Shown: positions 1-64,000 of the stretch, one piece after another
Layout of the letters: each line of letters starts with the position of its first letter
How positions within the stretch are numbered: position 1 is the stretch's first letter
Source of the DNA: Rhizobium etli 8C-3
GTDB lineage: Bacteria; Pseudomonadota; Alphaproteobacteria; Rhizobiales; Rhizobiaceae
Direction: 5' to 3'
DNA: 64,000 nt
NCBI RefSeq assembly: GCF_001908375.1
Contig: NZ_CP017241.1
Coordinates: 1,367,001-1,431,000, forward strand
Made by a program: the position numbers and the translations under genes
The notes under the pieces: model-generated
What the model saw: the letters and a program-made list of their open reading frames with translations, nothing else
Databases searched by the model: none
Told to the model about the DNA's origin: nothing

Positions 1-65
1 GAGCCGGCGAGTGACAGGAAAGCGGCGCCAGACAGCATCAGCCGGGTTGTCCGGTAAAAGGTCAT
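1..65 (-). CDS. 5' end of a secreted/lipid-exported hypothetical protein (partial)
   Basis: Reading the minus strand from an ATG at 65 gives 21 codons that run off the left edge: a positively charged start (MTFYRTTR) followed by a hydrophobic stretch (LMLSGAAFLSLAG), typical of a Sec signal peptide. An AAGGAC Shine-Dalgarno sequence lies about 7 bases upstream. The rest of the protein is outside the window, so no function can be assigned. It is divergent from parC, and the roughly 220 bases between them probably hold both promoters. Confidence 0.5.
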   Translation of the reverse strand, partial: MTFYRTTRLMLSGAAFLSLAG

Positions 66-286
66 GGATAAGTCCTTTTGGTGGCGGTTGCGAATTGCAG
101 CGAAATTACTGCGAATCGACTGCGTTTTATATTTGCAGGTTTCTAAATTTCTGTTGAACGGGAAAGCAAACAAAGTCCAAATTGGTGGCGATGCTTGATG
201 ACCTTTTCATGTCATTCCAGGACGTCATCCACAGGGCCACCTCCTCATTCCTTGCCGTGAATCGCCTTCTGGGCTAGGCAAGGCAC

Positions 287-2542
287 ATGGGACAAGAGAT
301 TTTGCCGCCTTCCGGCGGAGACGACGACAGCATTCACCCGGTTGATCTGAAGGCCGCGCTCGAGGAGCGTTACTTGGCCTATGCACTTTCAACCATCATG
401 CACCGCGCGCTTCCAGACGTCCGCGACGGCCTGAAGCCGGTTCATCGGCGCATCATTCATGCCATGAGCGAGATGGGCATACGCCCGAACGCTGCCTTCA
501 AGAAATGCGCCCGCATCGTCGGCGACGTCATCGGTAAGTTCCACCCTCATGGCGACCAGTCAGTCTACGATGCGCTGGTGCGTCTGGCGCAGGATTTCTC
601 CCAGCGTTATCCGCTCGTCGACGGACAGGGAAACTTCGGCAATATCGATGGTGATAACGCCGCCGCCTACCGTTACACCGAAGCGCGCATGACAGAGGTC
701 ACGGCGCTGCTTCTCGAAGGCATCGAGCAGGATGCCGTCGATTTCCGCCTGACCTATAACGAGGAAGACGAGGAACCGACCGTTCTTCCGGGCTCTTTCC
801 CGAACCTGCTCGCCAACGGCTCCTCCGGCATTGCCGTCGGCATGGCGACTTCCATTCCTTCCCATAACGCCCACGAGCTTTGCGATGCGGCACTGCATTT
901 GATCAAGCATCCGGATGCGACTGTCGAAAAGCTCGTCGAGTTCATTCCGGGGCCGGATTTTCCGACAGGCGGCATCATCATCGACGGTCGCGAAAGCATC
1001 ATCGAAAGCTACCGCACTGGCCGCGGCGGCTTCCGCGTCCGCGCCAAGTGGCAGATCGAAGATCTCGGTCGTGGCGGCTATCAAATCATCGTCACCGAAA
1101 TCCCCTTCCAGGTGCAGAAGTCGCGATTGATCGAAAAGATCGCCGAGCTGCTGATCGCCCGCAAGCTGCCGCTGCTGGAAGACATACGCGACGAGTCTGC
1201 CGAAGACGTCCGTGTCGTGCTGGTGCCGAAGAGCCGTACAGTCGATCCGACGATCCTGATGGAATCGATGTTCAAGTTGACGGAACTGGAGAGCCGCTTT
1301 CCGTTGAACATGAACGTTCTTTCCATGGGACGCATTCCGCGCGTCATGGCGTTGAACGAGGTGCTGAAGGAGTGGCTGAATCACCGCCGGGAGGTCCTGC
1401 AGCGTCGTTCACGCTTTCGCCTTGCCGCAATCGACAGACGCCTCGAGATCCTCGGCGGCTTGCTCATTGCCTACCTGAACATCGACGAGGTGATTCGAAT
1501 CATCCGCGAGGAGGACGAACCGAAGCCGGTGATGATGGCCCGCTGGGGACTGACTGACAACCAGGTCGAGGCGATCCTCAACATGCGGCTGCGCTCTTTG
1601 CGCAAGCTCGAAGAGTTCGAAATCCGAACCGAGTTTGACGAACTCACCAAGGAGAAGTCCGGCATCGAGGCGCTGCTCGCCTCCGAGGAAAAGCAGTGGC
1701 ATACGGTCGCCTGGGAAATTGGCGAAGTGAAGAAGAAGTTTGCCAAAGCAACCGAAATAGGCCGCCGCCGCACCCAGTTCGCCCAGGCGCCCGAAGCCGA
1801 CGAGCAAGCCATCCAGCACGCGATGATCGAGAAGGAGCCGATTACCGTCGTCGTTTCCGAAAAAGGCTGGATCCGTGCGCTGAAGGGCCACATCGCGGAC
1901 ACCGCGAGCCTGACCTTCAAGGAAGGCGATGCGCTGAAGATTGCCTTCCCGGCCCAGACGACGGACAAGATCCTTGTGGTCACGACCGGCGGCAAGGTCT
2001 TCACGCTTGGCGGCGACAAGCTGCCCGGCGGGCGCGGCCACGGCGAGCCGCTGCGCATCATGGTCGACATGGATAACGATCAGGATGTGCTGACAGCCTT
2101 CGTCCACGATCCGGCGCGCAAGCAGTTGATCGTCTCGACGGCCGGCAACGGCTTCGTTGTGGCGGAATCCGAAATGGCTGCGAACACCCGCAAGGGCAAG
2201 CAGATCATGAATGTTGCGATGCCGGACGAGACCAAGCTCATCGTTCCTGTCAGTGGCGATCACGTCGCTGTCGTCGGCGAGAATCGCAAGATGCTGGTCT
2301 TCCCGCTGGCCCAGGTTCCGGAGATGGCCCGCGGCAAGGGAGTGCGCCTGCAACGATACAAGGATGGCGGCATTTCCGACGTCCGTTGTTTTGCCGTTGT
2401 CGACGGTCTCGTCTGGGAAGACAGCGCAGGCCGTACGTTCACAAAAAACAAGGAAGAACTGGCCGAATGGTTGGGCGACCGCGCTTCGGCGGGCCGCACG
2501 GTCCCAAAGGGCTTCCCGCGCAGCGGCAGATTTGCCGGCTGA
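287..2542 (+). CDS. parC: DNA topoisomerase IV subunit A
   Basis: ParC, 751 aa, is the breakage-reunion subunit of topoisomerase IV. With ParE it decatenates daughter chromosomes. The N-terminal winged-helix domain contains [15 protein letters not shown] (about residues 83-97), the quinolone-resistance region, and the catalytic tyrosine is Y130 in AAYRYTEAR. The C-terminal half (from about residue 510) carries the degenerate beta-pinwheel blades expected of ParC rather than the GyrA-box type. E. coli ParC has Ser80 after HPHGD; here the residue is Gln91, followed by Ser92. The length is normal for alphaproteobacteria. The ATG start fits the N-terminus. The gene stands alone, divergent from the signal-peptide gene at the window edge. 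Confidence 0.95.
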
Positions 2543-2557
2543 GGCGATAACAAATTG

Positions 2558-2584
2558 GCGATCCGCTCTTGGCGAGCGGGTCGC
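2558..2584 (+). terminator. Possible parC terminator hairpin
   Basis: Eleven-base arms, GCGATCCGCTC and GAGCGGGTCGC, flank a TTGGC loop 16 bases after the parC stop. There is one G-T type mismatch and no clear T-run follows, so termination is only possible. Confidence 0.35.
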
Positions 2585-2696
2585 ATCCTCTATTTCATTC
2601 CTGTTATCAAAATCGGGAGCAGGTTCATTCCGAGGACGGACGGAATGGCCGTCGGGCATTGCGCTCGCAGCGCAGCCCCCACACGGAGGAGCATCA

Positions 2697-3152
2697 ATGT
2701 CTGCCAACACCATCAAGCTGCATGTCGATCACACTTATAATGCGCCGCCTTCCGTCGTCTACGACGCATGGCTCAACCCGCAAATTGCCAGGCGCTTCCT
2801 TTTCGCGACGAAGGATGGCCATGTTATCCGAGCCGAGATCGATCCCCATGTCGGTGGCCGCTTCCTGATCATCGACAGGCGCCCAACCGGCGACGCATGC
2901 CACTGCGGGATATTTCTCGAACTTCGCAGGCCAAGACGCATGGTGTTCAGCTTCTCGGCGGAGGAGCACGATCACAATCCCGACCGCGTCGAGATCGACA
3001 TCGAGCCGCTGGGCGAGGGCTGCCGCCTGACGCTTTCCCACGAGATGTGCGCCGAATGGGGCGCCTTCGAAGAGAAGACCCGTCAGGGTTGGACGAATGT
3101 GATGGACGGCCTGGAACGGGTGTTGGAACAGACGGATCGGTTAGCGAGCTAG
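2697..3152 (+). CDS. SRPBCC (AHSA1/START-like) domain protein
   Basis: A 151-aa protein with the SRPBCC fold signature: an N-terminal beta strand with a Pro-rich turn (YNAPPSVVYDAWLNP), a helix, then FLFATKDG, a glycine-rich strand (VGGRFLIIDRRP), the strands RRPRRMVFSF and GCRLTLSHEM, and a long C-terminal helix GWTNVMDGLERVLEQT. Family members bind hydrophobic ligands or act as Hsp90-activator-like domains; the ligand here is unknown. I chose the ATG at 2697 because ACGGAGGA lies just upstream. The longer open frame from 2211 overlaps parC and is not needed. It lies downstream of parC, past a possible hairpin. Confidence 0.85.
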   Translation: MSANTIKLHVDHTYNAPPSVVYDAWLNPQIARRFLFATKDGHVIRAEIDPHVGGRFLIIDRRPTGDACHCGIFLELRRPRRMVFSFSAEEHDHNPDRVEIDIEPLGEGCRLTLSHEMCAEWGAFEEKTRQGWTNVMDGLERVLEQTDRLAS

Positions 3153-3153
3153 G

Positions 3154-3375
3154 AAGACGCTGACAACGCGCAGAAAGAGCCTCACGCCCTCGTCTATTTC
3201 GCAGGCGGCGAGGGAGGCGAAGTAGCCAGTGCGCTTGTTGCCGTCGACAAGGGAATGGCATCGGACAAACTCAGAAGATGTGCAGCGGCGAGGACTCGGC
3301 CCTGCCCCAACAGCCGGCCCGACGGTTCGGCGAACTCTTCGTCATGAATTCTTGCGATTGCCTCGCGGCTCAGTC
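3154..3375 (-). pseudogene. Degenerate Fic/Doc-type toxin remnant
   Basis: On the minus strand around 3154-3255 one frame reads CHSLVDGNKRTGYFASLAA and ends at a TAA at 3160-3162. This matches the Fic/Doc active-site core (HPFxDGNKRT) with the catalytic His in place but the following Pro-Phe altered. Upstream, in another frame, EAIARIHDEEFAE resembles the N-terminal helix of Doc proteins. The central part is missing or garbled, and no frame connects the two blocks. I read this as a decayed death-on-curing toxin gene, next to another broken gene (the DMT transporter). No antitoxin is recognisable. Edges are approximate. Confidence 0.5.
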
Positions 3376-4384
3376 ATTTTGACATGGCTGATTTGGCAGG
3401 TTCGCCGATGTTTCTCCATGCCAACTCCGGCAGTGCACAACTCATCCGACAGGTGCAAAGACTTTCGCGTCAACTGAATGCCGCCGACGTTGTCCCGCAC
3501 CTCAAGGTCTATCGCTGCTGCTGAACACTGCTTTCGCGCGACATAAAGAGCGAGCGTCATGATCGCGATGATGAGGATCGCGCCGCCGACGAGCGTCATC
3601 GCGGTCGGAAATTCGGCGAAGATGAGCCAGACCCATATCGGAGCACCGTTTCCAGCAGGTAGAACATGCCGACTTCGGGGGCAGAGAGATAGCGCGGGCC
3701 GGTTGCCAGACACCAGAAGGCGACGGGCATCACGATGGCGCCGTTGACGATGATCCAGCCGGGATGATCGATCCAAACGCCCGAAGGCAGCGCCATGCCG
3801 AAGCCGAGGATTGCCGGGAACATCGCGGCAAGGAGGGGTACGAAGCCCATGTCGCGCCGAGAGGCCCGGCCGACTGTGATTGCCGCGGCAAGGATGAGCG
3901 CGCTGAGCACCGCCATCGCGTCGCCGAAGGTGTGGCCGCTCGAAATTCCGTCATGCACGATCACTCCCACGCCGACGATCATGGCGGCCATCGACAGCAA
4001 GGTGGAAACCGGCGGCCGCTCTTTCAGGAATACCCACGAAAGGAGCGCGCCGAACATCGGATTGAAGGCAACGATGAAGACGACGTTGGCCGTCGCCGTA
4101 TTGAAAACCGAAAGCAGGAAAGTCAGCGTGGACAGGCCGTAAAGCAGTCCTGCAGCGATGCCGTGCCGGCCCGGTATCAGAACCGGCCATTTCCCTTTCA
4201 GCACGCGGATCGCTGCTATGACAAGCAGCGTCACGAGAACCGTCGTGATGCTGCGAAGACCGAGGATCGGCCAGATCCCTCCTCCGGCCAGTCGCACGAG
4301 CGGAATGTCCATGGAAAGGGCCAGGCCACCGATTGCGGTCAGGGCAAGGCCTTTCCGATGACCGGAAAGGGTAGGAGGGGACAT
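3342..4384 (-). pseudogene. DMT-superfamily (EamA) exporter, frameshifted
   Basis: The first frame (start ATG at 4384) encodes an EamA-type transporter with about nine hydrophobic segments. It loses homology after VGMFYLLETVL, giving the nonsense tail RYGSGSSSPNFRPR. The expected continuation (APIWVWLIFAEFPTAMTLVG, then IIAIMTLALYVARKQ) is in another frame of the same strand, which stops at 3342. The junction near 3640-3646 reads as if one copy of a GCTC-GCTC tandem had been lost (a 4-base deletion). The family normally has ten TM segments and about 290-300 aa. The codons after VARKQ also look unrelated to the family. The start abuts the bpt stop, so the two were co-transcribed. A sequencing error cannot be excluded. 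Confidence 0.75.
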
Positions 4385-5158
4385 TTAGTCGTGCGTTTCG
4401 GGCATCGTGGAAGGATCGAAGCGTTCCCAGCCGCGCGGCGTCAGGTGCTCTTGCGGCTGGAACCGCGTCTTGTAGTCCATTTTGCGCGAACCCTGAACCC
4501 AGTAGCCGAGATAGACATGCGGAAGGCCGAGCGCCTTCGTGCGCTTCACATGATCGAGGATCATGAAGGTGCCGAGCGAGCGCTTGTCATATTCGGGATT
4601 GAAATAGGAATAGACCATGGAAAGACCGTCGCTCATCGTGTCGGTCAGAGCGGCAGCCAGGAGCTCGCCTCGTGGACGGGTCTCCAGCCCTGAACCTTCC
4701 TCGCGCTTGCGGTATTCGATGATCTTGGTGTTCACATGTGTATCTTCCACCATGATCGCATAGTCGAGCACGGTCATGTCGGACATGCCGCCTTGCTGAT
4801 GGCGGTCGTCGAGATAGCGGCGGAAGAGTGAATACTGCTCGCTGGAAGGCTGCGCCGGAAATTCGGTCGCCATGACGTCGACGTTGTGGGCGAGCACCCG
4901 TTTCATCGAATTTGTCGGCTGGAACTCCTGCGCCAGGATACGCACCGAGACGCAGGCACGGCACGCTTCGCAGGCGGGGCGGTAAGCTATGTTCTGTGAA
5001 CGGCGGAAGCCGCCCTGTGTCAGAATGTCGTTCATTTCTGCTGCGCGCGGACCGACGAGATGCGTAAAGACCTTACGCTCCATCTCATGCGGCAAATACG
5101 GACATGCAGCCGGAGCCGTCAGATAAAACTGCGGTGATGGCGAGGCCTGCGTATTCAT
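4385..5158 (-). CDS. bpt: Aspartate/glutamate leucyltransferase (N-end rule aminoacyl transferase)
   Basis: A 257-aa cytosolic transferase of the ATE/Bpt family, which moves leucine from Leu-tRNA to N-terminal Asp or Glu of proteins and marks them for ClpS/ClpAP. The N-terminal ATE domain has the cysteine-rich [16 protein letters not shown] and [16 protein letters not shown] blocks (about residues 19-75). The C-terminal GNAT-like domain includes [19 protein letters not shown] and [17 protein letters not shown]. Length and motifs match the rhizobial protein, which databases often call arginyltransferase. Upstream is a 169-base intergenic region separating it from the RDD gene, which is on the same strand. 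Confidence 0.92.
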
Positions 5159-5287
5159 CTGCCGGGGAAATGTCCTTTCGCACTGACTATTTTATGACAG
5201 CATGAACTAAGAATAGAAAACGTCAACAGCGCGGCTAGTCTATCCGCGCTATCAATTTTTCTGTTCTTTTTTGATATGGCGCCGCGG

Positions 5288-5307
5288 GCCGGCCGGCAAA
5301 GGCCGGC
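5288..5307. terminator. GC-rich hairpin between the RDD gene and bpt
   Basis: GCCGGCC and GGCCGGC arms flank a GGCAAA loop. A second, outer pairing (GGCGG with CCGCC) is possible. On the plus strand an ATTTTATTT stretch follows, but the flanking genes are on the minus strand, so polarity is unclear. The rest of 5159-5327 shows no gene. Confidence 0.3.
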
Positions 5308-5327
5308 GGCGGATTTTATTTGCCGCC

Positions 5328-5786
5328 TCAGTCGGTGCGTACGGTCACGGTGCCGACAAGCAGGTCGTGGATCAGGCGGCTGCGCTCGGTAAAAAGGCCA
5401 GCAAGCAGAATCAGCGGCGTCAATAGCGAATTAAGGATCCAGAACAGCGCCAGATGAGCAATCGCCAAAAGGAAATCCATCGGGCGGCCATCGACGCGCG
5501 CAATTGCAATGCCCATCGCCCGCATGCCGGGCGAAGCCTGGCTCGGCCCGCCGACCGTCAAGCCGAAATAAAGGCCGGCAACCAGCACGAACAGCGCCGG
5601 ATAGAGAAAGAAGCCGAGGCCGAGCGTCAGAATCGACAGGAAAAACAGCACGACTGCCGCAGGGATGCAGAGCAGCAGCACAATGATGTAGTCGAGAATG
5701 AACGCGAAGACCCGCCGGCTCAGCGTGCCGCTATAGGCGCGCCAGTCTTCCGGTGCGGCATAAAGCGGGTTCGGGTTAAGGCTCAT
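5328..5786 (-). CDS. RDD family membrane protein
   Basis: A 152-aa protein of the RDD family. The N-terminal segment YSGTLSRRVFAFILDYIIVLLL carries the conserved Arg and two Asp-type positions in the first membrane helix. Three to four hydrophobic helices follow (about residues 29-50, 55-75, 103-130), with the family's GMRAMGIAIARVDG segment after helix two. RDD proteins are small inner-membrane proteins, some of which transport ions or organic solutes; the role of this one is unknown. It lies 71 bases downstream of hemB on the same strand and is probably co-transcribed with it, as is usual in rhizobia. Confidence 0.85.
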   Translation of the reverse strand: MSLNPNPLYAAPEDWRAYSGTLSRRVFAFILDYIIVLLLCIPAAVVLFFLSILTLGLGFFLYPALFVLVAGLYFGLTVGGPSQASPGMRAMGIAIARVDGRPMDFLLAIAHLALFWILNSLLTPLILLAGLFTERSRLIHDLLVGTVTVRTD

Positions 5787-5857
5787 TTGCGGTCTCCTTT
5801 GGAAATCGATGCCACTGATATGGTGTCGGCCGTCGGAGATACAATAATGGGCGAAGT

Positions 5858-6871
5858 TCAGCGCTTTGCCAGCAGTCTGGCGACCTCGATCGCGAAATAG
5901 GTCAAGATCCCGTCGCAGCCTGCGCGCTTGAAGGCAAGCAGCGTTTCCAGCATCGCCCGTTCGCCGTCGATCCAGCCGTTCATTGCGGCAGCCTTGATCT
6001 GCGCATATTCGCCGGAAACCTGATAGGCGAAAGTCGGCAGTCCGAAGGCCTCCTTCATCCGCCAGCAGATGTCTAGATAGGGCAGGCCCGGCTTGACCAT
6101 CAGCATGTCCGCACCCTCTTCGACATCAAGTGCTGCATCGCGGATCGCCTCGGTGCCATTGGCGGGATCGATATAGTAGGTCTTCTTGTCGCCCTTCAGC
6201 AGGCCGCCGGTCGAGATCGCCTCTCGATATGGGCCGTAAAATGCCGAGGCAAACTTGGTCGCATAGCTCATGATCCCGACATTCTGGTGCCCTGCGGCAT
6301 CGAGTGCCCGGCGGATCGCGCCGATGCGACCGTCCATCATTTCCGACGGGGCAATGATATCAGAACCGGCATCAGCCTGCATGACGGCGGCGCGCGCCAC
6401 CTGATCGACAGTCTCGTCGTTGACGATTTCGCCATCGTACAGGATACCGTCATGGCCGTGACTGGTGAAAGGATCGAGAGCCACGTCGGTGATCACGCCG
6501 ATGTTCGGAACGGCTTTCTTGATGGCGATGGTCGCCTGATTGATGAGATTGTTGGCCTCCAGGCTGTTCGAGCCCGTTTCGTCACGTAGTGTCATCTCAA
6601 TATTCGGGAAGGTGGCGATTGCCGGGACGCCGAGGTCAGCCGCTTCCCTGGCCGCATCCGTCAGCTTGTCGATGCTCATGCGGTTGACGCCGGGCATGGA
6701 GGGAACAGGCTCCAAGATGCCGGAACCTGGGATCACGAAGACCGGCCATATCAGGTCATCCACCGTCAGCCGGTTTTCCTGCACCAGCCGGCGCGTCCAG
6801 TCCGCCTTGCGGTTGCGGCGCATGCGGCGGTGTCTGGTGATCTCGTCGACGAGGTGCGTCTTGTCCTGCAT
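5858..6871 (-). CDS. hemB: Delta-aminolevulinic acid dehydratase (porphobilinogen synthase)
   Basis: HemB, 337 aa, joins two 5-aminolevulinate molecules into porphobilinogen in the haem and cobalamin pathway. Both Schiff-base lysines are visible: K206 in MSYATKFASAFYG and K260 in MLMVKPGLPYLDI. The metal-site region reads DVALDPFTSHGHDG (about 129-142), the Asp-containing type seen in Mg-dependent alphaproteobacterial enzymes, not the three-Cys zinc type. Length is normal. It is the likely first gene of an operon with the RDD gene and is divergent from the DUF6163 gene. Confidence 0.96.
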   Translation of the reverse strand: MQDKTHLVDEITRHRRMRRNRKADWTRRLVQENRLTVDDLIWPVFVIPGSGILEPVPSMPGVNRMSIDKLTDAAREAADLGVPAIATFPNIEMTLRDETGSNSLEANNLINQATIAIKKAVPNIGVITDVALDPFTSHGHDGILYDGEIVNDETVDQVARAAVMQADAGSDIIAPSEMMDGRIGAIRRALDAAGHQNVGIMSYATKFASAFYGPYREAISTGGLLKGDKKTYYIDPANGTEAIRDAALDVEEGADMLMVKPGLPYLDICWRMKEAFGLPTFAYQVSGEYAQIKAAAMNGWIDGERAMLETLLAFKRAGCDGILTYFAIEVARLLAKR

Positions 6872-7004
6872 TGTCTTTCGTCCCTGGCCATTCCATTTCT
6901 TGGTCCGCTCATTATCATGACGGACCCGAAAACCAAACCGGGGCGATTAGCCGCGGCGGCTCGGCCGCTGGTGGAACTGCAAAGGGAATTCTAGAGTCTG
7001 CGCC

Positions 7005-7442
7005 ATGGAAAATGATTCTCCGACGATGCCGAAGCGGACGCTGATAGACATCCTGTTCATCCTCTTCCTGAGGCTGGTCGCGATCTCCTGCTTCTGGTTC
7101 GGCCTGCAATATTGGGCGATGCTTGTTGGCTATTCGCTGGTGGGGGCAGGGCGATTTGATCTTTTGAGCTTGCCGTGGAAAGTTGCTGCCACCAGCCTTG
7201 CCGTCCTCTTCCCCGTCGCTTCGCTCGGCCTCTGGCTGACAGTATCCTGGGGCCCGGTCGTTTGGGTGCTCGCCGCAGGCGGACAAATCCTCATGTATGG
7301 CCTGCTTCCGCAGACCTTCGGCTCCAACCGGCTGATCCTTCTGATGCATGGCGCGGTTGCCCTGGTCTACTTGGTTTTCCGCCTGGCGCTCTGGCTGGAG
7401 AAACGCCGCCAGCGTCGCAAAGTAAGCGTTGATTTACCCTGA
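7005..7442 (+). CDS. DUF6163 family membrane protein
   Basis: A 145-aa hydrophobic protein with about four membrane helices (roughly residues 14-40, 55-78, 80-98, 108-130) and a basic C-terminal tail (EKRRQRRK). The sequence looks like the rhizobial DUF6163 family, usually found just upstream of ldtR. Function unknown. The ATG at 7005 starts a natural N-terminus (MENDSPTMPKRTL). It lies 131 bases upstream of ldtR in the same direction and may be part of the same cell-envelope regulon. That link is inference from position. Confidence 0.75.
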   Translation: MENDSPTMPKRTLIDILFILFLRLVAISCFWFGLQYWAMLVGYSLVGAGRFDLLSLPWKVAATSLAVLFPVASLGLWLTVSWGPVVWVLAAGGQILMYGLLPQTFGSNRLILLMHGAVALVYLVFRLALWLEKRRQRRKVSVDLP

Positions 7443-7573
7443 TACAACGCGGGGTTTCCGGTAAGGTGCTGTTAAGCCTGCAGTTTAAGTAGAATTTTAT
7501 TTGTATTCGATAGGGTCTGTCTCAAGGCGGGAAGAAAACCAACACCGCCAAACAAAACAGTGAGGCAGTCATC

Positions 7574-8089
7574 ATGAATACGAAAATCAAGCCGCAGGCG
7601 GTATCGAACTTCCGCGATCAGCAGGACCAGGACATCCGTAATCTCTACATGGAATCCCTTCACCTTGTTGAACGTCTTCACCGCCGCCTTCTGGATGTCA
7701 TCAAGGACGAGTTCGACCGTCAGGGCCGCAGCGACGTCAACGCCATCCAGGCTCTGCTCCTTTTCAACATCGGCAATTCCGAGCTGACCGCCGGCGAGCT
7801 GCGCTCGCGTGGCTACTATCTCGGCTCGAACGTGTCCTACAACGTCAAGAAGCTCGTCGATCTCGGTTTCATCAACCACCAGCGTTCACGCATCGACCGC
7901 CGCTCCGTCCGCATCAGCCTGACGGAAACCGGCACAGAGGTCGCCGAAACAGTCGCCAAGCTCTACGAGCGCCACATCGCCTCGATCGACAAGGTCGGCG
8001 GCATCGGCACGGACGAGTTCACCCAGATGAACAAGCTCCTGCAGCGCCTCGACCGCTTCTGGAACGACCAGATCCTTTACCGGCTCTAA
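7574..8089 (+). CDS. ldtR: MarR-family transcriptional regulator LdtR
   Basis: A 171-aa MarR-type winged-helix regulator with a long N-terminal extension. The recognition region reads LTAGELRSRGYYLGSNVSYNVKKLVDLG, and the wing contains RSRIDRRSVRISLTE. The DVNAIQALLLFNIG segment and the immediate neighbour ldtP identify it as LdtR. That regulator, described in Liberibacter and Sinorhizobium, controls the L,D-transpeptidase gene and osmotic-stress tolerance. A perfect terminator hairpin follows the stop, so it is transcribed separately from ldtP. Confidence 0.9.
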   Translation: MNTKIKPQAVSNFRDQQDQDIRNLYMESLHLVERLHRRLLDVIKDEFDRQGRSDVNAIQALLLFNIGNSELTAGELRSRGYYLGSNVSYNVKKLVDLGFINHQRSRIDRRSVRISLTETGTEVAETVAKLYERHIASIDKVGGIGTDEFTQMNKLLQRLDRFWNDQILYRL

Positions 8090-8115
8090 GGACAAGAGAC
8101 CTCCTCCAGGGTCGA

Positions 8116-8147
8116 AGAAAACCGGATGCGTCCCTGCGCGTCCGGTT
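8116..8147 (+). terminator. Rho-independent terminator of ldtR
   Basis: Perfect nine-base arms AAAACCGGA and TCCGGTTTT with an inner GC-rich loop. The T-run is part of the stem, typical for rhizobial terminators. The rest of the 438-base gap up to ldtP (8148-8536) has no convincing gene. It should hold the ldtP promoter and LdtR site, which I could not pin down. Confidence 0.8.
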
Positions 8148-8536
8148 TTGCCGTTCCGGCCAGGCGTGTCATCTTTGCAACGCGTCGCACCCAAGCACAG
8201 CAGCCTGTATTCAGGTCGTTTTTTAGCCGTTATTAACCAGCACCGTTCAACATGGTTCGATATGGCTTCGTCCGTGCCGCTCCCGACCATCGGTAGGCAT
8301 ATGGGGCGTCGGGCGACACGAATTGGCCATATTGGTATGACAGCGGACATGCACGGCAAGCGGCGCTTCTTGTATGGTCGTTCAAATTCGTCCGCGCTTC
8401 CGGCTCGCAATCTTATGGGGCCGGGCGCAGAAAATTTGCGATGCGCCGGAAAACGGAATGGTAGTGATCTGTGCCGTGGCGCAGTGAATCGCAAAGCCCG
8501 CGGTTTTCCTTCAAGCTGCGGCATTGAGTGGTTGGG

Positions 8537-9841
8537 ATGATGTCGAAGAAAAACCGAATTGAAGCTCTTTCGCGCCGCGCCTTTCTTGCGTCTGCGGCAA
8601 CCGTCGGTGCTGGTGCAATCGCCGCCCCGGCCTTTGCGCAGTCGGCGCTCGACGCGCTGATCAACGCACCACGCCGCGGCACCTGGGATGACCAGTTCGA
8701 TGCCAAGGCTGCCTCGCGCACCGCGAGTGCCGCCGTCTCCAATACCCCGATCCTCAGCCCGCAATCGGTTCCGAGTATCCAGCAGGCGATCGTGGAGTAT
8801 CAGCAGATCGCGTCCGCTGGTGGTTGGCCCGAGGTCAATCCGGCCGGCCTGCGTCTTCAGCTCGGCGTGACCGATCCTTCCGTCCAGGCTCTGCGCCAGC
8901 GCCTTGCCATTACCGGTGACCTGCCGCGCGAAGCAGGCATGTCTTCCGCCTTCGATTCCTATGTCGACGGTGCGGTCAAGCGCTTCCAGGCTCGTCATGG
9001 GCTTCCGGCAGACGGCGTCATCGGCGAATTCACGCTGAAGGCGATGAACATTCCGGTTGACGTGCGCCTGCAGCAGCTAAACACCAACCTCATCCGCCTG
9101 CAGACCTTCCCGGAAGATCTCGGCCGCCGCCACGTCATGGTCAATATTCCGGCCGCCTATGTCGAGGCGGTCGAGGACGGTAGCGTGGCGACACGTCATG
9201 CGGCGGTCGTCGGACGTATCAGCCGCCCCACGCATATCGTCAACTCGAAGATCTACGAGGTCATCCTCAATCCTTATTGGACCGCGCCGCGCTCGATCGT
9301 CGAGAAGGACATCATGCCGCTGATGCGCAAGGACCCGACCTATCTCGAGAAGAACGCCATTCGCCTGATCGACGGCAAAGGCAACGAAGTCGCCCCCGAG
9401 ACCATCGACTGGAACGGCGAGGCGCCGAACCTGATGTTCCGTCAGGATCCGGGCAAGATCAATGCCATGGCTTCGGCGAAAATCAACTTCCATAACAAGA
9501 ACGGCGAATACATGCACGACACGCCGCAGCAGGGCTTGTTCAACAAGTTGATGCGCTTTGAGTCGTCGGGCTGTGTGCGCGTCCAGAATGTCCGCGACCT
9601 GACGACGTGGCTGCTGCGCGACACGCCGCCGTGGTCGCGTCAGCAGATGGAGCAGGTGATCGCCAGCCGGGTCAACACGCCGATCACGCTTGCCGAGGAG
9701 ATCCCGGTCTATTTCGTCTATATTTCCGCCTGGGGCATGCCGGACGGCCTCGTGCAGTTCCGAGACGACATCTACCAGATGGACGGCAACGCCGAGCTCG
9801 CGCTCGATACGACCGCCGGAATGGAACAGCCGGTTCAGTAA
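8537..9841 (+). CDS. ldtP: L,D-transpeptidase (YkuD family) LdtP
   Basis: A murein L,D-transpeptidase of about 434 aa that makes 3-3 crosslinks or attaches proteins to peptidoglycan in the periplasm. The N-terminus has a twin-arginine type signal (ALSRRAFLASAATVGAGA, ending near AFAQ). A peptidoglycan-binding domain (YVDGAVKRFQARHGLPADG) is followed by the YkuD domain, whose catalytic core is INFHNKNGEYMHDTP with ESSGCVRVQNVRDL; the Cys is near residue 346. The start is uncertain: a GTG at 8528 and ATGs at 8537 and 8540 are in frame, none with a strong ribosome site. It is regulated by LdtR in relatives. Confidence 0.93.
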   Translation: MMSKKNRIEALSRRAFLASAATVGAGAIAAPAFAQSALDALINAPRRGTWDDQFDAKAASRTASAAVSNTPILSPQSVPSIQQAIVEYQQIASAGGWPEVNPAGLRLQLGVTDPSVQALRQRLAITGDLPREAGMSSAFDSYVDGAVKRFQARHGLPADGVIGEFTLKAMNIPVDVRLQQLNTNLIRLQTFPEDLGRRHVMVNIPAAYVEAVEDGSVATRHAAVVGRISRPTHIVNSKIYEVILNPYWTAPRSIVEKDIMPLMRKDPTYLEKNAIRLIDGKGNEVAPETIDWNGEAPNLMFRQDPGKINAMASAKINFHNKNGEYMHDTPQQGLFNKLMRFESSGCVRVQNVRDLTTWLLRDTPPWSRQQMEQVIASRVNTPITLAEEIPVYFVYISAWGMPDGLVQFRDDIYQMDGNAELALDTTAGMEQPVQ

Positions 9842-9861
9842 GTTTCATGCAGATCAATTGG

Positions 9862-9890
9862 AAACCGCGCTGAAAGGCGCGGTTTTTCTT
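9862..9890 (+). terminator. Rho-independent terminator of ldtP
   Basis: AAACCGCGC and GCGCGGTTT arms around TGAAAG, followed by TTCTTT. It sits 20 bases after the ldtP stop. The remaining bases to 10163 hold no recognisable gene or riboswitch and probably contain the glyA promoter. Confidence 0.85.
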
Positions 9891-10163
9891 TGCCAGCGGT
9901 GGCCCTTCATCGGCTTGCCGGGACCTTCCTGCGGCAATGGGGCCGAATGGGATATGTCGCAAGGCTTCGGTTGATCTCTTGGGTTTGCGAGGCGCGTGCC
10001 TTCAAGTTGGCGCATGGTGGATCAGGGTGAGGGCCATTCCACGGCAACCAGCCAAGTCCACGACACTGCTGCGCGTAGATTGCCCAGCAAATGTCGTTCT
10101 TCGTATTGCTCTCGGCAGGGCGGAACGCTAATACCTTCGCGCATTCCAGTTGAGGAGCCTCCC

Positions 10164-11462
10164 ATGACAAATGCTTCCACGCAGACCTTCTTCAATCGCT
10201 CGCTTGCAGACACCGATCCGGATATCTTCGGCGCGATTGAAAAGGAGCTCGGCCGCCAGCGGCATGAGATCGAATTGATCGCATCGGAAAACATCGTTTC
10301 CCGCGCGGTGCTGGAAGCCCAGGGCTCCATCATGACGAACAAATACGCGGAAGGCTATCCGGGCAAGCGCTACTACGGCGGCTGCCAGTTCGTCGATATT
10401 GCTGAAGAGCTGGCGATCGAACGTGCAAAAAAGCTCTTCGGCGTCAACTTCGCTAACGTCCAGCCCAATTCCGGCTCGCAGATGAACCAAGCGGTCTTCC
10501 TGGCGCTGCTGCAGCCGGGCGACACATTCATGGGCCTCGACCTGAACTCGGGCGGTCACCTGACGCATGGTTCGCCGGTCAACATGTCCGGCAAGTGGTT
10601 CAACGTCGTGTCCTACGGCGTTCGCGAAGGCGATAATCTCCTCGACATGGACGAAGTGGCCCGCAAGGCCGAAGAGCACAAGCCGAAGCTGATCATTGCC
10701 GGTGGCACCGCTTACTCCCGTATCTGGGACTGGAAGCGTTTCCGCGAGATTGCCGACGCCGTCGGCGCCTATCTCATGGTCGACATGGCTCATATCGCCG
10801 GCCTCGTTGCAGGCGGCCAGCATCCGTCGCCGTTCCCGCACTGCCACGTCGCAACGACCACGACCCATAAGTCGCTTCGCGGCCCGCGCGGCGGCGTCAT
10901 CCTGACGAACGACGAGGATCTGGCGAAGAAGTTCAATTCGGCTGTCTTCCCAGGTCTCCAAGGTGGTCCGCTGATGCACATCATCGCCGCCAAGGCCGTC
11001 GCCTTCGGCGAAGCGCTGCAGCCGGAATTCAAGGACTACGCCGCACAGATCGTCAGGAACGCAAAGGCGCTTGCCGAGACGCTGATGGCCGGCGGACTCG
11101 ATGTCGTCTCCGGGGGTACCGACAACCACCTGATGCTCGTCGATCTTCGCAAGAAGAACGCGACCGGAAAGCGCGCCGAAGCAGCGCTCGGGCGCGCCTA
11201 CATCACCTGCAACAAGAACGGTATTCCGTTCGATCCGGAAAAGCCCTTCGTCACCTCCGGCGTCCGGCTCGGTGCACCGGCAGGCACGACGCGCGGCTTC
11301 AAGGAGGCGGAATTCAAGGAAATCGGCAACCTCATCGTGGAGGTTCTCGACGGCCTGAAGGTCGCCAACTCCGACGAAGGCAACGCTGCTGTCGAAGCAG
11401 CCGTTCGTGGCAAGGTGGTCGACCTTACCGGCCGCTTCCCAATGTACGACTATATCGGCTAA
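10164..11462 (+). CDS. glyA: Serine hydroxymethyltransferase
   Basis: GlyA, 432 aa, is a PLP enzyme that converts serine and tetrahydrofolate to glycine and methylene-tetrahydrofolate. The PLP lysine is K236 in the typical [14 protein letters not shown] motif. The N-terminal [13 protein letters not shown] and the [15 protein letters not shown] substrate loop are intact. I chose the ATG at 10164 ([10 protein letters not shown]) because TGAGGAG lies 8 bases upstream and the length is then standard; the open frame extends further up without homology. It is 9 bases from nrdR, so both are likely on one transcript. Confidence 0.96.
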
Positions 11463-11471
11463 GGATAGCGC

Positions 11472-11948
11472 ATGCGCTGCCCATTCTGCGGATCGGAAGA
11501 CACACAGGTCAAGGATTCACGCCCGGCGGAGGACAATACGTCCATCCGCCGCAGACGTATCTGTCCCGACTGCGGCGGCCGCTTCACGACCTTCGAGCGC
11601 GTGCAACTGCGCGAGCTCATGGTCGTCAAGAAGACTGGCCGCAAGGTGCCTTTCGACCGGGACAAGCTGGTGCGGTCCTTCGAGATCGCGCTGCGCAAGC
11701 GTCCGGTCGACCGTGACCGCATCGAAAGGGCTGTTTCGGGCATCGTCCGTCGCCTCGAAAGCTCCGGCGAAGTCGAAATCAGCTCCGAGGCGATCGGCCT
11801 TCAGGTGCTTGAAGCTCTCAAGAGTCTCGACGACGTCGGCTTTGTTCGGTATGCCTCGGTCTATCGGGACTTCTCGCATGCCGAGGATTTCGAAAAGGTC
11901 ATCTCCGAAATCAACGCCAAGATCAGCCGCGACACTTTGGAGACCTGA
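11472..11948 (+). CDS. nrdR: Transcriptional repressor NrdR
   Basis: NrdR, 158 aa, represses ribonucleotide reductase genes in response to ATP/dATP. The N-terminal zinc ribbon has C3, C6, C31 and C34 ([20 protein letters not shown]). The ATP-cone follows from about residue 47 ([19 protein letters not shown]). Length is canonical. It sits between glyA and ribD, with only 3 bases to ribD, an arrangement seen in many alphaproteobacteria. Confidence 0.96.
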
Positions 11949-11951
11949 GCC

Positions 11952-13205
11952 GTGAGCGCCGGGCCGCATGACGAGCGTTGGATGGCCGAGGCAATCGAAC
12001 TTGGCCGTCTGCATCTCGGCCAGACCTCCACAAATCCTTCCGTCGGCTGCGTCATCGCCAAGGACGGCGAAATCGTCGGCCGCGGCACCACGGCGATCGG
12101 CGGGCGCCCGCATGCCGAGCCGCAGGCGCTTGCCGAGGCCGGCGAACTGGCTCGCGGCGCCACCGCCTATGTGACGCTCGAACCCTGCGCTCATCACGGC
12201 AAGACGCCGCCCTGCGCCGAAGCCTTGATTGCCTCTGGTGTGGCGCGCGTCGTCATCAGCGTGACCGATCCCGATCCGCGCGTCTGCGGCCGTGGCATTG
12301 CGCTTCTGCGCGAAGCCGGCATCGAGGTTGAAACAGGCGTGCTGGAACAGGAGGGCAGGCGCTCGCTCGCCGGCTATCTCACCCGGCAGACGAAGAACCG
12401 GCCCTATGTGATTCTGAAGCTTGCCGTTTCCGCCGACGGCATGATCGGCCGCAAAGGCGAGGGACAGATCGCCATCACCAGTCCTCTCGCCCGCGCACAG
12501 GTCCACGCGCTCCGCGCCCAAACCGATGCCATCCTCGTCGGCATCGGCACGGCGATTGCCGACGACCCGGAACTGACGGTGCGCGTGCCGGGTCTGCAAT
12601 CGCTGTCGCCGGTGCGTGTCGTGCTTGATCCGCGGCTTGATTTGCCGCTCGGCAGTAAACTTGTGCGTTCAGCAAGAGAGGTGCCGACCATTGCCGTTGC
12701 AGGCGAGGCACCCCCTTCTGTGGTGGTGGACACCTCCCTTACGAATGGCGACATAGACGGGGTGAGCACTCTTTCGCCGTCTTTCGACCGGGTCGACGCC
12801 ACTGTTGAGGTGCCAGTAGAAACGAACTACAGCAATCTGCCGATCTCCCCCCTGGCGGGGGAGATGTCGGGCATGGCAGAGGGGGGTGAGGCACGCGCCG
12901 AAGCACTGCGCGATGCAGGCGTCGAAATCCTCTACTGCCATCCTTACCATCCCGAAGTATTGCTTCCCGCGCTAGCCTCGCGCGGCATTTCCTCGCTCCT
13001 CGTCGAAGGCGGTGCGAAGACGGCGCGGCTTTTCCTTGACGCCGGTCTCGTCGATCGGATCCAGCTTTATCAGGGCCAGATCATCATCGGCGAGGGCGGT
13101 ATTGAATCGCCTCTGAGGAAGACCGATATGCCATCCGGTTTTGCCCATCGAGGCACATTCATGTTCGGCGACGACAGGCTGGACGAATACGAAAGAGAAT
13201 TTTGA
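11952..13205 (+). CDS. ribD: Bifunctional riboflavin deaminase/reductase RibD with a repeat-derived insert
   Basis: RibD, 417 aa, carries out the second and third steps of riboflavin synthesis. The N-terminal deaminase has the zinc motif PHAEPQAL and PCAHHGKTPPC (about residues 55-88). The reductase domain starts near RPYVILKLAVSADGMIG and ends with SSLLVEGGAKTARLFLDAGL. About 63 residues (roughly 252-314) between TIAVAGE and ARAEALRDAGVE have no family counterpart. They are encoded by a palindromic repeat that stays in frame; removing it gives the usual length of about 354 aa. The GTG start at 11952 is 3 bases after nrdR. The stop overlaps the ribE start by one base. Confidence 0.93.
   Translation: MSAGPHDERWMAEAIELGRLHLGQTSTNPSVGCVIAKDGEIVGRGTTAIGGRPHAEPQALAEAGELARGATAYVTLEPCAHHGKTPPCAEALIASGVARVVISVTDPDPRVCGRGIALLREAGIEVETGVLEQEGRRSLAGYLTRQTKNRPYVILKLAVSADGMIGRKGEGQIAITSPLARAQVHALRAQTDAILVGIGTAIADDPELTVRVPGLQSLSPVRVVLDPRLDLPLGSKLVRSAREVPTIAVAGEAPPSVVVDTSLTNGDIDGVSTLSPSFDRVDATVEVPVETNYSNLPISPLAGEMSGMAEGGEARAEALRDAGVEILYCHPYHPEVLLPALASRGISSLLVEGGAKTARLFLDAGLVDRIQLYQGQIIIGEGGIESPLRKTDMPSGFAHRGTFMFGDDRLDEYEREF
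12705..12894. repeat. Rhizobial palindromic repeat element inserted in ribD
   Basis: The segment is bounded by GAGGCAC on both sides (12705-12711 and 12888-12894) and by an inverted pair CACCCCCTTCTG / CAGAGGGGGGTG. An inner palindrome, GATCTCCCCCC-TGGC-GGGGGAGAT, lies at 12842-12866. The GGGGGAGATGTCGG...CAGAGGGGGGTG text is the hallmark of a dispersed palindromic repeat common between genes in Rhizobium (RIME-like). Here it lies inside a coding region, adds about 63 codons and contains no stop in the ribD frame. Confidence 0.75.
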
Positions 13206-13825
13206 TGTTCACCGGAATTGTAACCGATATCGGCACGATCGAATCCATTTCACCCATGAACGAGGGTGTGAAGCTCCGGGTCGCCAGCGATTACGACCCT
13301 AAGACCATCGATATGGGCGCCTCGATTTCCCATTCGGGCATCTGCCTGACGGTGACCGGCCTGCCGGAGGAAGGCAGCAACGGGCGTTGGTTTGAGGTGG
13401 AGGCCTGGGAAGAGGCGCTGAGGCTCACGACGCTTGCAAGCTGGAAGGAAGGCACCCGCCTCAATCTGGAGCGCTCTTTGAAGATCGGCGACGAACTCGG
13501 TGGCCACATCGTCTCCGGGCATGTCGACGGCAAGGCAGAAATCCTGTCGGTGACGGCCGAAGGCGATGCGACCCGCTTCCGTCTGCGCGCCCCGGAGCAT
13601 CTCGCGAGGTTCGTGGCGCCCAAAGGCTCGATCGCGCTCGATGGTACGTCGCTGACTGTCAATGCCGTCGAAGGCACCGATTTCGACGTGCTTCTCATTC
13701 GCCATACTTTGGAAGTCACGACATGGGGCGAGCGAGGGGCCGGCGACTTCGTCAATTTCGAGGTCGATACGATGGCGCGTTATGCAGCTAGGCTGGCTGA
13801 ATTCCCTGCCGCGAAAGCAGAATGA
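13205..13825 (+). CDS. ribE: Riboflavin synthase alpha chain
   Basis: A 206-aa riboflavin synthase that dismutates two 6,7-dimethyl-8-ribityllumazines to riboflavin. Two homologous barrels are visible, beginning MFTGIVTDIGTIESIS and GDELGGHIVSGHVDGKAEI, with the substrate motifs SHSGICLTVTG and ALDGTSLTVNAV. The ATG at 13205 overlaps the ribD stop (TGATG), so translation is coupled. The last 38 bases overlap the convergent acetyltransferase gene. Confidence 0.95.
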   Translation: MFTGIVTDIGTIESISPMNEGVKLRVASDYDPKTIDMGASISHSGICLTVTGLPEEGSNGRWFEVEAWEEALRLTTLASWKEGTRLNLERSLKIGDELGGHIVSGHVDGKAEILSVTAEGDATRFRLRAPEHLARFVAPKGSIALDGTSLTVNAVEGTDFDVLLIRHTLEVTTWGERGAGDFVNFEVDTMARYAARLAEFPAAKAE

Positions 13826-14324
13826 TTTCGCCGTGATAATCAATGCGCGTCACCTCGCGGAAGCCGAGCTTTTCGGCGACGCGTAGCGAAGCTGCGTTTT
13901 GCGGGCTGATGATGCAGGTCATCTCTTTGCCGGGGAAATGACGGTCCGCCCATGCAATCAGCGCTGTGAGCGCTTCTGTCGCATAGCCCCGTCCGTGTGC
14001 GCAAGGCAGCAACACCCATCCGGTTTCCAATGTTTCCTCGATAGATGGAGACATCTCACGTCGGGCTTCGTGGAAGCCTGCTTCGCCGATCAGCCGCCCG
14101 CTTTGCTTTTCCTCGACGATCAGAAAGCCGAACCCCATATGATGCCACATGCCGCTCGCCCTCATGAGGCGGGACCATGTCTGCTCGCGTGTCGATGGCA
14201 CGCCGCTGATATGTCGGACGACGTCTTCATCGGCCCACAAGTCCATATAGGCATCGAAATCGTCGAGCCGGTGCGGCCGCAGTATCAACCGCTCGGTTTC
14301 AATGGTCGGAATGTTGATCGTCAT
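13788..14324 (-). CDS. GNAT-family N-acetyltransferase (RimJ/RimL-like)
   Basis: A 178-aa protein with the GNAT fold of the RimJ/RimL group: TIETERLILRPHRLDDFDAY at the N-terminus, GWVLLPCAHGRGYATEALTAL as the acetyl-CoA binding loop (Q/R-x-x-G-x-G/A variant) and SLRVAEKLGFREVTR near the end. The substrate cannot be told from sequence. The gene is convergent with ribE, overlapping its 3' end by 38 bases, and lies 18 bases after the cupin gene on the same strand, so the two are probably one operon. Confidence 0.88.
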   Translation of the reverse strand: MTINIPTIETERLILRPHRLDDFDAYMDLWADEDVVRHISGVPSTREQTWSRLMRASGMWHHMGFGFLIVEEKQSGRLIGEAGFHEARREMSPSIEETLETGWVLLPCAHGRGYATEALTALIAWADRHFPGKEMTCIISPQNAASLRVAEKLGFREVTRIDYHGEIILLSRQGIQPA

Positions 14325-14342
14325 GATTCTGTAAAGCCTGCC

Positions 14343-14837
14343 TCACGCGCCTGCTTCGCCGTCCCAGTAGTCGAGATCGCTTGACGCGCGCCCGATGAAG
14401 CGGAAGCGCCAGCCGTCGTGATTGGTCTTGGCGAGGAATTTTTGGGAATCGGGGTACTCGACGATCTCCGTTTTCGCCATCGTGGAGATGCCAAGATAGA
14501 TCAGCGTCGTCCGGCCGGTATTGAGGATTTGATGTGCCGTTTCCTTCCCGCCGGCAGGTGCGCCGAGCGTGTCGCCTTTTTTGATAGGGTAACGGCTGGT
14601 TCCAAAACGGTATTCGCCGGTCCCTTCGATCACGAAGAACAGCTCGTCCTCGACATGGTGATTGTGGAACGGACAGCTCGATTTGCCGGGAGGCACCTCG
14701 TTGTAGCTGATCCCAAGATTGGAAAGGCCAAGCAGGCGGCCGAAGGATGCGTCGGCGCCTTCGTAGAGCGAGCCCTGTTGCCACCGCTCCAGCGTCAGGT
14801 CGGCAATATTAAGAACCGGTTTCATGTTCCGTGTCAT
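14343..14837 (-). CDS. Cupin-domain protein
   Basis: A 164-aa single-domain cupin. Motif 1 is CPFHNHHVEDELFFVIEGTGEY, with the metal ligands H-x-H and E, and motif 2 is GDTLGAPAGGKETAHQILN. A terminal region with RFIGRASSDLDYWDGE resembles cupins annotated as putative mannose-6-phosphate isomerase-like or auxin-binding-like proteins. The substrate is unknown. An in-frame ATG at 14825 (MKPVL) is an alternative start. Likely co-transcribed with the GNAT gene downstream. Confidence 0.85.
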   Translation of the reverse strand: MTRNMKPVLNIADLTLERWQQGSLYEGADASFGRLLGLSNLGISYNEVPPGKSSCPFHNHHVEDELFFVIEGTGEYRFGTSRYPIKKGDTLGAPAGGKETAHQILNTGRTTLIYLGISTMAKTEIVEYPDSQKFLAKTNHDGWRFRFIGRASSDLDYWDGEAGA

Positions 14838-14948
14838 GTCTTTTCCCTTTTGCAGGGAGAAGAGACCATCAATTCGATCTGGTTTTCAATAGGCGTCGGT
14901 TGAATTGTCGGGCAGGGCGGTGCAGCGATCTGCACCGCCCCTGCGCGA

Positions 14949-15308
14949 TCAGTCGGTAAATAGGGTAATGCTGCCATCGGCTGCCTGTTCGGCATTGATG
15001 ACGTTGCGGACATTCACGCCGTCATTACCGAGCTTGCGCATCAGCACCTTGTTGGCGTCGATCGATGCCTGAATCTGGCGCACATCCTGTGCCGAGCGTG
15101 GCGGAGCGGAGCGCGGACCATTTGCTTCGGGACTTACGTCGTGAAAGTTGTAGAAATGCCTTACGGTGAAGTCGTTACCCCGGAAATTGCGGAGCGTCTG
15201 TTCGATGCCCGATGGGCTGTTCATGCCAAAGCTTTCCGCACGGCTGACGCCGGCAAGCGCGAGGGAGGAGAAGGCGGAAACGAGGGCGAGTGTGGCAACG
15301 CGGTTCAT
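14949..15308 (-). CDS. Small secreted protein of unknown function
   Basis: A 119-aa protein with a clear signal peptide (MNRVATLALVSAFSSLALAG, cleavage near SRA-ES). The mature part is hydrophilic with no cysteines: an N-terminal block SGIEQTLRNFRGNDFTVRHF and a helical block DVRQIQASIDANKVLMRKLG. I do not recognise the family. The ATG at 15308 is supported by the signal peptide. It stands alone with its own upstream region. Confidence 0.7.
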   Translation of the reverse strand: MNRVATLALVSAFSSLALAGVSRAESFGMNSPSGIEQTLRNFRGNDFTVRHFYNFHDVSPEANGPRSAPPRSAQDVRQIQASIDANKVLMRKLGNDGVNVRNVINAEQAADGSITLFTD

Positions 15309-15618
15309 GATGGTATCCTTTCATCTGCTATGACGGTCGGCTGTCGTGCAGGGGATCGTCGGCGTTACGCTTGTTGAATTGGGTCGGCCACAGCGTCGAA
15401 TCAATAGCTAAACACCTGAAATAACATTACAAATTGTTCATGGCGATTGCCTTCGATTTGCCGTTTTCGAGGTGCGCGCGAGCGTGGCCGGCATATATTT
15501 TCCCTATCCTTTTATAGAGATTTCCGGCCATGATCCGAATTTGCTTGCCATTCATCGAAAGGCATGTTTTGACCGCGGCCTGCCAAATGGCAAAGTCCTC
15601 AGAAACCGAAGGTGATGC
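15309..15618. other. Intergenic region upstream of ribH
   Basis: These 310 bases hold no convincing gene. They are AT-richer than the surroundings and separate two divergent genes. I looked for an FMN riboswitch before ribH and did not see its conserved core. Promoters for both neighbours are expected here. Confidence 0.5.
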
Positions 15619-16080
15619 ATGGCGCGAGATAACGCTCCCCATATTTTGATCGTCGAAGCGCGCTTCTATGACGACATGGCCGACGCTCTTTTGGACGGGG
15701 CAACCTTCGCGCTCAAGGAAGCCGGCGCGACCTACGATGTCGTGACCGTTCCAGGAGCCCTGGAGATTCCGCCGGCGATTGCCATGGCGCTCGATGGCGC
15801 CGACAATGGCGGCAGTCAATACGACGGCTATGTCGCTCTCGGCATGGTCATCCGCGGCGAGACCTACCATTTCGAGATCGTGTCGAACGAATCCTCCCGC
15901 GCATTGATGGACCTCGCCGTCAGCGAATCGCTTGCCATCGGCAATGGCATCCTGACGGTTGAAAACGATGAGCAGGCATGGGCACGCGCCCGCCGCTCGG
16001 ACAAGGACAAGGGCGGGTTCGCCGCTCGCGCAGCTCTCACGATGATCGAGCTGAAGAAGAAACTGGGTGCATACGAATGA
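15619..16080 (+). CDS. ribH: 6,7-dimethyl-8-ribityllumazine synthase
   Basis: RibH, 153 aa, condenses the pyrimidine from RibA/D with the butanone phosphate from RibB. Family motifs are [46 protein letters not shown] (catalytic His) and the C-terminal [15 protein letters not shown]. It corresponds to the housekeeping RibH1 of rhizobia. The stop codon overlaps the nusB start (ATGA), so the two genes are translationally coupled. Confidence 0.95.
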
Positions 16081-16559
16081 CTAGCGAAAATCCGGAGCGT
16101 CAGGTAAAGACAGCAAATCAGCGCGGCGCTGCGCGGCTGGCTGCTGTTCAGGCGCTCTACCAGATGGATATCGGCGGCACCGGTGTTTTGGAAATCGTCG
16201 CCGAATATGAGGCTCATCGCCTCGGTCAAGAAATCGACGGCGAGACCTATCTCAAGGCAGATGCCGCGTGGTTCCGTTCCATCGTTTCCGGCGTGGTGCG
16301 CGAGCAGCTGCGCCTGGATCCTTTGATCGCCTCTGCCCTGCAGGACGACTGGGCATTGTCGCGCCTCGACAGCACCGTGCGCGCGATCCTTCGCGCCGGC
16401 GTTTTCGAGCTTCTCGATCGCAAAGACGTACCGGTAGCCGTGATCGTTACGGAATATGTCGAGATCGCCCGGGCTTTCTTCGAGGATGACGAGCCGAAGC
16501 TCGTCAATGCCGTGCTCGACCGCATCGCCAAACAGGTGCGCGGCGAACTGAAGAAGTAA
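16077..16559 (+). CDS. nusB: Transcription antitermination factor NusB
   Basis: NusB, 160 aa, an all-helical factor that with NusE binds boxA RNA to allow full-length rRNA transcription. The family motifs [38 protein letters not shown] and [15 protein letters not shown] are present. The ATG at 16077 gives the family's start and overlaps the ribH stop by four bases. The ribH-nusB pairing is widely conserved. Confidence 0.95.
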
Positions 16560-16757
16560 GTCTTCCGTCCGCTATCGGACCATTTCGCGCTTTATGCTGC
16601 GCTGCAAGGGTTTTCGTCCCTCGCGGTCTTGACGTCGTGTTTCCCACCCCGCAATCTCCGCACGCAAAGCTAGAGCGTTCCTGTGGAGAGAAGACGATTC
16701 GGCTGCGTCCGTGGCCGGAGGGAGGAGTGCTCCGGCACTTTTGGAGGAAAGAGCGAA

Positions 16758-18893
16758 ATGATCATTCTTTTATGCGTAATTGCATGCGGTCTGCTCTCGG
16801 TGGTTTATGCCATCTGGGCAACCCGCTCGGTTCTGGCAGCCGATCAGGGAAACAGCCGCATGCAGGAAATCGCGGGTTATATCCGTGAAGGCGCGCAGGC
16901 CTACCTCATGCGCCAGTACAAGACGATTGCGATCGTCGGCATCGTAGTTTTTATCGCAGCCTGGCTGCTTCTCTCCGGCATGGCTGCCATCGGCTTTCTG
17001 ATCGGCGCCGTGCTTTCCGGTGCTGCCGGCTTTATCGGGATGCACGTCTCCGTCCGCGCCAACGTCCGCACGGCGCAGGCCGCATCGCACAGCCTCTCGG
17101 CTGGCCTCGATATCGCCTTCAAATCCGGTGCCATCACCGGCATGCTCGTCGCCGGTCTGGCTCTGCTCGGCGTATCCATCTATTATTTCATCCTGACCGG
17201 CATGCTCGGCCATGAAAGCGGTTCGCGCGAAGTCATCGACGCGCTTGTTGCGCTCGGCTTCGGTGCCTCGCTGATCTCGATCTTTGCTCGTCTGGGCGGC
17301 GGCATCTTCACCAAGGGTGCCGATGTCGGCGGCGATCTCGTCGGCAAGGTCGAGGCAGGCATTCCGGAAGACGACCCGCGCAACCCGGCGACGATCGCAG
17401 ACAATGTTGGCGACAATGTCGGCGACTGCGCCGGTATGGCCGCCGACCTTTTCGAGACCTATGCCGTTTCCGTCGTCGCAACCATGGTTCTCGCCTCGAT
17501 CTTCTTTGCCGGTGCACCGATCCTGCAGTCGGCGATGATCTATCCGCTGGCAATCTGCGGCGCCTGCATCCTCACCTCGATCGTCGGCACCTTTTTCGTC
17601 AAGCTTGGATCCAACGGCTCGATCATGGGCGCACTTTACAAGGGCCTTATCGTCACCGGCCTCCTGTCGATTGTCGGTCTAGGCGCTGCAACATCGTTGA
17701 CGGTGGGCTGGGGATCGCTTGGACAGGCCGGCGGTGTGGATGTCACCGGAACCAACCTCTTCTTCTGCGGCCTCGTCGGCCTCTTGGTAACGGCGCTCAT
17801 CGTCGTCATCACCGAATATTATACCGGCACCAACAAACGCCCGGTCAATTCGATCGCCCAGGCATCCGTGACAGGCCACGGCACCAACGTCATCCAGGGA
17901 CTTGCCGTCTCGCTGGAATCGACGGCGCTGCCTGCGATCGTCATCGTCGCCGGCATTATCGGCACCTACCAGCTCGCGGGCCTCTTCGGCACCGGCATCG
18001 CCGTCACCGCTATGCTCGGCCTTGCCGGCATGATCGTCGCCCTCGATGCCTTCGGCCCTGTGACCGACAACGCCGGCGGCATCGCCGAGATGTCCCACCT
18101 GCCGCCGGAAGTCCGCAAATCGACGGACGCGCTCGACGCCGTCGGCAATACGACAAAGGCTGTAACCAAAGGCTACGCGATCGGCTCTGCCGGTCTCGGC
18201 GCGCTGGTGCTCTTTGCTGCCTATTCCTATGACCTCAAATATTTTGCGGCAAATGGCGACAGATATCCCTACTTCGCAGGCATAGGGGAGATTTCATTCG
18301 ATCTCTCCAACCCCTACGTAGTGGCCGGATTGATCTTCGGTGGACTCATTCCCTACCTCTTCGGCGGCATCGCCATGACGGCCGTCGGCCGTGCCGCCGG
18401 CGCAATCGTCGAGGAAGTGCGCCGCCAGTTCAAGGAAAAACCGGGCATCATGCAGGGCACGGAAAAGCCGGATTACGGCAGGGCGGTCGACCTTCTGACC
18501 AGGGCCGCTATCCGCGAGATGATCATCCCGTCGCTGTTGCCGGTCCTGGCTCCGATCGTCGTTTATTTCGGTGTTCTGCTGGTTTCCGGCTCCAAGGCCT
18601 CGGCCTTCGCCGCACTCGGCGCATCGCTTCTTGGCGTCATTATCAACGGTTTGTTCGTCGCCATCTCGATGACGTCCGGCGGCGGGGCATGGGACAACGC
18701 GAAGAAGTCCTTCGAGGATGGCTTCGTCGACAAGGACGGCGTCCGCCACATGAAGGGTTCGGACGCACACAAGGCCTCCGTCACCGGCGATACGGTCGGC
18801 GACCCATACAAGGACACTGCAGGACCGGCCGTCAATCCGGCGATCAAGATCACCAATATCGTCGCCTTGCTGCTCTTGGCGGTCCTGGCCTGA
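16758..18893 (+). CDS. hppA: Membrane-bound proton-translocating pyrophosphatase
   Basis: A 711-aa integral membrane pump with about 16 helices that couples PPi hydrolysis to H+ transport. The catalytic loop [20 protein letters not shown] and the following [18 protein letters not shown] are intact. The [16 protein letters not shown] motif has Lys where K+-dependent enzymes have Ala, so this should be the K+-independent H+-PPase. The ATG at 16758 is preceded by GGAGGAAA. The 198 bases after nusB contain a small hairpin but no other gene. A strong two-way terminator follows. Confidence 0.96.
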
Positions 18894-18915
18894 TCGAAAC
18901 CATGGAGACAAAGAA

Positions 18916-18950
18916 GAAACCCGCCGGAGCGCTGATCCGGCGGGTTTCTT
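18916..18950. terminator. Bidirectional terminator between hppA and bamE
   Basis: Thirteen-base perfect arms GAAACCCGCCGGA / TCCGGCGGGTTTC around a seven-base loop, with T-rich tails in both directions. It serves the convergent genes hppA and bamE. Confidence 0.9.
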
Positions 18951-18965
18951 TGTCGAGTCGGATAA

Positions 18966-19490
18966 TCATCGAATACTTGCAGGATTCTGCGGGTTGCCAG
19001 AGGGCGTTCCAAACAGGCTCTTTGCTGCACCGCCTGCGCCGCCTGCCAGAATCTGCTGCAGGAAGGTGAGTTCACGGCCGCCGGTCGGGGTCACGCGCGA
19101 AATCGTATCGAAGACCCTGCCGTCCTGAAGCGTGTAATTCGCGCGGCGCGTGACGACGCCGTCCTTGTCGAAGTAGATCGCAAGTACGCTCTGATCGACG
19201 ACCTTGAGTTTCTGGAAGGCGACGGAGCGCGTGCGCTTCTGCGAGATGTAATAGAAGACCTCGGTGTCGAACGTTGCCGTCGTCGAAGGCGTGCCTAGAG
19301 ACAGAAGCACCTGTTCGCGGCTCGAGCCTTCCGGAACGAGATTGAGGGATTGCTCGTCGACAATATAGCCGCCGTTAAGCACTGTTCCCGTTTGGCAACC
19401 TGTAAGGCCGGCTGAGGCAATCATGATGGCGATGGCTGCGTTGCTGAAGAATTTTATGTCAGACTTGAAATACCGTTTCTTCAACGACAT
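18966..19490 (-). CDS. bamE: Outer membrane protein assembly lipoprotein BamE
   Basis: A 174-aa lipoprotein with a lipobox LTGC (Cys32) after a hydrophobic segment, followed by the SmpA/OmlA fold: VPEGSSREQVLLSLGTPSTTATFDTEVFYYIS and VLAIYFDKDGVV. BamE helps the BamA complex insert beta-barrel proteins in the outer membrane. The C-terminal extension (about residues 135-174, Gly/Ala/Asn-rich) is typical for rhizobial members. The first 20 residues are rather polar, so the true start could be further in, but the lipobox is unaffected. Divergent from the CBP3-like gene. Confidence 0.9.
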   Translation of the reverse strand: MSLKKRYFKSDIKFFSNAAIAIMIASAGLTGCQTGTVLNGGYIVDEQSLNLVPEGSSREQVLLSLGTPSTTATFDTEVFYYISQKRTRSVAFQKLKVVDQSVLAIYFDKDGVVTRRANYTLQDGRVFDTISRVTPTGGRELTFLQQILAGGAGGAAKSLFGTPSGNPQNPASIR

Positions 19491-19735
19491 CTACTCCCTT
19501 GAGGTATCGATAGGCAGCTTTCGGGGCCCTGCAATCACCGCTGATGCAAAATCTTTGTGGCCTTTCCGGGGTCGAACAGTCCTAAATCCCCCAGATCGGA
19601 CCTACGGGGCACTGTCTCGAAAGTGGCCACCTTCGGCATTGCAATTCGCGCCTGCTTCGGTAAACCAGCTTTCGAAATCATGCAACACGGCCCACGCAAC
19701 TGCGCGTGAAGAACGAGGCTTTTCCGGAAGAAACA

Positions 19736-20269
19736 ATGGTCTTCGGGCTCTTTCGCAAGAAAAACAACAACCAGGCGATCGTCGAACGGCAGTATTCGGT
19801 ACTGACCACCGCAGCCCGTATGCCGGAATTCTACGAGGCCATGCATGTCCCAGACACCGTGATGGGCCGTTTCGAGATGCTGTCGCTGGTGATGATCCTC
19901 TTCTTCCGTCGCACACGTTCGTCCGGAACCAGCGGACAGGAGATTGCCCAGGAGATCGTCGATGCCTTCTTTGAGGATATCGACCATTCCATCCGCGAAC
20001 TCGGTATCAGCGACAACGGGGTGCCGAAGCGCATGAAGAAGCTTGCCGGCATGTTCTACGGGCGTCTAAAATCCTATTCGGCGGCAATGGACACCGGTGA
20101 CCGCGCGGCCCTTGCCGCAGCCCTTAACCGCAACATCCATCCGCAGGCCGCCGATGCTTGCGACATGACGGCGCTTGCCAACTGGATGTTTGCCGCAGAA
20201 GCCGATCTGTCGGCGCAGACCGAGGACCGGATCACCACCGGCTCGGCGACGTTGCCACAGGCAGCGTGA
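19736..20269 (+). CDS. Ubiquinol-cytochrome c chaperone (CBP3/UQCC1) family protein
   Basis: A 177-aa protein beginning MVFGLFRKKNNNQAIVERQYSVL with the family core YEAMHVPDTVMGRFEMLSLVMILFFRR, FEDIDHSIRELGISDNGVPKRMKKLAGMFYGRL and a helical tail. Mitochondrial homologues help assemble cytochrome bc1; the bacterial role is inferred. I chose the ATG at 19736; a GTG at 19706 would add ten residues. It is 10 bases from the DUF177 gene, and this order is constant in rhizobia. Confidence 0.85.
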   Translation: MVFGLFRKKNNNQAIVERQYSVLTTAARMPEFYEAMHVPDTVMGRFEMLSLVMILFFRRTRSSGTSGQEIAQEIVDAFFEDIDHSIRELGISDNGVPKRMKKLAGMFYGRLKSYSAAMDTGDRAALAAALNRNIHPQAADACDMTALANWMFAAEADLSAQTEDRITTGSATLPQAA

Positions 20270-20279
20270 GGAGGACGCC

Positions 20280-20834
20280 ATGAAACATCGCAGTGACGAC
20301 ATTCCATTTTCCTACCTTGTCAAGGTCGGCCATATCTCGGCAAACCCTGTCGAAGTTCACCTCAAAGCGGACGAGAAGGAGCGGAAGGCGCTTGCCGAAC
20401 GCTGGGATGTTCTGTCCGTCGACGATCTGCATGCGGATCTGCAGATCAATCGCTGGAAGAAGGATGGCATCCGCGTGAAGGGCAGGGTGCAGGCAAAGAT
20501 CGTTCAGGCCTGCGTCGTGACGCTCGACCCGGTACCTGCCGATATCGACGAGCACTTCGAGCAGATCTACGTGCCCGAGAATTCGAAACTCGCCCGGCAC
20601 CCGGCCAATGATGCTGGCGAAATGGTTCTCGATCCTGACGGGCCGGACCTGCCTGAAACCTTTGCCGGCGACACGATCGACGCGGGAGAGGTGGTGATGG
20701 AATTCGCCGCGCTGGCGATTGATCCCTATCCCCGCAGGAAGGGCGCCGAGTTCTCCGGCCATATGGAGGATACCGGCGAAAACGATAAGAAGCCTTCTGC
20801 CTTTGCTGTGCTCAAGGATTGGCAGAAGGACTGA
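20280..20834 (+). CDS. YceD/DUF177 family protein
   Basis: A 184-aa DUF177 protein. The conserved block VQACVVTLDPVPADIDEHFEQIY (Cys-containing) and the C-terminal EVVMEFAALAIDPYPRRKG are characteristic. In plants and bacteria YceD is linked to 23S rRNA accumulation, and the gene usually neighbours rpmF or plsX. Here it precedes plsX without rpmF. The start ATG at 20280 has GTGAGGAGG upstream. Part of the run to fabH. Confidence 0.85.
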   Translation: MKHRSDDIPFSYLVKVGHISANPVEVHLKADEKERKALAERWDVLSVDDLHADLQINRWKKDGIRVKGRVQAKIVQACVVTLDPVPADIDEHFEQIYVPENSKLARHPANDAGEMVLDPDGPDLPETFAGDTIDAGEVVMEFAALAIDPYPRRKGAEFSGHMEDTGENDKKPSAFAVLKDWQKD

Positions 20835-20938
20835 AACCCGTGGGCTATTTGACACAATTCAGTTGTAAGCGATAGGAAAACCGGTATTTTGGCCGAAATT
20901 TTCGCTCCCCTCAGGCGAAACAAAAGGATCAGGGACGC

Positions 20939-21985
20939 GTGATCAGAATATCTCTCGACCTCATGGGTGGCGACTTTGGTCCCGAGGTTGTCATCCCCGG
21001 TGCCGCGAAAGCGTTGGAACGGCATCCAGATATCTCCTTCGTCTTTTTTGGCCTGAAAGAGCAGTGCGATCCTGTTCTCGCCAAGTTTGCGAAAGTCAGG
21101 GAAAAGTCGGTCTTCCACGATTGCGAACTTGCCGTTCGCATGGACGAGAAGCCCAGCCAGGCGCTGCGCCGCGGCCGCTACATTTCCACCATGTGGCGCT
21201 CGATCGAGGCCGTGAAGACGGGCGACGCGGATGTGGCCGTTTCGGCGGGAAACACCGGCGCGCTGATGGCCATGGCAAAGTTCTGTCTGCGCACGATGGC
21301 CAACATCGAGCGCCCGGCGATTGCGGCCATTTGGCCGACGCTGCGGGGCGAGAGCATTGTTCTCGATGTCGGGGCGACGATCGGGGCCGATTCTCAACAG
21401 TTGATGGATTTCGCCCTGATGGGTGGCGCCATGGCACGCGCCCTCTTCGAACTCGAACGGCCGACGATCGGCCTTCTGAACGTCGGTGTCGAAGAGGTCA
21501 AGGGCCAGGAAGAAGTCAAGGAAGCAGGCCGGCTGCTTCGCGAGGCCAACATAGATTCGCTCGAATATTCCGGGTTCGTCGAAGGCGATGACATCGGGAA
21601 AGGCACCGTCGATGTCGTCGTGACCGAAGGCTTTTCCGGCAATATCGCCTTGAAGGCGGCAGAAGGTACGGCAAAACAAATGGCCGCATATCTGCGTGCT
21701 GCGATGTCGCGCACGCTGCTTGCCAGGATCGGCTATCTCTTTGCCAAGAGTGCTTTCGACATGCTTCGCGAAAAGATGGACCCGAGCAAAGTCAACGGCG
21801 GCGTATTCCTTGGTCTCAACGGCATTGTCATCAAGAGCCATGGCGGCGCCAATGCAGACGGCATCGCTGCTGCCATCGAGGTCGGCTATGATATGGCCAA
21901 GAATGGCCTCAATCAGAAAATAGAAAACGATCTTAAGAAATATCATGCCAAGCGGTTACCCCCGATGGGGCCGGAAGCCGCATGA
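20939..21985 (+). CDS. plsX: Phosphate acyltransferase PlsX
   Basis: PlsX, 348 aa, makes acyl-phosphate from acyl-ACP, the first step in phospholipid synthesis in bacteria using PlsY. The sequence opens [22 protein letters not shown] and contains [16 protein letters not shown], the [14 protein letters not shown] segment and [18 protein letters not shown]. The start is a GTG with AGGATCAGGGA upstream. It lies 20 bases before fabH in the usual acyl-lipid cluster. Confidence 0.95.
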
Positions 21986-22004
21986 GCAAAGAGGTTTAGC
22001 CAGA

Positions 22005-22976
22005 ATGATCCGTTCAGTGGTTCGCGGGTTCGGAGCCGCACTTCCGAAACGCGTAATGACCAATCGCGAGATGGAAGATGTCGTCGATACGTCTGACGAA
22101 TGGATCGTCCAGCGCACCGGCATCCGCCAGCGACATATCGCAAGCGATGACGAAACCACGTCTTCGCTTGGCGAGCGGGCTGCGCGTGCGGCGCTCGACA
22201 AGGCCGGCCTGACGCCTTCCGATATCGATCTCATCATCTGCGCCACCTCGACGCCGGACAACACCTTCCCGGCCACGGCGGTCAATATCCAGAACCGTCT
22301 CGGCATGCACCACGGCTTCGCCTTCGACGTTCAGGCAGTCTGCACAGGCTTTGTCTATGCCGTGACGACGGCCGACGCCTATATCCGTGGCGGCCTCGCC
22401 AGGCGTGCCCTCGTGATCGGTGCGGAAACCTTCTCGCGCATCCTCGACTGGAACGACCGCACCACCTGCGTGCTGTTCGGCGACGGCGCCGGCGCGATCG
22501 TGATCGAGGCTGCCGAAGGGGAGGGTACGACAGCTGATCGAGGCATCCTGACGGCGCATCTTCGCTCCGATGGCTCGCACAAGGAGAAACTTTTCGTCGA
22601 TGGCGGCCCGTCTACCACCGGCACGGTCGGCAAGCTGCGCATGGAAGGCCGCGAAGTCTTCAAATATGCCGTCGGCATGATCACTGACGTAATCCAGGCC
22701 GCCTTCGATTCGACCGGCACGACCGCAGAAGATCTCGACTGGCTGGTGCCGCACCAGGCCAACCGTCGCATCATCGACGGATCCGCCAAGAAGCTGCACA
22801 TCGCCCCGGAGAAGGTCGTCATCACAGTCGATATGCACGGCAACACCTCAGCCGCCTCGATCCCGCTCGCACTTGCCACTGCAGCAGGGGATGGACGCAT
22901 CAAGAAAGGCGATCTGGTGATGCTGGAGGCAATGGGCGGCGGCTTCACCTGGGGTGCTTTGCTGCTGCGCTGGTGA
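22005..22976 (+). CDS. fabH: 3-oxoacyl-ACP synthase III
   Basis: FabH, 323 aa, starts fatty-acid synthesis by condensing acetyl-CoA with malonyl-ACP. The catalytic triad is visible: C113 ([11 protein letters not shown]), H250 (VPHQANRRI) and N280 (MHGNTSAAS). I placed the start at the ATG at 22005 ([14 protein letters not shown]), preceded by AAAGAGG, because this gives the standard length; the open frame extends upstream into plsX. Confidence 0.96.
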
Positions 22977-23087
22977 CGGTGAAGAATCGCAAAAAACTGG
23001 CGACGAACAAGAGCTTGACCGTAAGGCGCAAGACAAATAGTCTTTGCTCGCTTTTAAAAAATATTTTGTAGAATTGGCGGGGAGACC

Positions 23088-23426
23088 ATGAGCGGAAAGA
23101 CAGTGACGCGAGCAGACCTGGCGGAATCGGTTTTCCGGAAGGTCGGTCTCTCCAGGACCGAATCCGCCGAACTCGTCGAGACCGTCCTCGACGAAATCTG
23201 CAACGCCATCGTCCGTGGCGAAACCGTCAAGCTTTCCTCCTTCGCAACCTTCCAGGTCCGCGATAAGAACGAGCGCATCGGCCGCAATCCCAAGACGGGC
23301 GAAGAAGTGCCGATCTCGCCCCGCCGGGTGATGACCTTCAAGGCTTCGAACGTCCTGAAGACCCGTATTCTCAAGGCGCACACCCTGCGCAAGGTCAAGC
23401 AGAAGCCCGCAAATCCTGCCATGTAA
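23088..23426 (+). CDS. ihfA: Integration host factor subunit alpha
   Basis: IhfA, 112 aa, a histone-like DNA-bending protein working as a dimer with IhfB. The DNABII signature [30 protein letters not shown] is intact, including the intercalating Pro of RNPKTG. The 111 bases after fabH are AT-rich and contain a possible promoter (TTGACC at about 23016), so ihfA may have its own transcript. Confidence 0.95.
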
Positions 23427-23606
23427 GAGCGCAAGGGGATAAGGTGATTTCCTGTTCCTGATTGCTGCTTCCCGATCATTTTTCCAACCGCACTTTCCCG
23501 CTTGTGGGCTATGCGTAGACATGACTTGAATTCAACGCCGCAAACCGTTGAAATATGATGAGTCGCGGTTTGGACCGCCACCGGTGATCGCGTAGGGAGT
23601 ACGACC

Positions 23607-24143
23607 TTGGACAAGAGCCCCGATGCTTTCCGAACAATCAGCGAAGTTGCTGACGATCTCGATCTGCCGCAACACGTTCTGCGTTTTTGGGAAACGCGCT
23701 TTCCGCAGATAAAGCCGATGAAAAGGGGCGGAGGGCGCCGCTATTACCGGCCGGAAGACGTGGATCTGCTGAAGGGTATCCGGCATCTCCTTTACGACCA
23801 CGGCTATACGATCAAGGGCGTTCAGAAGCTCCTGAAGACCAACGGCAACAAGTTCGTCGTCGCTGTCGCGCAGGGTGATCTTGCCAGCGTCGAGGCGCTT
23901 GCCGCCGGTGGCAGGGACAGCGCCCCGGGCGAACCGCGCGTCGGCATTGCGGAGGAGGATCAACTGGTCGGCCGTGCAAAGCCGCCGATTACCCGCCGCT
24001 TCTTCAATTTCGTCGCCGGTGACGACGATCAGTCTGAAGTTTCGATCGGCAAGTCGAGCGTCAGCAAGGAGGACAGGGCGCTTCTGCAGGAGGCACTCTA
24101 CGATCTTCTGGAATGCAAGCGCCTTCTCGATCAGGTGCGCTAA
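23607..24143 (+). CDS. MerR-family transcriptional regulator
   Basis: A 178-aa regulator with an N-terminal MerR helix-turn-helix: [43 protein letters not shown] and [12 protein letters not shown]. The C-terminal part is variable, with a helical tail ([23 protein letters not shown]). The start is TTG at 23607 with TAGGGAG upstream. In rhizobia this gene follows ihfA and often precedes a proline tRNA; here three features intervene. The regulon is unknown. Confidence 0.88.
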
Positions 24144-24186
24144 ACGCCTTGTCCGCCGAGAATGTCATTGCCGGCTCGCCGGAGGC

Positions 24187-24212
24187 GGGCGCGAAGCTCT
24201 GGCTTCGCGCCC
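24187..24212. terminator. Hairpin between merR and the DUF1236 gene
   Basis: Eleven-base arms GGGCGCGAAGC / GCTTCGCGCCC with a TCTG loop, between two convergent genes. No T-run follows, but the stem is strong and could end both transcripts. Confidence 0.5.
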
Positions 24213-24219
24213 GATCGCA

Positions 24220-24534
24220 TCACTCGAGAATCTGGATGACGCGGTGCGTCTGGGGTTCGACGATTACCCTGCGATTGTTGACGACTGTATAAGCATAGCC
24301 GTCCATCTCCGGGACCTCGTGAATTTCGACGGTTTCCGGAAGCGTCGTTCCAACAACGACGTCGCCCTCATAGACGACAGAAGGGACCTGCTGCTCCATC
24401 ACATAGGTGCGAACTTCCCCCGGCAGCACGATGGAGCCGGTGGGCGCGGGGTCGACGATTATCGTACTCTGCGCGAGGGCGGCAGAGCAGACCGTCAGCG
24501 TTGCGGCGGCCGTAGCCAGCATGGTCTTGCGCAT
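24220..24534 (-). CDS. DUF1236 domain secreted protein
   Basis: A 104-aa protein with a signal peptide (MRKTMLATAAATLTVCSAALAQ) and a mature domain ending in YAYTVVNNRRVIVEPQTHRVIQILE, the DUF1236 signature common in rhizobia. PEVRTYV-like text (GEVRTYVMEQQVPSVVYEG) is the preceding half-repeat. Periplasmic; function unknown. Confidence 0.85.
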   Translation of the reverse strand: MRKTMLATAAATLTVCSAALAQSTIIVDPAPTGSIVLPGEVRTYVMEQQVPSVVYEGDVVVGTTLPETVEIHEVPEMDGYAYTVVNNRRVIVEPQTHRVIQILE

Positions 24535-24673
24535 AGGACAAATCTCCTTTTCCTACCCAGCCTTGATGAAAAACGCCCGCATGGATCGGATGTTCCGGAA
24601 AAGGACCAGTTGCTGGTGCTCCTGCGCGCGTGGCACTGACCTTGGCAAAGCCACCGGCATCTGTTTAGAGAAG

Positions 24674-24695
24674 AGCGCACGAAGGTTCGTGCGCT
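24674..24695. repeat. Perfect 10-base inverted repeat
   Basis: AGCGCACGAA and TTCGTGCGCT separated by GG, about 90 bases upstream of the HAD phosphatase start, in a gap without genes. It could be a small hairpin or a dimeric-regulator site. Confidence 0.5.
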
Positions 24696-24785
24696 GAGAA
24701 CCACCAGGAGAACCAGGAAGATCCAACCTTGATCTCCGTCCGAATTTCTGTTTCCAGAGCCCCATCTTCACAAGGAATTCCCCCC

Positions 24786-25451
24786 GTGTCCTCTTCCAAT
24801 GTACCCGGCAAGGCCTACGATGCATTTCTCTTCGACATGGACGGCACGCTGCTTAACTCGATAGCGGTCGTCGAGCGTGTCTGGGGCGATTGGGCAAAGG
24901 ATCACGGCCTCGAGCCGGAAGTGTTCCTGAAGACGATCCACGGCGTGCGTGCCAGTGACACCATCCGTCAACTGGCACTTCCTGGTGTGGATGCGGTGCT
25001 TGAAGCGAAAAAACTGTTGATCGAGGAAATGGCAGACGTCGACGGTATCGTGCAGATCCCCGGCGCAATCCGCTTTCTGGACGGCATTCCCGCCGACAGA
25101 TGGGCTATCGTGACTTCCGCCCCATTTGAACTCGCCAAGCGACGCATGGCCGCCGCCGGTATCCCGATGCCGAAGGTCATCGTCACCGGCGAGGAAGTCC
25201 AGGCAGGCAAGCCCAGCCCCGAATGCTACCTGCTCGGCGCCAGCCGCCTGGGTGTCGATCCGAAACGCTGCTTGGTCTTTGAAGACGCGGTTGCGGGCAT
25301 ACTTGCGGGAGAAGGTGCAGGAGCCGATGTGACCGTCATTACCGCGACACATGCCACGCCCTTCGAAACGCCGCATTTCTCGATTGCGGATTACGAGGCA
25401 TGGACCGTAGAGACAGTCGGCGGCATCGGCATCGGAATCGTCGGAGCCTAA
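24786..25451 (+). CDS. HAD-superfamily phosphatase (sugar-phosphate/phosphoglycolate type)
   Basis: A 221-aa HAD hydrolase of subfamily IA. Motif I is AFLFDMDGTLLNS, motif II WAIVTSAP, the Lys motif QAGKPSPECYLLGA, and motif IV CLVFEDAVAGILAGEGAGA. It dephosphorylates a small phosphate ester; the closest groups act on sugar phosphates (GPP/DOG type). I chose the GTG at 24786 because ACAAGGAAT lies just upstream; a TTG at 24729 would add 19 residues without homology. It is the last intact chromosomal gene before the prophage. Confidence 0.85.
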   Translation: MSSSNVPGKAYDAFLFDMDGTLLNSIAVVERVWGDWAKDHGLEPEVFLKTIHGVRASDTIRQLALPGVDAVLEAKKLLIEEMADVDGIVQIPGAIRFLDGIPADRWAIVTSAPFELAKRRMAAAGIPMPKVIVTGEEVQAGKPSPECYLLGASRLGVDPKRCLVFEDAVAGILAGEGAGADVTVITATHATPFETPHFSIADYEAWTVETVGGIGIGIVGA

Positions 25452-25646
25452 GCGGCACATCGGCTTTTTGCGCGCAGTGCGGCTTTTTCCGCTTGCATTG
25501 GGCGACACGAAAAACTAAACGAAACAAGCTGTTTCGGCAGGTCGAGGCGTTGCGCAATCACGTAGCGAGCTTGACCGGGTCAAGCGGGCGCTTGGTTCGA
25601 CAAAAGGACCGGCGAGACGTTGAGGCCTACCGAATGAGGCATGTGA

Positions 25647-25685
25647 CGGAATGTAGCGCAGTCTGGTAGCGCACTTGACTGGGGG
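25647..25685 (+). tRNA. 5' half of tRNA-Pro(GGG), interrupted; left attachment site
   Basis: CGGAATGTAGCGCAG begins a proline tRNA: the acceptor strand CGGAATG, a D-arm with GGTAGCGC, and the anticodon stem CTTGA with loop CTGGGGG. After the last G the sequence (AAATAGTCC) no longer fits; there is no TCAAG stem partner, T-arm or CATTCCG acceptor strand. The break falls exactly where the integrase module begins, so this is attL of the prophage. The flank shows a short imperfect pairing, GACT-GGGGGAAAT-AGTC, which could be the recombinase core. The other half should be at attR outside the window. Confidence 0.85.
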
Positions 25686-25695
25686 AAATAGTCCT

Positions 25696-26853
25696 TCAGT
25701 CTGAATTCCCTCCTGATTTCAATTCCTTAGAAGACATACTTGAATCTGTCGTGGGACTTTTGGTGGGACTTGATGTCGCCTCCAGAGCGTTCCGGAGATC
25801 GTCGTCCAGGGCGTGGGCATACTTTGCCGTCGTTGCTACGTCGGCATGGCCGAGGAGCTTCTGAGCGACGCGGAGGTTCGATGCTCGCAGCACCCTCGTT
25901 GCGGCCGTGTGGCGCGTGTCGTGGAATCGGAAGTTGGTGACGCCGGCGCGCGGGACGGCGCGGCGCATCGCCGATTTGAGGCCGCTTTCGGTCAGCGGAT
26001 ATCGCTGATCGCGCACATAGCCGACCTTCTTCATGGTCTTCTTCGCGACGAACGTGAAAACCTTAATGGGGTGGAAGTCCTTCTGAGCCCAAAGGAGATC
26101 GAATGTCTCCTGCGACATCGGAAGGGTGCGCTCTTTGTTGCCCTTGCCGATCACTGTGAAGCGGCGGGAGAAGAAGTCGACGCGAGACCATTCCAGGCCG
26201 AGGATCTCCATGCGGCGGCAACCATTCAGGAAGGCAAAGCGCACGGCATCATCGTAGCCGCGCTCCAGCTCGCCCATGATGGCGTCTTCCTCGCCGAGCG
26301 ATGCCTCGCGTACGCGTTCCTTCGGTTCCTTCAGGATATGCTTTCCGAAGTCGACATCGCCGACGGTGACCTTCCAGACGTTCTTGGCACGGAGGATGAT
26401 CTCGCGCAGCGGCTGAGTGCAGGTTCGATTGACTGTCGCAGGTCCGACAAGGGCGCCGAGATGGACCTTGCCCTTTTTGCCGAGGCGGCGAACGCGCTCG
26501 CCTCGACGCTTGGCGACGATCGCCGCCACCTTCTCGTCGCTGATGTCACGAAGATCGGTGGATGCGCCGACATTGAGTTTCAGCCATTCGAGATTTTTCA
26601 GCGTCGTTTCAAAGTTCTTATGATGCTGCCCGACCTCGTTGTACCAGCGCAGCGCGGCAACCTCGAAGGTCATGGTCGAAGAGCTGAAGGCTTGCTCGAC
26701 GCTCAGTTGCGCCTTGGCAAGTTCCCGCTCGGTGTCTTCGAAGGCTTTTGCGTCTCGCTTTTTCGTTGCGCGAGTATCGCCAGAAAATCGACGGCCCCCG
26801 ACGATGAAGTCGTACGAATAAGTTTCTTTACCGGGACGTTTATAGACCGACAT
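25696..26853 (-). CDS. int: Phage tyrosine integrase
   Basis: A 385-aa site-specific recombinase. The catalytic residues are R213 (NGCRRMEILGL), H311-x-x-R314 (FHDTRHTAATR), H336 (KLLGHADVATT) and the nucleophile Y345 (TAKYAHAL). The N-terminal arm-binding part includes KRPGKETYSYDFIVGGRRFS. It integrates the phage at the adjacent tRNA-Pro gene. Its 5' end overlaps the excisionase-like gene by 151 bases, which is unusually long and suggests tight coupling, or a later start. Confidence 0.95.
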   Translation of the reverse strand: MSVYKRPGKETYSYDFIVGGRRFSGDTRATKKRDAKAFEDTERELAKAQLSVEQAFSSSTMTFEVAALRWYNEVGQHHKNFETTLKNLEWLKLNVGASTDLRDISDEKVAAIVAKRRGERVRRLGKKGKVHLGALVGPATVNRTCTQPLREIILRAKNVWKVTVGDVDFGKHILKEPKERVREASLGEEDAIMGELERGYDDAVRFAFLNGCRRMEILGLEWSRVDFFSRRFTVIGKGNKERTLPMSQETFDLLWAQKDFHPIKVFTFVAKKTMKKVGYVRDQRYPLTESGLKSAMRRAVPRAGVTNFRFHDTRHTAATRVLRASNLRVAQKLLGHADVATTAKYAHALDDDLRNALEATSSPTKSPTTDSSMSSKELKSGGNSD

Positions 26854-27038
26854 TTCTGCGCCCGCTCTCTTTTGAATTCCTCGACATCTTCATTTGTGTA
26901 TCGCCGTGTCGGCCGTTTTTTGCCGAGTCCGATGTTAATCCAGCGCAAAAGACCCTCGTCGGTCAAGTCGCGAAGCTGGCGCGTCGAGATGCTGAGCAGC
27001 TCGGCGGCTTGCTGTGGCGTCAAAAGAGGCTCTGTCAT
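26703..27038 (-). CDS. Excisionase-like helix-turn-helix protein
   Basis: A 111-aa protein beginning MTEPLLTPQQAAELLSISTRQLRDLTDEGLL, the HTH_17 or MerR-like excisionase fold, with the wing GKKRPTRRYTNEDVEEFKRERA. It overlaps the start of int by 151 bases and its own start overlaps the next gene (ATGA). By position and fold it is the likely Xis-type partner of the integrase; it could instead act as a small repressor. The tail after residue 65 is basic and unmatched. Confidence 0.8.
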   Translation of the reverse strand: MTEPLLTPQQAAELLSISTRQLRDLTDEGLLRWINIGLGKKRPTRRYTNEDVEEFKRERAQKCRSINVPVKKLIRTTSSSGAVDFLAILAQRKSETQKPSKTPSGNLPRRN

Positions 27039-27322
27039 TTCATCCTCCCTTGAACTTCGATCGTCATCAGATCAGCCGCGAGAACCGATCTCGCGGGACA
27101 AGGATAGATCAGTGAAATTCCGTCTGACGAGGCTCGGAAGGTTGCGTCGCATTCAAATTCCAGCACGGCCTGGTGCAGCACGTAGCCGCCGTTAGGCACG
27201 GTGATGAACTCTGAACGCGAGCTGCCGCAGGCCGGGCAGCTTTCGCGTTCGGACAGCTTCGATATGAAAGACTGAGCCGTCATTTCAGAAGAGGCTCCGC
27301 TGCGCTGGCATGGCTTCCTCAC
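27035..27322 (-). CDS. Small zinc-ribbon-like phage protein
   Basis: A 95-aa protein with one CPACGSS pair and two further cysteines (FECDATF, YPCPA), which could bind a zinc ion. Function unknown. The GTG at 27322 overlaps the dnaN stop (GTGA), the coupling used throughout this operon. An ATG at 27283, giving 82 aa, is the alternative. It is followed immediately by the excisionase-like gene. Confidence 0.6.
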   Translation of the reverse strand: MRKPCQRSGASSEMTAQSFISKLSERESCPACGSSRSEFITVPNGGYVLHQAVLEFECDATFRASSDGISLIYPCPARSVLAADLMTIEVQGRMK

Positions 27323-28452
27323 ACGCGCATCGGCATAAGCACGATCAGGTTTTCGGGATGGGCTCCGATGCTGCGGAGCACGGCGGGGGAATTCGTGTCG
27401 CCAAGCGCCATGGTCAGCTGTTCGCCGGGCAGGTGAGACAGCGCGTCGTTGACGTATCGTGCGTTAAAGCCGATCTCCAATTCGGCGTGGCCGTCGTAAG
27501 ACAGCGTGTCCGAGGCGTCGCCGGCATCCGGGTTCTTGACTTCAAGGTGCAGCTGGCCGCCGGCGAAGCTGAAGCGGACGGCGCGACCGCGCTCGCCGCT
27601 GACCGTGGCGACGCGATCGATGGCGGCGGCGAGCGTCGGCGCATCGAGCGTCGCTTCCATGTCGTGGCCGTTTGGCACGACGCGGACGTAATCGGGGAAG
27701 GTGCCGTCGACGAGCTTAGAGGTGATCAGCGACGAGCCGCCCGAAAGCCGGATCAGGTTTTCGGAAAGCTCGACGATGATCTCGCCCGCCTTTGGCAGGA
27801 TCTTCTCGATTACCTTTATGGACTGGCGGGGAATGATGACGCCAGGCATGGCGGGGTCCATCTCGGCCTTCACGTAGCGCTTCGACAGGCGATGGCCGTC
27901 GGTCGCGACGAGAATGACGCCTTGGTGTTCGGCGTCTGCCGCCGTCGGATGCAGGAAGATGCCGTTCAGGTAGTAGCGCGTCTCTTCGGTCGAGACGGCG
28001 AAACCACAGGCAGTAATCGCCGCGGCAAAGTCGCCGGCGGCGATCGTGAAGCGGTGCTGAAAGCCGCCTGGTACCTTCATTTCGTGAAAGTCGGACGCGG
28101 GCAGAACCTGCAGGCTGAACTTCGAGCGACCCGCCTCGATCACCACGGCATCGAGCTTTCCGCCCTTGCGCTTGACCGTGACGTCGCAGCCGTCCGGCAG
28201 CTTGCGGACGATATCAGCGAGCAGCCCTGCGGGGACGGTGAAGGGCTCGAAATCGACATCGGCGATGGCCTTGAACGGCGTCGATGCCTCGATGTCGAGA
28301 TTGGTGAGGCGCGCCGAGAGCGAGCCCGGCGCCGCACCTGCCTCGATCAGCACGTTTTGCAGGATCGGGATGGTATTGCGCTTCTCGACGACATTGGCCG
28401 TCAGGGCGAGCGCCGCCATGAGAGCGGACTTTTCAGCCGTGAACATCTTCAA
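27319..28452 (-). CDS. dnaN: Phage-encoded DNA polymerase III beta subunit (sliding clamp)
   Basis: A full-length clamp, 377 aa, with all three domains: MKMFTAEKSALMAALALTAN, EKRNTIPILQNVLIEA and LTNLDIEAST (domain I); FAVSTEETRYYLNGIFLH and LVATDGHRLSKRYV (domain II); and FPDYVRVVPN, FNARYVNDALSHL and the C-terminal NLIVLMPMRV (domain III). It would hold a polymerase on phage DNA or recruit host Pol III. Siphoviruses of this size rarely bring their own clamp. Its start overlaps the DUF4326 gene by 20 bases. Confidence 0.93.
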   Translation of the reverse strand: MKMFTAEKSALMAALALTANVVEKRNTIPILQNVLIEAGAAPGSLSARLTNLDIEASTPFKAIADVDFEPFTVPAGLLADIVRKLPDGCDVTVKRKGGKLDAVVIEAGRSKFSLQVLPASDFHEMKVPGGFQHRFTIAAGDFAAAITACGFAVSTEETRYYLNGIFLHPTAADAEHQGVILVATDGHRLSKRYVKAEMDPAMPGVIIPRQSIKVIEKILPKAGEIIVELSENLIRLSGGSSLITSKLVDGTFPDYVRVVPNGHDMEATLDAPTLAAAIDRVATVSGERGRAVRFSFAGGQLHLEVKNPDAGDASDTLSYDGHAELEIGFNARYVNDALSHLPGEQLTMALGDTNSPAVLRSIGAHPENLIVLMPMRV

Positions 28453-28852
28453 TTGTCTCCGGATTGGCGAGACGCAGGAGAACGTCCGCGTGGCAAGGCA
28501 TATCGAGGCTGCACCAGCATGCGAGGTTGCTCCCTCGTAGCTCGGTGACCTCTTCGATCTTCACCCTCGTCAGGCGGCCTTCGCAAAGGGCGCTCTCGTA
28601 ACATTCAGCGGCGCGCCGCGCGGCGTCTGCCTGCGTTCGATGAAAGGGGTAATTGATCTCCTGGTCATGAGCGCCGGCCCACGCCGCAGCATTCGTGTCG
28701 TGGAAGCGCCCGCGGACCTTTACCTTCCACGGATTGCCCCATCGGCCCGGGCGCGCGACATTCATAGCCAGCAGCCCATTGGCTGCCAGCGATGCTTCTT
28801 CGAGGCGAAACCCACGCTTGCGCAAAAGCTGGATGCGGACCGGCTTTGTCAT
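28433..28852 (-). CDS. DUF4326 domain protein
   Basis: A 139-aa protein with the DUF4326 pattern: VARPGRWGNPWKV, a central AAECYESAL, and ELRGSNLACWCSLDMPCHADVLLRLAN with the conserved Cys-Trp-Cys and Pro-Cys-His. The family is found in phages and mobile DNA; its biochemical role is not established. It lies 2 bases after the DUF2303 gene. Confidence 0.85.
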   Translation of the reverse strand: MTKPVRIQLLRKRGFRLEEASLAANGLLAMNVARPGRWGNPWKVKVRGRFHDTNAAAWAGAHDQEINYPFHRTQADAARRAAECYESALCEGRLTRVKIEEVTELRGSNLACWCSLDMPCHADVLLRLANPETIEDVHG

Positions 28853-28854
28853 GG

Positions 28855-29808
28855 TCAGACGCCAGTCATTTCCGGCGCGCCCTGGAAATGCGGCAGACCG
28901 GTTTCGGAAGCGGCGCGTTCCATGTCACGCAAGACCTGCTGGGTGATGTAGACGTCCGGGCGGTAGAGTTTGACGATCCACTTGATGCTGCCGCCGGAAA
29001 GGCGATAGCGCAGGCGCACGGGAATGCGGGCAGGATCGCCCATGAAGAAGGGTGGAACGGCGAGGATGAACATGCCCGGAACATCCATCTTGTTGCCGTT
29101 GGAGTCGCGGTGCTCTTCTTCAAAGGTGATCTGGCCTTCGCCGCTCTGCAGCGTGACGGCGTTCTTGACGCGCGTTTCGGAAAAGACCTGGAGGCCGCGC
29201 GAAAGCGTCACCAGCTCGGTCGGATACGCGACGCGGAAGCTGAACTTGTGGCGGAAGTCCTCGCTTTCCTGATCGTCTGGCGCGGCCAGTTCGGCGATAT
29301 GGTCTTCGATGAATTGGGCGAACTGCTCCTGCTCAAGCGGCTTGCCGTCGATAGCGTTCCACGCCTGCCACTCCTCGGAGAGCGGGAACTCGTAGTGGAT
29401 GCGGTGCTTGCCGTTATCAGCCGCCCCGCCCGGCGTCGTTCTGTGATAATCGATCACGGCCGTGAGCGACGGCTTCTGCCAGTTTGTGTTGGCGAAGATG
29501 GCGCTGTCATTCGTACCGTGCCGGGTGACCAGGTCGATGAAGCTTTCCAGAGTCGTAACTTTCGCCGTGCCGGTTTTGCGCGCAGGTGAGAAGCGGTAGT
29601 GCTCGAAGAGGCTGTGAACGCCACCGATCACGCCCCGCTCGCGATCGACGAAGACTGGGATTTCGGTTGGGACACCCGGGATCGGCTGCGTCAGCTTCAC
29701 CGTCGCGAGCTGCGAAGCGGCCTTGTCGGCAAGCGACGTGATTTCGTCGATGGCGATGCCGGTGATGCTCTTGAACGGTTCGAGCACTTCGATGTTTCCA
29801 TCTTGCAT
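28855..29808 (-). CDS. DUF2303 (YfdQ-like) phage protein
   Basis: A 317-aa protein matching the DUF2303 family, found beside recombination and replication genes of temperate phages. Recognisable blocks are GGVHSLFEHYRF, FANTNWQKPSLTAVIDYHR, FPLSEEWQAWNAIDG, FAQFIEDHIAEL and PPFFMGDPARIPVRLRYRL. The function is unknown. It is grouped with SSB and dnaN, which suggests DNA metabolism. Confidence 0.85.
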   Translation of the reverse strand: MQDGNIEVLEPFKSITGIAIDEITSLADKAASQLATVKLTQPIPGVPTEIPVFVDRERGVIGGVHSLFEHYRFSPARKTGTAKVTTLESFIDLVTRHGTNDSAIFANTNWQKPSLTAVIDYHRTTPGGAADNGKHRIHYEFPLSEEWQAWNAIDGKPLEQEQFAQFIEDHIAELAAPDDQESEDFRHKFSFRVAYPTELVTLSRGLQVFSETRVKNAVTLQSGEGQITFEEEHRDSNGNKMDVPGMFILAVPPFFMGDPARIPVRLRYRLSGGSIKWIVKLYRPDVYITQQVLRDMERAASETGLPHFQGAPEMTGV

Positions 29809-29837
29809 GTGTCAGGTCCTTTGCGGGTTGGGAGAGG

Positions 29838-30179
29838 TCAGGCGGTTTCGCGGTCGCGCACTTCGCGCGGCGAGAACATGTCGTGCTGCTGGGGATGCTC
29901 GGTCGAGAGCGCGCCACCTTCGGTGACCCAGTAGACGGAGGCGCGGCGCGGCCGCTTCGGCGTCTTGGTTGCAACGTCGGCGTTGATCGTCACCATGCCG
30001 TTGGCGACGGCGAAATCGAGCTTCAGCGTAAGGTTGCCCTTGAACGTAGATTTCGGGCTATCGTTCGACAGGTCGGCGAGCTCTTCGAGCACTTCCTGAA
30101 GCTTGGCGGAAAACTCCTTGTTGAGTTCGCCGCCTTCGAGCATGCCGATCAGCGCGTGGCTGTCGCGGATGATTTTCAT
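29838..30179 (-). CDS. Hypothetical phage protein next to DUF2303
   Basis: A 113-aa acidic-N, basic-C protein (LQEVLEELADLSND, then VATKTPKRPRRASVYWVTEG). I do not know the family. Beta-rich middle (GNLTLKLDFAVANGMVTINADV). It lies between SSB and DUF2303 with 18- and 29-base gaps, each with AAGGAC(C)-type ribosome sites. Likely part of the same early operon. Confidence 0.65.
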   Translation of the reverse strand: MKIIRDSHALIGMLEGGELNKEFSAKLQEVLEELADLSNDSPKSTFKGNLTLKLDFAVANGMVTINADVATKTPKRPRRASVYWVTEGGALSTEHPQQHDMFSPREVRDRETA

Positions 30180-30197
30180 TGAGAGGTCCTTTCAGGG

Positions 30198-30707
30198 TTA
30201 TCCGCGCCATTCCGGCGCAAAGGGAATGTCGTCATCCATGTCTCGGGAGAAGTTGGCAGGCGCGCCGCTGGAGCCGGAGGCCGCGCGCGTGGCGCGATCC
30301 CCATCGAGGCCGTAATCACCCGGACCGTCGCCGCCGGCGCGGTAGCCGGAGCCTTCGCGCTTGTCGAGCAACTGAATGGAGGTGTTGAAACCCTGCAGGA
30401 CGATCTCGGTCGAATACCGATCTTGGCCGTCGCGGTCTTGCCACTTGCGCGTCTGGAGCTGGCCCTCGACGTAGATTTTCGAGCCCTTCTTCACGAACTG
30501 CTCGACGAGCTTCACCAGCGGCTCGGCGAAGACGACGATGCTGTGCCATTCGGTCTTTTCGCGGCGCTCGCCGGACGTGCGGTCGCGCCAGCTTTCCGAG
30601 GTAGCGAGCCGGATCGAGGCGATCGAGCGGCCGTCTTGCGTCCGGCGGATTTCGGGATCGGCGCCGAGATGGCCGAGGAGAATGACTTTGTTGACGGAGC
30701 CGGCCAT
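30198..30707 (-). CDS. ssb: Single-stranded DNA-binding protein
   Basis: A 169-aa SSB. The OB-fold reads MAGSVNKVILLGHLGADPEIRRT, IASIRLATSESWRD, EKTEWHSIVVF and GSKIYVEGQLQTRKW. A Gly-rich linker leads to the acidic tail DDDIPFAPEWRG, a variant of DDDIPF not at the very end. It coats ssDNA in phage replication and recombination. The ATG at 30707 overlaps the upstream stop; a GTG one codon earlier is also possible. Confidence 0.93.
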   Translation of the reverse strand: MAGSVNKVILLGHLGADPEIRRTQDGRSIASIRLATSESWRDRTSGERREKTEWHSIVVFAEPLVKLVEQFVKKGSKIYVEGQLQTRKWQDRDGQDRYSTEIVLQGFNTSIQLLDKREGSGYRAGGDGPGDYGLDGDRATRAASGSSGAPANFSRDMDDDIPFAPEWRG

Positions 30708-31075
30708 CACGCCACCTCCGCTGCAGTTGCCGGCACGTCCGGCGACGGGAGCTTTTCGCTGCCGACGTAGAGCAAGGCGAGGAAGACACTGGCGAGTAGC
30801 AGGTCGGAGCCGCTTTCAGTGCGGGCGTAGGGATCGCCGTCTATAATGCGGCGCGCGAAATGTTCGGCGGCAACCAGGTCGACCGGCGCGATCAAGCAAT
30901 CAAAATGCTGGTCGACGAGTGCGACGGCTGAGGTGCCGAAGGTTCGCGTCACCGGCGTGCCGTCCTTGGCGGTGCCTGCCGGAAGCTCGCCGGAAACGTC
31001 GGTCAGGACGATCTTGCAGCCGGAGCGGCCGAAGCTGTCGTCGATGACGGTGCAGGGAATCGGTGATTTCTTCAC
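30707..31075 (-). CDS. Hypothetical phage protein
   Basis: A 122-aa protein starting MKKSPIPCTVIDDSFG, with KIVLTDVSGELP and a C-terminal helix SDLLLASVFLALLYV. Not recognised. The GTG at 31075 overlaps the stop of the HD gene by four bases (GTGA), and its stop overlaps ssb, so it is fixed inside the operon. The longer open frame upstream overlaps the HD gene entirely and is not used. Confidence 0.65.
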   Translation of the reverse strand: MKKSPIPCTVIDDSFGRSGCKIVLTDVSGELPAGTAKDGTPVTRTFGTSAVALVDQHFDCLIAPVDLVAAEHFARRIIDGDPYARTESGSDLLLASVFLALLYVGSEKLPSPDVPATAAEVA

Positions 31076-31770
31076 AGACGATACTCCATCGTGCCGCGAT
31101 GGGCGGCGTTTGCGGCGGCTGCGCCGTAGAACTGGTCCTCGCCGATCAGCCTCTTGAAGCAGTCGACGAAGGCCTCTTCCGCCTTCATCGCGCCCCATGG
31201 CTTGATGGCGCCCTTTGTCTTCGGCGTAGGGTAGCGGTCGAGCGGATAGGCCTCGATGGCGCGTGGGCCGCACAGCGCGCGCGCCTCGGCACCCGCCATG
31301 CGCTTGTCCATGTTCTTAACCATGGACTTCTGGCTGTTTGTCCAGACAGCAGGGATTGGCAGCCCCGCCGCGGCATAGATCGCCTCGTCCCATGACGATT
31401 TCACCATGTCGACGATGCGGCGATAGAGGGCGGCTGCCTTCGGATCGACCTCGCGGATCGAAGCCTCGATCAGGTGCATCGTCGGCTCGATGATGTCGCC
31501 GATCAGCCCCTCGTGCGCATCATGCAGCAGGAAGAGCGCTGCCGTGCGGGCATCGGCGCCCTCGTTGATCAGCGCCTCGGCGCCCATGACGCAATGCTGA
31601 GCATCGCTGTATGCGGTGCCGATGCGGCTTCCCGCGAAACGCGGGATAACGGAAAGCCGCGCGGCGATCTCCGCGAAATTGATTTCGCAGGCAAGCGGCG
31701 CAGCCAGATCCATCAGCGATCCATCGGCGCGGAAGGAAGGAATGGGGGAGGAGGCGAGGCGGGCTGTCAT
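31072..31770 (-). CDS. HD-domain phosphohydrolase (YfbR-like)
   Basis: A 232-aa protein with an HD metal site: H59 in SDAQHCVMGAEAL, H83-D84 in LFLLHDAHEGLIGDI and a downstream helix with DEAIYAAAGLP. Proteins of this type cut 5'-deoxynucleotides or similar phosphate esters, and phages use them to adjust nucleotide pools. The exact substrate is not visible. It is in the early leftward operon. Confidence 0.8.
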   Translation of the reverse strand: MTARLASSPIPSFRADGSLMDLAAPLACEINFAEIAARLSVIPRFAGSRIGTAYSDAQHCVMGAEALINEGADARTAALFLLHDAHEGLIGDIIEPTMHLIEASIREVDPKAAALYRRIVDMVKSSWDEAIYAAAGLPIPAVWTNSQKSMVKNMDKRMAGAEARALCGPRAIEAYPLDRYPTPKTKGAIKPWGAMKAEEAFVDCFKRLIGEDQFYGAAAANAAHRGTMEYRL

Positions 31771-31985
31771 CAGCGGCGGTCATCCCATGCGAGCTGCTGT
31801 TCATAGGAAGCCAGCGCGCGGTAGGACTGCGCGCCGACATTGATGATGGCGAGGATCGCGAGTGCCCACGACAGCGAGCAAATGAGCGCCATCGTCTTGT
31901 AGGGAACGCGCTGCATCTGCTCGATCGGGATGACCGGCGGCGGTTCGACGCGCGCGCCGAAGGGTGTGAAGTGATTGCTGTCCAT
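31770..31985 (-). CDS. Small single-pass membrane protein
   Basis: A 71-aa protein (start MDSNHFTPFGARVEPPP) with one hydrophobic helix, TMALICSLSWALAILAIINVG, and a short polar tail. I chose the ATG at 31985 because GAGGG lies 8 bases upstream; an ATG at 32045 would add 20 polar residues. Unknown role. Confidence 0.6.
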   Translation of the reverse strand: MDSNHFTPFGARVEPPPVIPIEQMQRVPYKTMALICSLSWALAILAIINVGAQSYRALASYEQQLAWDDRR

Positions 31986-32059
31986 GAGAAGAACCCTCGC
32001 ATCGGTTTCGATATGACCGCGCCCGAGGGGTGACGAGCGGGCCATACCGAAGCCGATAG

Positions 32060-32266
32060 TCAGGCGACGCGGCGCACGGAGCGCTTGTCGGCGATTATCT
32101 TCGCTTCGCTGGCGTAGCGATTGATCTGGCGATCAGAGAATTCTTCGCGCAATTCATCGCGGGTACAGCCCGGCCGGACCAGCATGAAGTCGGAGATTTC
32201 GCGGGCAATATCGCGGCCGATTGCAGCGCGGACAGGTTCGACGATAGGGGGTTGGGTTTGCATCAT
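32060..32266 (-). CDS. Small phage protein under repressor-type operators
   Basis: A 68-aa protein (MMQTQPPIVEPVRAAIGRD...). The segment ISDFMLVRPGCTRDELREEF resembles a short DNA-binding helical unit. A GAGGAG ribosome site precedes the ATG at 32266. Two operators (32300-32314 and 32335-32349) lie just upstream, so it is probably the first gene of the leftward early operon, repressed in the lysogen. Confidence 0.65.
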   Translation of the reverse strand: MMQTQPPIVEPVRAAIGRDIAREISDFMLVRPGCTRDELREEFSDRQINRYASEAKIIADKRSVRRVA

Positions 32267-32299
32267 TGCTCCTCGAAGCGTTGCTATCGGGAGGCAATA

Positions 32300-32349
32300 T
32301 GTCGAATATCGACAATAGATGTCAAGCCGTATGTTGTCGATTATCGTCA
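32300..32349. promoter_or_regulatory. Left operator pair of the phage repressor
   Basis: TGTCGAATATCGACA (32300-32314) is a perfect 15-base palindrome. TGTCGATTATCGTCA (32335-32349) differs at two positions. The first is identical to the site at 33373-33387 beside the Cro-like gene. Both precede the leftward operon, so they are OL-like. Confidence 0.75.
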
Positions 32350-32402
32350 ATAGCGTCGGCTTAGAAGATAAGCGTATGTTGTTATTCGACAAATATAGAA
32401 TC

Positions 32403-32432
32403 ACAAAAGGCGGCATGCTAGCCGCCTTTTGT
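32403..32432. terminator. Bidirectional terminator hairpin
   Basis: Perfect 12-base arms ACAAAAGGCGGC / GCCGCCTTTTGT around ATGCTA, lying between the small membrane protein gene and the leftward operon promoter. It would stop transcription coming from the repressor operon. Confidence 0.85.
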
Positions 32433-32449
32433 CTGTTAGCCGTGTTGGC

Positions 32450-32644
32450 TTAAGACTTAGTCGAGGAGTAAACGCCGAAGGGCTGATCTAACCGAGAGAC
32501 GATGCGGCTGGCCGCAAGTATCAACCATCCTCCGCACCAAAGAATGCAGCCGCCGATCTCCTGGATAGCGCTCGGCCCTACAATGAAGACCAAGACAGAT
32601 GCCGCCAGCGTGAGAATGCTGATGACAAAAAGCACAGCTGGCAT
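32450..32644 (-). CDS. Small two-helix membrane protein
   Basis: A 64-aa protein with two hydrophobic helices (VLFVISILTLAASVLVFIVG and GGCILWCGGWLILAAS). It lies downstream of the repressor on the same strand and upstream of a strong terminator, so it is likely expressed in the lysogen and might act in superinfection exclusion. That role is a guess. Confidence 0.6.
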   Translation of the reverse strand: MPAVLFVISILTLAASVLVFIVGPSAIQEIGGCILWCGGWLILAASRIVSRLDQPFGVYSSTKS

Positions 32645-32670
32645 GCGTTCCTCCGGTCTCGTTCCCTCAG

Positions 32671-33303
32671 CTATTCCTCGCGTTGTACGCTAAAAACTAC
32701 CTTGCCGACAACCCGAACGATGTTTCCGTCGCCTTCGAATGGATCGATCGGGACTTGGTGACGTGGGTCATTAGATTCGGGAAGCAGCCAGAGCTTGCCT
32801 GTGTCATCCTTGAAGAGCTTTTTGACGGTGGCCTCGCGTAAGCCGTCGGGCCGTTCGACCTCTATAATGTAGCGCTTTCCGGGCACGGGTGTCTCACCCG
32901 TTTCCAGGATGTCCGTATAAATAAGCGCGGAGCCATCCGGGTAGCGCAGGTTCATCGACGGGCCGCGGGACTCCGCGCCATGTAATGTAAAAGGGCGCAG
33001 GTCCGGATCGTCCGGTACCTGGACGTCGTAGCAGTCTTCCTCCTCCCAGAGGTGAGATTCTGCCCAATCTCCCGCTTGAACATGCTGCCTGACGCGGACC
33101 GTCCTGACGTTGCCGTGGTCAGCAATCAACTCGGCCGGCTCACGATTGAAGATCTCGGCGAGCTTGCGCATTTTAGTTAGCGTCAGCTCGGTCTTCCCCT
33201 TCTCAAGGCGATTGTAATTTTCTGTGGAAATGTCGAGCGCGGCCGCAACGTCAGCCTGCGTCATTCCACTCAACTCCCTGATTTTCTTCAGTTGATTTGT
33301 CAT
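32671..33303 (-). CDS. LexA/CI-like self-cleaving repressor
   Basis: A 210-aa repressor. The N-terminal HTH_3 (XRE) domain is MTQADVAAALDISTENYNRLEKG. The C-terminal S24 peptidase domain has a cleavage site A77-G78 (VQAGDWAE), the nucleophile Ser116 (GPSMNL) and a base Lys161 (EATVKKLF). It should hold lysogeny and be inactivated by RecA-driven self-cleavage after DNA damage. Three operators lie between it and the divergent Cro-like gene. It is the sole strong repressor candidate in the window. Confidence 0.9.
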   Translation of the reverse strand: MTNQLKKIRELSGMTQADVAAALDISTENYNRLEKGKTELTLTKMRKLAEIFNREPAELIADHGNVRTVRVRQHVQAGDWAESHLWEEEDCYDVQVPDDPDLRPFTLHGAESRGPSMNLRYPDGSALIYTDILETGETPVPGKRYIIEVERPDGLREATVKKLFKDDTGKLWLLPESNDPRHQVPIDPFEGDGNIVRVVGKVVFSVQREE

Positions 33304-33313
33304 GCGTCACTTA

Positions 33314-33387
33314 TAACGATTATCGTCAAGTCATGTATGACGATAAACGACAATATAGCGTCTTGCGTTTATTGTCGAATATCGACA
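33314..33387. promoter_or_regulatory. Right operator cluster of the phage repressor
   Basis: Three 15-base sites: TAACGATTATCGTCA (33314-33328), TGACGATAAACGACA (33338-33352) and the perfect palindrome TGTCGAATATCGACA (33373-33387). They fill the 117-base gap between the divergent repressor and Cro-like genes, as OR does in lambdoid phages. Two OL copies repeat the motif. Confidence 0.78.
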
Positions 33388-33420
33388 TATTGACGATATG
33401 GAGTTGGACGAATTGATTAG

Positions 33421-33672
33421 ATGAAGCTGAAAGAGTGGCGACTTACGCGAGAGCTAACGCTGGCTGAAATGGCATCTGCGCTCGAAATCGAAAACGCGCG
33501 GACCTACCAGCGTTATGAGGACGGCGAAAACCGCACTGACGCTCCGCTCGTAGAGCGCATTATCGCGTTCACGGGCGGAAGCGTCTCTCTCGACGACCTT
33601 CACGCTCAACGCCTCGACTGGCTTCGCGCAAACCGCCCCGAAGCTTTTGGTCGACGGGAGGCCGCAGAATGA
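33421..33672 (+). CDS. Cro-like XRE-family regulator
   Basis: An 83-aa protein with a helix-turn-helix (LTLAEMASALEIENARTYQRYEDG). It is divergent from the repressor across the operator cluster, the position of Cro. It should favour lytic growth by repressing the repressor gene. Its tail (SVSLDDLHAQRLDWLRANRPEAF) is not part of the HTH. A weak ribosome site makes the start only probable. Confidence 0.75.
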   Translation: MKLKEWRLTRELTLAEMASALEIENARTYQRYEDGENRTDAPLVERIIAFTGGSVSLDDLHAQRLDWLRANRPEAFGRREAAE

Positions 33673-33773
33673 TGGCCTCGACGATTTCTCCGCCGCGCCG
33701 CCCATCGCCACGGGCAGGCGCGCACCTCGGCCGGAGCTTGCTCTCCTCCTGGCGCTCCGGCCGCCTTCTATTC

Positions 33774-33849
33774 CGCAGGGTAGGGAAGCGGTCATCCCGC
33801 GTGGTTCATACCCACGAGAGCGCAGGTTCAAATCCTGCCCCTGCAACCA
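33774..33849 (+). tRNA. Phage-borne initiator-like tRNA-Met(CAT)
   Basis: A 76-base tRNA with encoded CCA. Acceptor strands CGCAGGG / CCCTGCA leave a C1-A72 mismatch, the hallmark of bacterial initiator tRNA; discriminator A73. D-stem GGGA/TCCC; anticodon stem CGTGG/CCACG with loop TTCATAC (anticodon CAT); variable loop AGAGC; T-stem GCAGG/CCTGC with loop TTCAAAT. The anticodon stem has only two of the three conserved G-C pairs of initiators (T-A at 29-41). All lengths are canonical. It lies right after the Cro-like gene, facing right. The small open frame across it (33669-33884) is spurious. Confidence 0.9.
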
Positions 33850-33985
33850 GTTTCGATGTCCGTTTCGCATGTGGTCCTCCGTGACCTGCTGACGGACTGA
33901 AGCTCACATTTTCGGAACCTTCCCACCACGGGAAAACACGCCGGGATTTCCCGGCGCGGGAAACCTTTTGTCTTTGCGAGGCCCC

Positions 33986-34495
33986 ATGACCAACGACACG
34001 ATGACGAACGCTTGGTTCCACCGGCTCAAGGCTGCGAACCGTATGTTGATCAAGCTGAACGGCGGGATCGAGGCCTCTGCCGAAATCACTTCGCTTTCGA
34101 AGAGCCAGATCGGCCGCTGCCACAGCGACAGCGATACGGAGCTGCTGCCGCTGCCCGCCGTCATGCGGCTTGAGGCCGAATGCGGCAACTATGCTGTGAC
34201 CCGGGCGCAGGCCGAGTTGCACGGTTGCAAGCTCTCCGATCCGCGGGAAGGGGCCGCAGATGGTGCTACCGTCATGCGTGGTGCCGCCGAACTTGGCGGC
34301 CGCGTGGCGCAGTATCAGCACAATCACGCCATCGCCTCGCTCGATCTGAAGCTTTGCCGTTCCGAGCTGCTGCAAGGCGTGCGTGACCTGCAATCGGTCA
34401 TCGAGAGCGCCAGCCTCCTCTTGAACTCCTATGCATCGGCGCTAGCCAAGGGCGGCGAGGACGCGCCGGCGCTCCGCCTGGTCGGCGAGGATTAA
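33986..34495 (+). CDS. CII-like phage regulatory protein (putative)
   Basis: A 169-aa protein. The segment GIEASAEITSLSKSQIGRCHS followed by LPAVMRLEAECGNYAVTRA resembles the CP76/CII group of P2-type phage regulators. The C-terminal half is helical (LQGVRDLQSVIESASLLLNSY). Its place as the first protein gene after the Cro-like gene and tRNA fits a lysis-lysogeny switch. Homology is by eye only. The ATG at 33986 is chosen over upstream in-frame codons. The 136 bases before it hold no gene. Confidence 0.55.
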   Translation: MTNDTMTNAWFHRLKAANRMLIKLNGGIEASAEITSLSKSQIGRCHSDSDTELLPLPAVMRLEAECGNYAVTRAQAELHGCKLSDPREGAADGATVMRGAAELGGRVAQYQHNHAIASLDLKLCRSELLQGVRDLQSVIESASLLLNSYASALAKGGEDAPALRLVGED

Positions 34496-34499
34496 GCCG

Positions 34500-34721
34500 A
34501 TGGCGAAGAGCAATCCCACGTCCATCACCTTCAGAAACATGAAGATGAAGCCGGAGCATGTGGCGCAGCTGATGCGCGACCTGAACCGTCATTCAATCCC
34601 CGCCGCTTCCGCGACAGGCTACGAGTGCCCCAAGTGCGGGCATGTTCTCGCCATCGCCGAGATTGTCGAGCGCTACTGCGCCAAATGCGGCGACATCGAG
34701 CCTCGCGAGGTGCGGGCATGA
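34500..34721 (+). CDS. Small zinc-ribbon protein
   Basis: A 73-aa protein whose second half reads ATGYECPKCGHVLAIAEIVERYCAKCGD, a four-cysteine zinc ribbon (CPKC...CAKC). The N-terminus is basic and might contact nucleic acid. The stop overlaps the start of the GcrA-like gene (ATGA). Function unknown. Confidence 0.7.
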   Translation: MAKSNPTSITFRNMKMKPEHVAQLMRDLNRHSIPAASATGYECPKCGHVLAIAEIVERYCAKCGDIEPREVRA

Positions 34722-35236
34722 ACGTCCACGTCACCGGCGCCTGGACCGAAGAGCGCACCCGGCATGCGGCCAAGCTGTGGCGGGACGGACTTACCGCCTC
34801 GCAGATTGCCGCTGCACTTGGCGGCATCAGCCGCAATGCCGTCATCGGAAAGGCAACCCGCAATCCTGATCTATTCGCGCCGCGCCGCGGTGTTGCGCCG
34901 CGTATCGCCAGGCCTGCGAATGTGAAGCAGCACGCGCCGAAGCCGAAGGCCACTGCCGCGATATTCCGCGCGCCGCCGAAGAGGGTCGCGGCGCCACCTG
35001 TGACGGCGCCCGAGCGGCCGCACGGTCTATTCCGCCACCGCGATCTTTCGATCGATGGCGCCACTCCCATCGCCTTCGCGCTGATCGATCGCCTCCAGTG
35101 CTCCTGGCCTTTGACCGACTTCGAGGACGGGGACGGTCCGGACATGCCATGCTGCGGCCGACCACGCCGCGGCGGCCTCGCACCGGACAGCGCGTATTGC
35201 GCCGAGCATGCCGCCGTTTCGCGAGGAGCCGCCTGA
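34718..35236 (+). CDS. GcrA-family cell-cycle regulator, phage copy
   Basis: A 172-aa protein with the GcrA signature: WTEERTRHAAKLWRDGLTASQIAAALGGISRNAVIGKATR at the N-terminus, a basic/Pro-rich linker, and a C-terminal zinc-like block LQCSWPLTDFEDGDGPDMPCCG ... AYCAEHAA. GcrA binds the housekeeping sigma factor and promoters with methylated GANTC sites in alphaproteobacteria. A phage copy could redirect host transcription. The start overlaps the preceding stop (ATGA), and its stop overlaps the next tiny ORF. Confidence 0.88.
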   Translation: MNVHVTGAWTEERTRHAAKLWRDGLTASQIAAALGGISRNAVIGKATRNPDLFAPRRGVAPRIARPANVKQHAPKPKATAAIFRAPPKRVAAPPVTAPERPHGLFRHRDLSIDGATPIAFALIDRLQCSWPLTDFEDGDGPDMPCCGRPRRGGLAPDSAYCAEHAAVSRGAA

Positions 35237-35292
35237 TGGATTATGGCTCCTTCCTGCACGCGAAGATCCAGATGGTGGAGGCCGCCGAGTGA
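35236..35292 (+). CDS. 18-aa micro-ORF, possible remnant of a longer phage gene
   Basis: MDYGSFLHAKIQMVEAAE and a stop. It has GCGAGGAG just upstream, overlaps the gcrA-like stop by one base and the next GTG by four. The text resembles, from memory, the first residues of some phage helicase or methyltransferase proteins, so it may be what is left after an internal deletion. It may also be a coupling peptide. Confidence 0.35.
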   Translation: MDYGSFLHAKIQMVEAAE

Positions 35293-35723
35293 GCGAGCCG
35301 GTCCACCTGTTCATCGTAACCGACGATGCGTACCAGGCGAGCTATGACGTGATCGGCGTCCACCTGGTCGAGCTTCCGTCCTTTGTCCGCATCGTCACCA
35401 AGGCCGACGACATCAGGCGCCTGCCGACGGGTGTGCGTTGCTTCGGCTGCTGGTTCGCCTGGGGCGCCCGCGAGCATGACGAGGCGCAGCTTGCCTGGCA
35501 GGAGCGGAAAGACCGGGGTGGCCTTGAAGGCGTCACCGTGACCTTCTTGGAAAAGCTCGACGACTGGCGGGCGAAGCGCCGCGTCGCCGAGGAGAATATC
35601 CTCGCCGAGCAGAATGACGCGGCGGTCATGAGCTTCGAGGAATTCTCCAACGCGCATGCGGCGGCTCATGCCGTGCCCTCCGAAAAAGTCACTCTCATGC
35701 CTAAGCAGCAAAGGTGGTCCTGA
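35289..35723 (+). CDS. Hypothetical phage protein
   Basis: A 144-aa protein. The N-terminus VHLFIVTDDAYQASYDVIGVHLVEL looks like an alpha/beta fold, followed by RCFGCWFAWGAREHDEAQLAWQ. Not recognised. The GTG start at 35289 overlaps the micro-ORF stop, and the stop overlaps the next ATG by one base. Confidence 0.65.
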   Translation: MSEPVHLFIVTDDAYQASYDVIGVHLVELPSFVRIVTKADDIRRLPTGVRCFGCWFAWGAREHDEAQLAWQERKDRGGLEGVTVTFLEKLDDWRAKRRVAEENILAEQNDAAVMSFEEFSNAHAAAHAVPSEKVTLMPKQQRWS

Positions 35724-36250
35724 TGCTAGCCGTCGACCGTTTCGGCTTTCCGCCCGTCGTCTCCAAAGATGAGCTTATCGCAATGGCGCCGCATGTCCGC
35801 TCGGAATGTGTCGCGCTGATGCGCGAGAGTGGCTTGAGCGAAGAGTTCATTGGTCGGCAGTTCAATGTGCGCGAGCACGTCATCCGCCACATCGCCGACG
35901 CCCGCCACGCCTTCAGGCTGCCGAAGATCCTCTTGGCGGGCGAGATCGATGAGGAAGATCAGCCCGCCGCAACGCCTTCTAAAAAGACGACCGGGTTGCC
36001 GAAGAGCGCTTTTGCGATCCTCAAGTTCATGGCTGGTCAGGGTGGTCGGATCACGGCCAGCAAGGCCACGATTGCGCGCGACCTCGATATGCCGCTCGGG
36101 AGTGTCGACAACGGCATGATGCGGCTTCTCGACGATGATTTCGTCATCCGGGAAATGGCGGGCGTCGGCGGGAAACCCCCAGTCTACTGCATGACAGACA
36201 AGGCGACCGCGATTGCGGCTGTGCTCTTTCCTATGACGTCGGTGGAGTGA
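35723..36250 (+). CDS. Phage protein with a winged-helix domain
   Basis: A 175-aa protein. The C-terminal half (LPKSAFAILKFMAGQGGRIT, SKATIARDLDMPLGSVDNGMM, GKPPVYCMTDKA) reads as a winged helix of the replication-initiation or regulatory type. The N-terminal part, RSECVALMRESGLSEEFIGRQF and NVREHVIRHIADAR, looks like a second HTH. Role unknown; it could be an initiator for the nearby origin-like array. Confidence 0.6.
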   Translation: MLAVDRFGFPPVVSKDELIAMAPHVRSECVALMRESGLSEEFIGRQFNVREHVIRHIADARHAFRLPKILLAGEIDEEDQPAATPSKKTTGLPKSAFAILKFMAGQGGRITASKATIARDLDMPLGSVDNGMMRLLDDDFVIREMAGVGGKPPVYCMTDKATAIAAVLFPMTSVE

Positions 36251-36253
36251 CCG

Positions 36254-36757
36254 ATGCTCTCCGACTCGATCCGGCAGATGCGCGAGCGAATGAAACAGGA
36301 TGGCGGCGCGGCCGGCACCCTGCTCGCGCTGCAGGCTTTCGAGATCGAAGCGAAGAACATGGAAGAGCGGCTGCACCTGCTGCTCGGCCGACCGCACGTG
36401 GCGCTCGACGGAAACCTCATCTCGGCGCCGGAGCCCGTCATCGAAATCTCGGGAAGCAGCACCGTGAAGGAACGCAGCACGCGCATTCTGCTCATCGTCG
36501 CGCCAAGCAAACCAGAGTGCTTTTCGACGGCGAAGGCCTTCGAACTCGACATGCAGCACGTCGGCGAGATGCGCTTCGTCAGCAATCCCTATCACCTGCG
36601 CGGCTGGTCGCGGGGAACGCCGTTCATTGCGCTTCATCGCGAGCGTTGGCCCGAAAATCTGGACGATGCGCTGCACGCACTGACCGTTGCTGGGCAGCTC
36701 CGCATCGCCAACGAAAAAGACCTCAAACACTTGAAGGAAAGGGCGGACGCGTGCTGA
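36254..36757 (+). CDS. Hypothetical phage protein
   Basis: A 167-aa protein with a helical N-terminus (SDSIRQMRERMKQDG, LLALQAFEIEAKNMEERLHLL) and a beta-rich rest. Not recognised. It is 3 bases after the winged-helix gene and its last codons overlap the next GTG start. Confidence 0.6.
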   Translation: MLSDSIRQMRERMKQDGGAAGTLLALQAFEIEAKNMEERLHLLLGRPHVALDGNLISAPEPVIEISGSSTVKERSTRILLIVAPSKPECFSTAKAFELDMQHVGEMRFVSNPYHLRGWSRGTPFIALHRERWPENLDDALHALTVAGQLRIANEKDLKHLKERADAC

Positions 36758-36954
36758 GCAAGGCAGATCCGAGACATTCCACCTCGTCCGCAATGAGCGG
36801 CGCGATTGACGAGCGCCAGGCGCTCGCCGCCATCATTCTCTGGAATTCAGGGCATTTCGACACCTTCGATATCAGCAAACTGCTTGACGTGAAGGAAGAC
36901 GCGGTTTGCCGGACGCTTCATGCCGCGCGGCACATTGCCGGAGCGCGCGCATGA
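36751..36954 (+). CDS. Small helix-turn-helix-like phage protein
   Basis: A 67-aa protein (from GTG 36751; an ATG at 36793 is possible) whose core IDERQALAAIILWNSGHFDTFDISKLLDVKEDAVCRTLHAAR looks like a simple HTH. Its stop overlaps the methyltransferase start (ATGA), so translation is coupled. Confidence 0.6.
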   Translation: MLSKADPRHSTSSAMSGAIDERQALAAIILWNSGHFDTFDISKLLDVKEDAVCRTLHAARHIAGARA

Positions 36955-38807
36955 CCGCGATGCCGACGCTCTTCGACGGCATGTCGATCGATGACATACA
37001 TGCATTCGCAGAAAAGCAGGGTTGGGCAGATCCTATCATCTTCGACAGTTTCGCCGGTGGCGGCGGCGCTTCGGAAGGGATCAAGCAAGCGCTCGGCCGG
37101 TCGCCGAATTATGCGATCAATCACGATGCCGACGCATTGGCTCTGCACGAGGCAAACCATCCGGAGACGGTCCATCTCTCTGAAAACGTCTACAAGATCG
37201 ACCCGCTCGACTATTTGCGCGGCAGGCATGTCGGCCTTGCCTGGTTCTCCCCCGATTGCAAGCACTTCTCCAAGGCCAAAGGCGGAAAGCCGGTCGCGCG
37301 GAACATCCGAGATCTCTGCTGGATCATTCCCGGCTGGATCGATCGTATCCAGCAGAGTGGTGGCAGGGTCGATATCGTCATCATGGAGAATGTCGAGGAA
37401 TTCAAGGATTACGGCCCGCTGATCACCACAGATCGCGGCGAAGTGCCGGACCCGGCCCGCAAGGGTGAGACTTTTCAGAAATGGTGCAAGAAGCTACGCG
37501 GTCTCGGTGCCAAGATAGAGATGCGGGAACTTCGCGGCCGGGACTATGGTGCGCCGACCATCCGCAAGCGGCTCTTCATCATCATGCGTTTCGACGGGCA
37601 GAAGATCGTCTGGCCGAAGCCGACGCATGGGAGCCCGGATGATCCGGAAGTGATCGCTGGCCGCAAGTTGCCCTGGCCGATCGTCGCCGACTGCATCGAC
37701 TGGAGCATACCGTGCCCGTCGATCTTCGATACGGCGGACGAGATCTGGCAGAAGTACGGCGTCAGGGCACAACGGCCGCTGGCCGACGCTTCCCATGCCC
37801 GTATCGCCCGCGGGATGGATCGCTTCGTTATCAGGGCAAAGCGCGCATTCGTTGTCGATCTGGCTAGTGACGTGCGCATCGCACCGTCGATCCAGCGCTT
37901 CAACACCGGTGCAACTGGCAATGACATGCGTGGTCAGATGCCTACCGTCACGGCCAACGGGTTCATAAAGCGGCCCGGCGGCGCGGCACCTTTAGGACTG
38001 CTCGCGCCGGTTCTGACCTATGCACAGCAAGGCGGCGCTAACCGTCCGGTCGACGGGCAGGCCCACACGATCACCGCCAGCGACAAGGATCAGAATTCGG
38101 TCATGTGCGCCTTCATGGCGCAGCACAACAACGATAGCCGCCGCATCGGAGGGGTAAATCCCGGCCGGCCGATCAATGAAGCCGCCTCGACGATCACTCA
38201 CCATCAGCAGCTGGTTTCGGCGTATATCGCGCGCCAGTTCGGCACCTCGACGGGACACGGGGTCGAGGTACCGTCTGCGACTATCATGGCGGACGGGCAA
38301 GGCAAGAGCCAATTGGTGATGCCTTACCTCCAGTCCTATTACGCCACGGGCGAGGGCTCACGCGAGGACGAGGCGATGCGGACTGCCACCGTCAAGCCGC
38401 GCCACGGCCACATCGAGGCGGCGCTAGGTGCGCCGCCCTTCACCGATCAGCAGGCGGTAAGGGCTCGCCAGGTAGCGGGGTTCATGCGGGCGCACAATCT
38501 ATGGGATGACCGCGAGTTCGTCACCGTGGAAGTCGACGGCCAGACATTCGTTATCGTCGATATCGGTATGCGCATGCTCACGCCGCGGGAACTTTACAAC
38601 GCACAGGGCTTCCCACCCGACTACAAGATTGACGGCTACTTCGATGTCACGCGGATAGGTCATAACGGCGGCCCCTTGTGGGTGCCGTTCCCTAAATCGG
38701 TTCAGGTCTCCTGCGTTGGCAACAGCGTGTGCCCGCCGGTCGCAAAGGCGCTGGTGGCAGCGAACGCCAGTCATCTCGCCGTCAGGGATGTGAGGGTCGC
38801 GGCATGA
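36951..38807 (+). CDS. DNA (cytosine-5) methyltransferase
   Basis: A 618-aa orphan methyltransferase. Motif I is FDSFAGGGGASEGI, motif IV SPDCKHFSKAKGGKP with the catalytic C103 (a variant of the usual PPCQ), motif VI MENVEEF, motif VIII TIRKRLFIIM, and motif X GNSVCPPVAKAL. No restriction partner is nearby. It probably protects phage DNA from host restriction or changes gene expression. The central target-recognition part is long (about residues 260-500). Its stop overlaps the primase start by four bases. Confidence 0.92.
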   Translation: MTAMPTLFDGMSIDDIHAFAEKQGWADPIIFDSFAGGGGASEGIKQALGRSPNYAINHDADALALHEANHPETVHLSENVYKIDPLDYLRGRHVGLAWFSPDCKHFSKAKGGKPVARNIRDLCWIIPGWIDRIQQSGGRVDIVIMENVEEFKDYGPLITTDRGEVPDPARKGETFQKWCKKLRGLGAKIEMRELRGRDYGAPTIRKRLFIIMRFDGQKIVWPKPTHGSPDDPEVIAGRKLPWPIVADCIDWSIPCPSIFDTADEIWQKYGVRAQRPLADASHARIARGMDRFVIRAKRAFVVDLASDVRIAPSIQRFNTGATGNDMRGQMPTVTANGFIKRPGGAAPLGLLAPVLTYAQQGGANRPVDGQAHTITASDKDQNSVMCAFMAQHNNDSRRIGGVNPGRPINEAASTITHHQQLVSAYIARQFGTSTGHGVEVPSATIMADGQGKSQLVMPYLQSYYATGEGSREDEAMRTATVKPRHGHIEAALGAPPFTDQQAVRARQVAGFMRAHNLWDDREFVTVEVDGQTFVIVDIGMRMLTPRELYNAQGFPPDYKIDGYFDVTRIGHNGGPLWVPFPKSVQVSCVGNSVCPPVAKALVAANASHLAVRDVRVAA

Positions 38808-40033
38808 GCGATCCCATCATCGACGATTTCGTTTTGCGCGCGCAGGCGGTCACGGTGACCGAGGCTGCCGCCAGTCTCGATATTCGCGTTCCGAAAGGCG
38901 ACAAGGGACAGCCTTGCCCGCAATGCGGCGGCAAGGACCGGTTCTCGATCAATGCCACAAAACAGGTCTGGAATTGCCGTGGCTGCGGCAACGGCGGTCG
39001 AACGGGCATCGGTCTTGCTGGTCATGTGCTGCGCTATGACCTGCATTCGCGATCCGGTTTCCTGGAAGCCTGCGCCGCCGTGCTCGGAGAATCGATCCCT
39101 GAAGGCGGAGAGCGGGAGAGCGCGGAAGAGCGGGCCGCTCGCGAAACGCGCATGGCGGAAAGCCGGGCGCGGATCGCGTCAGAGGAGGCCGAGCGCGAGC
39201 GACAGCAGAATGACTTCCGTGATCGCGAGATGCAGCGGGCACGCGGCATTTATTTCAATGCGCAGGAATGCCTCGACGAAACCCTGTATGGCGCCCGGAT
39301 GGTCCGGGCCTATCTGCGCCGCAGGACCGGCTATATGGTGCCGATGGAGACATTCATCAACCTGCGCTTCGACGGCAACCATACATACTGGCACGGACAG
39401 GACGAGTTCGGCCGTCCTGCTTCGATCCATTCCGGCCCGGCAATGATCGCGCCATTCGTCACCCTCGATGGTCAGGTCACGGGCTGCCATGAGACCTGGA
39501 TCGATATGCAGAACGCGCCGAAATTCCGGCCCGATCTCGGACGGGACGACAAGGGCGAGACACTGACCACCAAGAAGATGCGCGGTACGAAGAAGGGATC
39601 GCTGATCCCGATCCTTGGTGACATGGAGGCTCAGCGCTGGCTTGGTGGCGAGGGGATCGAGACGGTCGCGGCGGTTGCCGGTTACGAAGGCTTCCGTTCC
39701 GATACCTTCTATTTTGCTGCCGGCGACCTTGGAAATCTGGCTGGCCCTGCTGATCGCTCGAAGGGGCGCAGCGAGAGCCATGTCGGAGCCAACGGCAAGA
39801 AGGTGCGCGTCTATCCGTACCCGAAGTCCGACCAGGACGCGGCCGAGGCGATCCAGCTGCCGCCGCATGTCAATGCGTTCGTGCTGCTCGCCGACGGCGA
39901 CAGCGAATTTTACTTCACCGCGGCCGCGATGGCACGGGCGAAAGCCCGCCTCGCAAGGGACGGCCGCAGCATCCGCATCTGGTGGCCCCCGCAAGGGATG
40001 GATTTCGCCAGTCTGCTTTCCGAAAGGGCTTGA
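38804..40033 (+). CDS. Phage primase with CHC2 zinc finger and toprim domain
   Basis: A 409-aa protein. The zinc finger Cys38, Cys41, Cys58, Cys61 (CPQCGGKDRF, NCRGCGNGG) identifies a CHC2-type primase. A coiled, charged stretch with AEEAERERQQNDFRD follows. The toprim-like end is NAFVLLADGDSEFYFTAAAMARA. It makes RNA primers for phage replication together with the next gene. The ATG at 38804 overlaps the methyltransferase stop. Confidence 0.85.
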   Translation: MSDPIIDDFVLRAQAVTVTEAAASLDIRVPKGDKGQPCPQCGGKDRFSINATKQVWNCRGCGNGGRTGIGLAGHVLRYDLHSRSGFLEACAAVLGESIPEGGERESAEERAARETRMAESRARIASEEAERERQQNDFRDREMQRARGIYFNAQECLDETLYGARMVRAYLRRRTGYMVPMETFINLRFDGNHTYWHGQDEFGRPASIHSGPAMIAPFVTLDGQVTGCHETWIDMQNAPKFRPDLGRDDKGETLTTKKMRGTKKGSLIPILGDMEAQRWLGGEGIETVAAVAGYEGFRSDTFYFAAGDLGNLAGPADRSKGRSESHVGANGKKVRVYPYPKSDQDAAEAIQLPPHVNAFVLLADGDSEFYFTAAAMARAKARLARDGRSIRIWWPPQGMDFASLLSERA

Positions 40034-40041
40034 GGGTACGC

Positions 40042-41865
40042 ATGCAAGATAATCTATCGACCGCTATGCCGGACGGCCTGCGCGAGATCGTCCAGGAGGC
40101 GCTCATTCAGCGCGGCATGGATGACCCCGAAACCCCACCCGTCTCAGACGATTCGGATGAAACTATCGAGCAAGGGCCTCCACCGCCTGCCGATGGTGAA
40201 CTGAAGGCGACACTCGAATATTGCGCCGGGCTCGATCATTCCGATACCGACAACGGCAAGCGCCTGCTGAAGCATTTCGGGCAAGATCTACTTGTCGTCA
40301 GCCAGGAGAAGGCGAAGCAGGCGCTCTATGGTGTCTGGACCGGCACGCATTGGGATATTTCGAACGGCGGGCCGAAAGCGCTTGCGATCGCGCAGCAGCT
40401 CGGCGACCGGATCGCGCAGGAGCGCCATTACATCAAGCCGTCGCAATCCGAGCAGGAGAAGATCGAGGCTGGCAAGGCGGCGGCTGACGCCGACGCGGCG
40501 GGCGAAGATATCGACGTCGGAAAGCGCCGGTTGCTCGCGGCGCGCGAGAAGGCGCTCGAAGCCTTTGGCAAGCGCGTGAAGCGGCGGATGGATCATGCCG
40601 TCTCGTCGAAGAACATCGCGCGCATGAACGCTGCGCTCGCCTGCGCCGCTCCGCATATCATCCGTTCGCCCGACGATCTCAACGCCGACCGCATGCGCTT
40701 CGCCGTCCAGAATGCCACGTTGCGCTTCGAACGGCAGATGCAGCGGCAGAAGAACCCGAAATTCGTCAGCCGGGAGGAAACGCCGAATGTGCCGGAGACT
40801 GTCGACGTCTGCGTTGCTGCCGACGTCAAGGTGACGAAGGGCCATCGCCGCGAGGATCTGATTACTCACGTCGCGCCTGTGCGCTACGAGCCTAAGGCGG
40901 CATGCCCGCGATGGATGAGATTCCTCGAGACTATGCTGCCCGACCCTGCCGTGCGGCGCCTGGTGCAGGTCTCGTCAGGCCTCGGCCTCGTCGGCATCAC
41001 GGTCCAGTATTTGTTCTTCCACTACGGCGACGGCGCCAACGGCAAATCGGTCTACATGGAAACGCTCTGCCGCCTGCTCGGCGAGGTGGCGGTAACCCTG
41101 CCGGCGACGAGCTTGATCGGCGAGAGCGGATCGTCCGGCGGCGCTTCTCCGGACCTCGCCCGCCTGCTCGGCCGTCGCCTGCTGCGCGTCAAGGAACTGC
41201 CGGAGGGCGAGGACCTCAAGGAAAACCTCGTCAAGGAACTGACGGGCGGCGAGACGATCACGGCACGCGATCTATTCGCGGGGTATATGGACTTCGATCC
41301 GATCTTCGTCGTCATCATGAGCGGCAACGGCTATCCGAAGATCAGCGGCAATGACGACGGCATCTGGCGACGCATGGCCGTGGTGCACTGGCCGGTGAAG
41401 GTGCCGGAGGCTGAGCGGCGCGAATTCGAGGAGATGCTCGGCTATTTCCGCCCGGAATATCCCGGCATCCTCAACTGGCTGATCGAGGGCGTGAGGATCT
41501 ACCTCAAGGAAGGCCTCGTCATCCCTGATGCGGTCAGGAGCGCGACACAGGACTATCGCGACGACATGGACCGGACCTCGGCCTTCGTGGCGCGATGTGT
41601 GGTGAGGGACGAGACGGCCGATCCGCTGCAAGCGAAGTTCCTCTACTCGGCATATTGCCGCTTTACCGAGGACGAGGGCGGTAAGCCGATGAACGTGACA
41701 GCGTTCGGTCGCGCCATGTCGAAGAAGTTCAAGAAGGACACCTCGCAGCGGCTTCACTACTACAACGGCATCAGGTTGCGCGACGTTCCGGAGCCGCACC
41801 ACGACACGCCAGAGCCGCCGCCCGGACGCTTCAGTGACGACGAGCCCTTGCCGGAGGTCTTTTGA
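40042..41865 (+). CDS. P4/D5-type primase-helicase
   Basis: A 607-aa SF3 helicase. The Walker A motif FFHYGDGANGKSVYMETL is near residue 330, Walker B-like RRLLRVKELPEGED near 383, and the sensor VVIMSGNGYPKI near 430; this is the DUF5906/D5 C-terminal layout. The N-terminal part is charged and helical. It unwinds DNA at the origin. The array of iterons begins just beyond its stop, which suggests the replication start. The stop overlaps a 36-codon ORF (TGATG). Confidence 0.92.
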   Translation: MQDNLSTAMPDGLREIVQEALIQRGMDDPETPPVSDDSDETIEQGPPPPADGELKATLEYCAGLDHSDTDNGKRLLKHFGQDLLVVSQEKAKQALYGVWTGTHWDISNGGPKALAIAQQLGDRIAQERHYIKPSQSEQEKIEAGKAAADADAAGEDIDVGKRRLLAAREKALEAFGKRVKRRMDHAVSSKNIARMNAALACAAPHIIRSPDDLNADRMRFAVQNATLRFERQMQRQKNPKFVSREETPNVPETVDVCVAADVKVTKGHRREDLITHVAPVRYEPKAACPRWMRFLETMLPDPAVRRLVQVSSGLGLVGITVQYLFFHYGDGANGKSVYMETLCRLLGEVAVTLPATSLIGESGSSGGASPDLARLLGRRLLRVKELPEGEDLKENLVKELTGGETITARDLFAGYMDFDPIFVVIMSGNGYPKISGNDDGIWRRMAVVHWPVKVPEAERREFEEMLGYFRPEYPGILNWLIEGVRIYLKEGLVIPDAVRSATQDYRDDMDRTSAFVARCVVRDETADPLQAKFLYSAYCRFTEDEGGKPMNVTAFGRAMSKKFKKDTSQRLHYYNGIRLRDVPEPHHDTPEPPPGRFSDDEPLPEVF

Positions 41866-41975
41866 TGATCCCCGAAACCCCACCCGATACCTCCGAAACC
41901 ATCGCTGTAGCGCGCTCGCGCTGCGATAGTTGCGATAGTTCGGGCGAGAGTTTTGCGACAGTTGGCAGGGGGTGA
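41865..41975 (+). CDS. 36-aa ORF overlapping the iteron array (doubtful)
   Basis: MIPETPPDTSETIAVARSRC, then DSCDSSGESFATVGRG and a stop. It is coupled to the primase-helicase by a one-base overlap. Its Cys-Asp-Ser repeats are simply the translation of the iterons, so it may have no function. Confidence 0.3.
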   Translation: MIPETPPDTSETIAVARSRCDSCDSSGESFATVGRG

Positions 41976-42163
41976 GGGGTGAACGAAATCAATGGCTTGC
42001 GATAGTTGCGATAGTTTTCGCGTGCGTACCTATGAAAAAAAACGGCGGGGTATGGGGTGAGAAAATACCAACGTAATACGATGAAACTATCGCAACTATC
42101 GAACGCTTTGAAATCATTAAGTAAAACTATCTCTAAAACTATCGCAGAACTATCGCAACTATC
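41921..42163. repeat. Facing iteron arrays, candidate replication origin
   Basis: The 307 bases after the primase-helicase contain at least five copies of TTGCGATAGTT or close variants on the left (41922-42016) and about six of the reverse, AACTATCGCAA or variants, on the right (42085-42163). Between them lies an A-tract (TATGAAAAAAAACGG). Some copies are fused head to tail in steps of 9 bases. Apart from the doubtful 36-aa ORF the region is non-coding. Position and structure fit a phage replication origin. Confidence 0.65.
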
Positions 42164-42172
42164 TCCGAAGGA

Positions 42173-42973
42173 ATGAAAATGAGGAAAGTAACCATTGAAC
42201 AATTCCTGACCTGGGCTTTCACGCAGGAGCTTTGCAAGGTTGGAGCAGGGGATACTGTGAGCTTTGGTTTTAGCCAGGCATGGAACGTCATGAGCGAGGT
42301 CGCGGTGCTCGGCACGCTGATCGACCGTTCTCCGAACGCTTACGGCGTCATCCCGGACTTCATCACGACGACCGATCCGCATCCGGACGCTATGCTGGCC
42401 GGTGATGCGGTGAAGGCGCTGGCGGCGCGTGGTGGCTTCGAGGTTGCCAGTGACTGGAATCCCTTCCCGGAATGGCAGGACCCGCATGGTCTTGTTGAGA
42501 TCGAGGTTCGCCGCGTCGTCGACGAGTTGATGGCCAAGCGCGACGCATTGAACGGGCGGTATGTCGTCAACCTCGTCGTGACGCGCGCGATCCTCGATCG
42601 GGGTCTCGATTGGGCAGCGCAGGAGCCGGAATACAAACCGGTGCTGCGGTTCGGAAACCCGGCATGGTTTGTGAAGCGCCGCATCCGCAACAAGCTGAAC
42701 CGCGTCGAGGAGATCGAGGATGATGGGTTTGACCGGAAGAAGCGGCGCCCGAAGAAGGGCGCATATCGGAAATGGGAAATGAAGGGGTCGATCCGCGGGC
42801 CGATCCTTGCTCGTTTGGACTGGCAACTGATGCAGGATGCCTTTGCCACGTTGCATTCGGAGCTTTCCCGGCGGCTTCATTCGCACGAGTTGATGCCGTT
42901 TACGCCGAACCGGCAACCATGGGCGACCCTTCTTTTTTCTCGCATTTCCTCTCAAGTAACTGAAAACGCTTGA
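42173..42973 (+). CDS. Hypothetical phage protein following the origin-like region
   Basis: A 266-aa protein with no recognised domain. The N-terminus includes TIEQFLTWAFTQELCKVGAG, and the middle a basic block (VKRRIRNKLNRVEE, DRKKRRPKKGAYRKWEMKG) suggesting nucleic-acid contact. GAAGGA precedes the ATG. Proteins in this spot in related phages are mostly unannotated. It ends the early block. Confidence 0.6.
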   Translation: MKMRKVTIEQFLTWAFTQELCKVGAGDTVSFGFSQAWNVMSEVAVLGTLIDRSPNAYGVIPDFITTTDPHPDAMLAGDAVKALAARGGFEVASDWNPFPEWQDPHGLVEIEVRRVVDELMAKRDALNGRYVVNLVVTRAILDRGLDWAAQEPEYKPVLRFGNPAWFVKRRIRNKLNRVEEIEDDGFDRKKRRPKKGAYRKWEMKGSIRGPILARLDWQLMQDAFATLHSELSRRLHSHELMPFTPNRQPWATLLFSRISSQVTENA

Positions 42974-43045
42974 TATAAGTTTTCAAAATCCATCTTGAAG
43001 TGCGACGGCTGGTTGACATACAGTAAGCACACTGAAAAAGATCAG

Positions 43046-43077
43046 AAAACCCGCTCGGCAATCGCCCGGCGGGTTTT
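43046..43077 (+). terminator. Terminator hairpin before the late region
   Basis: AAAACCCGC and GCGGGTTTT arms with a GC-rich inner loop. A TTGACA element sits 28 bases upstream (43013-43018), so a promoter-terminator pair like lambda pR'-tR' is conceivable. Confidence 0.7.
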
Positions 43078-43101
43078 GCGTTTCCAGAGCATGGAGGCGG
43101 C

Positions 43102-43149
43102 CATGAAACCCGCCGCTGTAATGGCGGCAACCTCTTCGGCAAAAGCATG
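43102..43149 (+). CDS. 15-aa leader ORF (doubtful)
   Basis: MKPAAVMAATSSAKA, with GGAGGCGGCC directly upstream and a stop overlapping the next ATG (ATGA). The following gene has a poor ribosome site of its own, so this could serve for translational coupling. Confidence 0.3.
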
Positions 43150-43893
43150 ATCGAGGCGTCCATCAAGTTCGATCTCCATGAGTTCGAGCGTGGTCTGAAC
43201 AACATTGAGCGCAAGCAGTTGCCTTATGCCGTGATGTTGACTTTGACCGAAACGGCCAAGGGCGGGCGCCTCGAAGTTCAGCGCGAGATGGACAAGGTCT
43301 TTGACAGGCCGACGCCTTATGCAAAGCGCGGTGTCGTTTATGATAGGGCGACCAGGCAGAACCTGACGGCCGCCGTCGTCATCACTGGCGACAGGACGAA
43401 GGGCGGCCTTCCTGCTACCGCATTCCTCGGCCCGCAAATTGAGGGCGGCATGCGCACGCACAAGGCTTTCGAGCGGCAGCTGATACAGCGCGGCTTGATG
43501 GACAAGCGCATGGTTGCCGTTCCTGCGAAGCGCGCGACGCTCGATCGCTATGGCAACATGACCCAAGGTTTCTTGAACCGGATCATGGCTGATCTGCAGA
43601 TCGACTATCGTGGCGCAGGCGCGACGCGTGTTCGCAGCGATCAGTCGCTGAAGCGGAATAAGAACTACAAGAAGGCGCGGTACTTCGTGCCGAAGAAGGA
43701 TAGCCACCTCTACCCGGGGGTCTATCAGCGCGATCCCTCTTCGAACGCGATCTTCCCGGTCATCCTGTTCATTCCGTCGGAGAGTTACAAGGTCCGCCTC
43801 CATCTGAAGGATGTCATCGCCCGCTATGTCGAGGCGAACATCCATCAGAACTTCGAGCTGGCATTCGCCCGCGCCTTGTCGACGGCACGGTGA
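43147..43893 (+). CDS. Hypothetical phage protein upstream of cos
   Basis: A 248-aa basic protein. The segment FERGLNNIERKQLPYAVMLTLTETAKGG, then MDKVFDRPTPYAKRG and ATRQNLTAAVVITGD recall a minor tail or morphogenesis protein group in alphaproteobacterial phages. I cannot name its function. It lies just left of the cos-like site, so on the linear virion genome it would be at the opposite end from the terminase genes. Confidence 0.6.
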   Translation: MIEASIKFDLHEFERGLNNIERKQLPYAVMLTLTETAKGGRLEVQREMDKVFDRPTPYAKRGVVYDRATRQNLTAAVVITGDRTKGGLPATAFLGPQIEGGMRTHKAFERQLIQRGLMDKRMVAVPAKRATLDRYGNMTQGFLNRIMADLQIDYRGAGATRVRSDQSLKRNKNYKKARYFVPKKDSHLYPGVYQRDPSSNAIFPVILFIPSESYKVRLHLKDVIARYVEANIHQNFELAFARALSTAR

Positions 43894-43925
43894 CCGTTCG
43901 CTCTCGGAAGGCTGGCCTTCGAAAG

Positions 43926-44053
43926 TCGCGGGTCCTTCCTGGCAGAAACCACGCCCACGGGTATTTGGCACCGCAGGGGATGGCCAGTGTGAGTGATTTT
44001 TTGAAGCCTAAAGTCAGGGCCTAAAGTTAAAACCGGCTAAAGTTGATCCTAAA
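43926..44053 (+). other. Candidate cos packaging site (cosQ-like element plus repeats)
   Basis: TCGCGGGTCCTTCCTGGC at 43926-43943 closely matches the text next to lambda's right cohesive end, including the 7-base cosQ, GGGTCCT (43930-43936). About 20 bases on, CCCACGGGTATTTGG resembles the region after lambda cosN. Then four CCTAAAGT-type repeats (44007-44014, 44020-44028, 44036-44044, 44048-44054) run into the terminase small subunit start and could be its binding sites (cosB). Confidence 0.6.
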
Positions 44054-44671
44054 ATGAGCGTTGCAGCGCAGACGATGAGCAAGGGCGACTTTGCCCGTCA
44101 CATCGGTGTCACGCCGGGCCGGATTTCGCAGTACATCGCCGAAGGTAAGATTTGCGGCGACGCCCTCGACGGCGAGGGTCGCCTGGCCAAGATTGTGCCG
44201 GACGTCGCCAAGGCGCAGCTTCGCAAGACGCTTGAGCCGGGCCAGCGATTCGGTGCCAACGGCAGTGCCTCAATCAGTGCGGCAAGCGTGCCGTCCGGAG
44301 ACGAAGCTTCGCCGCCGCCTGCCGGGATCTTCATCGATCCGACGCAGGACGAGCTGGCGCAGCTGCGGCTTCGGCGAGAACGCGTCAAGACCGAACAGGC
44401 CGAGCGCGAAGATCAGCTAGAGATCGGCCGCTACATGCTGTCGATTGATGCTCGGCGCGAAATGGGCAAGGCCGTCGCCGAGGCCTTCAAGGTCATGGAG
44501 CTCGGATTGAGCGAGATGGCGAAAGAATTGGCCGAGCAGTTCGGCATCCCGCAGCATGACAGTCATCATGCGCTGCAGAAGGCATTCCGGAACGTCCGCG
44601 CCAAAGCGGCCGAGACTTTCCGGCAGAAACAGCAGGAGACGCCGGAACACGTCGAGGACGACGCTGAATGA
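44054..44671 (+). CDS. Terminase small subunit (Nu1-like)
   Basis: A 205-aa protein. The N-terminal winged-helix, MSKGDFARHIGVTPGRISQYIAEGKI, is the Nu1-type DNA-binding fold; then a Pro/Ala linker and a helical part (LAQLRLRRERVKTEQAERED, FRQKQQET). It recognises cos and loads the large subunit. Its stop overlaps the gpA start by four bases. Four short repeats just upstream are its likely targets. Confidence 0.88.
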   Translation: MSVAAQTMSKGDFARHIGVTPGRISQYIAEGKICGDALDGEGRLAKIVPDVAKAQLRKTLEPGQRFGANGSASISAASVPSGDEASPPPAGIFIDPTQDELAQLRLRRERVKTEQAEREDQLEIGRYMLSIDARREMGKAVAEAFKVMELGLSEMAKELAEQFGIPQHDSHHALQKAFRNVRAKAAETFRQKQQETPEHVEDDAE

Positions 44672-46710
44672 CGGTGCTCTACAATCCGGAGCGTCTCGTC
44701 TTCGACGTTCTCGCCGAAGCGACAGAACCGCCGCCTGCTGTCGACTATCTCGCATGGGCGAAGAAGAACATCGTGTTCTCGGAGCGCATCACGGACCATC
44801 CCGGCCCGTATAGCGAAGAGCTGGTGCCGTTCTTCTCGGAGATCCTGCGGGCGCTGTCGCCGGAAGATCCGTGCAACATCGTCAGCTTGGCGAAGTCGGC
44901 GCAGATCGGCGGGACGATCTGCGCGAACATTTTCACGCTCGGCTCGCTGGATATGGCGCCCGGAGATTTCCTCTACGTCCATCCGACGGAGGAGAATGCG
45001 GCGCGCTGGTCGAAGACGAAGCTGATGCCGCTCGTGAGGGAGACGCCGTCGATTGCGGCGCTCTTCTCGCAAAACAGCCGCGATGCCAGCAATTCCGTTC
45101 TCTACAAGGAACGGATCGACGGCCGCGGCGCCATCCAGGCGGCCGGCGCGAATTCGCCGGCGGGCCTGTCGATGATCTCGCCGCGAAAGCAGGTCCAGGA
45201 CGACCTGGCCAAGTGGCAGATGAACGAAGCGGGCGATCCGGAAGTTCAGGCGGACAGCCGAACTAAGGCCTTCTTCACCGGCAAGATATTCAAGATATCG
45301 ACGCCGATGGTGGCTCCTGGCTGCAAGATCACGCAGAACTACCAGGAAGGCACCCAGGAGAGCTACCACGTTCCGTGCCCGCACTGCCACGAGCTGCAGG
45401 AGCTGAAGTGGGAGAACATGCGGGATCACATCGATCCCGAGCATCCGGAAAAAGCGCACTTCGTCTGTGTTCATTGCGGCTGCGAGATACACGAGTATCA
45501 CCGCGCCTGGATGGTGAAGCCGGAAAATGGCTCGAAGTGGGTTGCCAAATATCCCGACCGCGCCCGCCGGCATCGCTCGTTCCGGATCTGGATGGCTTAT
45601 TCACCATTCGAGCGCTGGGAAAATCTCGCCCGCGAGTGGCTGACGCTTCAGCAGGGTGGCCCGGAACGTCGCGAAAATGGATCGGGCGCTGAGCAGACGT
45701 TCTTCAACGATTGGCTCGGCCTGGCCTATGAGGCCGACAATCGGGCGATCGAATGGGAAACGCTGCGTGACCGGGCCGAAGAAAAGGGCTTTAAGCGTGG
45801 CGTCATCCCGGCCGAGGCCTTGGCTCTTGTCATCGGTGCCGACGTGCAGGGCGACCGTGTCGAATGGCTGCTCGTCGGCTACGGCCGGAACCGGTACCGC
45901 GCCGTCATCGACCATGGCGTCATCGACGCGCGGGCCGGGAGCCATCAGCCGGGCTTCAAGGAACATTCCGGTCACATCTCGGAGCCGGAAGTTCGCGCTG
46001 CGCTTGACAGATTGCTGGTCCGCGAATGGATCGATGAATCTGGACGCAAGCGCACCGCCGACAGGCTTGCTATCGACGGCAATGCCTATACCGAAGATGT
46101 CTGGTCTTGGGTAAAGCGTCATCCGAAGTCTCGCGTCCTGATGGTGCGCGGCGGCAACGTCGAAGCCGCGCCGCCGATCGCGCAGGTGAAGGAATACGAC
46201 AAGCGCGGCAAGCCGAAGAAGTCGAAGTGGACGTCGCGGTTCTTCAGCTTCAACGCCTCGCAGTTCAAGCTTCGCCTCTATCGCGATTTCCGCAAGGATG
46301 AGCCGGAGCGGCCGGGCTATATCCGCTTCGCCAGAGGCTTCGGAGACGACTTCTATCAGCAGGCAACTGCTGAAAACCGCGTCGCCGAGAAGACCCGCAC
46401 CGGCCACTCCCGTTATGTTTGGGTGCTGCCGCCCGGCAAGCGGAACGAAATCATGGACATGCTCAACCAGAGCCTCGCAGGCGCCTATCGCTTCGGCCTT
46501 CCTTACTGGACCGACGAGGAATGGGACGCAATCGAAGACCGGTTGAGCAGGATCGAGGCGCCCGCACAAGGCGATCTCGAAGATCACATCGCGGCGCAGA
46601 CGACCGCGCCGGTACCGAAGAGGGCCGCGCTGGAAGGCGAGGCCGATCAATCACCGCTTCTTGCCGCCGCACTCGCCCGTGCGGCCCGCGCAGCCCAGCG
46701 AAACCGATAG
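44668..46710 (+). CDS. Terminase large subunit (lambda gpA family)
   Basis: A 680-aa ATPase-nuclease. The Walker A-like VSLAKSAQIGGT is at about residues 73-84, the GpA block ISPRKQVQDDLAKWQ at 170, a zinc ribbon CPHCHELQEL...CVHCGCEIHEY at 238-275, and the nuclease part with VIGADVQGDRVEWLLVGYG and LAIDGNAYTEDVWSW near 388-480. It cuts at cos and pumps DNA into the prohead. Length and order match lambda. Confidence 0.95.
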   Translation: MTVLYNPERLVFDVLAEATEPPPAVDYLAWAKKNIVFSERITDHPGPYSEELVPFFSEILRALSPEDPCNIVSLAKSAQIGGTICANIFTLGSLDMAPGDFLYVHPTEENAARWSKTKLMPLVRETPSIAALFSQNSRDASNSVLYKERIDGRGAIQAAGANSPAGLSMISPRKQVQDDLAKWQMNEAGDPEVQADSRTKAFFTGKIFKISTPMVAPGCKITQNYQEGTQESYHVPCPHCHELQELKWENMRDHIDPEHPEKAHFVCVHCGCEIHEYHRAWMVKPENGSKWVAKYPDRARRHRSFRIWMAYSPFERWENLAREWLTLQQGGPERRENGSGAEQTFFNDWLGLAYEADNRAIEWETLRDRAEEKGFKRGVIPAEALALVIGADVQGDRVEWLLVGYGRNRYRAVIDHGVIDARAGSHQPGFKEHSGHISEPEVRAALDRLLVREWIDESGRKRTADRLAIDGNAYTEDVWSWVKRHPKSRVLMVRGGNVEAAPPIAQVKEYDKRGKPKKSKWTSRFFSFNASQFKLRLYRDFRKDEPERPGYIRFARGFGDDFYQQATAENRVAEKTRTGHSRYVWVLPPGKRNEIMDMLNQSLAGAYRFGLPYWTDEEWDAIEDRLSRIEAPAQGDLEDHIAAQTTAPVPKRAALEGEADQSPLLAAALARAARAAQRNR

Positions 46711-46719
46711 GAAACTTTC

Positions 46720-46956
46720 ATGGCCCTGACAGAAGCCGAGCGCGCGCTCGCCCAAGCGCGGCTGGATGAAGCGCGGGCGGCGTTGCACCGCCTGACGATC
46801 GGGCAGGCGGAAGTAAGCCTCGTCTATAACGGCGAGAGCATCACCTATAGCGCCGCCGATGCCGGCCGGCTTCAGACGTACATCCGTCAGCTCGAAGCGC
46901 AGCTTGGACTGCGTTCGTCGGCCCGTGCGCGCAGCCGCGGCGTGATCTTCGGATGA
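46720..46956 (+). CDS. Head-tail joining protein gpW
   Basis: A 78-aa protein with the gpW pattern: AERALAQARLDEARAALHRL, VSLVYNGESITYSAADAGRL and LQTYIRQLEAQLG. It fits between terminase and portal in lambda order. Closes the packaged head. Overlaps the portal start by four bases. Confidence 0.88.
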   Translation: MALTEAERALAQARLDEARAALHRLTIGQAEVSLVYNGESITYSAADAGRLQTYIRQLEAQLGLRSSARARSRGVIFG

Positions 46957-48683
46957 GCGCGCAGATGCTGATCCTCGGTCCCGATGCAAAGCCGATTGCT
47001 CCAGAAGTGAGGGCGGCTGCGCGCCTGCAGATGGCAAAGAACCGGGCCATGTCTTCGGCGGCCTATGTCGGCGCCTCCTACGATCATCCGAACTTCGCCA
47101 AGTGGAAGCCGGGCACCTGGTCCGGGCAGACGGCGCTCAACTGGTCGCGCACCGAGCTCGTCGACCGTTTGAACGACGTTGCCAGAAATGATGGCTGGGG
47201 CGCGGCTGGAACCTCTCGACTTGTCGACAACATCGTCGGTTCGGGCTGGCGTCTGGCGTCCCGGCCGAACCACGTGTCATTGAACATGACGTTCGAGCAG
47301 GCCGACGAGATCGCCGATCAGATCGAAGCGCTGTGGCGCGACTATACCCATGACGTCGACATGTGGTGCGACGCGGAGCGGAAGAAGACGATGGCCGGCA
47401 TCCTCGGCCTTGCTGCTCGCCAGCGCTTCGGTCCAGAAGGGGAAACCTTTGCGATCGTTGTCTGGCAGGAGGACGCGCCGCTCTTCAAGACAGCTGTTCA
47501 TGTCATCGATCCCGCGCGCTGCTCGAACCCAATGGGCCGCATGGACGAAGAGTTCCTGCGCGACGGCGTCGAGATCAACGGCTACGGCGCGCCGCAGGGG
47601 TATCACTTCCGCAAGTCGCATCCTGGCGACGTCTATGCGGGAAACCGCGGCGTCTGGACTTGGGAGTATGTCGAGCGGGAAACCGAATGGGGCCGCCCGG
47701 TCGTCGTTCACAGCTTCGAGCAGAAGCGCGCCGGCATGACCCGCGGCGTCTCCGATTGGGCGCCCGTCATGCGTTCGATCAAGCAGTCGACCGATTATGA
47801 AGACTTCGAAAGCCAGGCGGCGCTTTTGAATGCCGTTATGGCGGCCTTCATCGAGACGCCGTTCGATCCGGAAGAGCTGCTAGATGCCATGGATGCCGAC
47901 GTGAATACTGGCAGCATACAGAAGCTCTATTCGGAAATCTCCGAAGCGCAGTCGGCCTATTACAAGGCAGCGCCGATCGAGATCCCTGGCGTTCGCGTCA
48001 ACATGCTGCAGCCCGGCGAGAAGGCGACGCTGACAAAGCCGGAGCATCCGAACGCCAATTTTGAGGCGTTCGTGAACGCGGCGCTCCGCAAGATCGCCAG
48101 CGCCGTCGGTCTGACTTACGAGCAGCTGACGATGGACTGGAGCCAGGTGAACTATTCCTCGGCACGCGCAGCGCTCTTGGAAATTTGGCGTGGTTTTACG
48201 GCCAAGAAGGGCAATTTTGCAGCGCAGTTCATGGCGCCGATCTATCGCGCGTGGCTGGAGGAAGTGTTCGACCTCGGCCTCATCAGGCTACCAGCCGGTG
48301 CGGTTTCCTTCCACGAAAACCCCGCCGCATGGTGCCATGCGGAATGGATCGGCCCCGGCCGCGGCTGGATCGACCCGCTCCGCGAAGCGCAGGCCGCGAC
48401 CGAGCGGCTTAGCAGCGGCCTTACCACGCTGCAGCAGGAAGCGGCCGAGCAGGGACGCGACTGGAAGGTCGACGCCGACCAGACGGCCCGCGAGGTGCGC
48501 TACTACGAGGAGCGAGGCCTTAAGCATCCGGCGACGGCACAGGCGGCACCGAGACCGATCGCAGCAGCTCCCGACGATCGCGATCAGGACGAGGAGATTG
48601 AGCAGGCGGTGAACGGCAAGCCGAAACAGGCACGCCGTCACCCGGTCGGCATCCCGGCCATCCGCAGGAGGAAACCGGCATGA
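46953..48683 (+). CDS. Portal protein (lambda gpB family)
   Basis: A 576-aa portal. The lambda-type core includes WSRTELVDRLNDVARNDGW, GTSRLVDNIVGSGWRL, GVSDWAPVMRSIKQSTDYED, LQPGEKATLTKPEHPNANFE and LTMDWSQVNYSSARAALLEIWRG. It forms the ring through which DNA enters. The basic C-terminus (KPKQARRHPVGIPAIRRRKPA) is long. The stop overlaps the protease start by four bases. Confidence 0.93.
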   Translation: MSAQMLILGPDAKPIAPEVRAAARLQMAKNRAMSSAAYVGASYDHPNFAKWKPGTWSGQTALNWSRTELVDRLNDVARNDGWGAAGTSRLVDNIVGSGWRLASRPNHVSLNMTFEQADEIADQIEALWRDYTHDVDMWCDAERKKTMAGILGLAARQRFGPEGETFAIVVWQEDAPLFKTAVHVIDPARCSNPMGRMDEEFLRDGVEINGYGAPQGYHFRKSHPGDVYAGNRGVWTWEYVERETEWGRPVVVHSFEQKRAGMTRGVSDWAPVMRSIKQSTDYEDFESQAALLNAVMAAFIETPFDPEELLDAMDADVNTGSIQKLYSEISEAQSAYYKAAPIEIPGVRVNMLQPGEKATLTKPEHPNANFEAFVNAALRKIASAVGLTYEQLTMDWSQVNYSSARAALLEIWRGFTAKKGNFAAQFMAPIYRAWLEEVFDLGLIRLPAGAVSFHENPAAWCHAEWIGPGRGWIDPLREAQAATERLSSGLTTLQQEAAEQGRDWKVDADQTAREVRYYEERGLKHPATAQAAPRPIAAAPDDRDQDEEIEQAVNGKPKQARRHPVGIPAIRRRKPA

Positions 48684-49570
48684 CGAACTATCCCGAAATC
48701 GCCAGCCGCATGTTCAACACGCCGCTGATGCTGCACCCCGCGAAGGGCGACATCATCGCCCGCGCCTTCGGGCCGCGCGTTCTCGGTTTGCCGGACGTTG
48801 CGTTGCAGGTCGCCGGCGGCGAGGAAATGGGCCTTGTCGGCAATCCCATGGGCGAATGGGTGCGCGAGGATGGTGATAGTGCGAGAGGACCTCGCGACAT
48901 AGCATTCATCGACATCGAGGGATCGCTCGTCAACAAGGGCAAGTGGCTCGGAAAATCGTCGGGAATGACGAGCTATGAGGGCATCATCGCGCAGGCGCTC
49001 GCTGCGAAGGACGATGCCTCGGTTCGCGGCGTCGTCTACGAAGTGGACAGCTTCGGGGGCGAAGTTACCGGCGCGTTCGATTGCGCCGAGGTGCTTTACG
49101 AGGTTTCGCAGACGAAGCCGACGATCGCAGTTCTAACGGATCACGCCTGTTCGGCGGGCTATTTGCTTGCGTCGGCGGCCCGGCAAATCGTCATTCCGGC
49201 GACCGGCATCTGCGGCTCCATCGGTGTCATTTCGATGCACGTCGATATGAGCGCCTGGCTCGCGAAGGAAGGACTGAACGTCACGATCCTTAAAGCCGGT
49301 GCCCGTAAGGCAGATTTCAATCCTTATGAACCGATCCCGAAGGAAGTCCTTGAGCGCGAGCTTGCCGAGCTGGAGGAGCTTCGCGTCGAGTTTGCCGCGA
49401 CCGTCGCGCGATACCGTGCAGGTCGCCTTTCCGAGCAATCCGCCCTCGCGACCGAGGCGGGTGTCTACCGTGGGCAGAAAGCGGTCGAGGCTGGCCTCGC
49501 CGATGCAGTGGCACGGCCTTCGCAGGTCCTAGCAGCCTTCGAAGCTGAACTGAGCCGGTCCGCCGGCTGA
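48680..49570 (+). CDS. Prohead protease, S49 family (lambda gpC-like)
   Basis: A 296-aa S49 peptidase. VRGVVYEVDSFGGEVTGAFD, LTDHACSAGYLLASAARQIV with the nucleophilic Ser near 157, and GICGSIGVISMHVDMSAWL are family motifs. It cleaves head proteins during maturation. In lambda the scaffold is nested within C; here the frame ends early and a separate acidic gene follows. Confidence 0.92.
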   Translation: MTNYPEIASRMFNTPLMLHPAKGDIIARAFGPRVLGLPDVALQVAGGEEMGLVGNPMGEWVREDGDSARGPRDIAFIDIEGSLVNKGKWLGKSSGMTSYEGIIAQALAAKDDASVRGVVYEVDSFGGEVTGAFDCAEVLYEVSQTKPTIAVLTDHACSAGYLLASAARQIVIPATGICGSIGVISMHVDMSAWLAKEGLNVTILKAGARKADFNPYEPIPKEVLERELAELEELRVEFAATVARYRAGRLSEQSALATEAGVYRGQKAVEAGLADAVARPSQVLAAFEAELSRSAG

Positions 49571-49594
49571 TTTCCAACATCACAGGAGACAGCA

Positions 49595-50167
49595 ATGTCA
49601 AATCTGACGCGCAGAAACGCGCTCGCACAGAGCGTGCTCGCCGCCGTTCGCGGGAAACTGAACGGCCGGGACACGGAAGAAGAGCGTCCCGAAGACATGG
49701 AAGATGACGCCAAGCCGGAAGGCGAAGAGGACGCGGACGCGACCGATACCGATCCGGATGCTGAAGCTGAGCAGGGCGACGAACAGGCCGAGAGCGATAC
49801 GGAAGAGCCCAAGGATGACGAGGGCGACACGGAAGAGCCGAAGGCCAGCGCCAAGCAGACGGCTGGAATCCGCCGCGCCGAGCAGGGCCGCATCCAGTCG
49901 ATCCTGAACCATCCGAAGGCAGCGTCCAATCCCGGCCTCGCCGCGGAACTCGCCTTCGGCAAGAAATTCTATTCCGCGGAGGAAGCGGGCGCGCTGCTCG
50001 ATTCTTCGGCGGCTGGCGGCTCGCGCCTCGCGGACCGCATGCAGGGCCGGAGCCCGCAGCTTGGCTCCGGCAATAGCGGCGGCGCGCAGACGGAACGCCA
50101 GTCCGTCGTCGCGGCCGTCGGCAACGTCGTCCAGGCCATGCACGGCCGCAAACAGAAGGGAGCCTGA
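49595..50167 (+). CDS. Acidic scaffold-like protein
   Basis: A 190-aa protein with a basic start (NLTRRNALAQSVLAAVRGKL), a very acidic stretch rich in Glu/Asp/Thr (about residues 28-85), and a C-terminal helical domain (IRRAEQGRIQSILNHPKAA, NPGLAAELAFGKKFYSAEEA). The position between protease and decoration protein, and the composition, fit a capsid-assembly scaffold. Inference from context. Confidence 0.65.
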   Translation: MSNLTRRNALAQSVLAAVRGKLNGRDTEEERPEDMEDDAKPEGEEDADATDTDPDAEAEQGDEQAESDTEEPKDDEGDTEEPKASAKQTAGIRRAEQGRIQSILNHPKAASNPGLAAELAFGKKFYSAEEAGALLDSSAAGGSRLADRMQGRSPQLGSGNSGGAQTERQSVVAAVGNVVQAMHGRKQKGA

Positions 50168-50169
50168 CA

Positions 50170-50526
50170 ATGGCTACAGCGACTTATGCACCGAATGACC
50201 TGCTCGTTTCCGACGTGCCGGTCATCGTCCGCAAGATCACTCTCTTGTCCGGACAGAACCTCAAGCGCGGCGCCGTGCTCGGCAATATCACCGCGTCCGA
50301 CAAGTACACGCTCTCGGCCTCTGCGGCAGCCGATGGCTCGCAGGTTCCCTCTGCGGTTCTCGCCTTCGACGTCGACGCCAGCGCCGGCGACGTCGATTGC
50401 GACGCCTATTTCTCCGCCGCCTTCGACAGCACCAAGCTCATCCTTGGCGCTGGCCATACCGCCGCGAGCGTCGAGGCAGCTTTCCGCAAGGAAGGCGCGC
50501 CGCTCTACGTCCGCGTGCTGAAGTAA
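50170..50526 (+). CDS. Head decoration protein (gpD-like)
   Basis: A 118-aa protein of the lambda gpD group: VRKITLLSGQNLKRGAVLGN, DKYTLSASAAADGSQVPSAV and YFSAAFDSTKLILGAGHT. Trimers stabilise the expanded capsid. Two bases after the scaffold gene. Confidence 0.9.
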   Translation: MATATYAPNDLLVSDVPVIVRKITLLSGQNLKRGAVLGNITASDKYTLSASAAADGSQVPSAVLAFDVDASAGDVDCDAYFSAAFDSTKLILGAGHTAASVEAAFRKEGAPLYVRVLK

Positions 50527-50554
50527 CAGCCGAAACATCGAAAGGACCACCTTC

Positions 50555-51586
50555 ATGGCTGATATTCTCCTCAATACCGCCGAACTGGTCACGGTGCTTC
50601 CGCCCCGCGACCGTCCGGAGGCATTCCTCCGTGACCGATACTTCGGCACGACCATCTTGTCGGATTCTGAAGAAATCGTCTTCGACAACATCCTGCCGGA
50701 CCGCGAACTGGCGCCCTTCGTCCATCCGGACGTTCCGGGCCGTGATAGCGCCAACCGCGGCTTTAAGGTCACCAGCTTCGCGCCGGCCTATGTAAAACCG
50801 CAGAACACGCTGCGTCCGCGAGGCAACATGATCCGCCTTCCTGGCGAGCGCATTGGTGGCGAACTAACGCCGGCACAGCGCTACGCCTATAATCTCGCGA
50901 CGATCATCGAGGATCAGGATCTTCGCGTTACGCGCCGCGAGGAGTTCATGTGCTCGCAGGCGCTGCGTACGGGTTCCGTGATCGTTCAGGGCGAGGATTA
51001 TCCGACCCAGACGATCAATTACGGCCGTGACCCGGCCCTGACGATCGCATTGACAGGTGCGGACCGCTGGGGCGAAGTCGGCGTCGATCCGATGGACGAC
51101 ATCGAAGAGTGGGTGCAGCTTCTTGTCGACACCGACGGCTTCACGGCACGCGAGGTCCTGCTCGGCGGCGGCGCTGCCGGTTACCTCAAGAAGAGCCTAA
51201 GGTTCCTCGAAGCGCTCGACAACCGGCGCCAGGACGGCGGCGTGATGCAGCTCGGTCCGGTCTCGACGGGCGCAGAGAACAAGTACTTTGCGGTGCTCGG
51301 CTCGATCGGCGAAATCACTTTCGTCCAGTATTCGCAGCCTTATACGGTTGCCGGCGTGAAGAACAACTTCTGGCCGTCCATGGGTGTCGGCGTCTTCGAT
51401 CCGTTCGGCTTCATGGGCCGCATGGCTTATGGCGCGATCCTCGACAACCAGGTGCTTCGCGCCATGGAGCGCTTTCCCGACATGTGGATGGAGCGTAACC
51501 CGTCCCGCACTGTCATCCAGACCCAAGCGGCTCCTCTGCCGATCGCGCCGAACGCGAACGCCAGCTTGTTCGCGCTCGTCCGTTAA
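50555..51586 (+). CDS. Major capsid protein (gpE family)
   Basis: A 343-aa HK97-fold capsid of the lambda gpE family. Blocks include TELVTVLPPRDRPEAFLRDR-like start (NTAELVTVLPPRDRPEAFLR), FDNILPDRELAPFVHPD, PQNTLRPRGNMIRLPGERIG, TIIEDQDLRVTRREEFM and MGRMAYGAILDNQVLRAMERF. Size and position are as in lambda. Confidence 0.93.
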   Translation: MADILLNTAELVTVLPPRDRPEAFLRDRYFGTTILSDSEEIVFDNILPDRELAPFVHPDVPGRDSANRGFKVTSFAPAYVKPQNTLRPRGNMIRLPGERIGGELTPAQRYAYNLATIIEDQDLRVTRREEFMCSQALRTGSVIVQGEDYPTQTINYGRDPALTIALTGADRWGEVGVDPMDDIEEWVQLLVDTDGFTAREVLLGGGAAGYLKKSLRFLEALDNRRQDGGVMQLGPVSTGAENKYFAVLGSIGEITFVQYSQPYTVAGVKNNFWPSMGVGVFDPFGFMGRMAYGAILDNQVLRAMERFPDMWMERNPSRTVIQTQAAPLPIAPNANASLFALVR

Positions 51587-51651
51587 ACCTGAAACCTCGG
51601 AAGCCTGCCGCTTGTCGGCAGGTTCTTTCCCCAAGATAATGGAGGCTCCCA

Positions 51652-52083
51652 GTGAGCAAGACAGACCGTTTCAACGTCAGCGTCAAAGCTGGCGGCAAAA
51701 CTTATGCGCCGGGTCAGGCGGTTCCGATCGGCGGCAAGGGCGGAATGACGGACGAGGATGCAGCGCGGATCCGATCGGAATTCGGCACCTTCACCGGCTC
51801 GCCGGAAGTGAATTCTGACGCCGGCGGTCTGCTCGGCACAGCAGAGATCGAGGCGCTCAATCAGCGCAACGACACGCTTGTGACCGAAAAGCGCGAGCTT
51901 GAGGGCAAGCTGGCGGCGAAGACGCAGGAATACGAGCGCCTCGTAGCTGAAAACAGCAAACTGGCAGCGAAGTATGAAAAGCTCGACGCTGATCATACGC
52001 AACTCGGCAAGGATAACATCGCACTCGGCGAACGCATCACGACGCTCGAAGCCGAGATCGTCAAGCTGAAGAAGCCCGCCTGA
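51652..52083 (+). CDS. Coiled-coil phage protein (FI-like position)
   Basis: A 143-aa protein, GTG start with GGAGGC upstream. The N-terminal part binds nothing recognisable (KTDRFNVSVKAGGKTYAPGQ); the C-terminal two-thirds is a coiled coil (ALNQRNDTLVTEKRELEGKL, KDNIALGERITTLEAEIVKL). It sits where lambda has FI, which helps DNA packaging. Function inferred only from position. Confidence 0.6.
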   Translation: MSKTDRFNVSVKAGGKTYAPGQAVPIGGKGGMTDEDAARIRSEFGTFTGSPEVNSDAGGLLGTAEIEALNQRNDTLVTEKRELEGKLAAKTQEYERLVAENSKLAAKYEKLDADHTQLGKDNIALGERITTLEAEIVKLKKPA

Positions 52084-52442
52084 TGAACCCGCGTTCCGCC
52101 ATTTTCGAGAGGATGGGCGCGAGCTTCGACAGGGCCTTCGGCAATGTCGACGCCGTTTTCACCATCAACGGTGAAGCACGGCCAGGCGTGCGCGCCATCT
52201 TCCGGAAGTGGCGGGATGTCGATGAAGGCGAAGAGCAGGGGCAGGCCGTCGAAGGCACAACGCACCTCCTTTCCGTCGCGCATTCCAAGGTGCCCGATCT
52301 CGTCAGCCAGCGCGACAGCGTGACGATCTTCGAACTCGACGCCCTGCAGCAGCGGATCGAGCCCGGCAGCACCTTTCAAATCAAGAACCACGCCGACGAT
52401 GCGCGCTCGATGCTCCGCATCTATCTCTCGGGAGACATCTGA
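52083..52442 (+). CDS. Head-tail connector protein (FII-like)
   Basis: A 119-aa protein: FERMGASFDRAFGNVDAVFT, GVRAIFRKWRDVD, HLLSVAHSKVPDLVSQRDSV and STFQIKNHADDARSMLRIYL. The beta-rich layout and position match lambda FII or the related connector. Start overlaps the previous stop by one base. Confidence 0.72.
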   Translation: MNPRSAIFERMGASFDRAFGNVDAVFTINGEARPGVRAIFRKWRDVDEGEEQGQAVEGTTHLLSVAHSKVPDLVSQRDSVTIFELDALQQRIEPGSTFQIKNHADDARSMLRIYLSGDI

Positions 52443-52443
52443 C

Positions 52444-52743
52444 ATGAGCAAGACCGATCAGATCGAAGAAGCGAAGGTCGTCCGCGAGGATCCTGTTGCC
52501 AAGCTCTATCGCGACCTTCGCACCGCGGGTGACGGGCCGGACAAGACGGCTGCTCGAAAGCTGGTCGCCGGTATGACGCAGCGTCCCTGGGAACAGCTGC
52601 CACCAGGCTTGAAATCGGCCATCCGCGCCGATATCGGCCGCTTCGTCGACGACAAGAAGACGATAGAAAACATGTTCGAGGCCGGCTATTCCGCGACGCT
52701 CGTCCGCCGCGCGCTGCGCGATCTCGGCAAGGGATCGCTGTAG
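52444..52743 (+). CDS. Hypothetical phage protein in the connector cluster
   Basis: A 99-aa helical protein (DPVAKLYRDLRTAGDGPDKT, AIRADIGRFVDDKKTIENMF). Not recognised. The ATG at 52444 is one base past the previous stop. Probably a structural or connector component. Confidence 0.6.
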   Translation: MSKTDQIEEAKVVREDPVAKLYRDLRTAGDGPDKTAARKLVAGMTQRPWEQLPPGLKSAIRADIGRFVDDKKTIENMFEAGYSATLVRRALRDLGKGSL

Positions 52744-52744
52744 C

Positions 52745-53209
52745 GTGGCGCACGTTCGCAGTCAGGCATTCGCGGCGGTCAAAGCGCAGCTGGCCGCCAT
52801 TCCGGAATTCGCCGGCGCGGGCAAGGTGGCGCGCGGCCGCGCCGCGGCCATTCCGCAGGAACTCCTCCCGGCTCTCACGCTGACGTGGGCTGAGGCCAAC
52901 GAGGCCGCTACGATGCGGCCATGCTCCGGGCCAAATGGCGAGGACGGCTATGACCGGCAACTGCCGCTCTCAATCATCATTCACCTTCGGGACGACGATC
53001 CCGAGGAGGAGTTTGACCGGATCTGCGTTCTCGTAGAGTCGGCGATGGGCGGCGACATTCTGCTCGGCGGCACGGTTATCGAGGCCCTGCTTCAGACGTC
53101 CCGCTTCTACGTCAACCCGCAGACGGGCCTCGCACTCTGCGTCGGCGTGCTGAACTACATGGTCAGCTACAAAACCGTCGCGGCCAATCCCGAAATCACC
53201 GCCGCCTGA
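52745..53209 (+). CDS. Tail terminator-like protein
   Basis: A 154-aa protein with GTG start. The text VRSQAFAAVKAQLAAIPEF, LPALTLTWAEANEA, RQLPLSIIIHLRDDDPEEEF and CVLVESAMGGDILLGGTVIEA resembles the gpU/minor tail family that caps the tail tube. It precedes the tail tube gene, as expected. Confidence 0.65.
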   Translation: MAHVRSQAFAAVKAQLAAIPEFAGAGKVARGRAAAIPQELLPALTLTWAEANEAATMRPCSGPNGEDGYDRQLPLSIIIHLRDDDPEEEFDRICVLVESAMGGDILLGGTVIEALLQTSRFYVNPQTGLALCVGVLNYMVSYKTVAANPEITAA

Positions 53210-53241
53210 GCGGCTTCCTCAACCAGCTGAAAGGACCTGTC

Positions 53242-53652
53242 ATGGCACTCGGCCGTACACTCACGCTTGCCCGCGAAGACGGCGCCGCCGCCTTCGATCT
53301 CGTCTGCATCACCGAGCAGCGGTCTCTCGAAATCAACAACGAAGAGATCGACATCACCAAGCCATCCTGCACAGATCCGGGCTCGAAACTCGTCCTGGCG
53401 CTGATGTATGGCGTCCAGTCGATCCGCTTTTCGGGGCAGGGCGCCTTCGTCGACAACGCGACGATGAAGGCCGTCTCGGCCGATGCCGTCAACCAGGTCG
53501 TCAAGACATATCAGGTAACAGTGCCAGGCGTCGGCACCTTCGAGGGCGATATGCTCATCTCGATGACGTTCTCCGGCGACAAGACCAACGAGCTGCAGGC
53601 TGATATCCGCTGCTCGATGACCGGCACTGTGGTGTTCGTCGCGGCGGTGTAA
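53242..53652 (+). CDS. Major tail tube protein
   Basis: A 136-aa protein: ALGRTLTLAREDGAAAFDLV, KPSCTDPGSKLVLALMYGVQ, FVDNATMKAVSADAVNQVVK and FEGDMLISMTFSGDKTNELQ. The beta-strand repeat pattern and length are those of small siphovirus tail tube proteins (TP901-1-like). It lies between the terminator and chaperone genes. Confidence 0.75.
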   Translation: MALGRTLTLAREDGAAAFDLVCITEQRSLEINNEEIDITKPSCTDPGSKLVLALMYGVQSIRFSGQGAFVDNATMKAVSADAVNQVVKTYQVTVPGVGTFEGDMLISMTFSGDKTNELQADIRCSMTGTVVFVAAV

Positions 53653-53665
53653 GGGGAGAATTCTC

Positions 53666-54067
53666 ATGCAATTGCCAGCCAACACCCTTCGTGGTGAAGC
53701 GCCGTTGAAGATCGGTTCGGTAGACTTGATAGTTGTCATCGAATTCGGGCGCCTCGTTTCCCTTTCGAAAGCCGTCGGGACTGATAGCCTCGATGAGCTC
53801 TACCGCCGACTTCTCGGTTTCGAACCGTGGACTGTCGCTTGCGCGTTGCGATGCCTCGTGCTGCATGAGGACGGACCGGAAAAGGAAGCGGCACTCGCCG
53901 CAAAAGCAATTAGTGAATTGAGTGTCGCGGACGAGGCTGCCTGGCAAAAGGCAATGAACACCGCGATGCTCTCTCATATCGAGGCTGGCCGAAAGATCAG
54001 GAACGACGCGCCGCTCTTCGATCAAGTGGAGACAGCCGTCTCGGGGGAGCGAGCGAGCCCCTCCTAA
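53666..54067 (+). CDS. Tail assembly chaperone, upstream frame (G-like)
   Basis: A 133-aa protein with the GTA gp10-like layout: LKIGSVDLIVVIEFGRLVSL, SLDELYRRLLGFEPWTVACA. In the last codons the mRNA holds a G-run (TCG-GGG-GAG at 54041-54049), where ribosomes can shift by -1 into the next open frame. The short form and the shifted long form (about 213 aa) guide tail tube polymerisation on the tape measure. Confidence 0.8.
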   Translation: MQLPANTLRGEAPLKIGSVDLIVVIEFGRLVSLSKAVGTDSLDELYRRLLGFEPWTVACALRCLVLHEDGPEKEAALAAKAISELSVADEAAWQKAMNTAMLSHIEAGRKIRNDAPLFDQVETAVSGERASPS

Positions 54068-54306
54068 TCGATCATATTCGAACGCTATTTCGAATTGCGA
54101 CGGCGCCAGGTCAGTTAGGGTGGACACCATCGACCTTCTGGAAAGCAACCGCCCAAGAATTTGAAATGGCCATGGAGGGGCTCTCCGGCAAATTCCGTCA
54201 TCAACCGCTGGTATCTCGCGAACAGATGAGACGGCTGGCTCTAATGCATGGCAAGAAAAAGTCGCTTCGTGACCATCCTCGCCACACAGTCATCGGTGCG
54301 CGATAG
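54043..54306 (+). CDS. Tail assembly chaperone extension (T-like), read by -1 frameshift
   Basis: In the -1 frame from the G-run at 54043 the sequence stays open for 87 codons to a TAG at 54304-54306: LGGASEPLLIDHIRTLFRIA, then GWTPSTFWKATAQEFEMAME, and QMRRLALMHGKKKSLRDHP. The WTPSTFW block is characteristic of the second half of tail chaperones. There is no good start codon or ribosome site of its own. Candidate slippery stretch GGGGGAG. Confidence 0.7.
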   Translation, partial: GGASEPLLIDHIRTLFRIATAPGQLGWTPSTFWKATAQEFEMAMEGLSGKFRHQPLVSREQMRRLALMHGKKKSLRDHPRHTVIGAR

Positions 54307-54309
54307 TCG

Positions 54310-54615
54310 TTACAGTTCACCCCCGCTCAAACGGTGGAGGATCGAACTATAGGGAAGTCGCGCGATGACCGTTGCGGTCGTTCCCAGCCGCGCCGTCACC
54401 ATTGCCGCGCATAGCGGCGATGGCTGGCCTATCCTGATGCAGAAGCTTGTCGGGCTGTCGATAAAGTTCATGCCGCGGACATTCGCCGCCAAGATCGTGC
54501 GGCCGTCGGGTGCAGCTTTGATCGGCGGAATGACGATGAACCTCATGCCGCCGATCCAGATAGCCATGATCGACAACAGCACCAGCAATAGCAGAACAGG
54601 CATCAGCGTTTTCAT
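54310..54615 (-). CDS. Antisense-oriented small membrane protein (possible moron)
   Basis: A 101-aa protein with one N-terminal membrane helix (MPVLLLLVLLSIMAIWIGG) and a short periplasmic or cytosolic part. GGGGGAAGAG lies right before the ATG at 54615. It is on the minus strand inside the plus-strand tail operon, ending 3 bases from the chaperone stop. Such inserted, separately transcribed genes (morons) often serve the lysogen. Function unknown. Confidence 0.65.
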   Translation of the reverse strand: MKTLMPVLLLLVLLSIMAIWIGGMRFIVIPPIKAAPDGRTILAANVRGMNFIDSPTSFCIRIGQPSPLCAAMVTARLGTTATVIARLPYSSILHRLSGGEL

Positions 54616-54678
54616 CTCTTCCCCCGGCTGTACCGGCAGAGATTAGCGAAAGCCATCCGCTTAACAAGAAGGCTGAAA

Positions 54679-56595
54679 ATGACGCGTCCAGATATCCCGA
54701 TTACGTTTACTGCGAATGCGAGGTCAGTAAGGGCTGCTTTTGCTCAGGTGCGAGCGGAAGCAGCGATGACGGCATCATCAGTCGCTGGTCTCGCGACCAA
54801 ACTTCGGTCTGGCATCTCGGGTCTAGCGGGAGTGGTGGCGAGTGGTCCCGCCGGGATCGTGGCGTCTTTGGGCATCAGCGGATTAGCGACCGCCGTGCAG
54901 GCTTCGATTGAATCGATCGTCCAATTGGGCAAGACGGCAAAGCTCGCTGGCGTCAACTTCAAGGATTTTCAGGAGCTGAAATATGCTGCTGACCAAAACC
55001 TGATTGGCGTGGACGCTTTGGCGGACGGGCTAAAGGAACTGCAGCTCCGAACGGATGAATTCGTACAGACTGGGCAAGGACCGGCTGCCGAGAGCTTTCA
55101 GCGGTTGGGGCTTGACGCAAAGACGCTCGCGGCGGGTCTCAAGGATCCCGCGAAACTATTCGAAACCGTGATCGACAGAATAAAGCAGCTCGATAAGGCT
55201 GCTCAAATCCGCATCATGGACGAGTTGTTCGGAGGCACTGCCGCCGAACAATTTATAGGCTTCGTCGAGAAGGGATCGCGCTCGATCAAAGATCTTCGCT
55301 CCGAAGGCGAGGCTTTCGGTATCGTCATGGACGAGGAGTTCTTGAAGAAGGCTGAGGAAGCCAACCGGAAGTTCAACGCGCTATCCACTGTCGTCGGCGT
55401 AACGCTCAAAAGTGCGATCGTTTCCGCCGCCGACAGCCTCTATGAATTCATTGACGGCTTCCGCGATTTCCAGAACCAGCAGAGCAGCACTCTTGAAACT
55501 CGCATCAAAGAGATAGGCGAGCAGAGCCTCGAACTCGAAACGCAAATTCTGAAGTTGAAGGATGCCGGTCGGAACGGGTCGGAGAAGCTTTCCGATACCG
55601 CGCGCGATCTTGGATTTGAGACGAGTAAGAACACTTTACTAGCTGGAGTGGAAGGACAGGTCGCAGCGCTTGAGGAGCAGCGGAAACAGCTGACCGATGA
55701 GGCTGCAAAAATCACTGATGTCTTGAATGGGCGCATTAAGCCCATGGATCGCCCCGCAGGCGAGACGTGGACGCCGCCCGTCGTTCCGCCTGCAACATCG
55801 AACTCAGGTCGATCGGGATCAACCAAGGCTGCGAGGGAAGAGAAGAATGCCGTCGACGATGTCATCGCATCGCTGAAGGAAGAAATCGCACTTGTCGGTG
55901 CCTCCGATGTTGAACGCGAAAAGATGGTGCAGCTGCGTCGCGCCGGCGTCGAGGCGACGTCGGCCGAGGGAAAGCAGATTTCATCGCTTGTCGAGCAGCT
56001 GCACCGGCAGGAAGAGGCCGAGCGGTTGGTGACCGAGCAGCGGGAACGCGGGATCGAGGCCGCGGAACGGCTCGGCCAGACGATGGACGACCAGTTGCTG
56101 CGCATCGTCGACGGCACATTCGACGCCCGCGACGCTCTTGCCGCGCTGGTGCAGGAGATCCTTAATGCGACAACGAATGGCAAAGGTCTGTTCGGCTCGC
56201 TGTTTAGCGCTCTGGCAAGCGGTTTCGGGGGTGGCAACGCATCCTCGCTGAATTCCTCCATCAACTTTACCGGCGCGAACACGACACTCAGCGATTTTCT
56301 CGGCTATGGCGGCGCGCGCGCAGGCGGCGGCGACGTGACGCCGGGTCGCATCTACCGGGTGAATGAGTACGAGGACGAGTTCTTCGCCCCGTCTCAACAC
56401 GGGCGCATCATCGCGCCCTCTAAGCTCCGCGGGACCGCTGCGGCATCCGAAACCGGCCGCTCTCTCGTCGAAATCCGTCTTGGCGAAGGGCTCGTCGGCG
56501 AAATCCTGCAGCAAAGCGCTGATCAGTCTGTCCAGATCGTGCGGACGAACAACGAGGCGCAGGCGAATTACCGGCAGAACGGCGGGACACTCTGA
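54679..56595 (+). CDS. Tape measure protein
   Basis: A 638-aa protein, mostly helical, with a hydrophobic region near residues 45-80 (SGISGLAGVVASGPAGIVAS) and long charged helices (IKEIGEQSLELETQILKLKD, VASLKEEIALVGASDVERE-like text). It sets the tail length. At about 1.5 angstrom per residue the tail would be near 95 nm, short for a siphovirus. The C-terminal part has a cleavage-like Gly-rich region (YGGARAGGGDVTPGRIYRVN). Confidence 0.85.
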   Translation: MTRPDIPITFTANARSVRAAFAQVRAEAAMTASSVAGLATKLRSGISGLAGVVASGPAGIVASLGISGLATAVQASIESIVQLGKTAKLAGVNFKDFQELKYAADQNLIGVDALADGLKELQLRTDEFVQTGQGPAAESFQRLGLDAKTLAAGLKDPAKLFETVIDRIKQLDKAAQIRIMDELFGGTAAEQFIGFVEKGSRSIKDLRSEGEAFGIVMDEEFLKKAEEANRKFNALSTVVGVTLKSAIVSAADSLYEFIDGFRDFQNQQSSTLETRIKEIGEQSLELETQILKLKDAGRNGSEKLSDTARDLGFETSKNTLLAGVEGQVAALEEQRKQLTDEAAKITDVLNGRIKPMDRPAGETWTPPVVPPATSNSGRSGSTKAAREEKNAVDDVIASLKEEIALVGASDVEREKMVQLRRAGVEATSAEGKQISSLVEQLHRQEEAERLVTEQRERGIEAAERLGQTMDDQLLRIVDGTFDARDALAALVQEILNATTNGKGLFGSLFSALASGFGGGNASSLNSSINFTGANTTLSDFLGYGGARAGGGDVTPGRIYRVNEYEDEFFAPSQHGRIIAPSKLRGTAAASETGRSLVEIRLGEGLVGEILQQSADQSVQIVRTNNEAQANYRQNGGTL

Positions 56596-57254
56596 TGGCG
56601 GCGCAAATCATCACGCTTCCGAGCGTCATCTATAGCCAGGTCGACTTCAAACCCGTGCGGCCGGGCGATACGAACCAGATGGACGGCCGTCGCAGCGAAA
56701 GCCAGATCTTCGGGACGCCCTACTGGATCGCCAAATACACGGCGGAGAGGCTGACGACCGTCGAGGCAGCGACATTCGATGCCTTTGAGATGGATATCGA
56801 GGATGGCTGTCTCATCGAGGCCTATGACGCGCATCGTCCTCGACCGATCGCTTACCAGGGCAGCAATCCACTTTCCGGCGTGAAGGCGGGCGGGGGTGCC
56901 TTTAATGGTGATGCCGTCCTGCAGTCGATCACGAACAGCCGGGCGATCGTCGTCAGTGGGCTGCCCGCGAATTTCCAGCTGTCAAAGGGCGACTATCTGG
57001 AAATCCGCAAATCGACCTACAAGCGGTCGCTGCACAGAATAATGGCGAACGCCGTTGCCAGCGGTGCTGGCGTCGTCGCGCTCTCGATCCGCTTCGGCCT
57101 AGATCTCGGCGTCTTCACGCTGCCCTGCACAGTGCGCTTCGAAAAGCCGACCTGCCTGATGATGGCCAACAAGGGCAGCTTCAGCATGCCGAAGACATGG
57201 CCGAACTACACCGCAAGCTTTTCCGCAACGGAGTTTTTCCCCAATGAGCCTTGA
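56595..57254 (+). CDS. Tail tip protein (distal tail-like)
   Basis: A 219-aa protein: IITLPSVIYSQVDFKPVRPG, FGTPYWIAKYTAERLTTVEA, SNPLSGVKAGGGAFNGDAVL. It is beta-rich and follows the tape measure, where the distal tail protein is found. Not recognised with certainty. Overlaps the next gene by 11 bases. Confidence 0.6.
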   Translation: MAAQIITLPSVIYSQVDFKPVRPGDTNQMDGRRSESQIFGTPYWIAKYTAERLTTVEAATFDAFEMDIEDGCLIEAYDAHRPRPIAYQGSNPLSGVKAGGGAFNGDAVLQSITNSRAIVVSGLPANFQLSKGDYLEIRKSTYKRSLHRIMANAVASGAGVVALSIRFGLDLGVFTLPCTVRFEKPTCLMMANKGSFSMPKTWPNYTASFSATEFFPNEP

Positions 57255-57825
57255 TCCTGCCGTCCAGGCCGTTGTCGACAAGGGGCGCATCGTCCGTCTC
57301 GATCTCATCCGCTTCGATATTCCCGGCAAGACTGTCGGCTATCATCGCGGCGGCCGTCCCTACACCTATAACGGCCTCACCTATCTACCGAACCGATACC
57401 TGCAGATGGGCGGGGCGAGCAGCGCACTTGGCATTGCCGTGACGACGCGGACGATTGTGTTTTCGAATATTCCGGTCGCCGATCCTGACGACGCCATTGC
57501 GCAATTGGAGAACTATAACTATCCGAATGCGCCGGTGATCATCTCGCACCTGGCAGGCGATCCGGACACCGATGAAGTCCTCGGCGTGCTGGCCTCGACG
57601 ATCTATGAGATCGACCAAGTGCGCTACAACAAGGGCGCGCTTACCGGTTCCGAACGGACATTGACGCTCTCGATCGATCTGCAGCCGCCCGGCCGATCGG
57701 CGCGCGGCACAACGGGCGCCAAGCGCAGCCAGGCCGAACAGCAGTTCGACAATCTGGCGAGCGACACATTCTTCGAATATGCGGCGACGATCGGCAGCAT
57801 GCCGGAAGAGTGGGGGCAGCGATGA
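57244..57825 (+). CDS. DUF2163-like tail hub protein
   Basis: A 193-aa protein: VDKGRIVRLDLIRFDIPGKT, RPYTYNGLTYLPNRYLQMGG, FSNIPVADPDDAIAQLENYN, TLSIDLQPPGRSARGTTGAK. The layout matches the DUF2163/gp13-type hub proteins of gene-transfer-agent-like tails. Overlaps the next gene by four bases. Confidence 0.7.
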   Translation: MSLDPAVQAVVDKGRIVRLDLIRFDIPGKTVGYHRGGRPYTYNGLTYLPNRYLQMGGASSALGIAVTTRTIVFSNIPVADPDDAIAQLENYNYPNAPVIISHLAGDPDTDEVLGVLASTIYEIDQVRYNKGALTGSERTLTLSIDLQPPGRSARGTTGAKRSQAEQQFDNLASDTFFEYAATIGSMPEEWGQR

Positions 57826-58226
57826 ACCGTTTCCGCATCGTGGAAGCTGCCCTGGATCGCGAGGATGCGAAGCCGTATCTGCCCGGCGTTTCCGACTGCC
57901 TGTTCATGGGCTTTGCCGTTGTCGACGATCTGACGGGCTCTTCGTTGGCGAAGAAATTTGCCAGGGCCTACCGGACGCTCGCCAGTTCGCAGCGGGCGCT
58001 TCGCAGGCGCGGCTTTTCGAGCTTGGTCGACGCATGGTCGGCGGAACTTCAGCAGGAGCCGAGGGCGCCGGCGGCTGCGCGCTTCGGCGACATCGCTATC
58101 GTCCGCACCGCCGATGGCGTCGAACATGTCGCCGTCTGCATCGGAACGCGCTTCCGTTCAAAGACCGAGAAAGGCCGTGTTGATTTTGGCCTCTCGGATG
58201 TCATCGCATCCTTTCACATCGGTTGA
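57822..58226 (+). CDS. NlpC/P60-like tail peptidase (DUF6950-type)
   Basis: A 134-aa protein with Cys in PYLPGVSDCLFMGFAVVDDL and His in DGVEHVAVCIGTRF, a Cys-His arrangement of the NlpC/P60 family, as in the tail peptidases of phages and GTAs. It would cut peptidoglycan at DNA entry. The ATG at 57822 is four bases inside the hub gene. Confidence 0.75.
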   Translation: MNRFRIVEAALDREDAKPYLPGVSDCLFMGFAVVDDLTGSSLAKKFARAYRTLASSQRALRRRGFSSLVDAWSAELQQEPRAPAAARFGDIAIVRTADGVEHVAVCIGTRFRSKTEKGRVDFGLSDVIASFHIG

Positions 58227-58231
58227 TCTGA

Positions 58232-60682
58232 ATGCCCATTTTCACAGGTATTGCGGCCGCCATTAGCGGCGCGCTGTTTGCTGGCTCGGCGATAGCGACG
58301 TCGCTCATTGCGGGCGGCCTGGCCTTTGCTGTGCAGCTCGGCATGAGCTACCTCAATCGGCAGAAAAAGCAGAAATACACGGCCGTTCAAGGCGAGGTGC
58401 AATTTGGAGCCGACGTCCCGGCTGGGACCGGCTTCGGACTTCTGCCGGTCATGGGGCAGCGCGTCTATTATGCCAAGTGGGGGAAGGGCAACAAGTTCAA
58501 TGCCGATGTCTTCGCGCTGGCAAACGGCTGGTGCGATGGACTTGAGCCCTACGTCTATTTCTACGGCCAGAAGTACAATCTGATTGCTCGCGATATCATC
58601 GACAATGAGGTGGCACATTATTGGGTCGAGGGCTTTGAGTCGCACATTTCCATCCGCTTCTATGACGGAAGGCCGGGGCAGGGGCCGGATACCAAGCTTG
58701 TCGCCGACACCGCCAATCTCGGCAAAACATGGAAGGCGACCAGCGTTGGCGCCGGCATCTGCTATGTCGTTGTCGAGCGCAGGTATGATAGCGACAAGTT
58801 CTCGAAGGGGCGCCCGGATTTCAAGTGGGTCTTACGCGGCCTTCGCGAATATGATCCGCGCAAGGACTCGACGGTTGCGGGCGGGTCCGGCCCGCAGCGT
58901 CTCGACAATCCTGCGACCTGGGCGCACACGACGAACCCTGCCGTTCACCGGCTGAACTACCAACTCGGCCTTCGCGGTCTGCTTTCCGGCCGCACGTTGA
59001 TCGGCGAAGGCAAAAGCCTCGGGCAGATCGACCTTGCGACTTACTTCCTGTCGATGAACGTCTGCGACACGGTTCGCGCCGGCAAGAAGACCTATGAATG
59101 CTCGCTGTGGGTCGATGGCGAGATGGACCATACAGAGATCCTGAAAGAGTTCGACGACGCCATGGCGGGCTACGGGCTCAACCGGCGCGGCCTCTCCGGT
59201 GTCATTCCCGGCGCGCCGCAAATCCCGGTGCTGACGCTCACTGCCAATGACATTCCCGTTGACCGGCCTCAGGAAATCCAGCGGCGCAAATCGGCCTTCG
59301 ATCTCTACAACTATATTTCCGGGCAGTTTACCTCGATCGAGAGCATGTGGGAGCCGGAGAGCCTGAAGCCGGTCACCGTTAACGCGGATATCGCGGCCGA
59401 CGGCCGCCGGCGGCAGACGACGAACGATTTCCTGCAGGTGACCGATCCGGACATCGCGCAATACCTGCTCAACATTCGCTACCGGCAGAACCGTAAGGGC
59501 GGCAGTGCCACGGTGCCGGTGAGCCGTCGCGTCGGCCTCGCCGTGCAGGAAGGCGAGTGGATATCGTTCGAGGGCGTGACTTGGCTGATCACTGAATGGC
59601 AGTGTGACGAGAACTTCCGCTTCACGCTGAAGTTGGCCGAAACTGGTTCCGATATCTATGACGATGGCGACATCGAGCCGGGTCCGATCGTCATCCCGCC
59701 GACGCCGCCGATCAATCCGTCGATGCTGTCGACGGTGCAAAACTTCAATGTTCAGGGTGGCATGATCACCGGCGACGGCGGTTACGACCAGCCCGCATTG
59801 AAGTTCACCTGGGACCCGCCGGATGATCCGACGATCACGGCCGTGCGCATCCAGTACCAGATCAACGGCGGCGGAGAGATGTTTCAAGAACAGTCGCTTG
59901 ATCCGGAGAGCGGCGAATACACGACGACGAAGAATGTCCTGTCGGATGAACTCTACGCCGCGCGTGCGACGATCACGACGGTGCCTGATCGGCTGAAGAC
60001 CTATACACCGTGGATTTTCGCGGCGACAAAGACCGGCATCATCGATCTCAATGTCGGGCTCGGCCAGGTCAACCAGGATGTGCTCGATCGCTTCCATCAG
60101 CTGCAGCAGGAGCTCGACGATAACCGGCCGCTGCTCGTGCAGCTGCAGGAGGCGTTCCAGTTGGCGACTTCGGTGTTCGAGCAATCGCGGCGGCGCCTGA
60201 CAGCAGAGGTCGGCAGCAACAAGGCGATCTTCGACGAACAGATCGTCGCCATTGCCGACGATCTGAGCGCTGCGGCGGCGCAAACCACGACGATCTCTGC
60301 GAGCGTGGCGGGCCTTTCCGGTGAGGTCAGCAGCGCCACGGCACAAGGCCTCGTCAAATTCGGTGTTGCCGCCAATCAAAGCGGCGTCGATGCCCGGTTC
60401 TCCGTCTTCCTGCGCGGCTCGATCAATGACGTCTACAAGGAAAGCGGCTTTTACCTTGAACTCTACACCGAGGGAGGCGTGCAGAAGTCGCGCTTTGCGG
60501 TGCTTGCCGATCAGTTCGTCGTCACCGATGGCAGCATATCGACGCTGCCGATGGTGTTCGAAGGCGGCGCTTTGAAACTGCAGATCGCCAACATTGGGAC
60601 GGTGACAGCTGGCATCCTGCAGAGCCCGAACGGCAAGATGGTGATTAATCTCAACGCGGGAACGATTGAGGTTTTCAGCTAA
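58232..60682 (+). CDS. Tail tip / host specificity protein (J-like)
   Basis: An 816-aa protein. The N-terminus is hydrophobic (GIAAAISGALFAGSAIATSL). The middle includes phage tail-hub blocks (FDDAMAGYGLNRRGLSGVIP, GEWISFEGVTWLITEWQCDE), a fibronectin-like part (PALKFTWDPPDDPTITAVRI) and a C-terminal helical plus beta domain of the DUF1983 type (FAVLADQFVVTDGSISTLPM). It forms the baseplate that meets the host receptor. Overlaps the next ATG by one base. Confidence 0.83.
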   Translation: MPIFTGIAAAISGALFAGSAIATSLIAGGLAFAVQLGMSYLNRQKKQKYTAVQGEVQFGADVPAGTGFGLLPVMGQRVYYAKWGKGNKFNADVFALANGWCDGLEPYVYFYGQKYNLIARDIIDNEVAHYWVEGFESHISIRFYDGRPGQGPDTKLVADTANLGKTWKATSVGAGICYVVVERRYDSDKFSKGRPDFKWVLRGLREYDPRKDSTVAGGSGPQRLDNPATWAHTTNPAVHRLNYQLGLRGLLSGRTLIGEGKSLGQIDLATYFLSMNVCDTVRAGKKTYECSLWVDGEMDHTEILKEFDDAMAGYGLNRRGLSGVIPGAPQIPVLTLTANDIPVDRPQEIQRRKSAFDLYNYISGQFTSIESMWEPESLKPVTVNADIAADGRRRQTTNDFLQVTDPDIAQYLLNIRYRQNRKGGSATVPVSRRVGLAVQEGEWISFEGVTWLITEWQCDENFRFTLKLAETGSDIYDDGDIEPGPIVIPPTPPINPSMLSTVQNFNVQGGMITGDGGYDQPALKFTWDPPDDPTITAVRIQYQINGGGEMFQEQSLDPESGEYTTTKNVLSDELYAARATITTVPDRLKTYTPWIFAATKTGIIDLNVGLGQVNQDVLDRFHQLQQELDDNRPLLVQLQEAFQLATSVFEQSRRRLTAEVGSNKAIFDEQIVAIADDLSAAAAQTTTISASVAGLSGEVSSATAQGLVKFGVAANQSGVDARFSVFLRGSINDVYKESGFYLELYTEGGVQKSRFAVLADQFVVTDGSISTLPMVFEGGALKLQIANIGTVTAGILQSPNGKMVINLNAGTIEVFS

Positions 60683-62238
60683 TGGTGCGCCTGAAGTGGG
60701 GGCCGGATTATGAGGGCGTGGCGGCTCTGAAGATCACTAAGAACAACGCCGATGACCCGCTTACTACACCTGATTCTGCTGTTTCAAAGTTTCACTTCAA
60801 CAGCAAATGGGACGCGAACGTCAGATTCGTCGGTCAGGACAAGCAAACTTATGCCGGGGGGAATGTTACAAGTTGGTATCCAGCGGGGACGAACAAGAAC
60901 ACATTCAAGCGGCTGAAGTGGGGTTCGGACCTCGGTTACAATAACGTCTTTTGGAAGGGTTCTTATTTTCAGGAATCCGGACAGCTTGATTATGAATTGC
61001 CACTGTTCGACCTCAAGCCGGTCACAAGCGACGGGTGGACAATTTATTGTAACATTCAAAAAGCGACAGGGGAGCTAGACACCAAGTGGTATAGCTACCC
61101 AATGATCTATGCCGGGTGGGCCAAAGGGTACTTGCTGGACATCGGCGGTGACTTCCCACTTGACGGAGTGTCTTTTACCGCCTTGTGCGCGTACTGCGAA
61201 GGCTCAACGTGGGGTCCGGGCCGCAGTGTGCAGGCCATCGTTTATAACCTGCCCGGCGACGATGCGGACATCCTGTATCCGGCGACGACACCGGTTCCGG
61301 GACAAAAAGTCGTGCAGATAACGAGTGATTTCTGTCGCGTGGCAAAGCCGGGCTACGCTGTGACCGACATTGCGGCAAAGCTCGCCTTTGACAGTTCGAA
61401 CCGCCCGGCCAAAGTCATCGCGTCCGGTGATATCGCGCTTCCGAGCGGTGTCGTCACGACGTTTGATTTCTCCGCTAACCTTGTGGGAATTAACGTCGAT
61501 TCCTCATCGATCGTTGTCGATGTTATTCAGTACAAAGGATCAACGATTGTCTTTCCGGCAACCATCCCCGATGACGAGGACGACTATGGTTGCCCCTACC
61601 GCGTCAACGGGCAAACGATCGAATTCAATAATACCGGTTCCGCTTGCCGCGCACGCTTCATCGTCATCGCACAGGACGATTCCCCACCGACGTCCGGTTC
61701 AAACAAGGTATTCAGACAGGTCACTATTGGCGGCGATCCGGTGTTTCAGTTTCTCCGTCCCGGAGCGGCAAGCACTCCCAATCTTGCCGATGTGATCATA
61801 GATAGCCGCTGGCCGTGCCTCCAGATTATCAAGACCGGCGTCTTTTCCATCCCGAACAGTAGCGGCGCGGCACATAATACTGACATAGCATTCACAAGTG
61901 CGGGGCTGTTTCCGTTCGTCAAATACCATACGATTCATCCAGCGGGGCCGCTCCCATTTTCAAACAGTCTCGGCACGGTCAACAGTTCCGCGTCGGTCCA
62001 GAAAATCATTCGCCTTCCGCAAGTTGCCGCAGGTTTCGTCAGAAACGGGGAGTCGGGGGCGAAAACTTCTTACATCAGCGGCGAAACGACAGTTTGCGAG
62101 TTGACGACAAACCGGGCTCGATTCGTGACGTATCGCGGCGGTCCCTATCGCAAACAGTATGACGACGGGATTGAAACGATCTCCGTCAGGAACCCCGCGA
62201 CGCAAATTCGCTATTACATCTTCGGCATCCCGGCTTGA
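60682..62238 (+). CDS. Tail-associated hypothetical protein (putative fibre or receptor-binding)
   Basis: A 518-aa beta-rich protein rich in Ser, Thr, Asn and aromatic residues (KGSYFQESGQLDYELPLFDL, KVVQITSDFCRVAKPGYAVT). No domain is recognised. Codon use and base composition are visibly less GC-rich than the genes before it, as usual for exchangeable fibre genes. Position suggests a host-recognition component. Confidence 0.6.
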   Translation: MVRLKWGPDYEGVAALKITKNNADDPLTTPDSAVSKFHFNSKWDANVRFVGQDKQTYAGGNVTSWYPAGTNKNTFKRLKWGSDLGYNNVFWKGSYFQESGQLDYELPLFDLKPVTSDGWTIYCNIQKATGELDTKWYSYPMIYAGWAKGYLLDIGGDFPLDGVSFTALCAYCEGSTWGPGRSVQAIVYNLPGDDADILYPATTPVPGQKVVQITSDFCRVAKPGYAVTDIAAKLAFDSSNRPAKVIASGDIALPSGVVTTFDFSANLVGINVDSSSIVVDVIQYKGSTIVFPATIPDDEDDYGCPYRVNGQTIEFNNTGSACRARFIVIAQDDSPPTSGSNKVFRQVTIGGDPVFQFLRPGAASTPNLADVIIDSRWPCLQIIKTGVFSIPNSSGAAHNTDIAFTSAGLFPFVKYHTIHPAGPLPFSNSLGTVNSSASVQKIIRLPQVAAGFVRNGESGAKTSYISGETTVCELTTNRARFVTYRGGPYRKQYDDGIETISVRNPATQIRYYIFGIPA

Positions 62239-62316
62239 TACAGCCATTCCCGTTGCGGGGCGTTTAGGCACCTGCAACGAAATTCGCGACTGCAATCCCA
62301 GCTCAGAGGCACCTGA

Positions 62317-64000
62317 ATGACCGCACCCTACACATCGGGGCAAGTAACCCTTGTCAATGGATCGGCCGCCGTGGTCGGCGTCGCAACCGGCTGGGCAACC
62401 GCGTTGATCGCCGGCGGCGTGCTGTTCGTCGAGGCGGACGGCAACGCGCTCCCGATCCTCGGCATCACCGACGACACGCACCTGACGGCCGCCGTGAAAT
62501 GGAAGGGTGCCAGCGGCACCTATCCGTATGCGATCGTCCGCGACACCGCCTACCTGCAGCAATTGACGACCAATAGCCAGGCGCTGGCCGCGCTTGTTCA
62601 GGAGCTCGGCGGAGATGCCTTGACGGCGCTTGCTGCGCTTACGCCTGCGGCCAACAAGGTTCCGTACTTCAACGGTGAGGGGTCCGCCACATTGGCGGAT
62701 TTCAGAACGAAGGGCCGTGCGATCGCCGCTGCGAATACGATGTCCGATCTGCTTTCGGAACTCGGTCCGGTGTTCGGCGGTATCTGCCCCGTCCCGTCCG
62801 CTGCCGGTGTCGGTCTAGCTGACGGAAACATGAACACAATCAACGTTCGAGGTGAATACACCATTGCGGGCGATTGGACCAACGGACCTGACGGGGCGGG
62901 TGCGGTCACGTACTCAGGTGTGCTTGATGTCATGGTGCGGACGTTCAATAACTTCTTTAAGCAAATATTCTATCGTTCAGGCGGTCGCATATATTCACGC
63001 GAATCGACCGATGGCGCGACTTGGACTACTTGGCTTCTTGATCCTGCGCTTAACACCGCTAACACCTGGACCGCGATACAAACGTTTTCCACCGCAACGG
63101 CCTTCAGTGCTTCGATAACGGTTGATGCCGGATCAAGTTACAGTGCGATACTCTTAAATCGATCTGGCATGAATGCCGCGATTGAGGCTCTTGCATCACC
63201 TGCTTTCCAACTTGGAACGCAAACAGCGCATCCCGTGATTTTTCGGGTTAACAACGTAGAGCGCGCCCGATTCGAGCCGACAAACGGTGACTTTCTAATT
63301 GGCACAACTGCGACGATCGACCCTGCGAGCGGTTCAACGGTAGGCTTGAACGTGCGTTGTTCAACCGGGCGCATGTGGCGGCGGGTGAGCGGCTATAATC
63401 CGTTTATTCAGGCGCGGCTTGTTTCTGAGGGCACTCTTCAGGAATTTTACTACGGTGCGTCGAGCGTCGGAACAATTGCCGTTACGTCAACATCGACAAC
63501 TTTCAACACGACGTCGGATTACCGCCTGAAGACGAACGTTGAACCGCTCGTGACGTTCTCGGTTGAGCCGGAAGATTTCGCATCACTTAATAACGCGTTG
63601 CTCCGCGTTCTCGCATATCGCCCCGTTTCCTATAACTGGATTGCCACAGGTGAGCTTTCTCACGGGTTCATTGCTCACGAGCTACAAGGGGCGGCACCGC
63701 ACGCTGTCACGGGTGAAAAAGACGCGATACGCAAGATTGGCAGAATAACGCTGCCAGATCGCGAAGAACAGCGCGAAATCCTCTTGCCGGATCGCATCGG
63801 GGAACGCGAAGTAATCGATCCGGTGACCGGTGAAACATACGTCGAGACGTACACGATCAAGGGTGAGACTCGCATAGAGACGTATACGGTCAAAGGGTCC
63901 GTACTGGAGAACGTTGACCAAAGTGAAATGGTCGAGGGCGCGACCTGGGAAGAAACCGGGGAAGTCCCGGTGTATCAGGTCGTTGACCACAGCAAGCTCG
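62317..64000 (+). CDS. Tail fibre with S74 intramolecular chaperone (partial, runs off the window)
   Basis: From an ATG at 62317 the frame stays open for 561 codons to the window end. It begins MTAPYTSGQVTLVNGSAAVV, the typical short collar motif of phage fibres. The middle is a beta-prism-like stretch. Near residue 400, TTSDYRLKTNVEP is the S74 endosialidase chaperone site (Ser400/Lys405 dyad), with RPVSYNWIATGELSHGFIAHELQGAAP. The following part has repeats such as ETYTIKGE / ETYTVKGS. The chaperone trimerises the fibre and then cuts itself off. Confidence 0.85.
   Translation, partial: MTAPYTSGQVTLVNGSAAVVGVATGWATALIAGGVLFVEADGNALPILGITDDTHLTAAVKWKGASGTYPYAIVRDTAYLQQLTTNSQALAALVQELGGDALTALAALTPAANKVPYFNGEGSATLADFRTKGRAIAAANTMSDLLSELGPVFGGICPVPSAAGVGLADGNMNTINVRGEYTIAGDWTNGPDGAGAVTYSGVLDVMVRTFNNFFKQIFYRSGGRIYSRESTDGATWTTWLLDPALNTANTWTAIQTFSTATAFSASITVDAGSSYSAILLNRSGMNAAIEALASPAFQLGTQTAHPVIFRVNNVERARFEPTNGDFLIGTTATIDPASGSTVGLNVRCSTGRMWRRVSGYNPFIQARLVSEGTLQEFYYGASSVGTIAVTSTSTTFNTTSDYRLKTNVEPLVTFSVEPEDFASLNNALLRVLAYRPVSYNWIATGELSHGFIAHELQGAAPHAVTGEKDAIRKIGRITLPDREEQREILLPDRIGEREVIDPVTGETYVETYTIKGETRIETYTVKGSVLENVDQSEMVEGATWEETGEVPVYQVVDHSKL

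Follow-up and report, generated by a model that had tools for sequence, protein, structure and literature searches.

An initiator-type tRNA gene beside the lysis-lysogeny switch of a Rhizobium etli prophage

The prophage and its early region

A single tRNA gene, tRNA-Met(cat) on the + strand, was detected by ARAGORN in the window, i.e., the whole stretch of 64,000 nucleotides analysed here (Rhizobium etli 8C-3, contig NZ_CP017241.1, C1:1367001-1431000 of the host genome). The gene order around it is that of a lysis-lysogeny switch: a divergent CI gene, a cro-like gene, the tRNA, a hairpin, a CII-like gene, and then a gene of the GcrA family (Table 1). The tRNA starts 101 nt behind the cro-like gene. 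The latter is called from a weak match to PF13560 (24.8 bits, below the cut-off of 27) together with its place divergent from the HTH/S24 repressor; on these grounds the tRNA does adjoin a Cro-like gene, as originally predicted, and the place recurs in related loci (see below). The consensus scan gave two promoter-like sites in the stretch it covered, compared with a mean of 0.4 in shuffles; such a scan does not by itself imply function. The hairpin of the window, taken alone, is not above chance in its stretch; its local fold has a z of -1.76. An open frame spans the tRNA (window 33669-33884), and likewise in Mesorhizobium phage vB_MseS-P1 (L031:4651-5151), where it is annotated as a gene; this is probably due to chance.

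Table 1. Features of the early region and of the prophage ends (window positions unless indicated otherwise).
Feature	Position	Strand	Evidence
attL	25643..25685		Repeat (43 bp) of the tRNA-Pro(GGG) 5' half; blastn 43/43 identical
Tyrosine integrase	25696..26853	-	PF00589 E 2.6e-29; phrog_1 E 4.2e-46
CI-type repressor (HTH + S24)	32671..33303	-	HTH_3 E 1.8e-14; Peptidase_S24 E 1.2e-6; phrog_4 transcriptional repressor E 2.7e-20
Candidate early rightward promoter, ahead of cro	33297..33326	+	Consensus scan, 9/12 matches
Cro-like small HTH gene, 83 aa	33421..33672	+	PF13560 E 2.8e-5; place divergent from repressor
Initiator-type tRNA(CAU)	33774..33849	+	76 nt, CCA encoded; ARAGORN, RF00005, comparison with host tRNAs
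Terminator-like hairpin, T-rich tail; follows tRNA and precedes cII	33947..33963	+	1 found, 1.6 expected in shuffles
CII-like transcriptional activator gene	33968..34495	+	phrog_101 E 1.3e-12
GcrA-family regulator gene	34718..35236	+	PF07750 E 7e-21
attR	G000:C1:1442624-1442666, beyond the window		Second repeat copy, within complete tRNA-Pro(GGG)

The tRNA gene belongs to a prophage of about 50.0 kb that is integrated in tRNA-Pro(GGG). The prediction that a phage carries it was thus right: the element is bounded by the 43-bp direct repeat and encodes, besides the tyrosine integrase, terminase, portal and head genes (profile matches). The genes to its left are those of the host (PF02504 and 3-oxoacyl-ACP synthase III domain matches), and a complete tRNA-Pro(ggg) (L027) at its right end shows that the host tRNA was rebuilt. 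When 11 kb of the prophage were compared with the phage collection by megablast, no match came up. The prophage further carries genes for a DNA polymerase III beta clamp of its own (window 27319-28452, all three Pfam domains) and for an SSB (30198-30710).

A prophage that sits in a tRNA gene, has a tyrosine integrase and carries a tRNA brings to mind tRNA-dependent lysogeny, in which integration destroys a host tRNA and that of the phage takes its place. The system described in PMC10865867 shares with this one a temperate phage, attachment in a tRNA gene and a phage tRNA gene, but here the host tRNA is rebuilt and of another isotype (Pro, the phage tRNA being Met), and three intact host initiator genes remain. 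Since tRNA-Pro(GGG) is complete at the right end, this explanation is excluded for this prophage, and we give it practically no weight. The authors of a study of phiLM21-like prophages also exclude it for theirs (PMC12429752). An attachment-site remnant was ruled out as an identity of the initiator tRNA: the attachment repeat is tRNA-Pro and is located away from it.

Structure and type of the tRNA

The covariance model accepts the tRNA over its whole length (RF00005, 33774-33846, 62.5 bits, E 3.5e-11, Rfam/Infernal cut-off 29). The original prediction described a perfect fold, an encoded CCA and a mismatch at 1:72. The last two are read directly in the sequence; the first holds for the cloverleaf, complete in both ARAGORN and Infernal, but not for the minimum-energy fold of the unmodified RNA, which is not a full cloverleaf. 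The claim that the tRNA is of the initiator type stands as well. C1 and A72 leave no strong 1:72 pair, the 11:24 pair is purine-pyrimidine (G11-C24), and the tRNA further has G30-C40, G31-C39, A73, G2-C71 and C3-G70. Among these, C1·A72, A73, G2-C71 and C3-G70 are formylation identity elements in the list given in PMC9976931; where the fourth element is G4-C69, the phage tRNA has A-U, a point that speaks against a functional initiator.

To place the tRNA among those of the host, we searched the host genome (7.31 Mb in four contigs), which has 48 RF00005 matches, phage tRNA included. The host CAU tRNAs comprise three identical intact initiators (L024-L026), one elongator Met (L019), one Ile2-like tRNA (L022) and one damaged initiator (L048). 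The phage tRNA is nearer to the host initiator (58/78 identical aligned positions) than to Ile2 (50/80) or elongator Met (44/79), in line with the prediction. A decayed elongator or Ile2 was ruled out: the host elongator Met and Ile2 have a paired 1:72, a pyrimidine at 11 and a purine at 24, whereas the phage tRNA has an unpaired 1:72 and the inverse at 11 and 24, besides its lower identity to both. Judging by its sequence, the prophage gene is real, intact, of the initiator type and probably functional.

The anticodon stem of the phage tRNA (29:41, 30:40 and 31:39) reads U-A, G-C, G-C, and thus differs at 29:41 from the E. coli-type set G29-C41, G30-C40 and G31-C39, three pairs that a review calls highly conserved in initiators (PMC7949028). 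The prediction had noted the missing pair correctly, but it has no weight and is no oddity: all three intact host initiators have A-U, G-C, G-C (and A11-U24), so that lacking G29-C41 is the norm here.

The phage and host initiators have in common C1·A72, G2-C71, C3-G70, G30-C40, G31-C39, A73, the encoded CCA and an identical T arm. They differ in A4-U69, in the 11:24 pair (G11-C24 versus A11-U24), in the 29:41 pair (U29-A41 versus A29-U41), at positions 32 and 38 (U32/C38 versus C32/A38) and in the D arm. Their genomic place also differs: the phage tRNA lies in an early phage operon, and the three intact host genes all lie in rrn operons, behind the 23S and 5S rRNA genes. The damaged fourth host initiator (L346:2925-2998, G000:C1:3713924-3713997) also lies behind a 5S gene; it scores 48.2 bits and lacks a normal 3' end.

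Recurrence and conservation in related phages

We searched for similar tRNAs with patterns whose fixed parts are the anticodon, U29-A41, A72, C71, GG/CC and some of the T arm; position 32 was limited to C or U and position 38 to A or C. Base 1 was left free, although a G-C pair at 1:72 could not match because A72 is fixed. The U29-A41 + A72 pattern occurs at 11 places in 10 of the 148 genomes of the genus and in 5 of 397 genomes drawn from the order (both figures count the window's own), and the reversed control pattern gave no match in any row of either scan. At 8 of the 11 genus places (L334, L335, L336, L339, L340, L341, L343 and L344) a repressor related to the CI of the window is encoded divergently upstream; L342, with a short and weak match to the CI model, was left out of this count.

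Viral contigs (IMG/VR) gave at least 120 stretches matching the pattern and 36 matching a narrower one. Among the matches listed, an ARAGORN model was obtained for 149 of 151 (viral ones plus four other loci), the other two being dropped; 144 IMG/VR matches correspond to 115 distinct tRNAs; and at 99 loci the tRNA is the only one in its stretch of 1 to 15 kb. We tested the context of 93 loci with at most two tRNAs per stretch and at least 1.1 kb upstream, including the window and three other loci from outside IMG/VR. A repressor related to the CI of the window is found divergently upstream at 22 of them (window included; 16 distinct tRNAs), and no related repressor was found at that place in the other 71, again among the matches listed. 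Of 57 divergent open reading frames of the right size among these matches, 21 match peptidase S24 and 22 match phrog_4. The 20 CI-related repressors that were aligned are 18 to 56% identical to that of the window, so that the place has persisted while the repressor changed considerably. At other viral loci, the genes next to the tRNA include those for HNH endonucleases, head scaffolding proteins and terminase small subunits.

The terminator-like element also recurs. The 24 loci analysed comprise RR1-A and Rivra together with 18 CI loci (out of 22) and 4 genus loci (out of 8), the rest being omitted as near-duplicates. A hairpin with a T-rich tail lies at most 260 bases behind the tRNA in 20 of them, with a mean score of 17.3 (5.3 in mononucleotide shuffles), and takes the form TTCCC-n5-GGGAA in 7.

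Two minor observations came from these scans. In genome contigs, the pattern matched 109 stretches with a match to the CI model in 4, and the 80 titles listed are mostly Saccharibacteria; the presence of the U29-A41 pattern in such records (L359, L384, L392, L397) indicates that this form of the stem may be that of their cellular initiator. An off-by-one pattern retrieved viral initiator-like CAU tRNAs (L049, L054, L062, L087, L092 and others) with U1-A72 and A11-U24, in which the 3' acceptor strand is one base longer and can be read as bulged; they are left out of all counts.

Searching named phages with the 76-base tRNA gave 40 records at E 0.01, of which 12 cover at least 80% of the tRNA. 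In vB_MseS-P1 the order is a 'LexA repressor' on the - strand, a 'repressor protein C', an open reading frame annotated as 'transcriptional repressor' across the unannotated tRNA, and a 'CII repressor'. Rhizobium phage RR1-A, whose tRNA does not fit the pattern and is outside all pattern counts, has a - strand gene, a small + strand gene (both 'hypothetical'), a tRNA-Met and then a - strand gene. Agrobacterium phage Rivra has CI, a small gene, a 'tRNA-Leu(cag)' and CII, so that an annotated CII gene lies behind the place of the tRNA in both vB_MseS-P1 and Rivra. We read the Rivra tRNA (L353:3001-3076), which has an initiator-like body, the anticodon CAG and a broken anticodon stem, as a decayed initiator; one pattern for the CAG version gave no further case in the viral contigs. 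Because this copy decayed, an initiator tRNA at the cro place does not seem to be always needed. Nor is the early position universal, as the 71 viral-scan loci lacking a match to a related repressor at that place suggest and as two phages with the tRNA elsewhere show: in phiLM21 it is flanked by an HNH gene and the gene for the small terminase subunit, and in Ochrobactrum phage POI1126 it adjoins the major capsid gene. The position behind cro is thus frequent, not universal, among phage initiator tRNAs, and the conservation in related prophages that the prediction proposed to check was found at the genus places, the viral loci and vB_MseS-P1 given above.

In each of nine comparisons, the tRNA is more alike than either of the adjoining 100-base flanks. 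With L334 the tRNA is identical at 74 of 76 positions, and the flanks are no better than shuffled sequence; the margin over the flanks is small for L344 and on one side of L343, and few flank bases aligned in the comparisons with vB_MseS-P1 and RR1-A. This conservation argues against a passenger, i.e., a captured or remnant tRNA without present function, as does the attachment repeat, which is tRNA-Pro sequence at another place. The gene is no fresh host copy either, since its D and anticodon arms differ from those of the host. The decayed copy of Rivra speaks for a passenger, as does the fact that tRNA genes often mark integration sites, but we find this explanation unlikely.

Among the matches listed, the 115 distinct viral tRNAs show which parts vary. 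Base 1 is most often C (47), then U (36), G (18) and A (14); facing the fixed A72, it is thus unpaired in 79 and forms a weak pair in 36. The stem pairs that the pattern left free were kept through changes at 3:70 (115 of 115), 7:66 (114), 28:42 (114) and 51:63 (115), and less so at 2:71 (103), 4:69 (108), 12:23 (106) and 13:22 (95). A U·C occurs at 2:71 in 10 of the 115 tRNAs listed, and phage initiators starting with GTCG (L304, L255, L308, L337, L342) have mismatches at both 1:72 and 2:71.

These data bear on whether the tRNA might be a processing or regulatory element, whose fold would be excised by RNase P and 3' nucleases to separate the cro and cII messages, with translation being secondary. 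The fixed place between cro and cII and the hairpin behind it are consistent with this. However, any tRNA would then do, yet the anticodon, the GG/CC stem and the unpaired base 1 persist amid changes at other bases (base 1 was not part of the search pattern; the anticodon, GG/CC and A72 were). As phiLM21 and POI1126, moreover, carry the tRNA away from this place, we consider the explanation improbable.

Possible role in lytic growth

The purpose of phage tRNAs is an open question, and codon supply cannot account for an initiator tRNA. Its retention at the same spot in many related viruses points to a benefit for the virus early in infection. We favour, with a probability of roughly 0.55, a supplementary initiator tRNA that is expressed immediately early, is silent in the lysogen and supports translation initiation in lytic growth. 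What is observed is the initiator-featured sequence, the gene order, the conservation above the flanks and the recurrence in related phages; from these we infer co-transcription with cro, repression by CI, charging, formylation and a lytic benefit. By analogy with lambda, the early promoter, cro, the tRNA and the terminator-like hairpin would form an immediate-early unit, with cII next. CI would keep the tRNA silent in the lysogen; upon infection or induction, it would be made together with Cro and then trimmed, aminoacylated with methionine and formylated; with IF2 it would initiate the translation of phage proteins, thereby adding to or replacing the host initiator pool. The boost for GTG starts that the prediction considered finds no support here: a CAU initiator reads AUG, GUG and UUG starts. 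One possible benefit is that the supply of the host initiator would hang on the rrn operons in which its genes are observed, a dependence that may not matter, tRNAs being stable. Another is that the host initiator tRNA may be cut by toxins.

This last point, akin to the escape from tRNA cleavage raised in the prediction, in which toxins of the host or of a rival prophage would cut the anticodon arm of the host initiator upon infection and leave the altered phage arm uncut, so that the phage tRNA is kept, is a special case of the supplementary initiator that names the reason. We regard it as possible without counting on it. Compared with the host initiator, the tRNA of the window has changes at 8 of the 17 bases of the anticodon arm (positions 32 and 38 among them) and at none of the 17 of the T arm, with 2/14 in the acceptor and 4/8 in the D stem. 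Among the 11 genus tRNAs (ten distinct), in the columns left free by the pattern, the differences amount to 50/66 in the anticodon arm, 22/99 in the T arm, 31/132 in the acceptor and 36/88 in the D stem. Changes are as frequent in the D stem, so fast change is not confined to the anticodon arm. Bases 32 and 38 change together among the matches listed (Fisher p of 3e-18, relatedness ignored), which fits evasion, but the loop CTCATAA is kept in 76 of the 115 distinct viral tRNAs listed (TTCATAC in 29, CTCATAC in 9 and TTCATAA in 1). The host genome has six PIN-domain matches, yet we know of no initiator-cutting enzyme in this host. Of the VapC toxins characterised so far, the majority are described as directed at initiator tRNA (PMC10945364), including one from Bosea, a rhizobial relative (PMC8522696), whereas VapC10 of S. 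meliloti is described as cutting tRNA-Ser, and Shigella phages are reported generally to avoid encoding tRNA-fMet (PMC10264068). The tRNAs of T5, which protect against PARIS and retron-Eco7 (PMC12409363, PMC11555353), are likewise phage-encoded and changed in the anticodon arm, but they are elongators whose protection was tested experimentally, whereas the resistance of this initiator is a prediction. Should it withstand toxins that cut initiators, phage tRNAs would have an anti-defence role that extends from elongators to the initiator.

A stronger version, which we find doubtful, would make cro, the initiator tRNA and the terminator a fixed immediate-early module of temperate rhizobial phages, with which the phage takes control of translation initiation at the first lytic step; the rebuilt anticodon arm would evade initiator-cutting host toxins, and the lysis-lysogeny switch would be coupled to the control of initiation. 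For the supplementary initiator in general, a sole initiator tRNA by the switch of a small temperate phage offers a clean test system, with one gene, one translation step and one expected time.

Single tRNA-fMet genes in rhizobial prophages have already been published. According to PMC12429752, just one tRNA gene is present in 15 phiLM21-like Sinorhizobium prophages, namely tRNA-Met(CAU) in 10 and tRNA-fMet(CAU) in 4, and the prophage NV1.1.1 carries a tRNA-fMet (PMC10460002); like the prophage of the window, these are temperate rhizobial phages with a sole CAU tRNA. In the available open-access literature, we found no report of an initiator tRNA positioned behind cro. What is added here is the recurrent place beside the lysis-lysogeny switch, which makes the role of the tRNA testable. 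phiLM21 itself is described as integrating in tRNA-Pro(GGG) and rebuilding it (PMC5537653), as the prophage of the window does, but differs from it in the place of its tRNA, which in the window lies behind cro. The tRNA-Met of phiLM21 (NC_029046.1:21148-21224) is annotated on the - strand and found by ARAGORN on the + strand of the same stretch.
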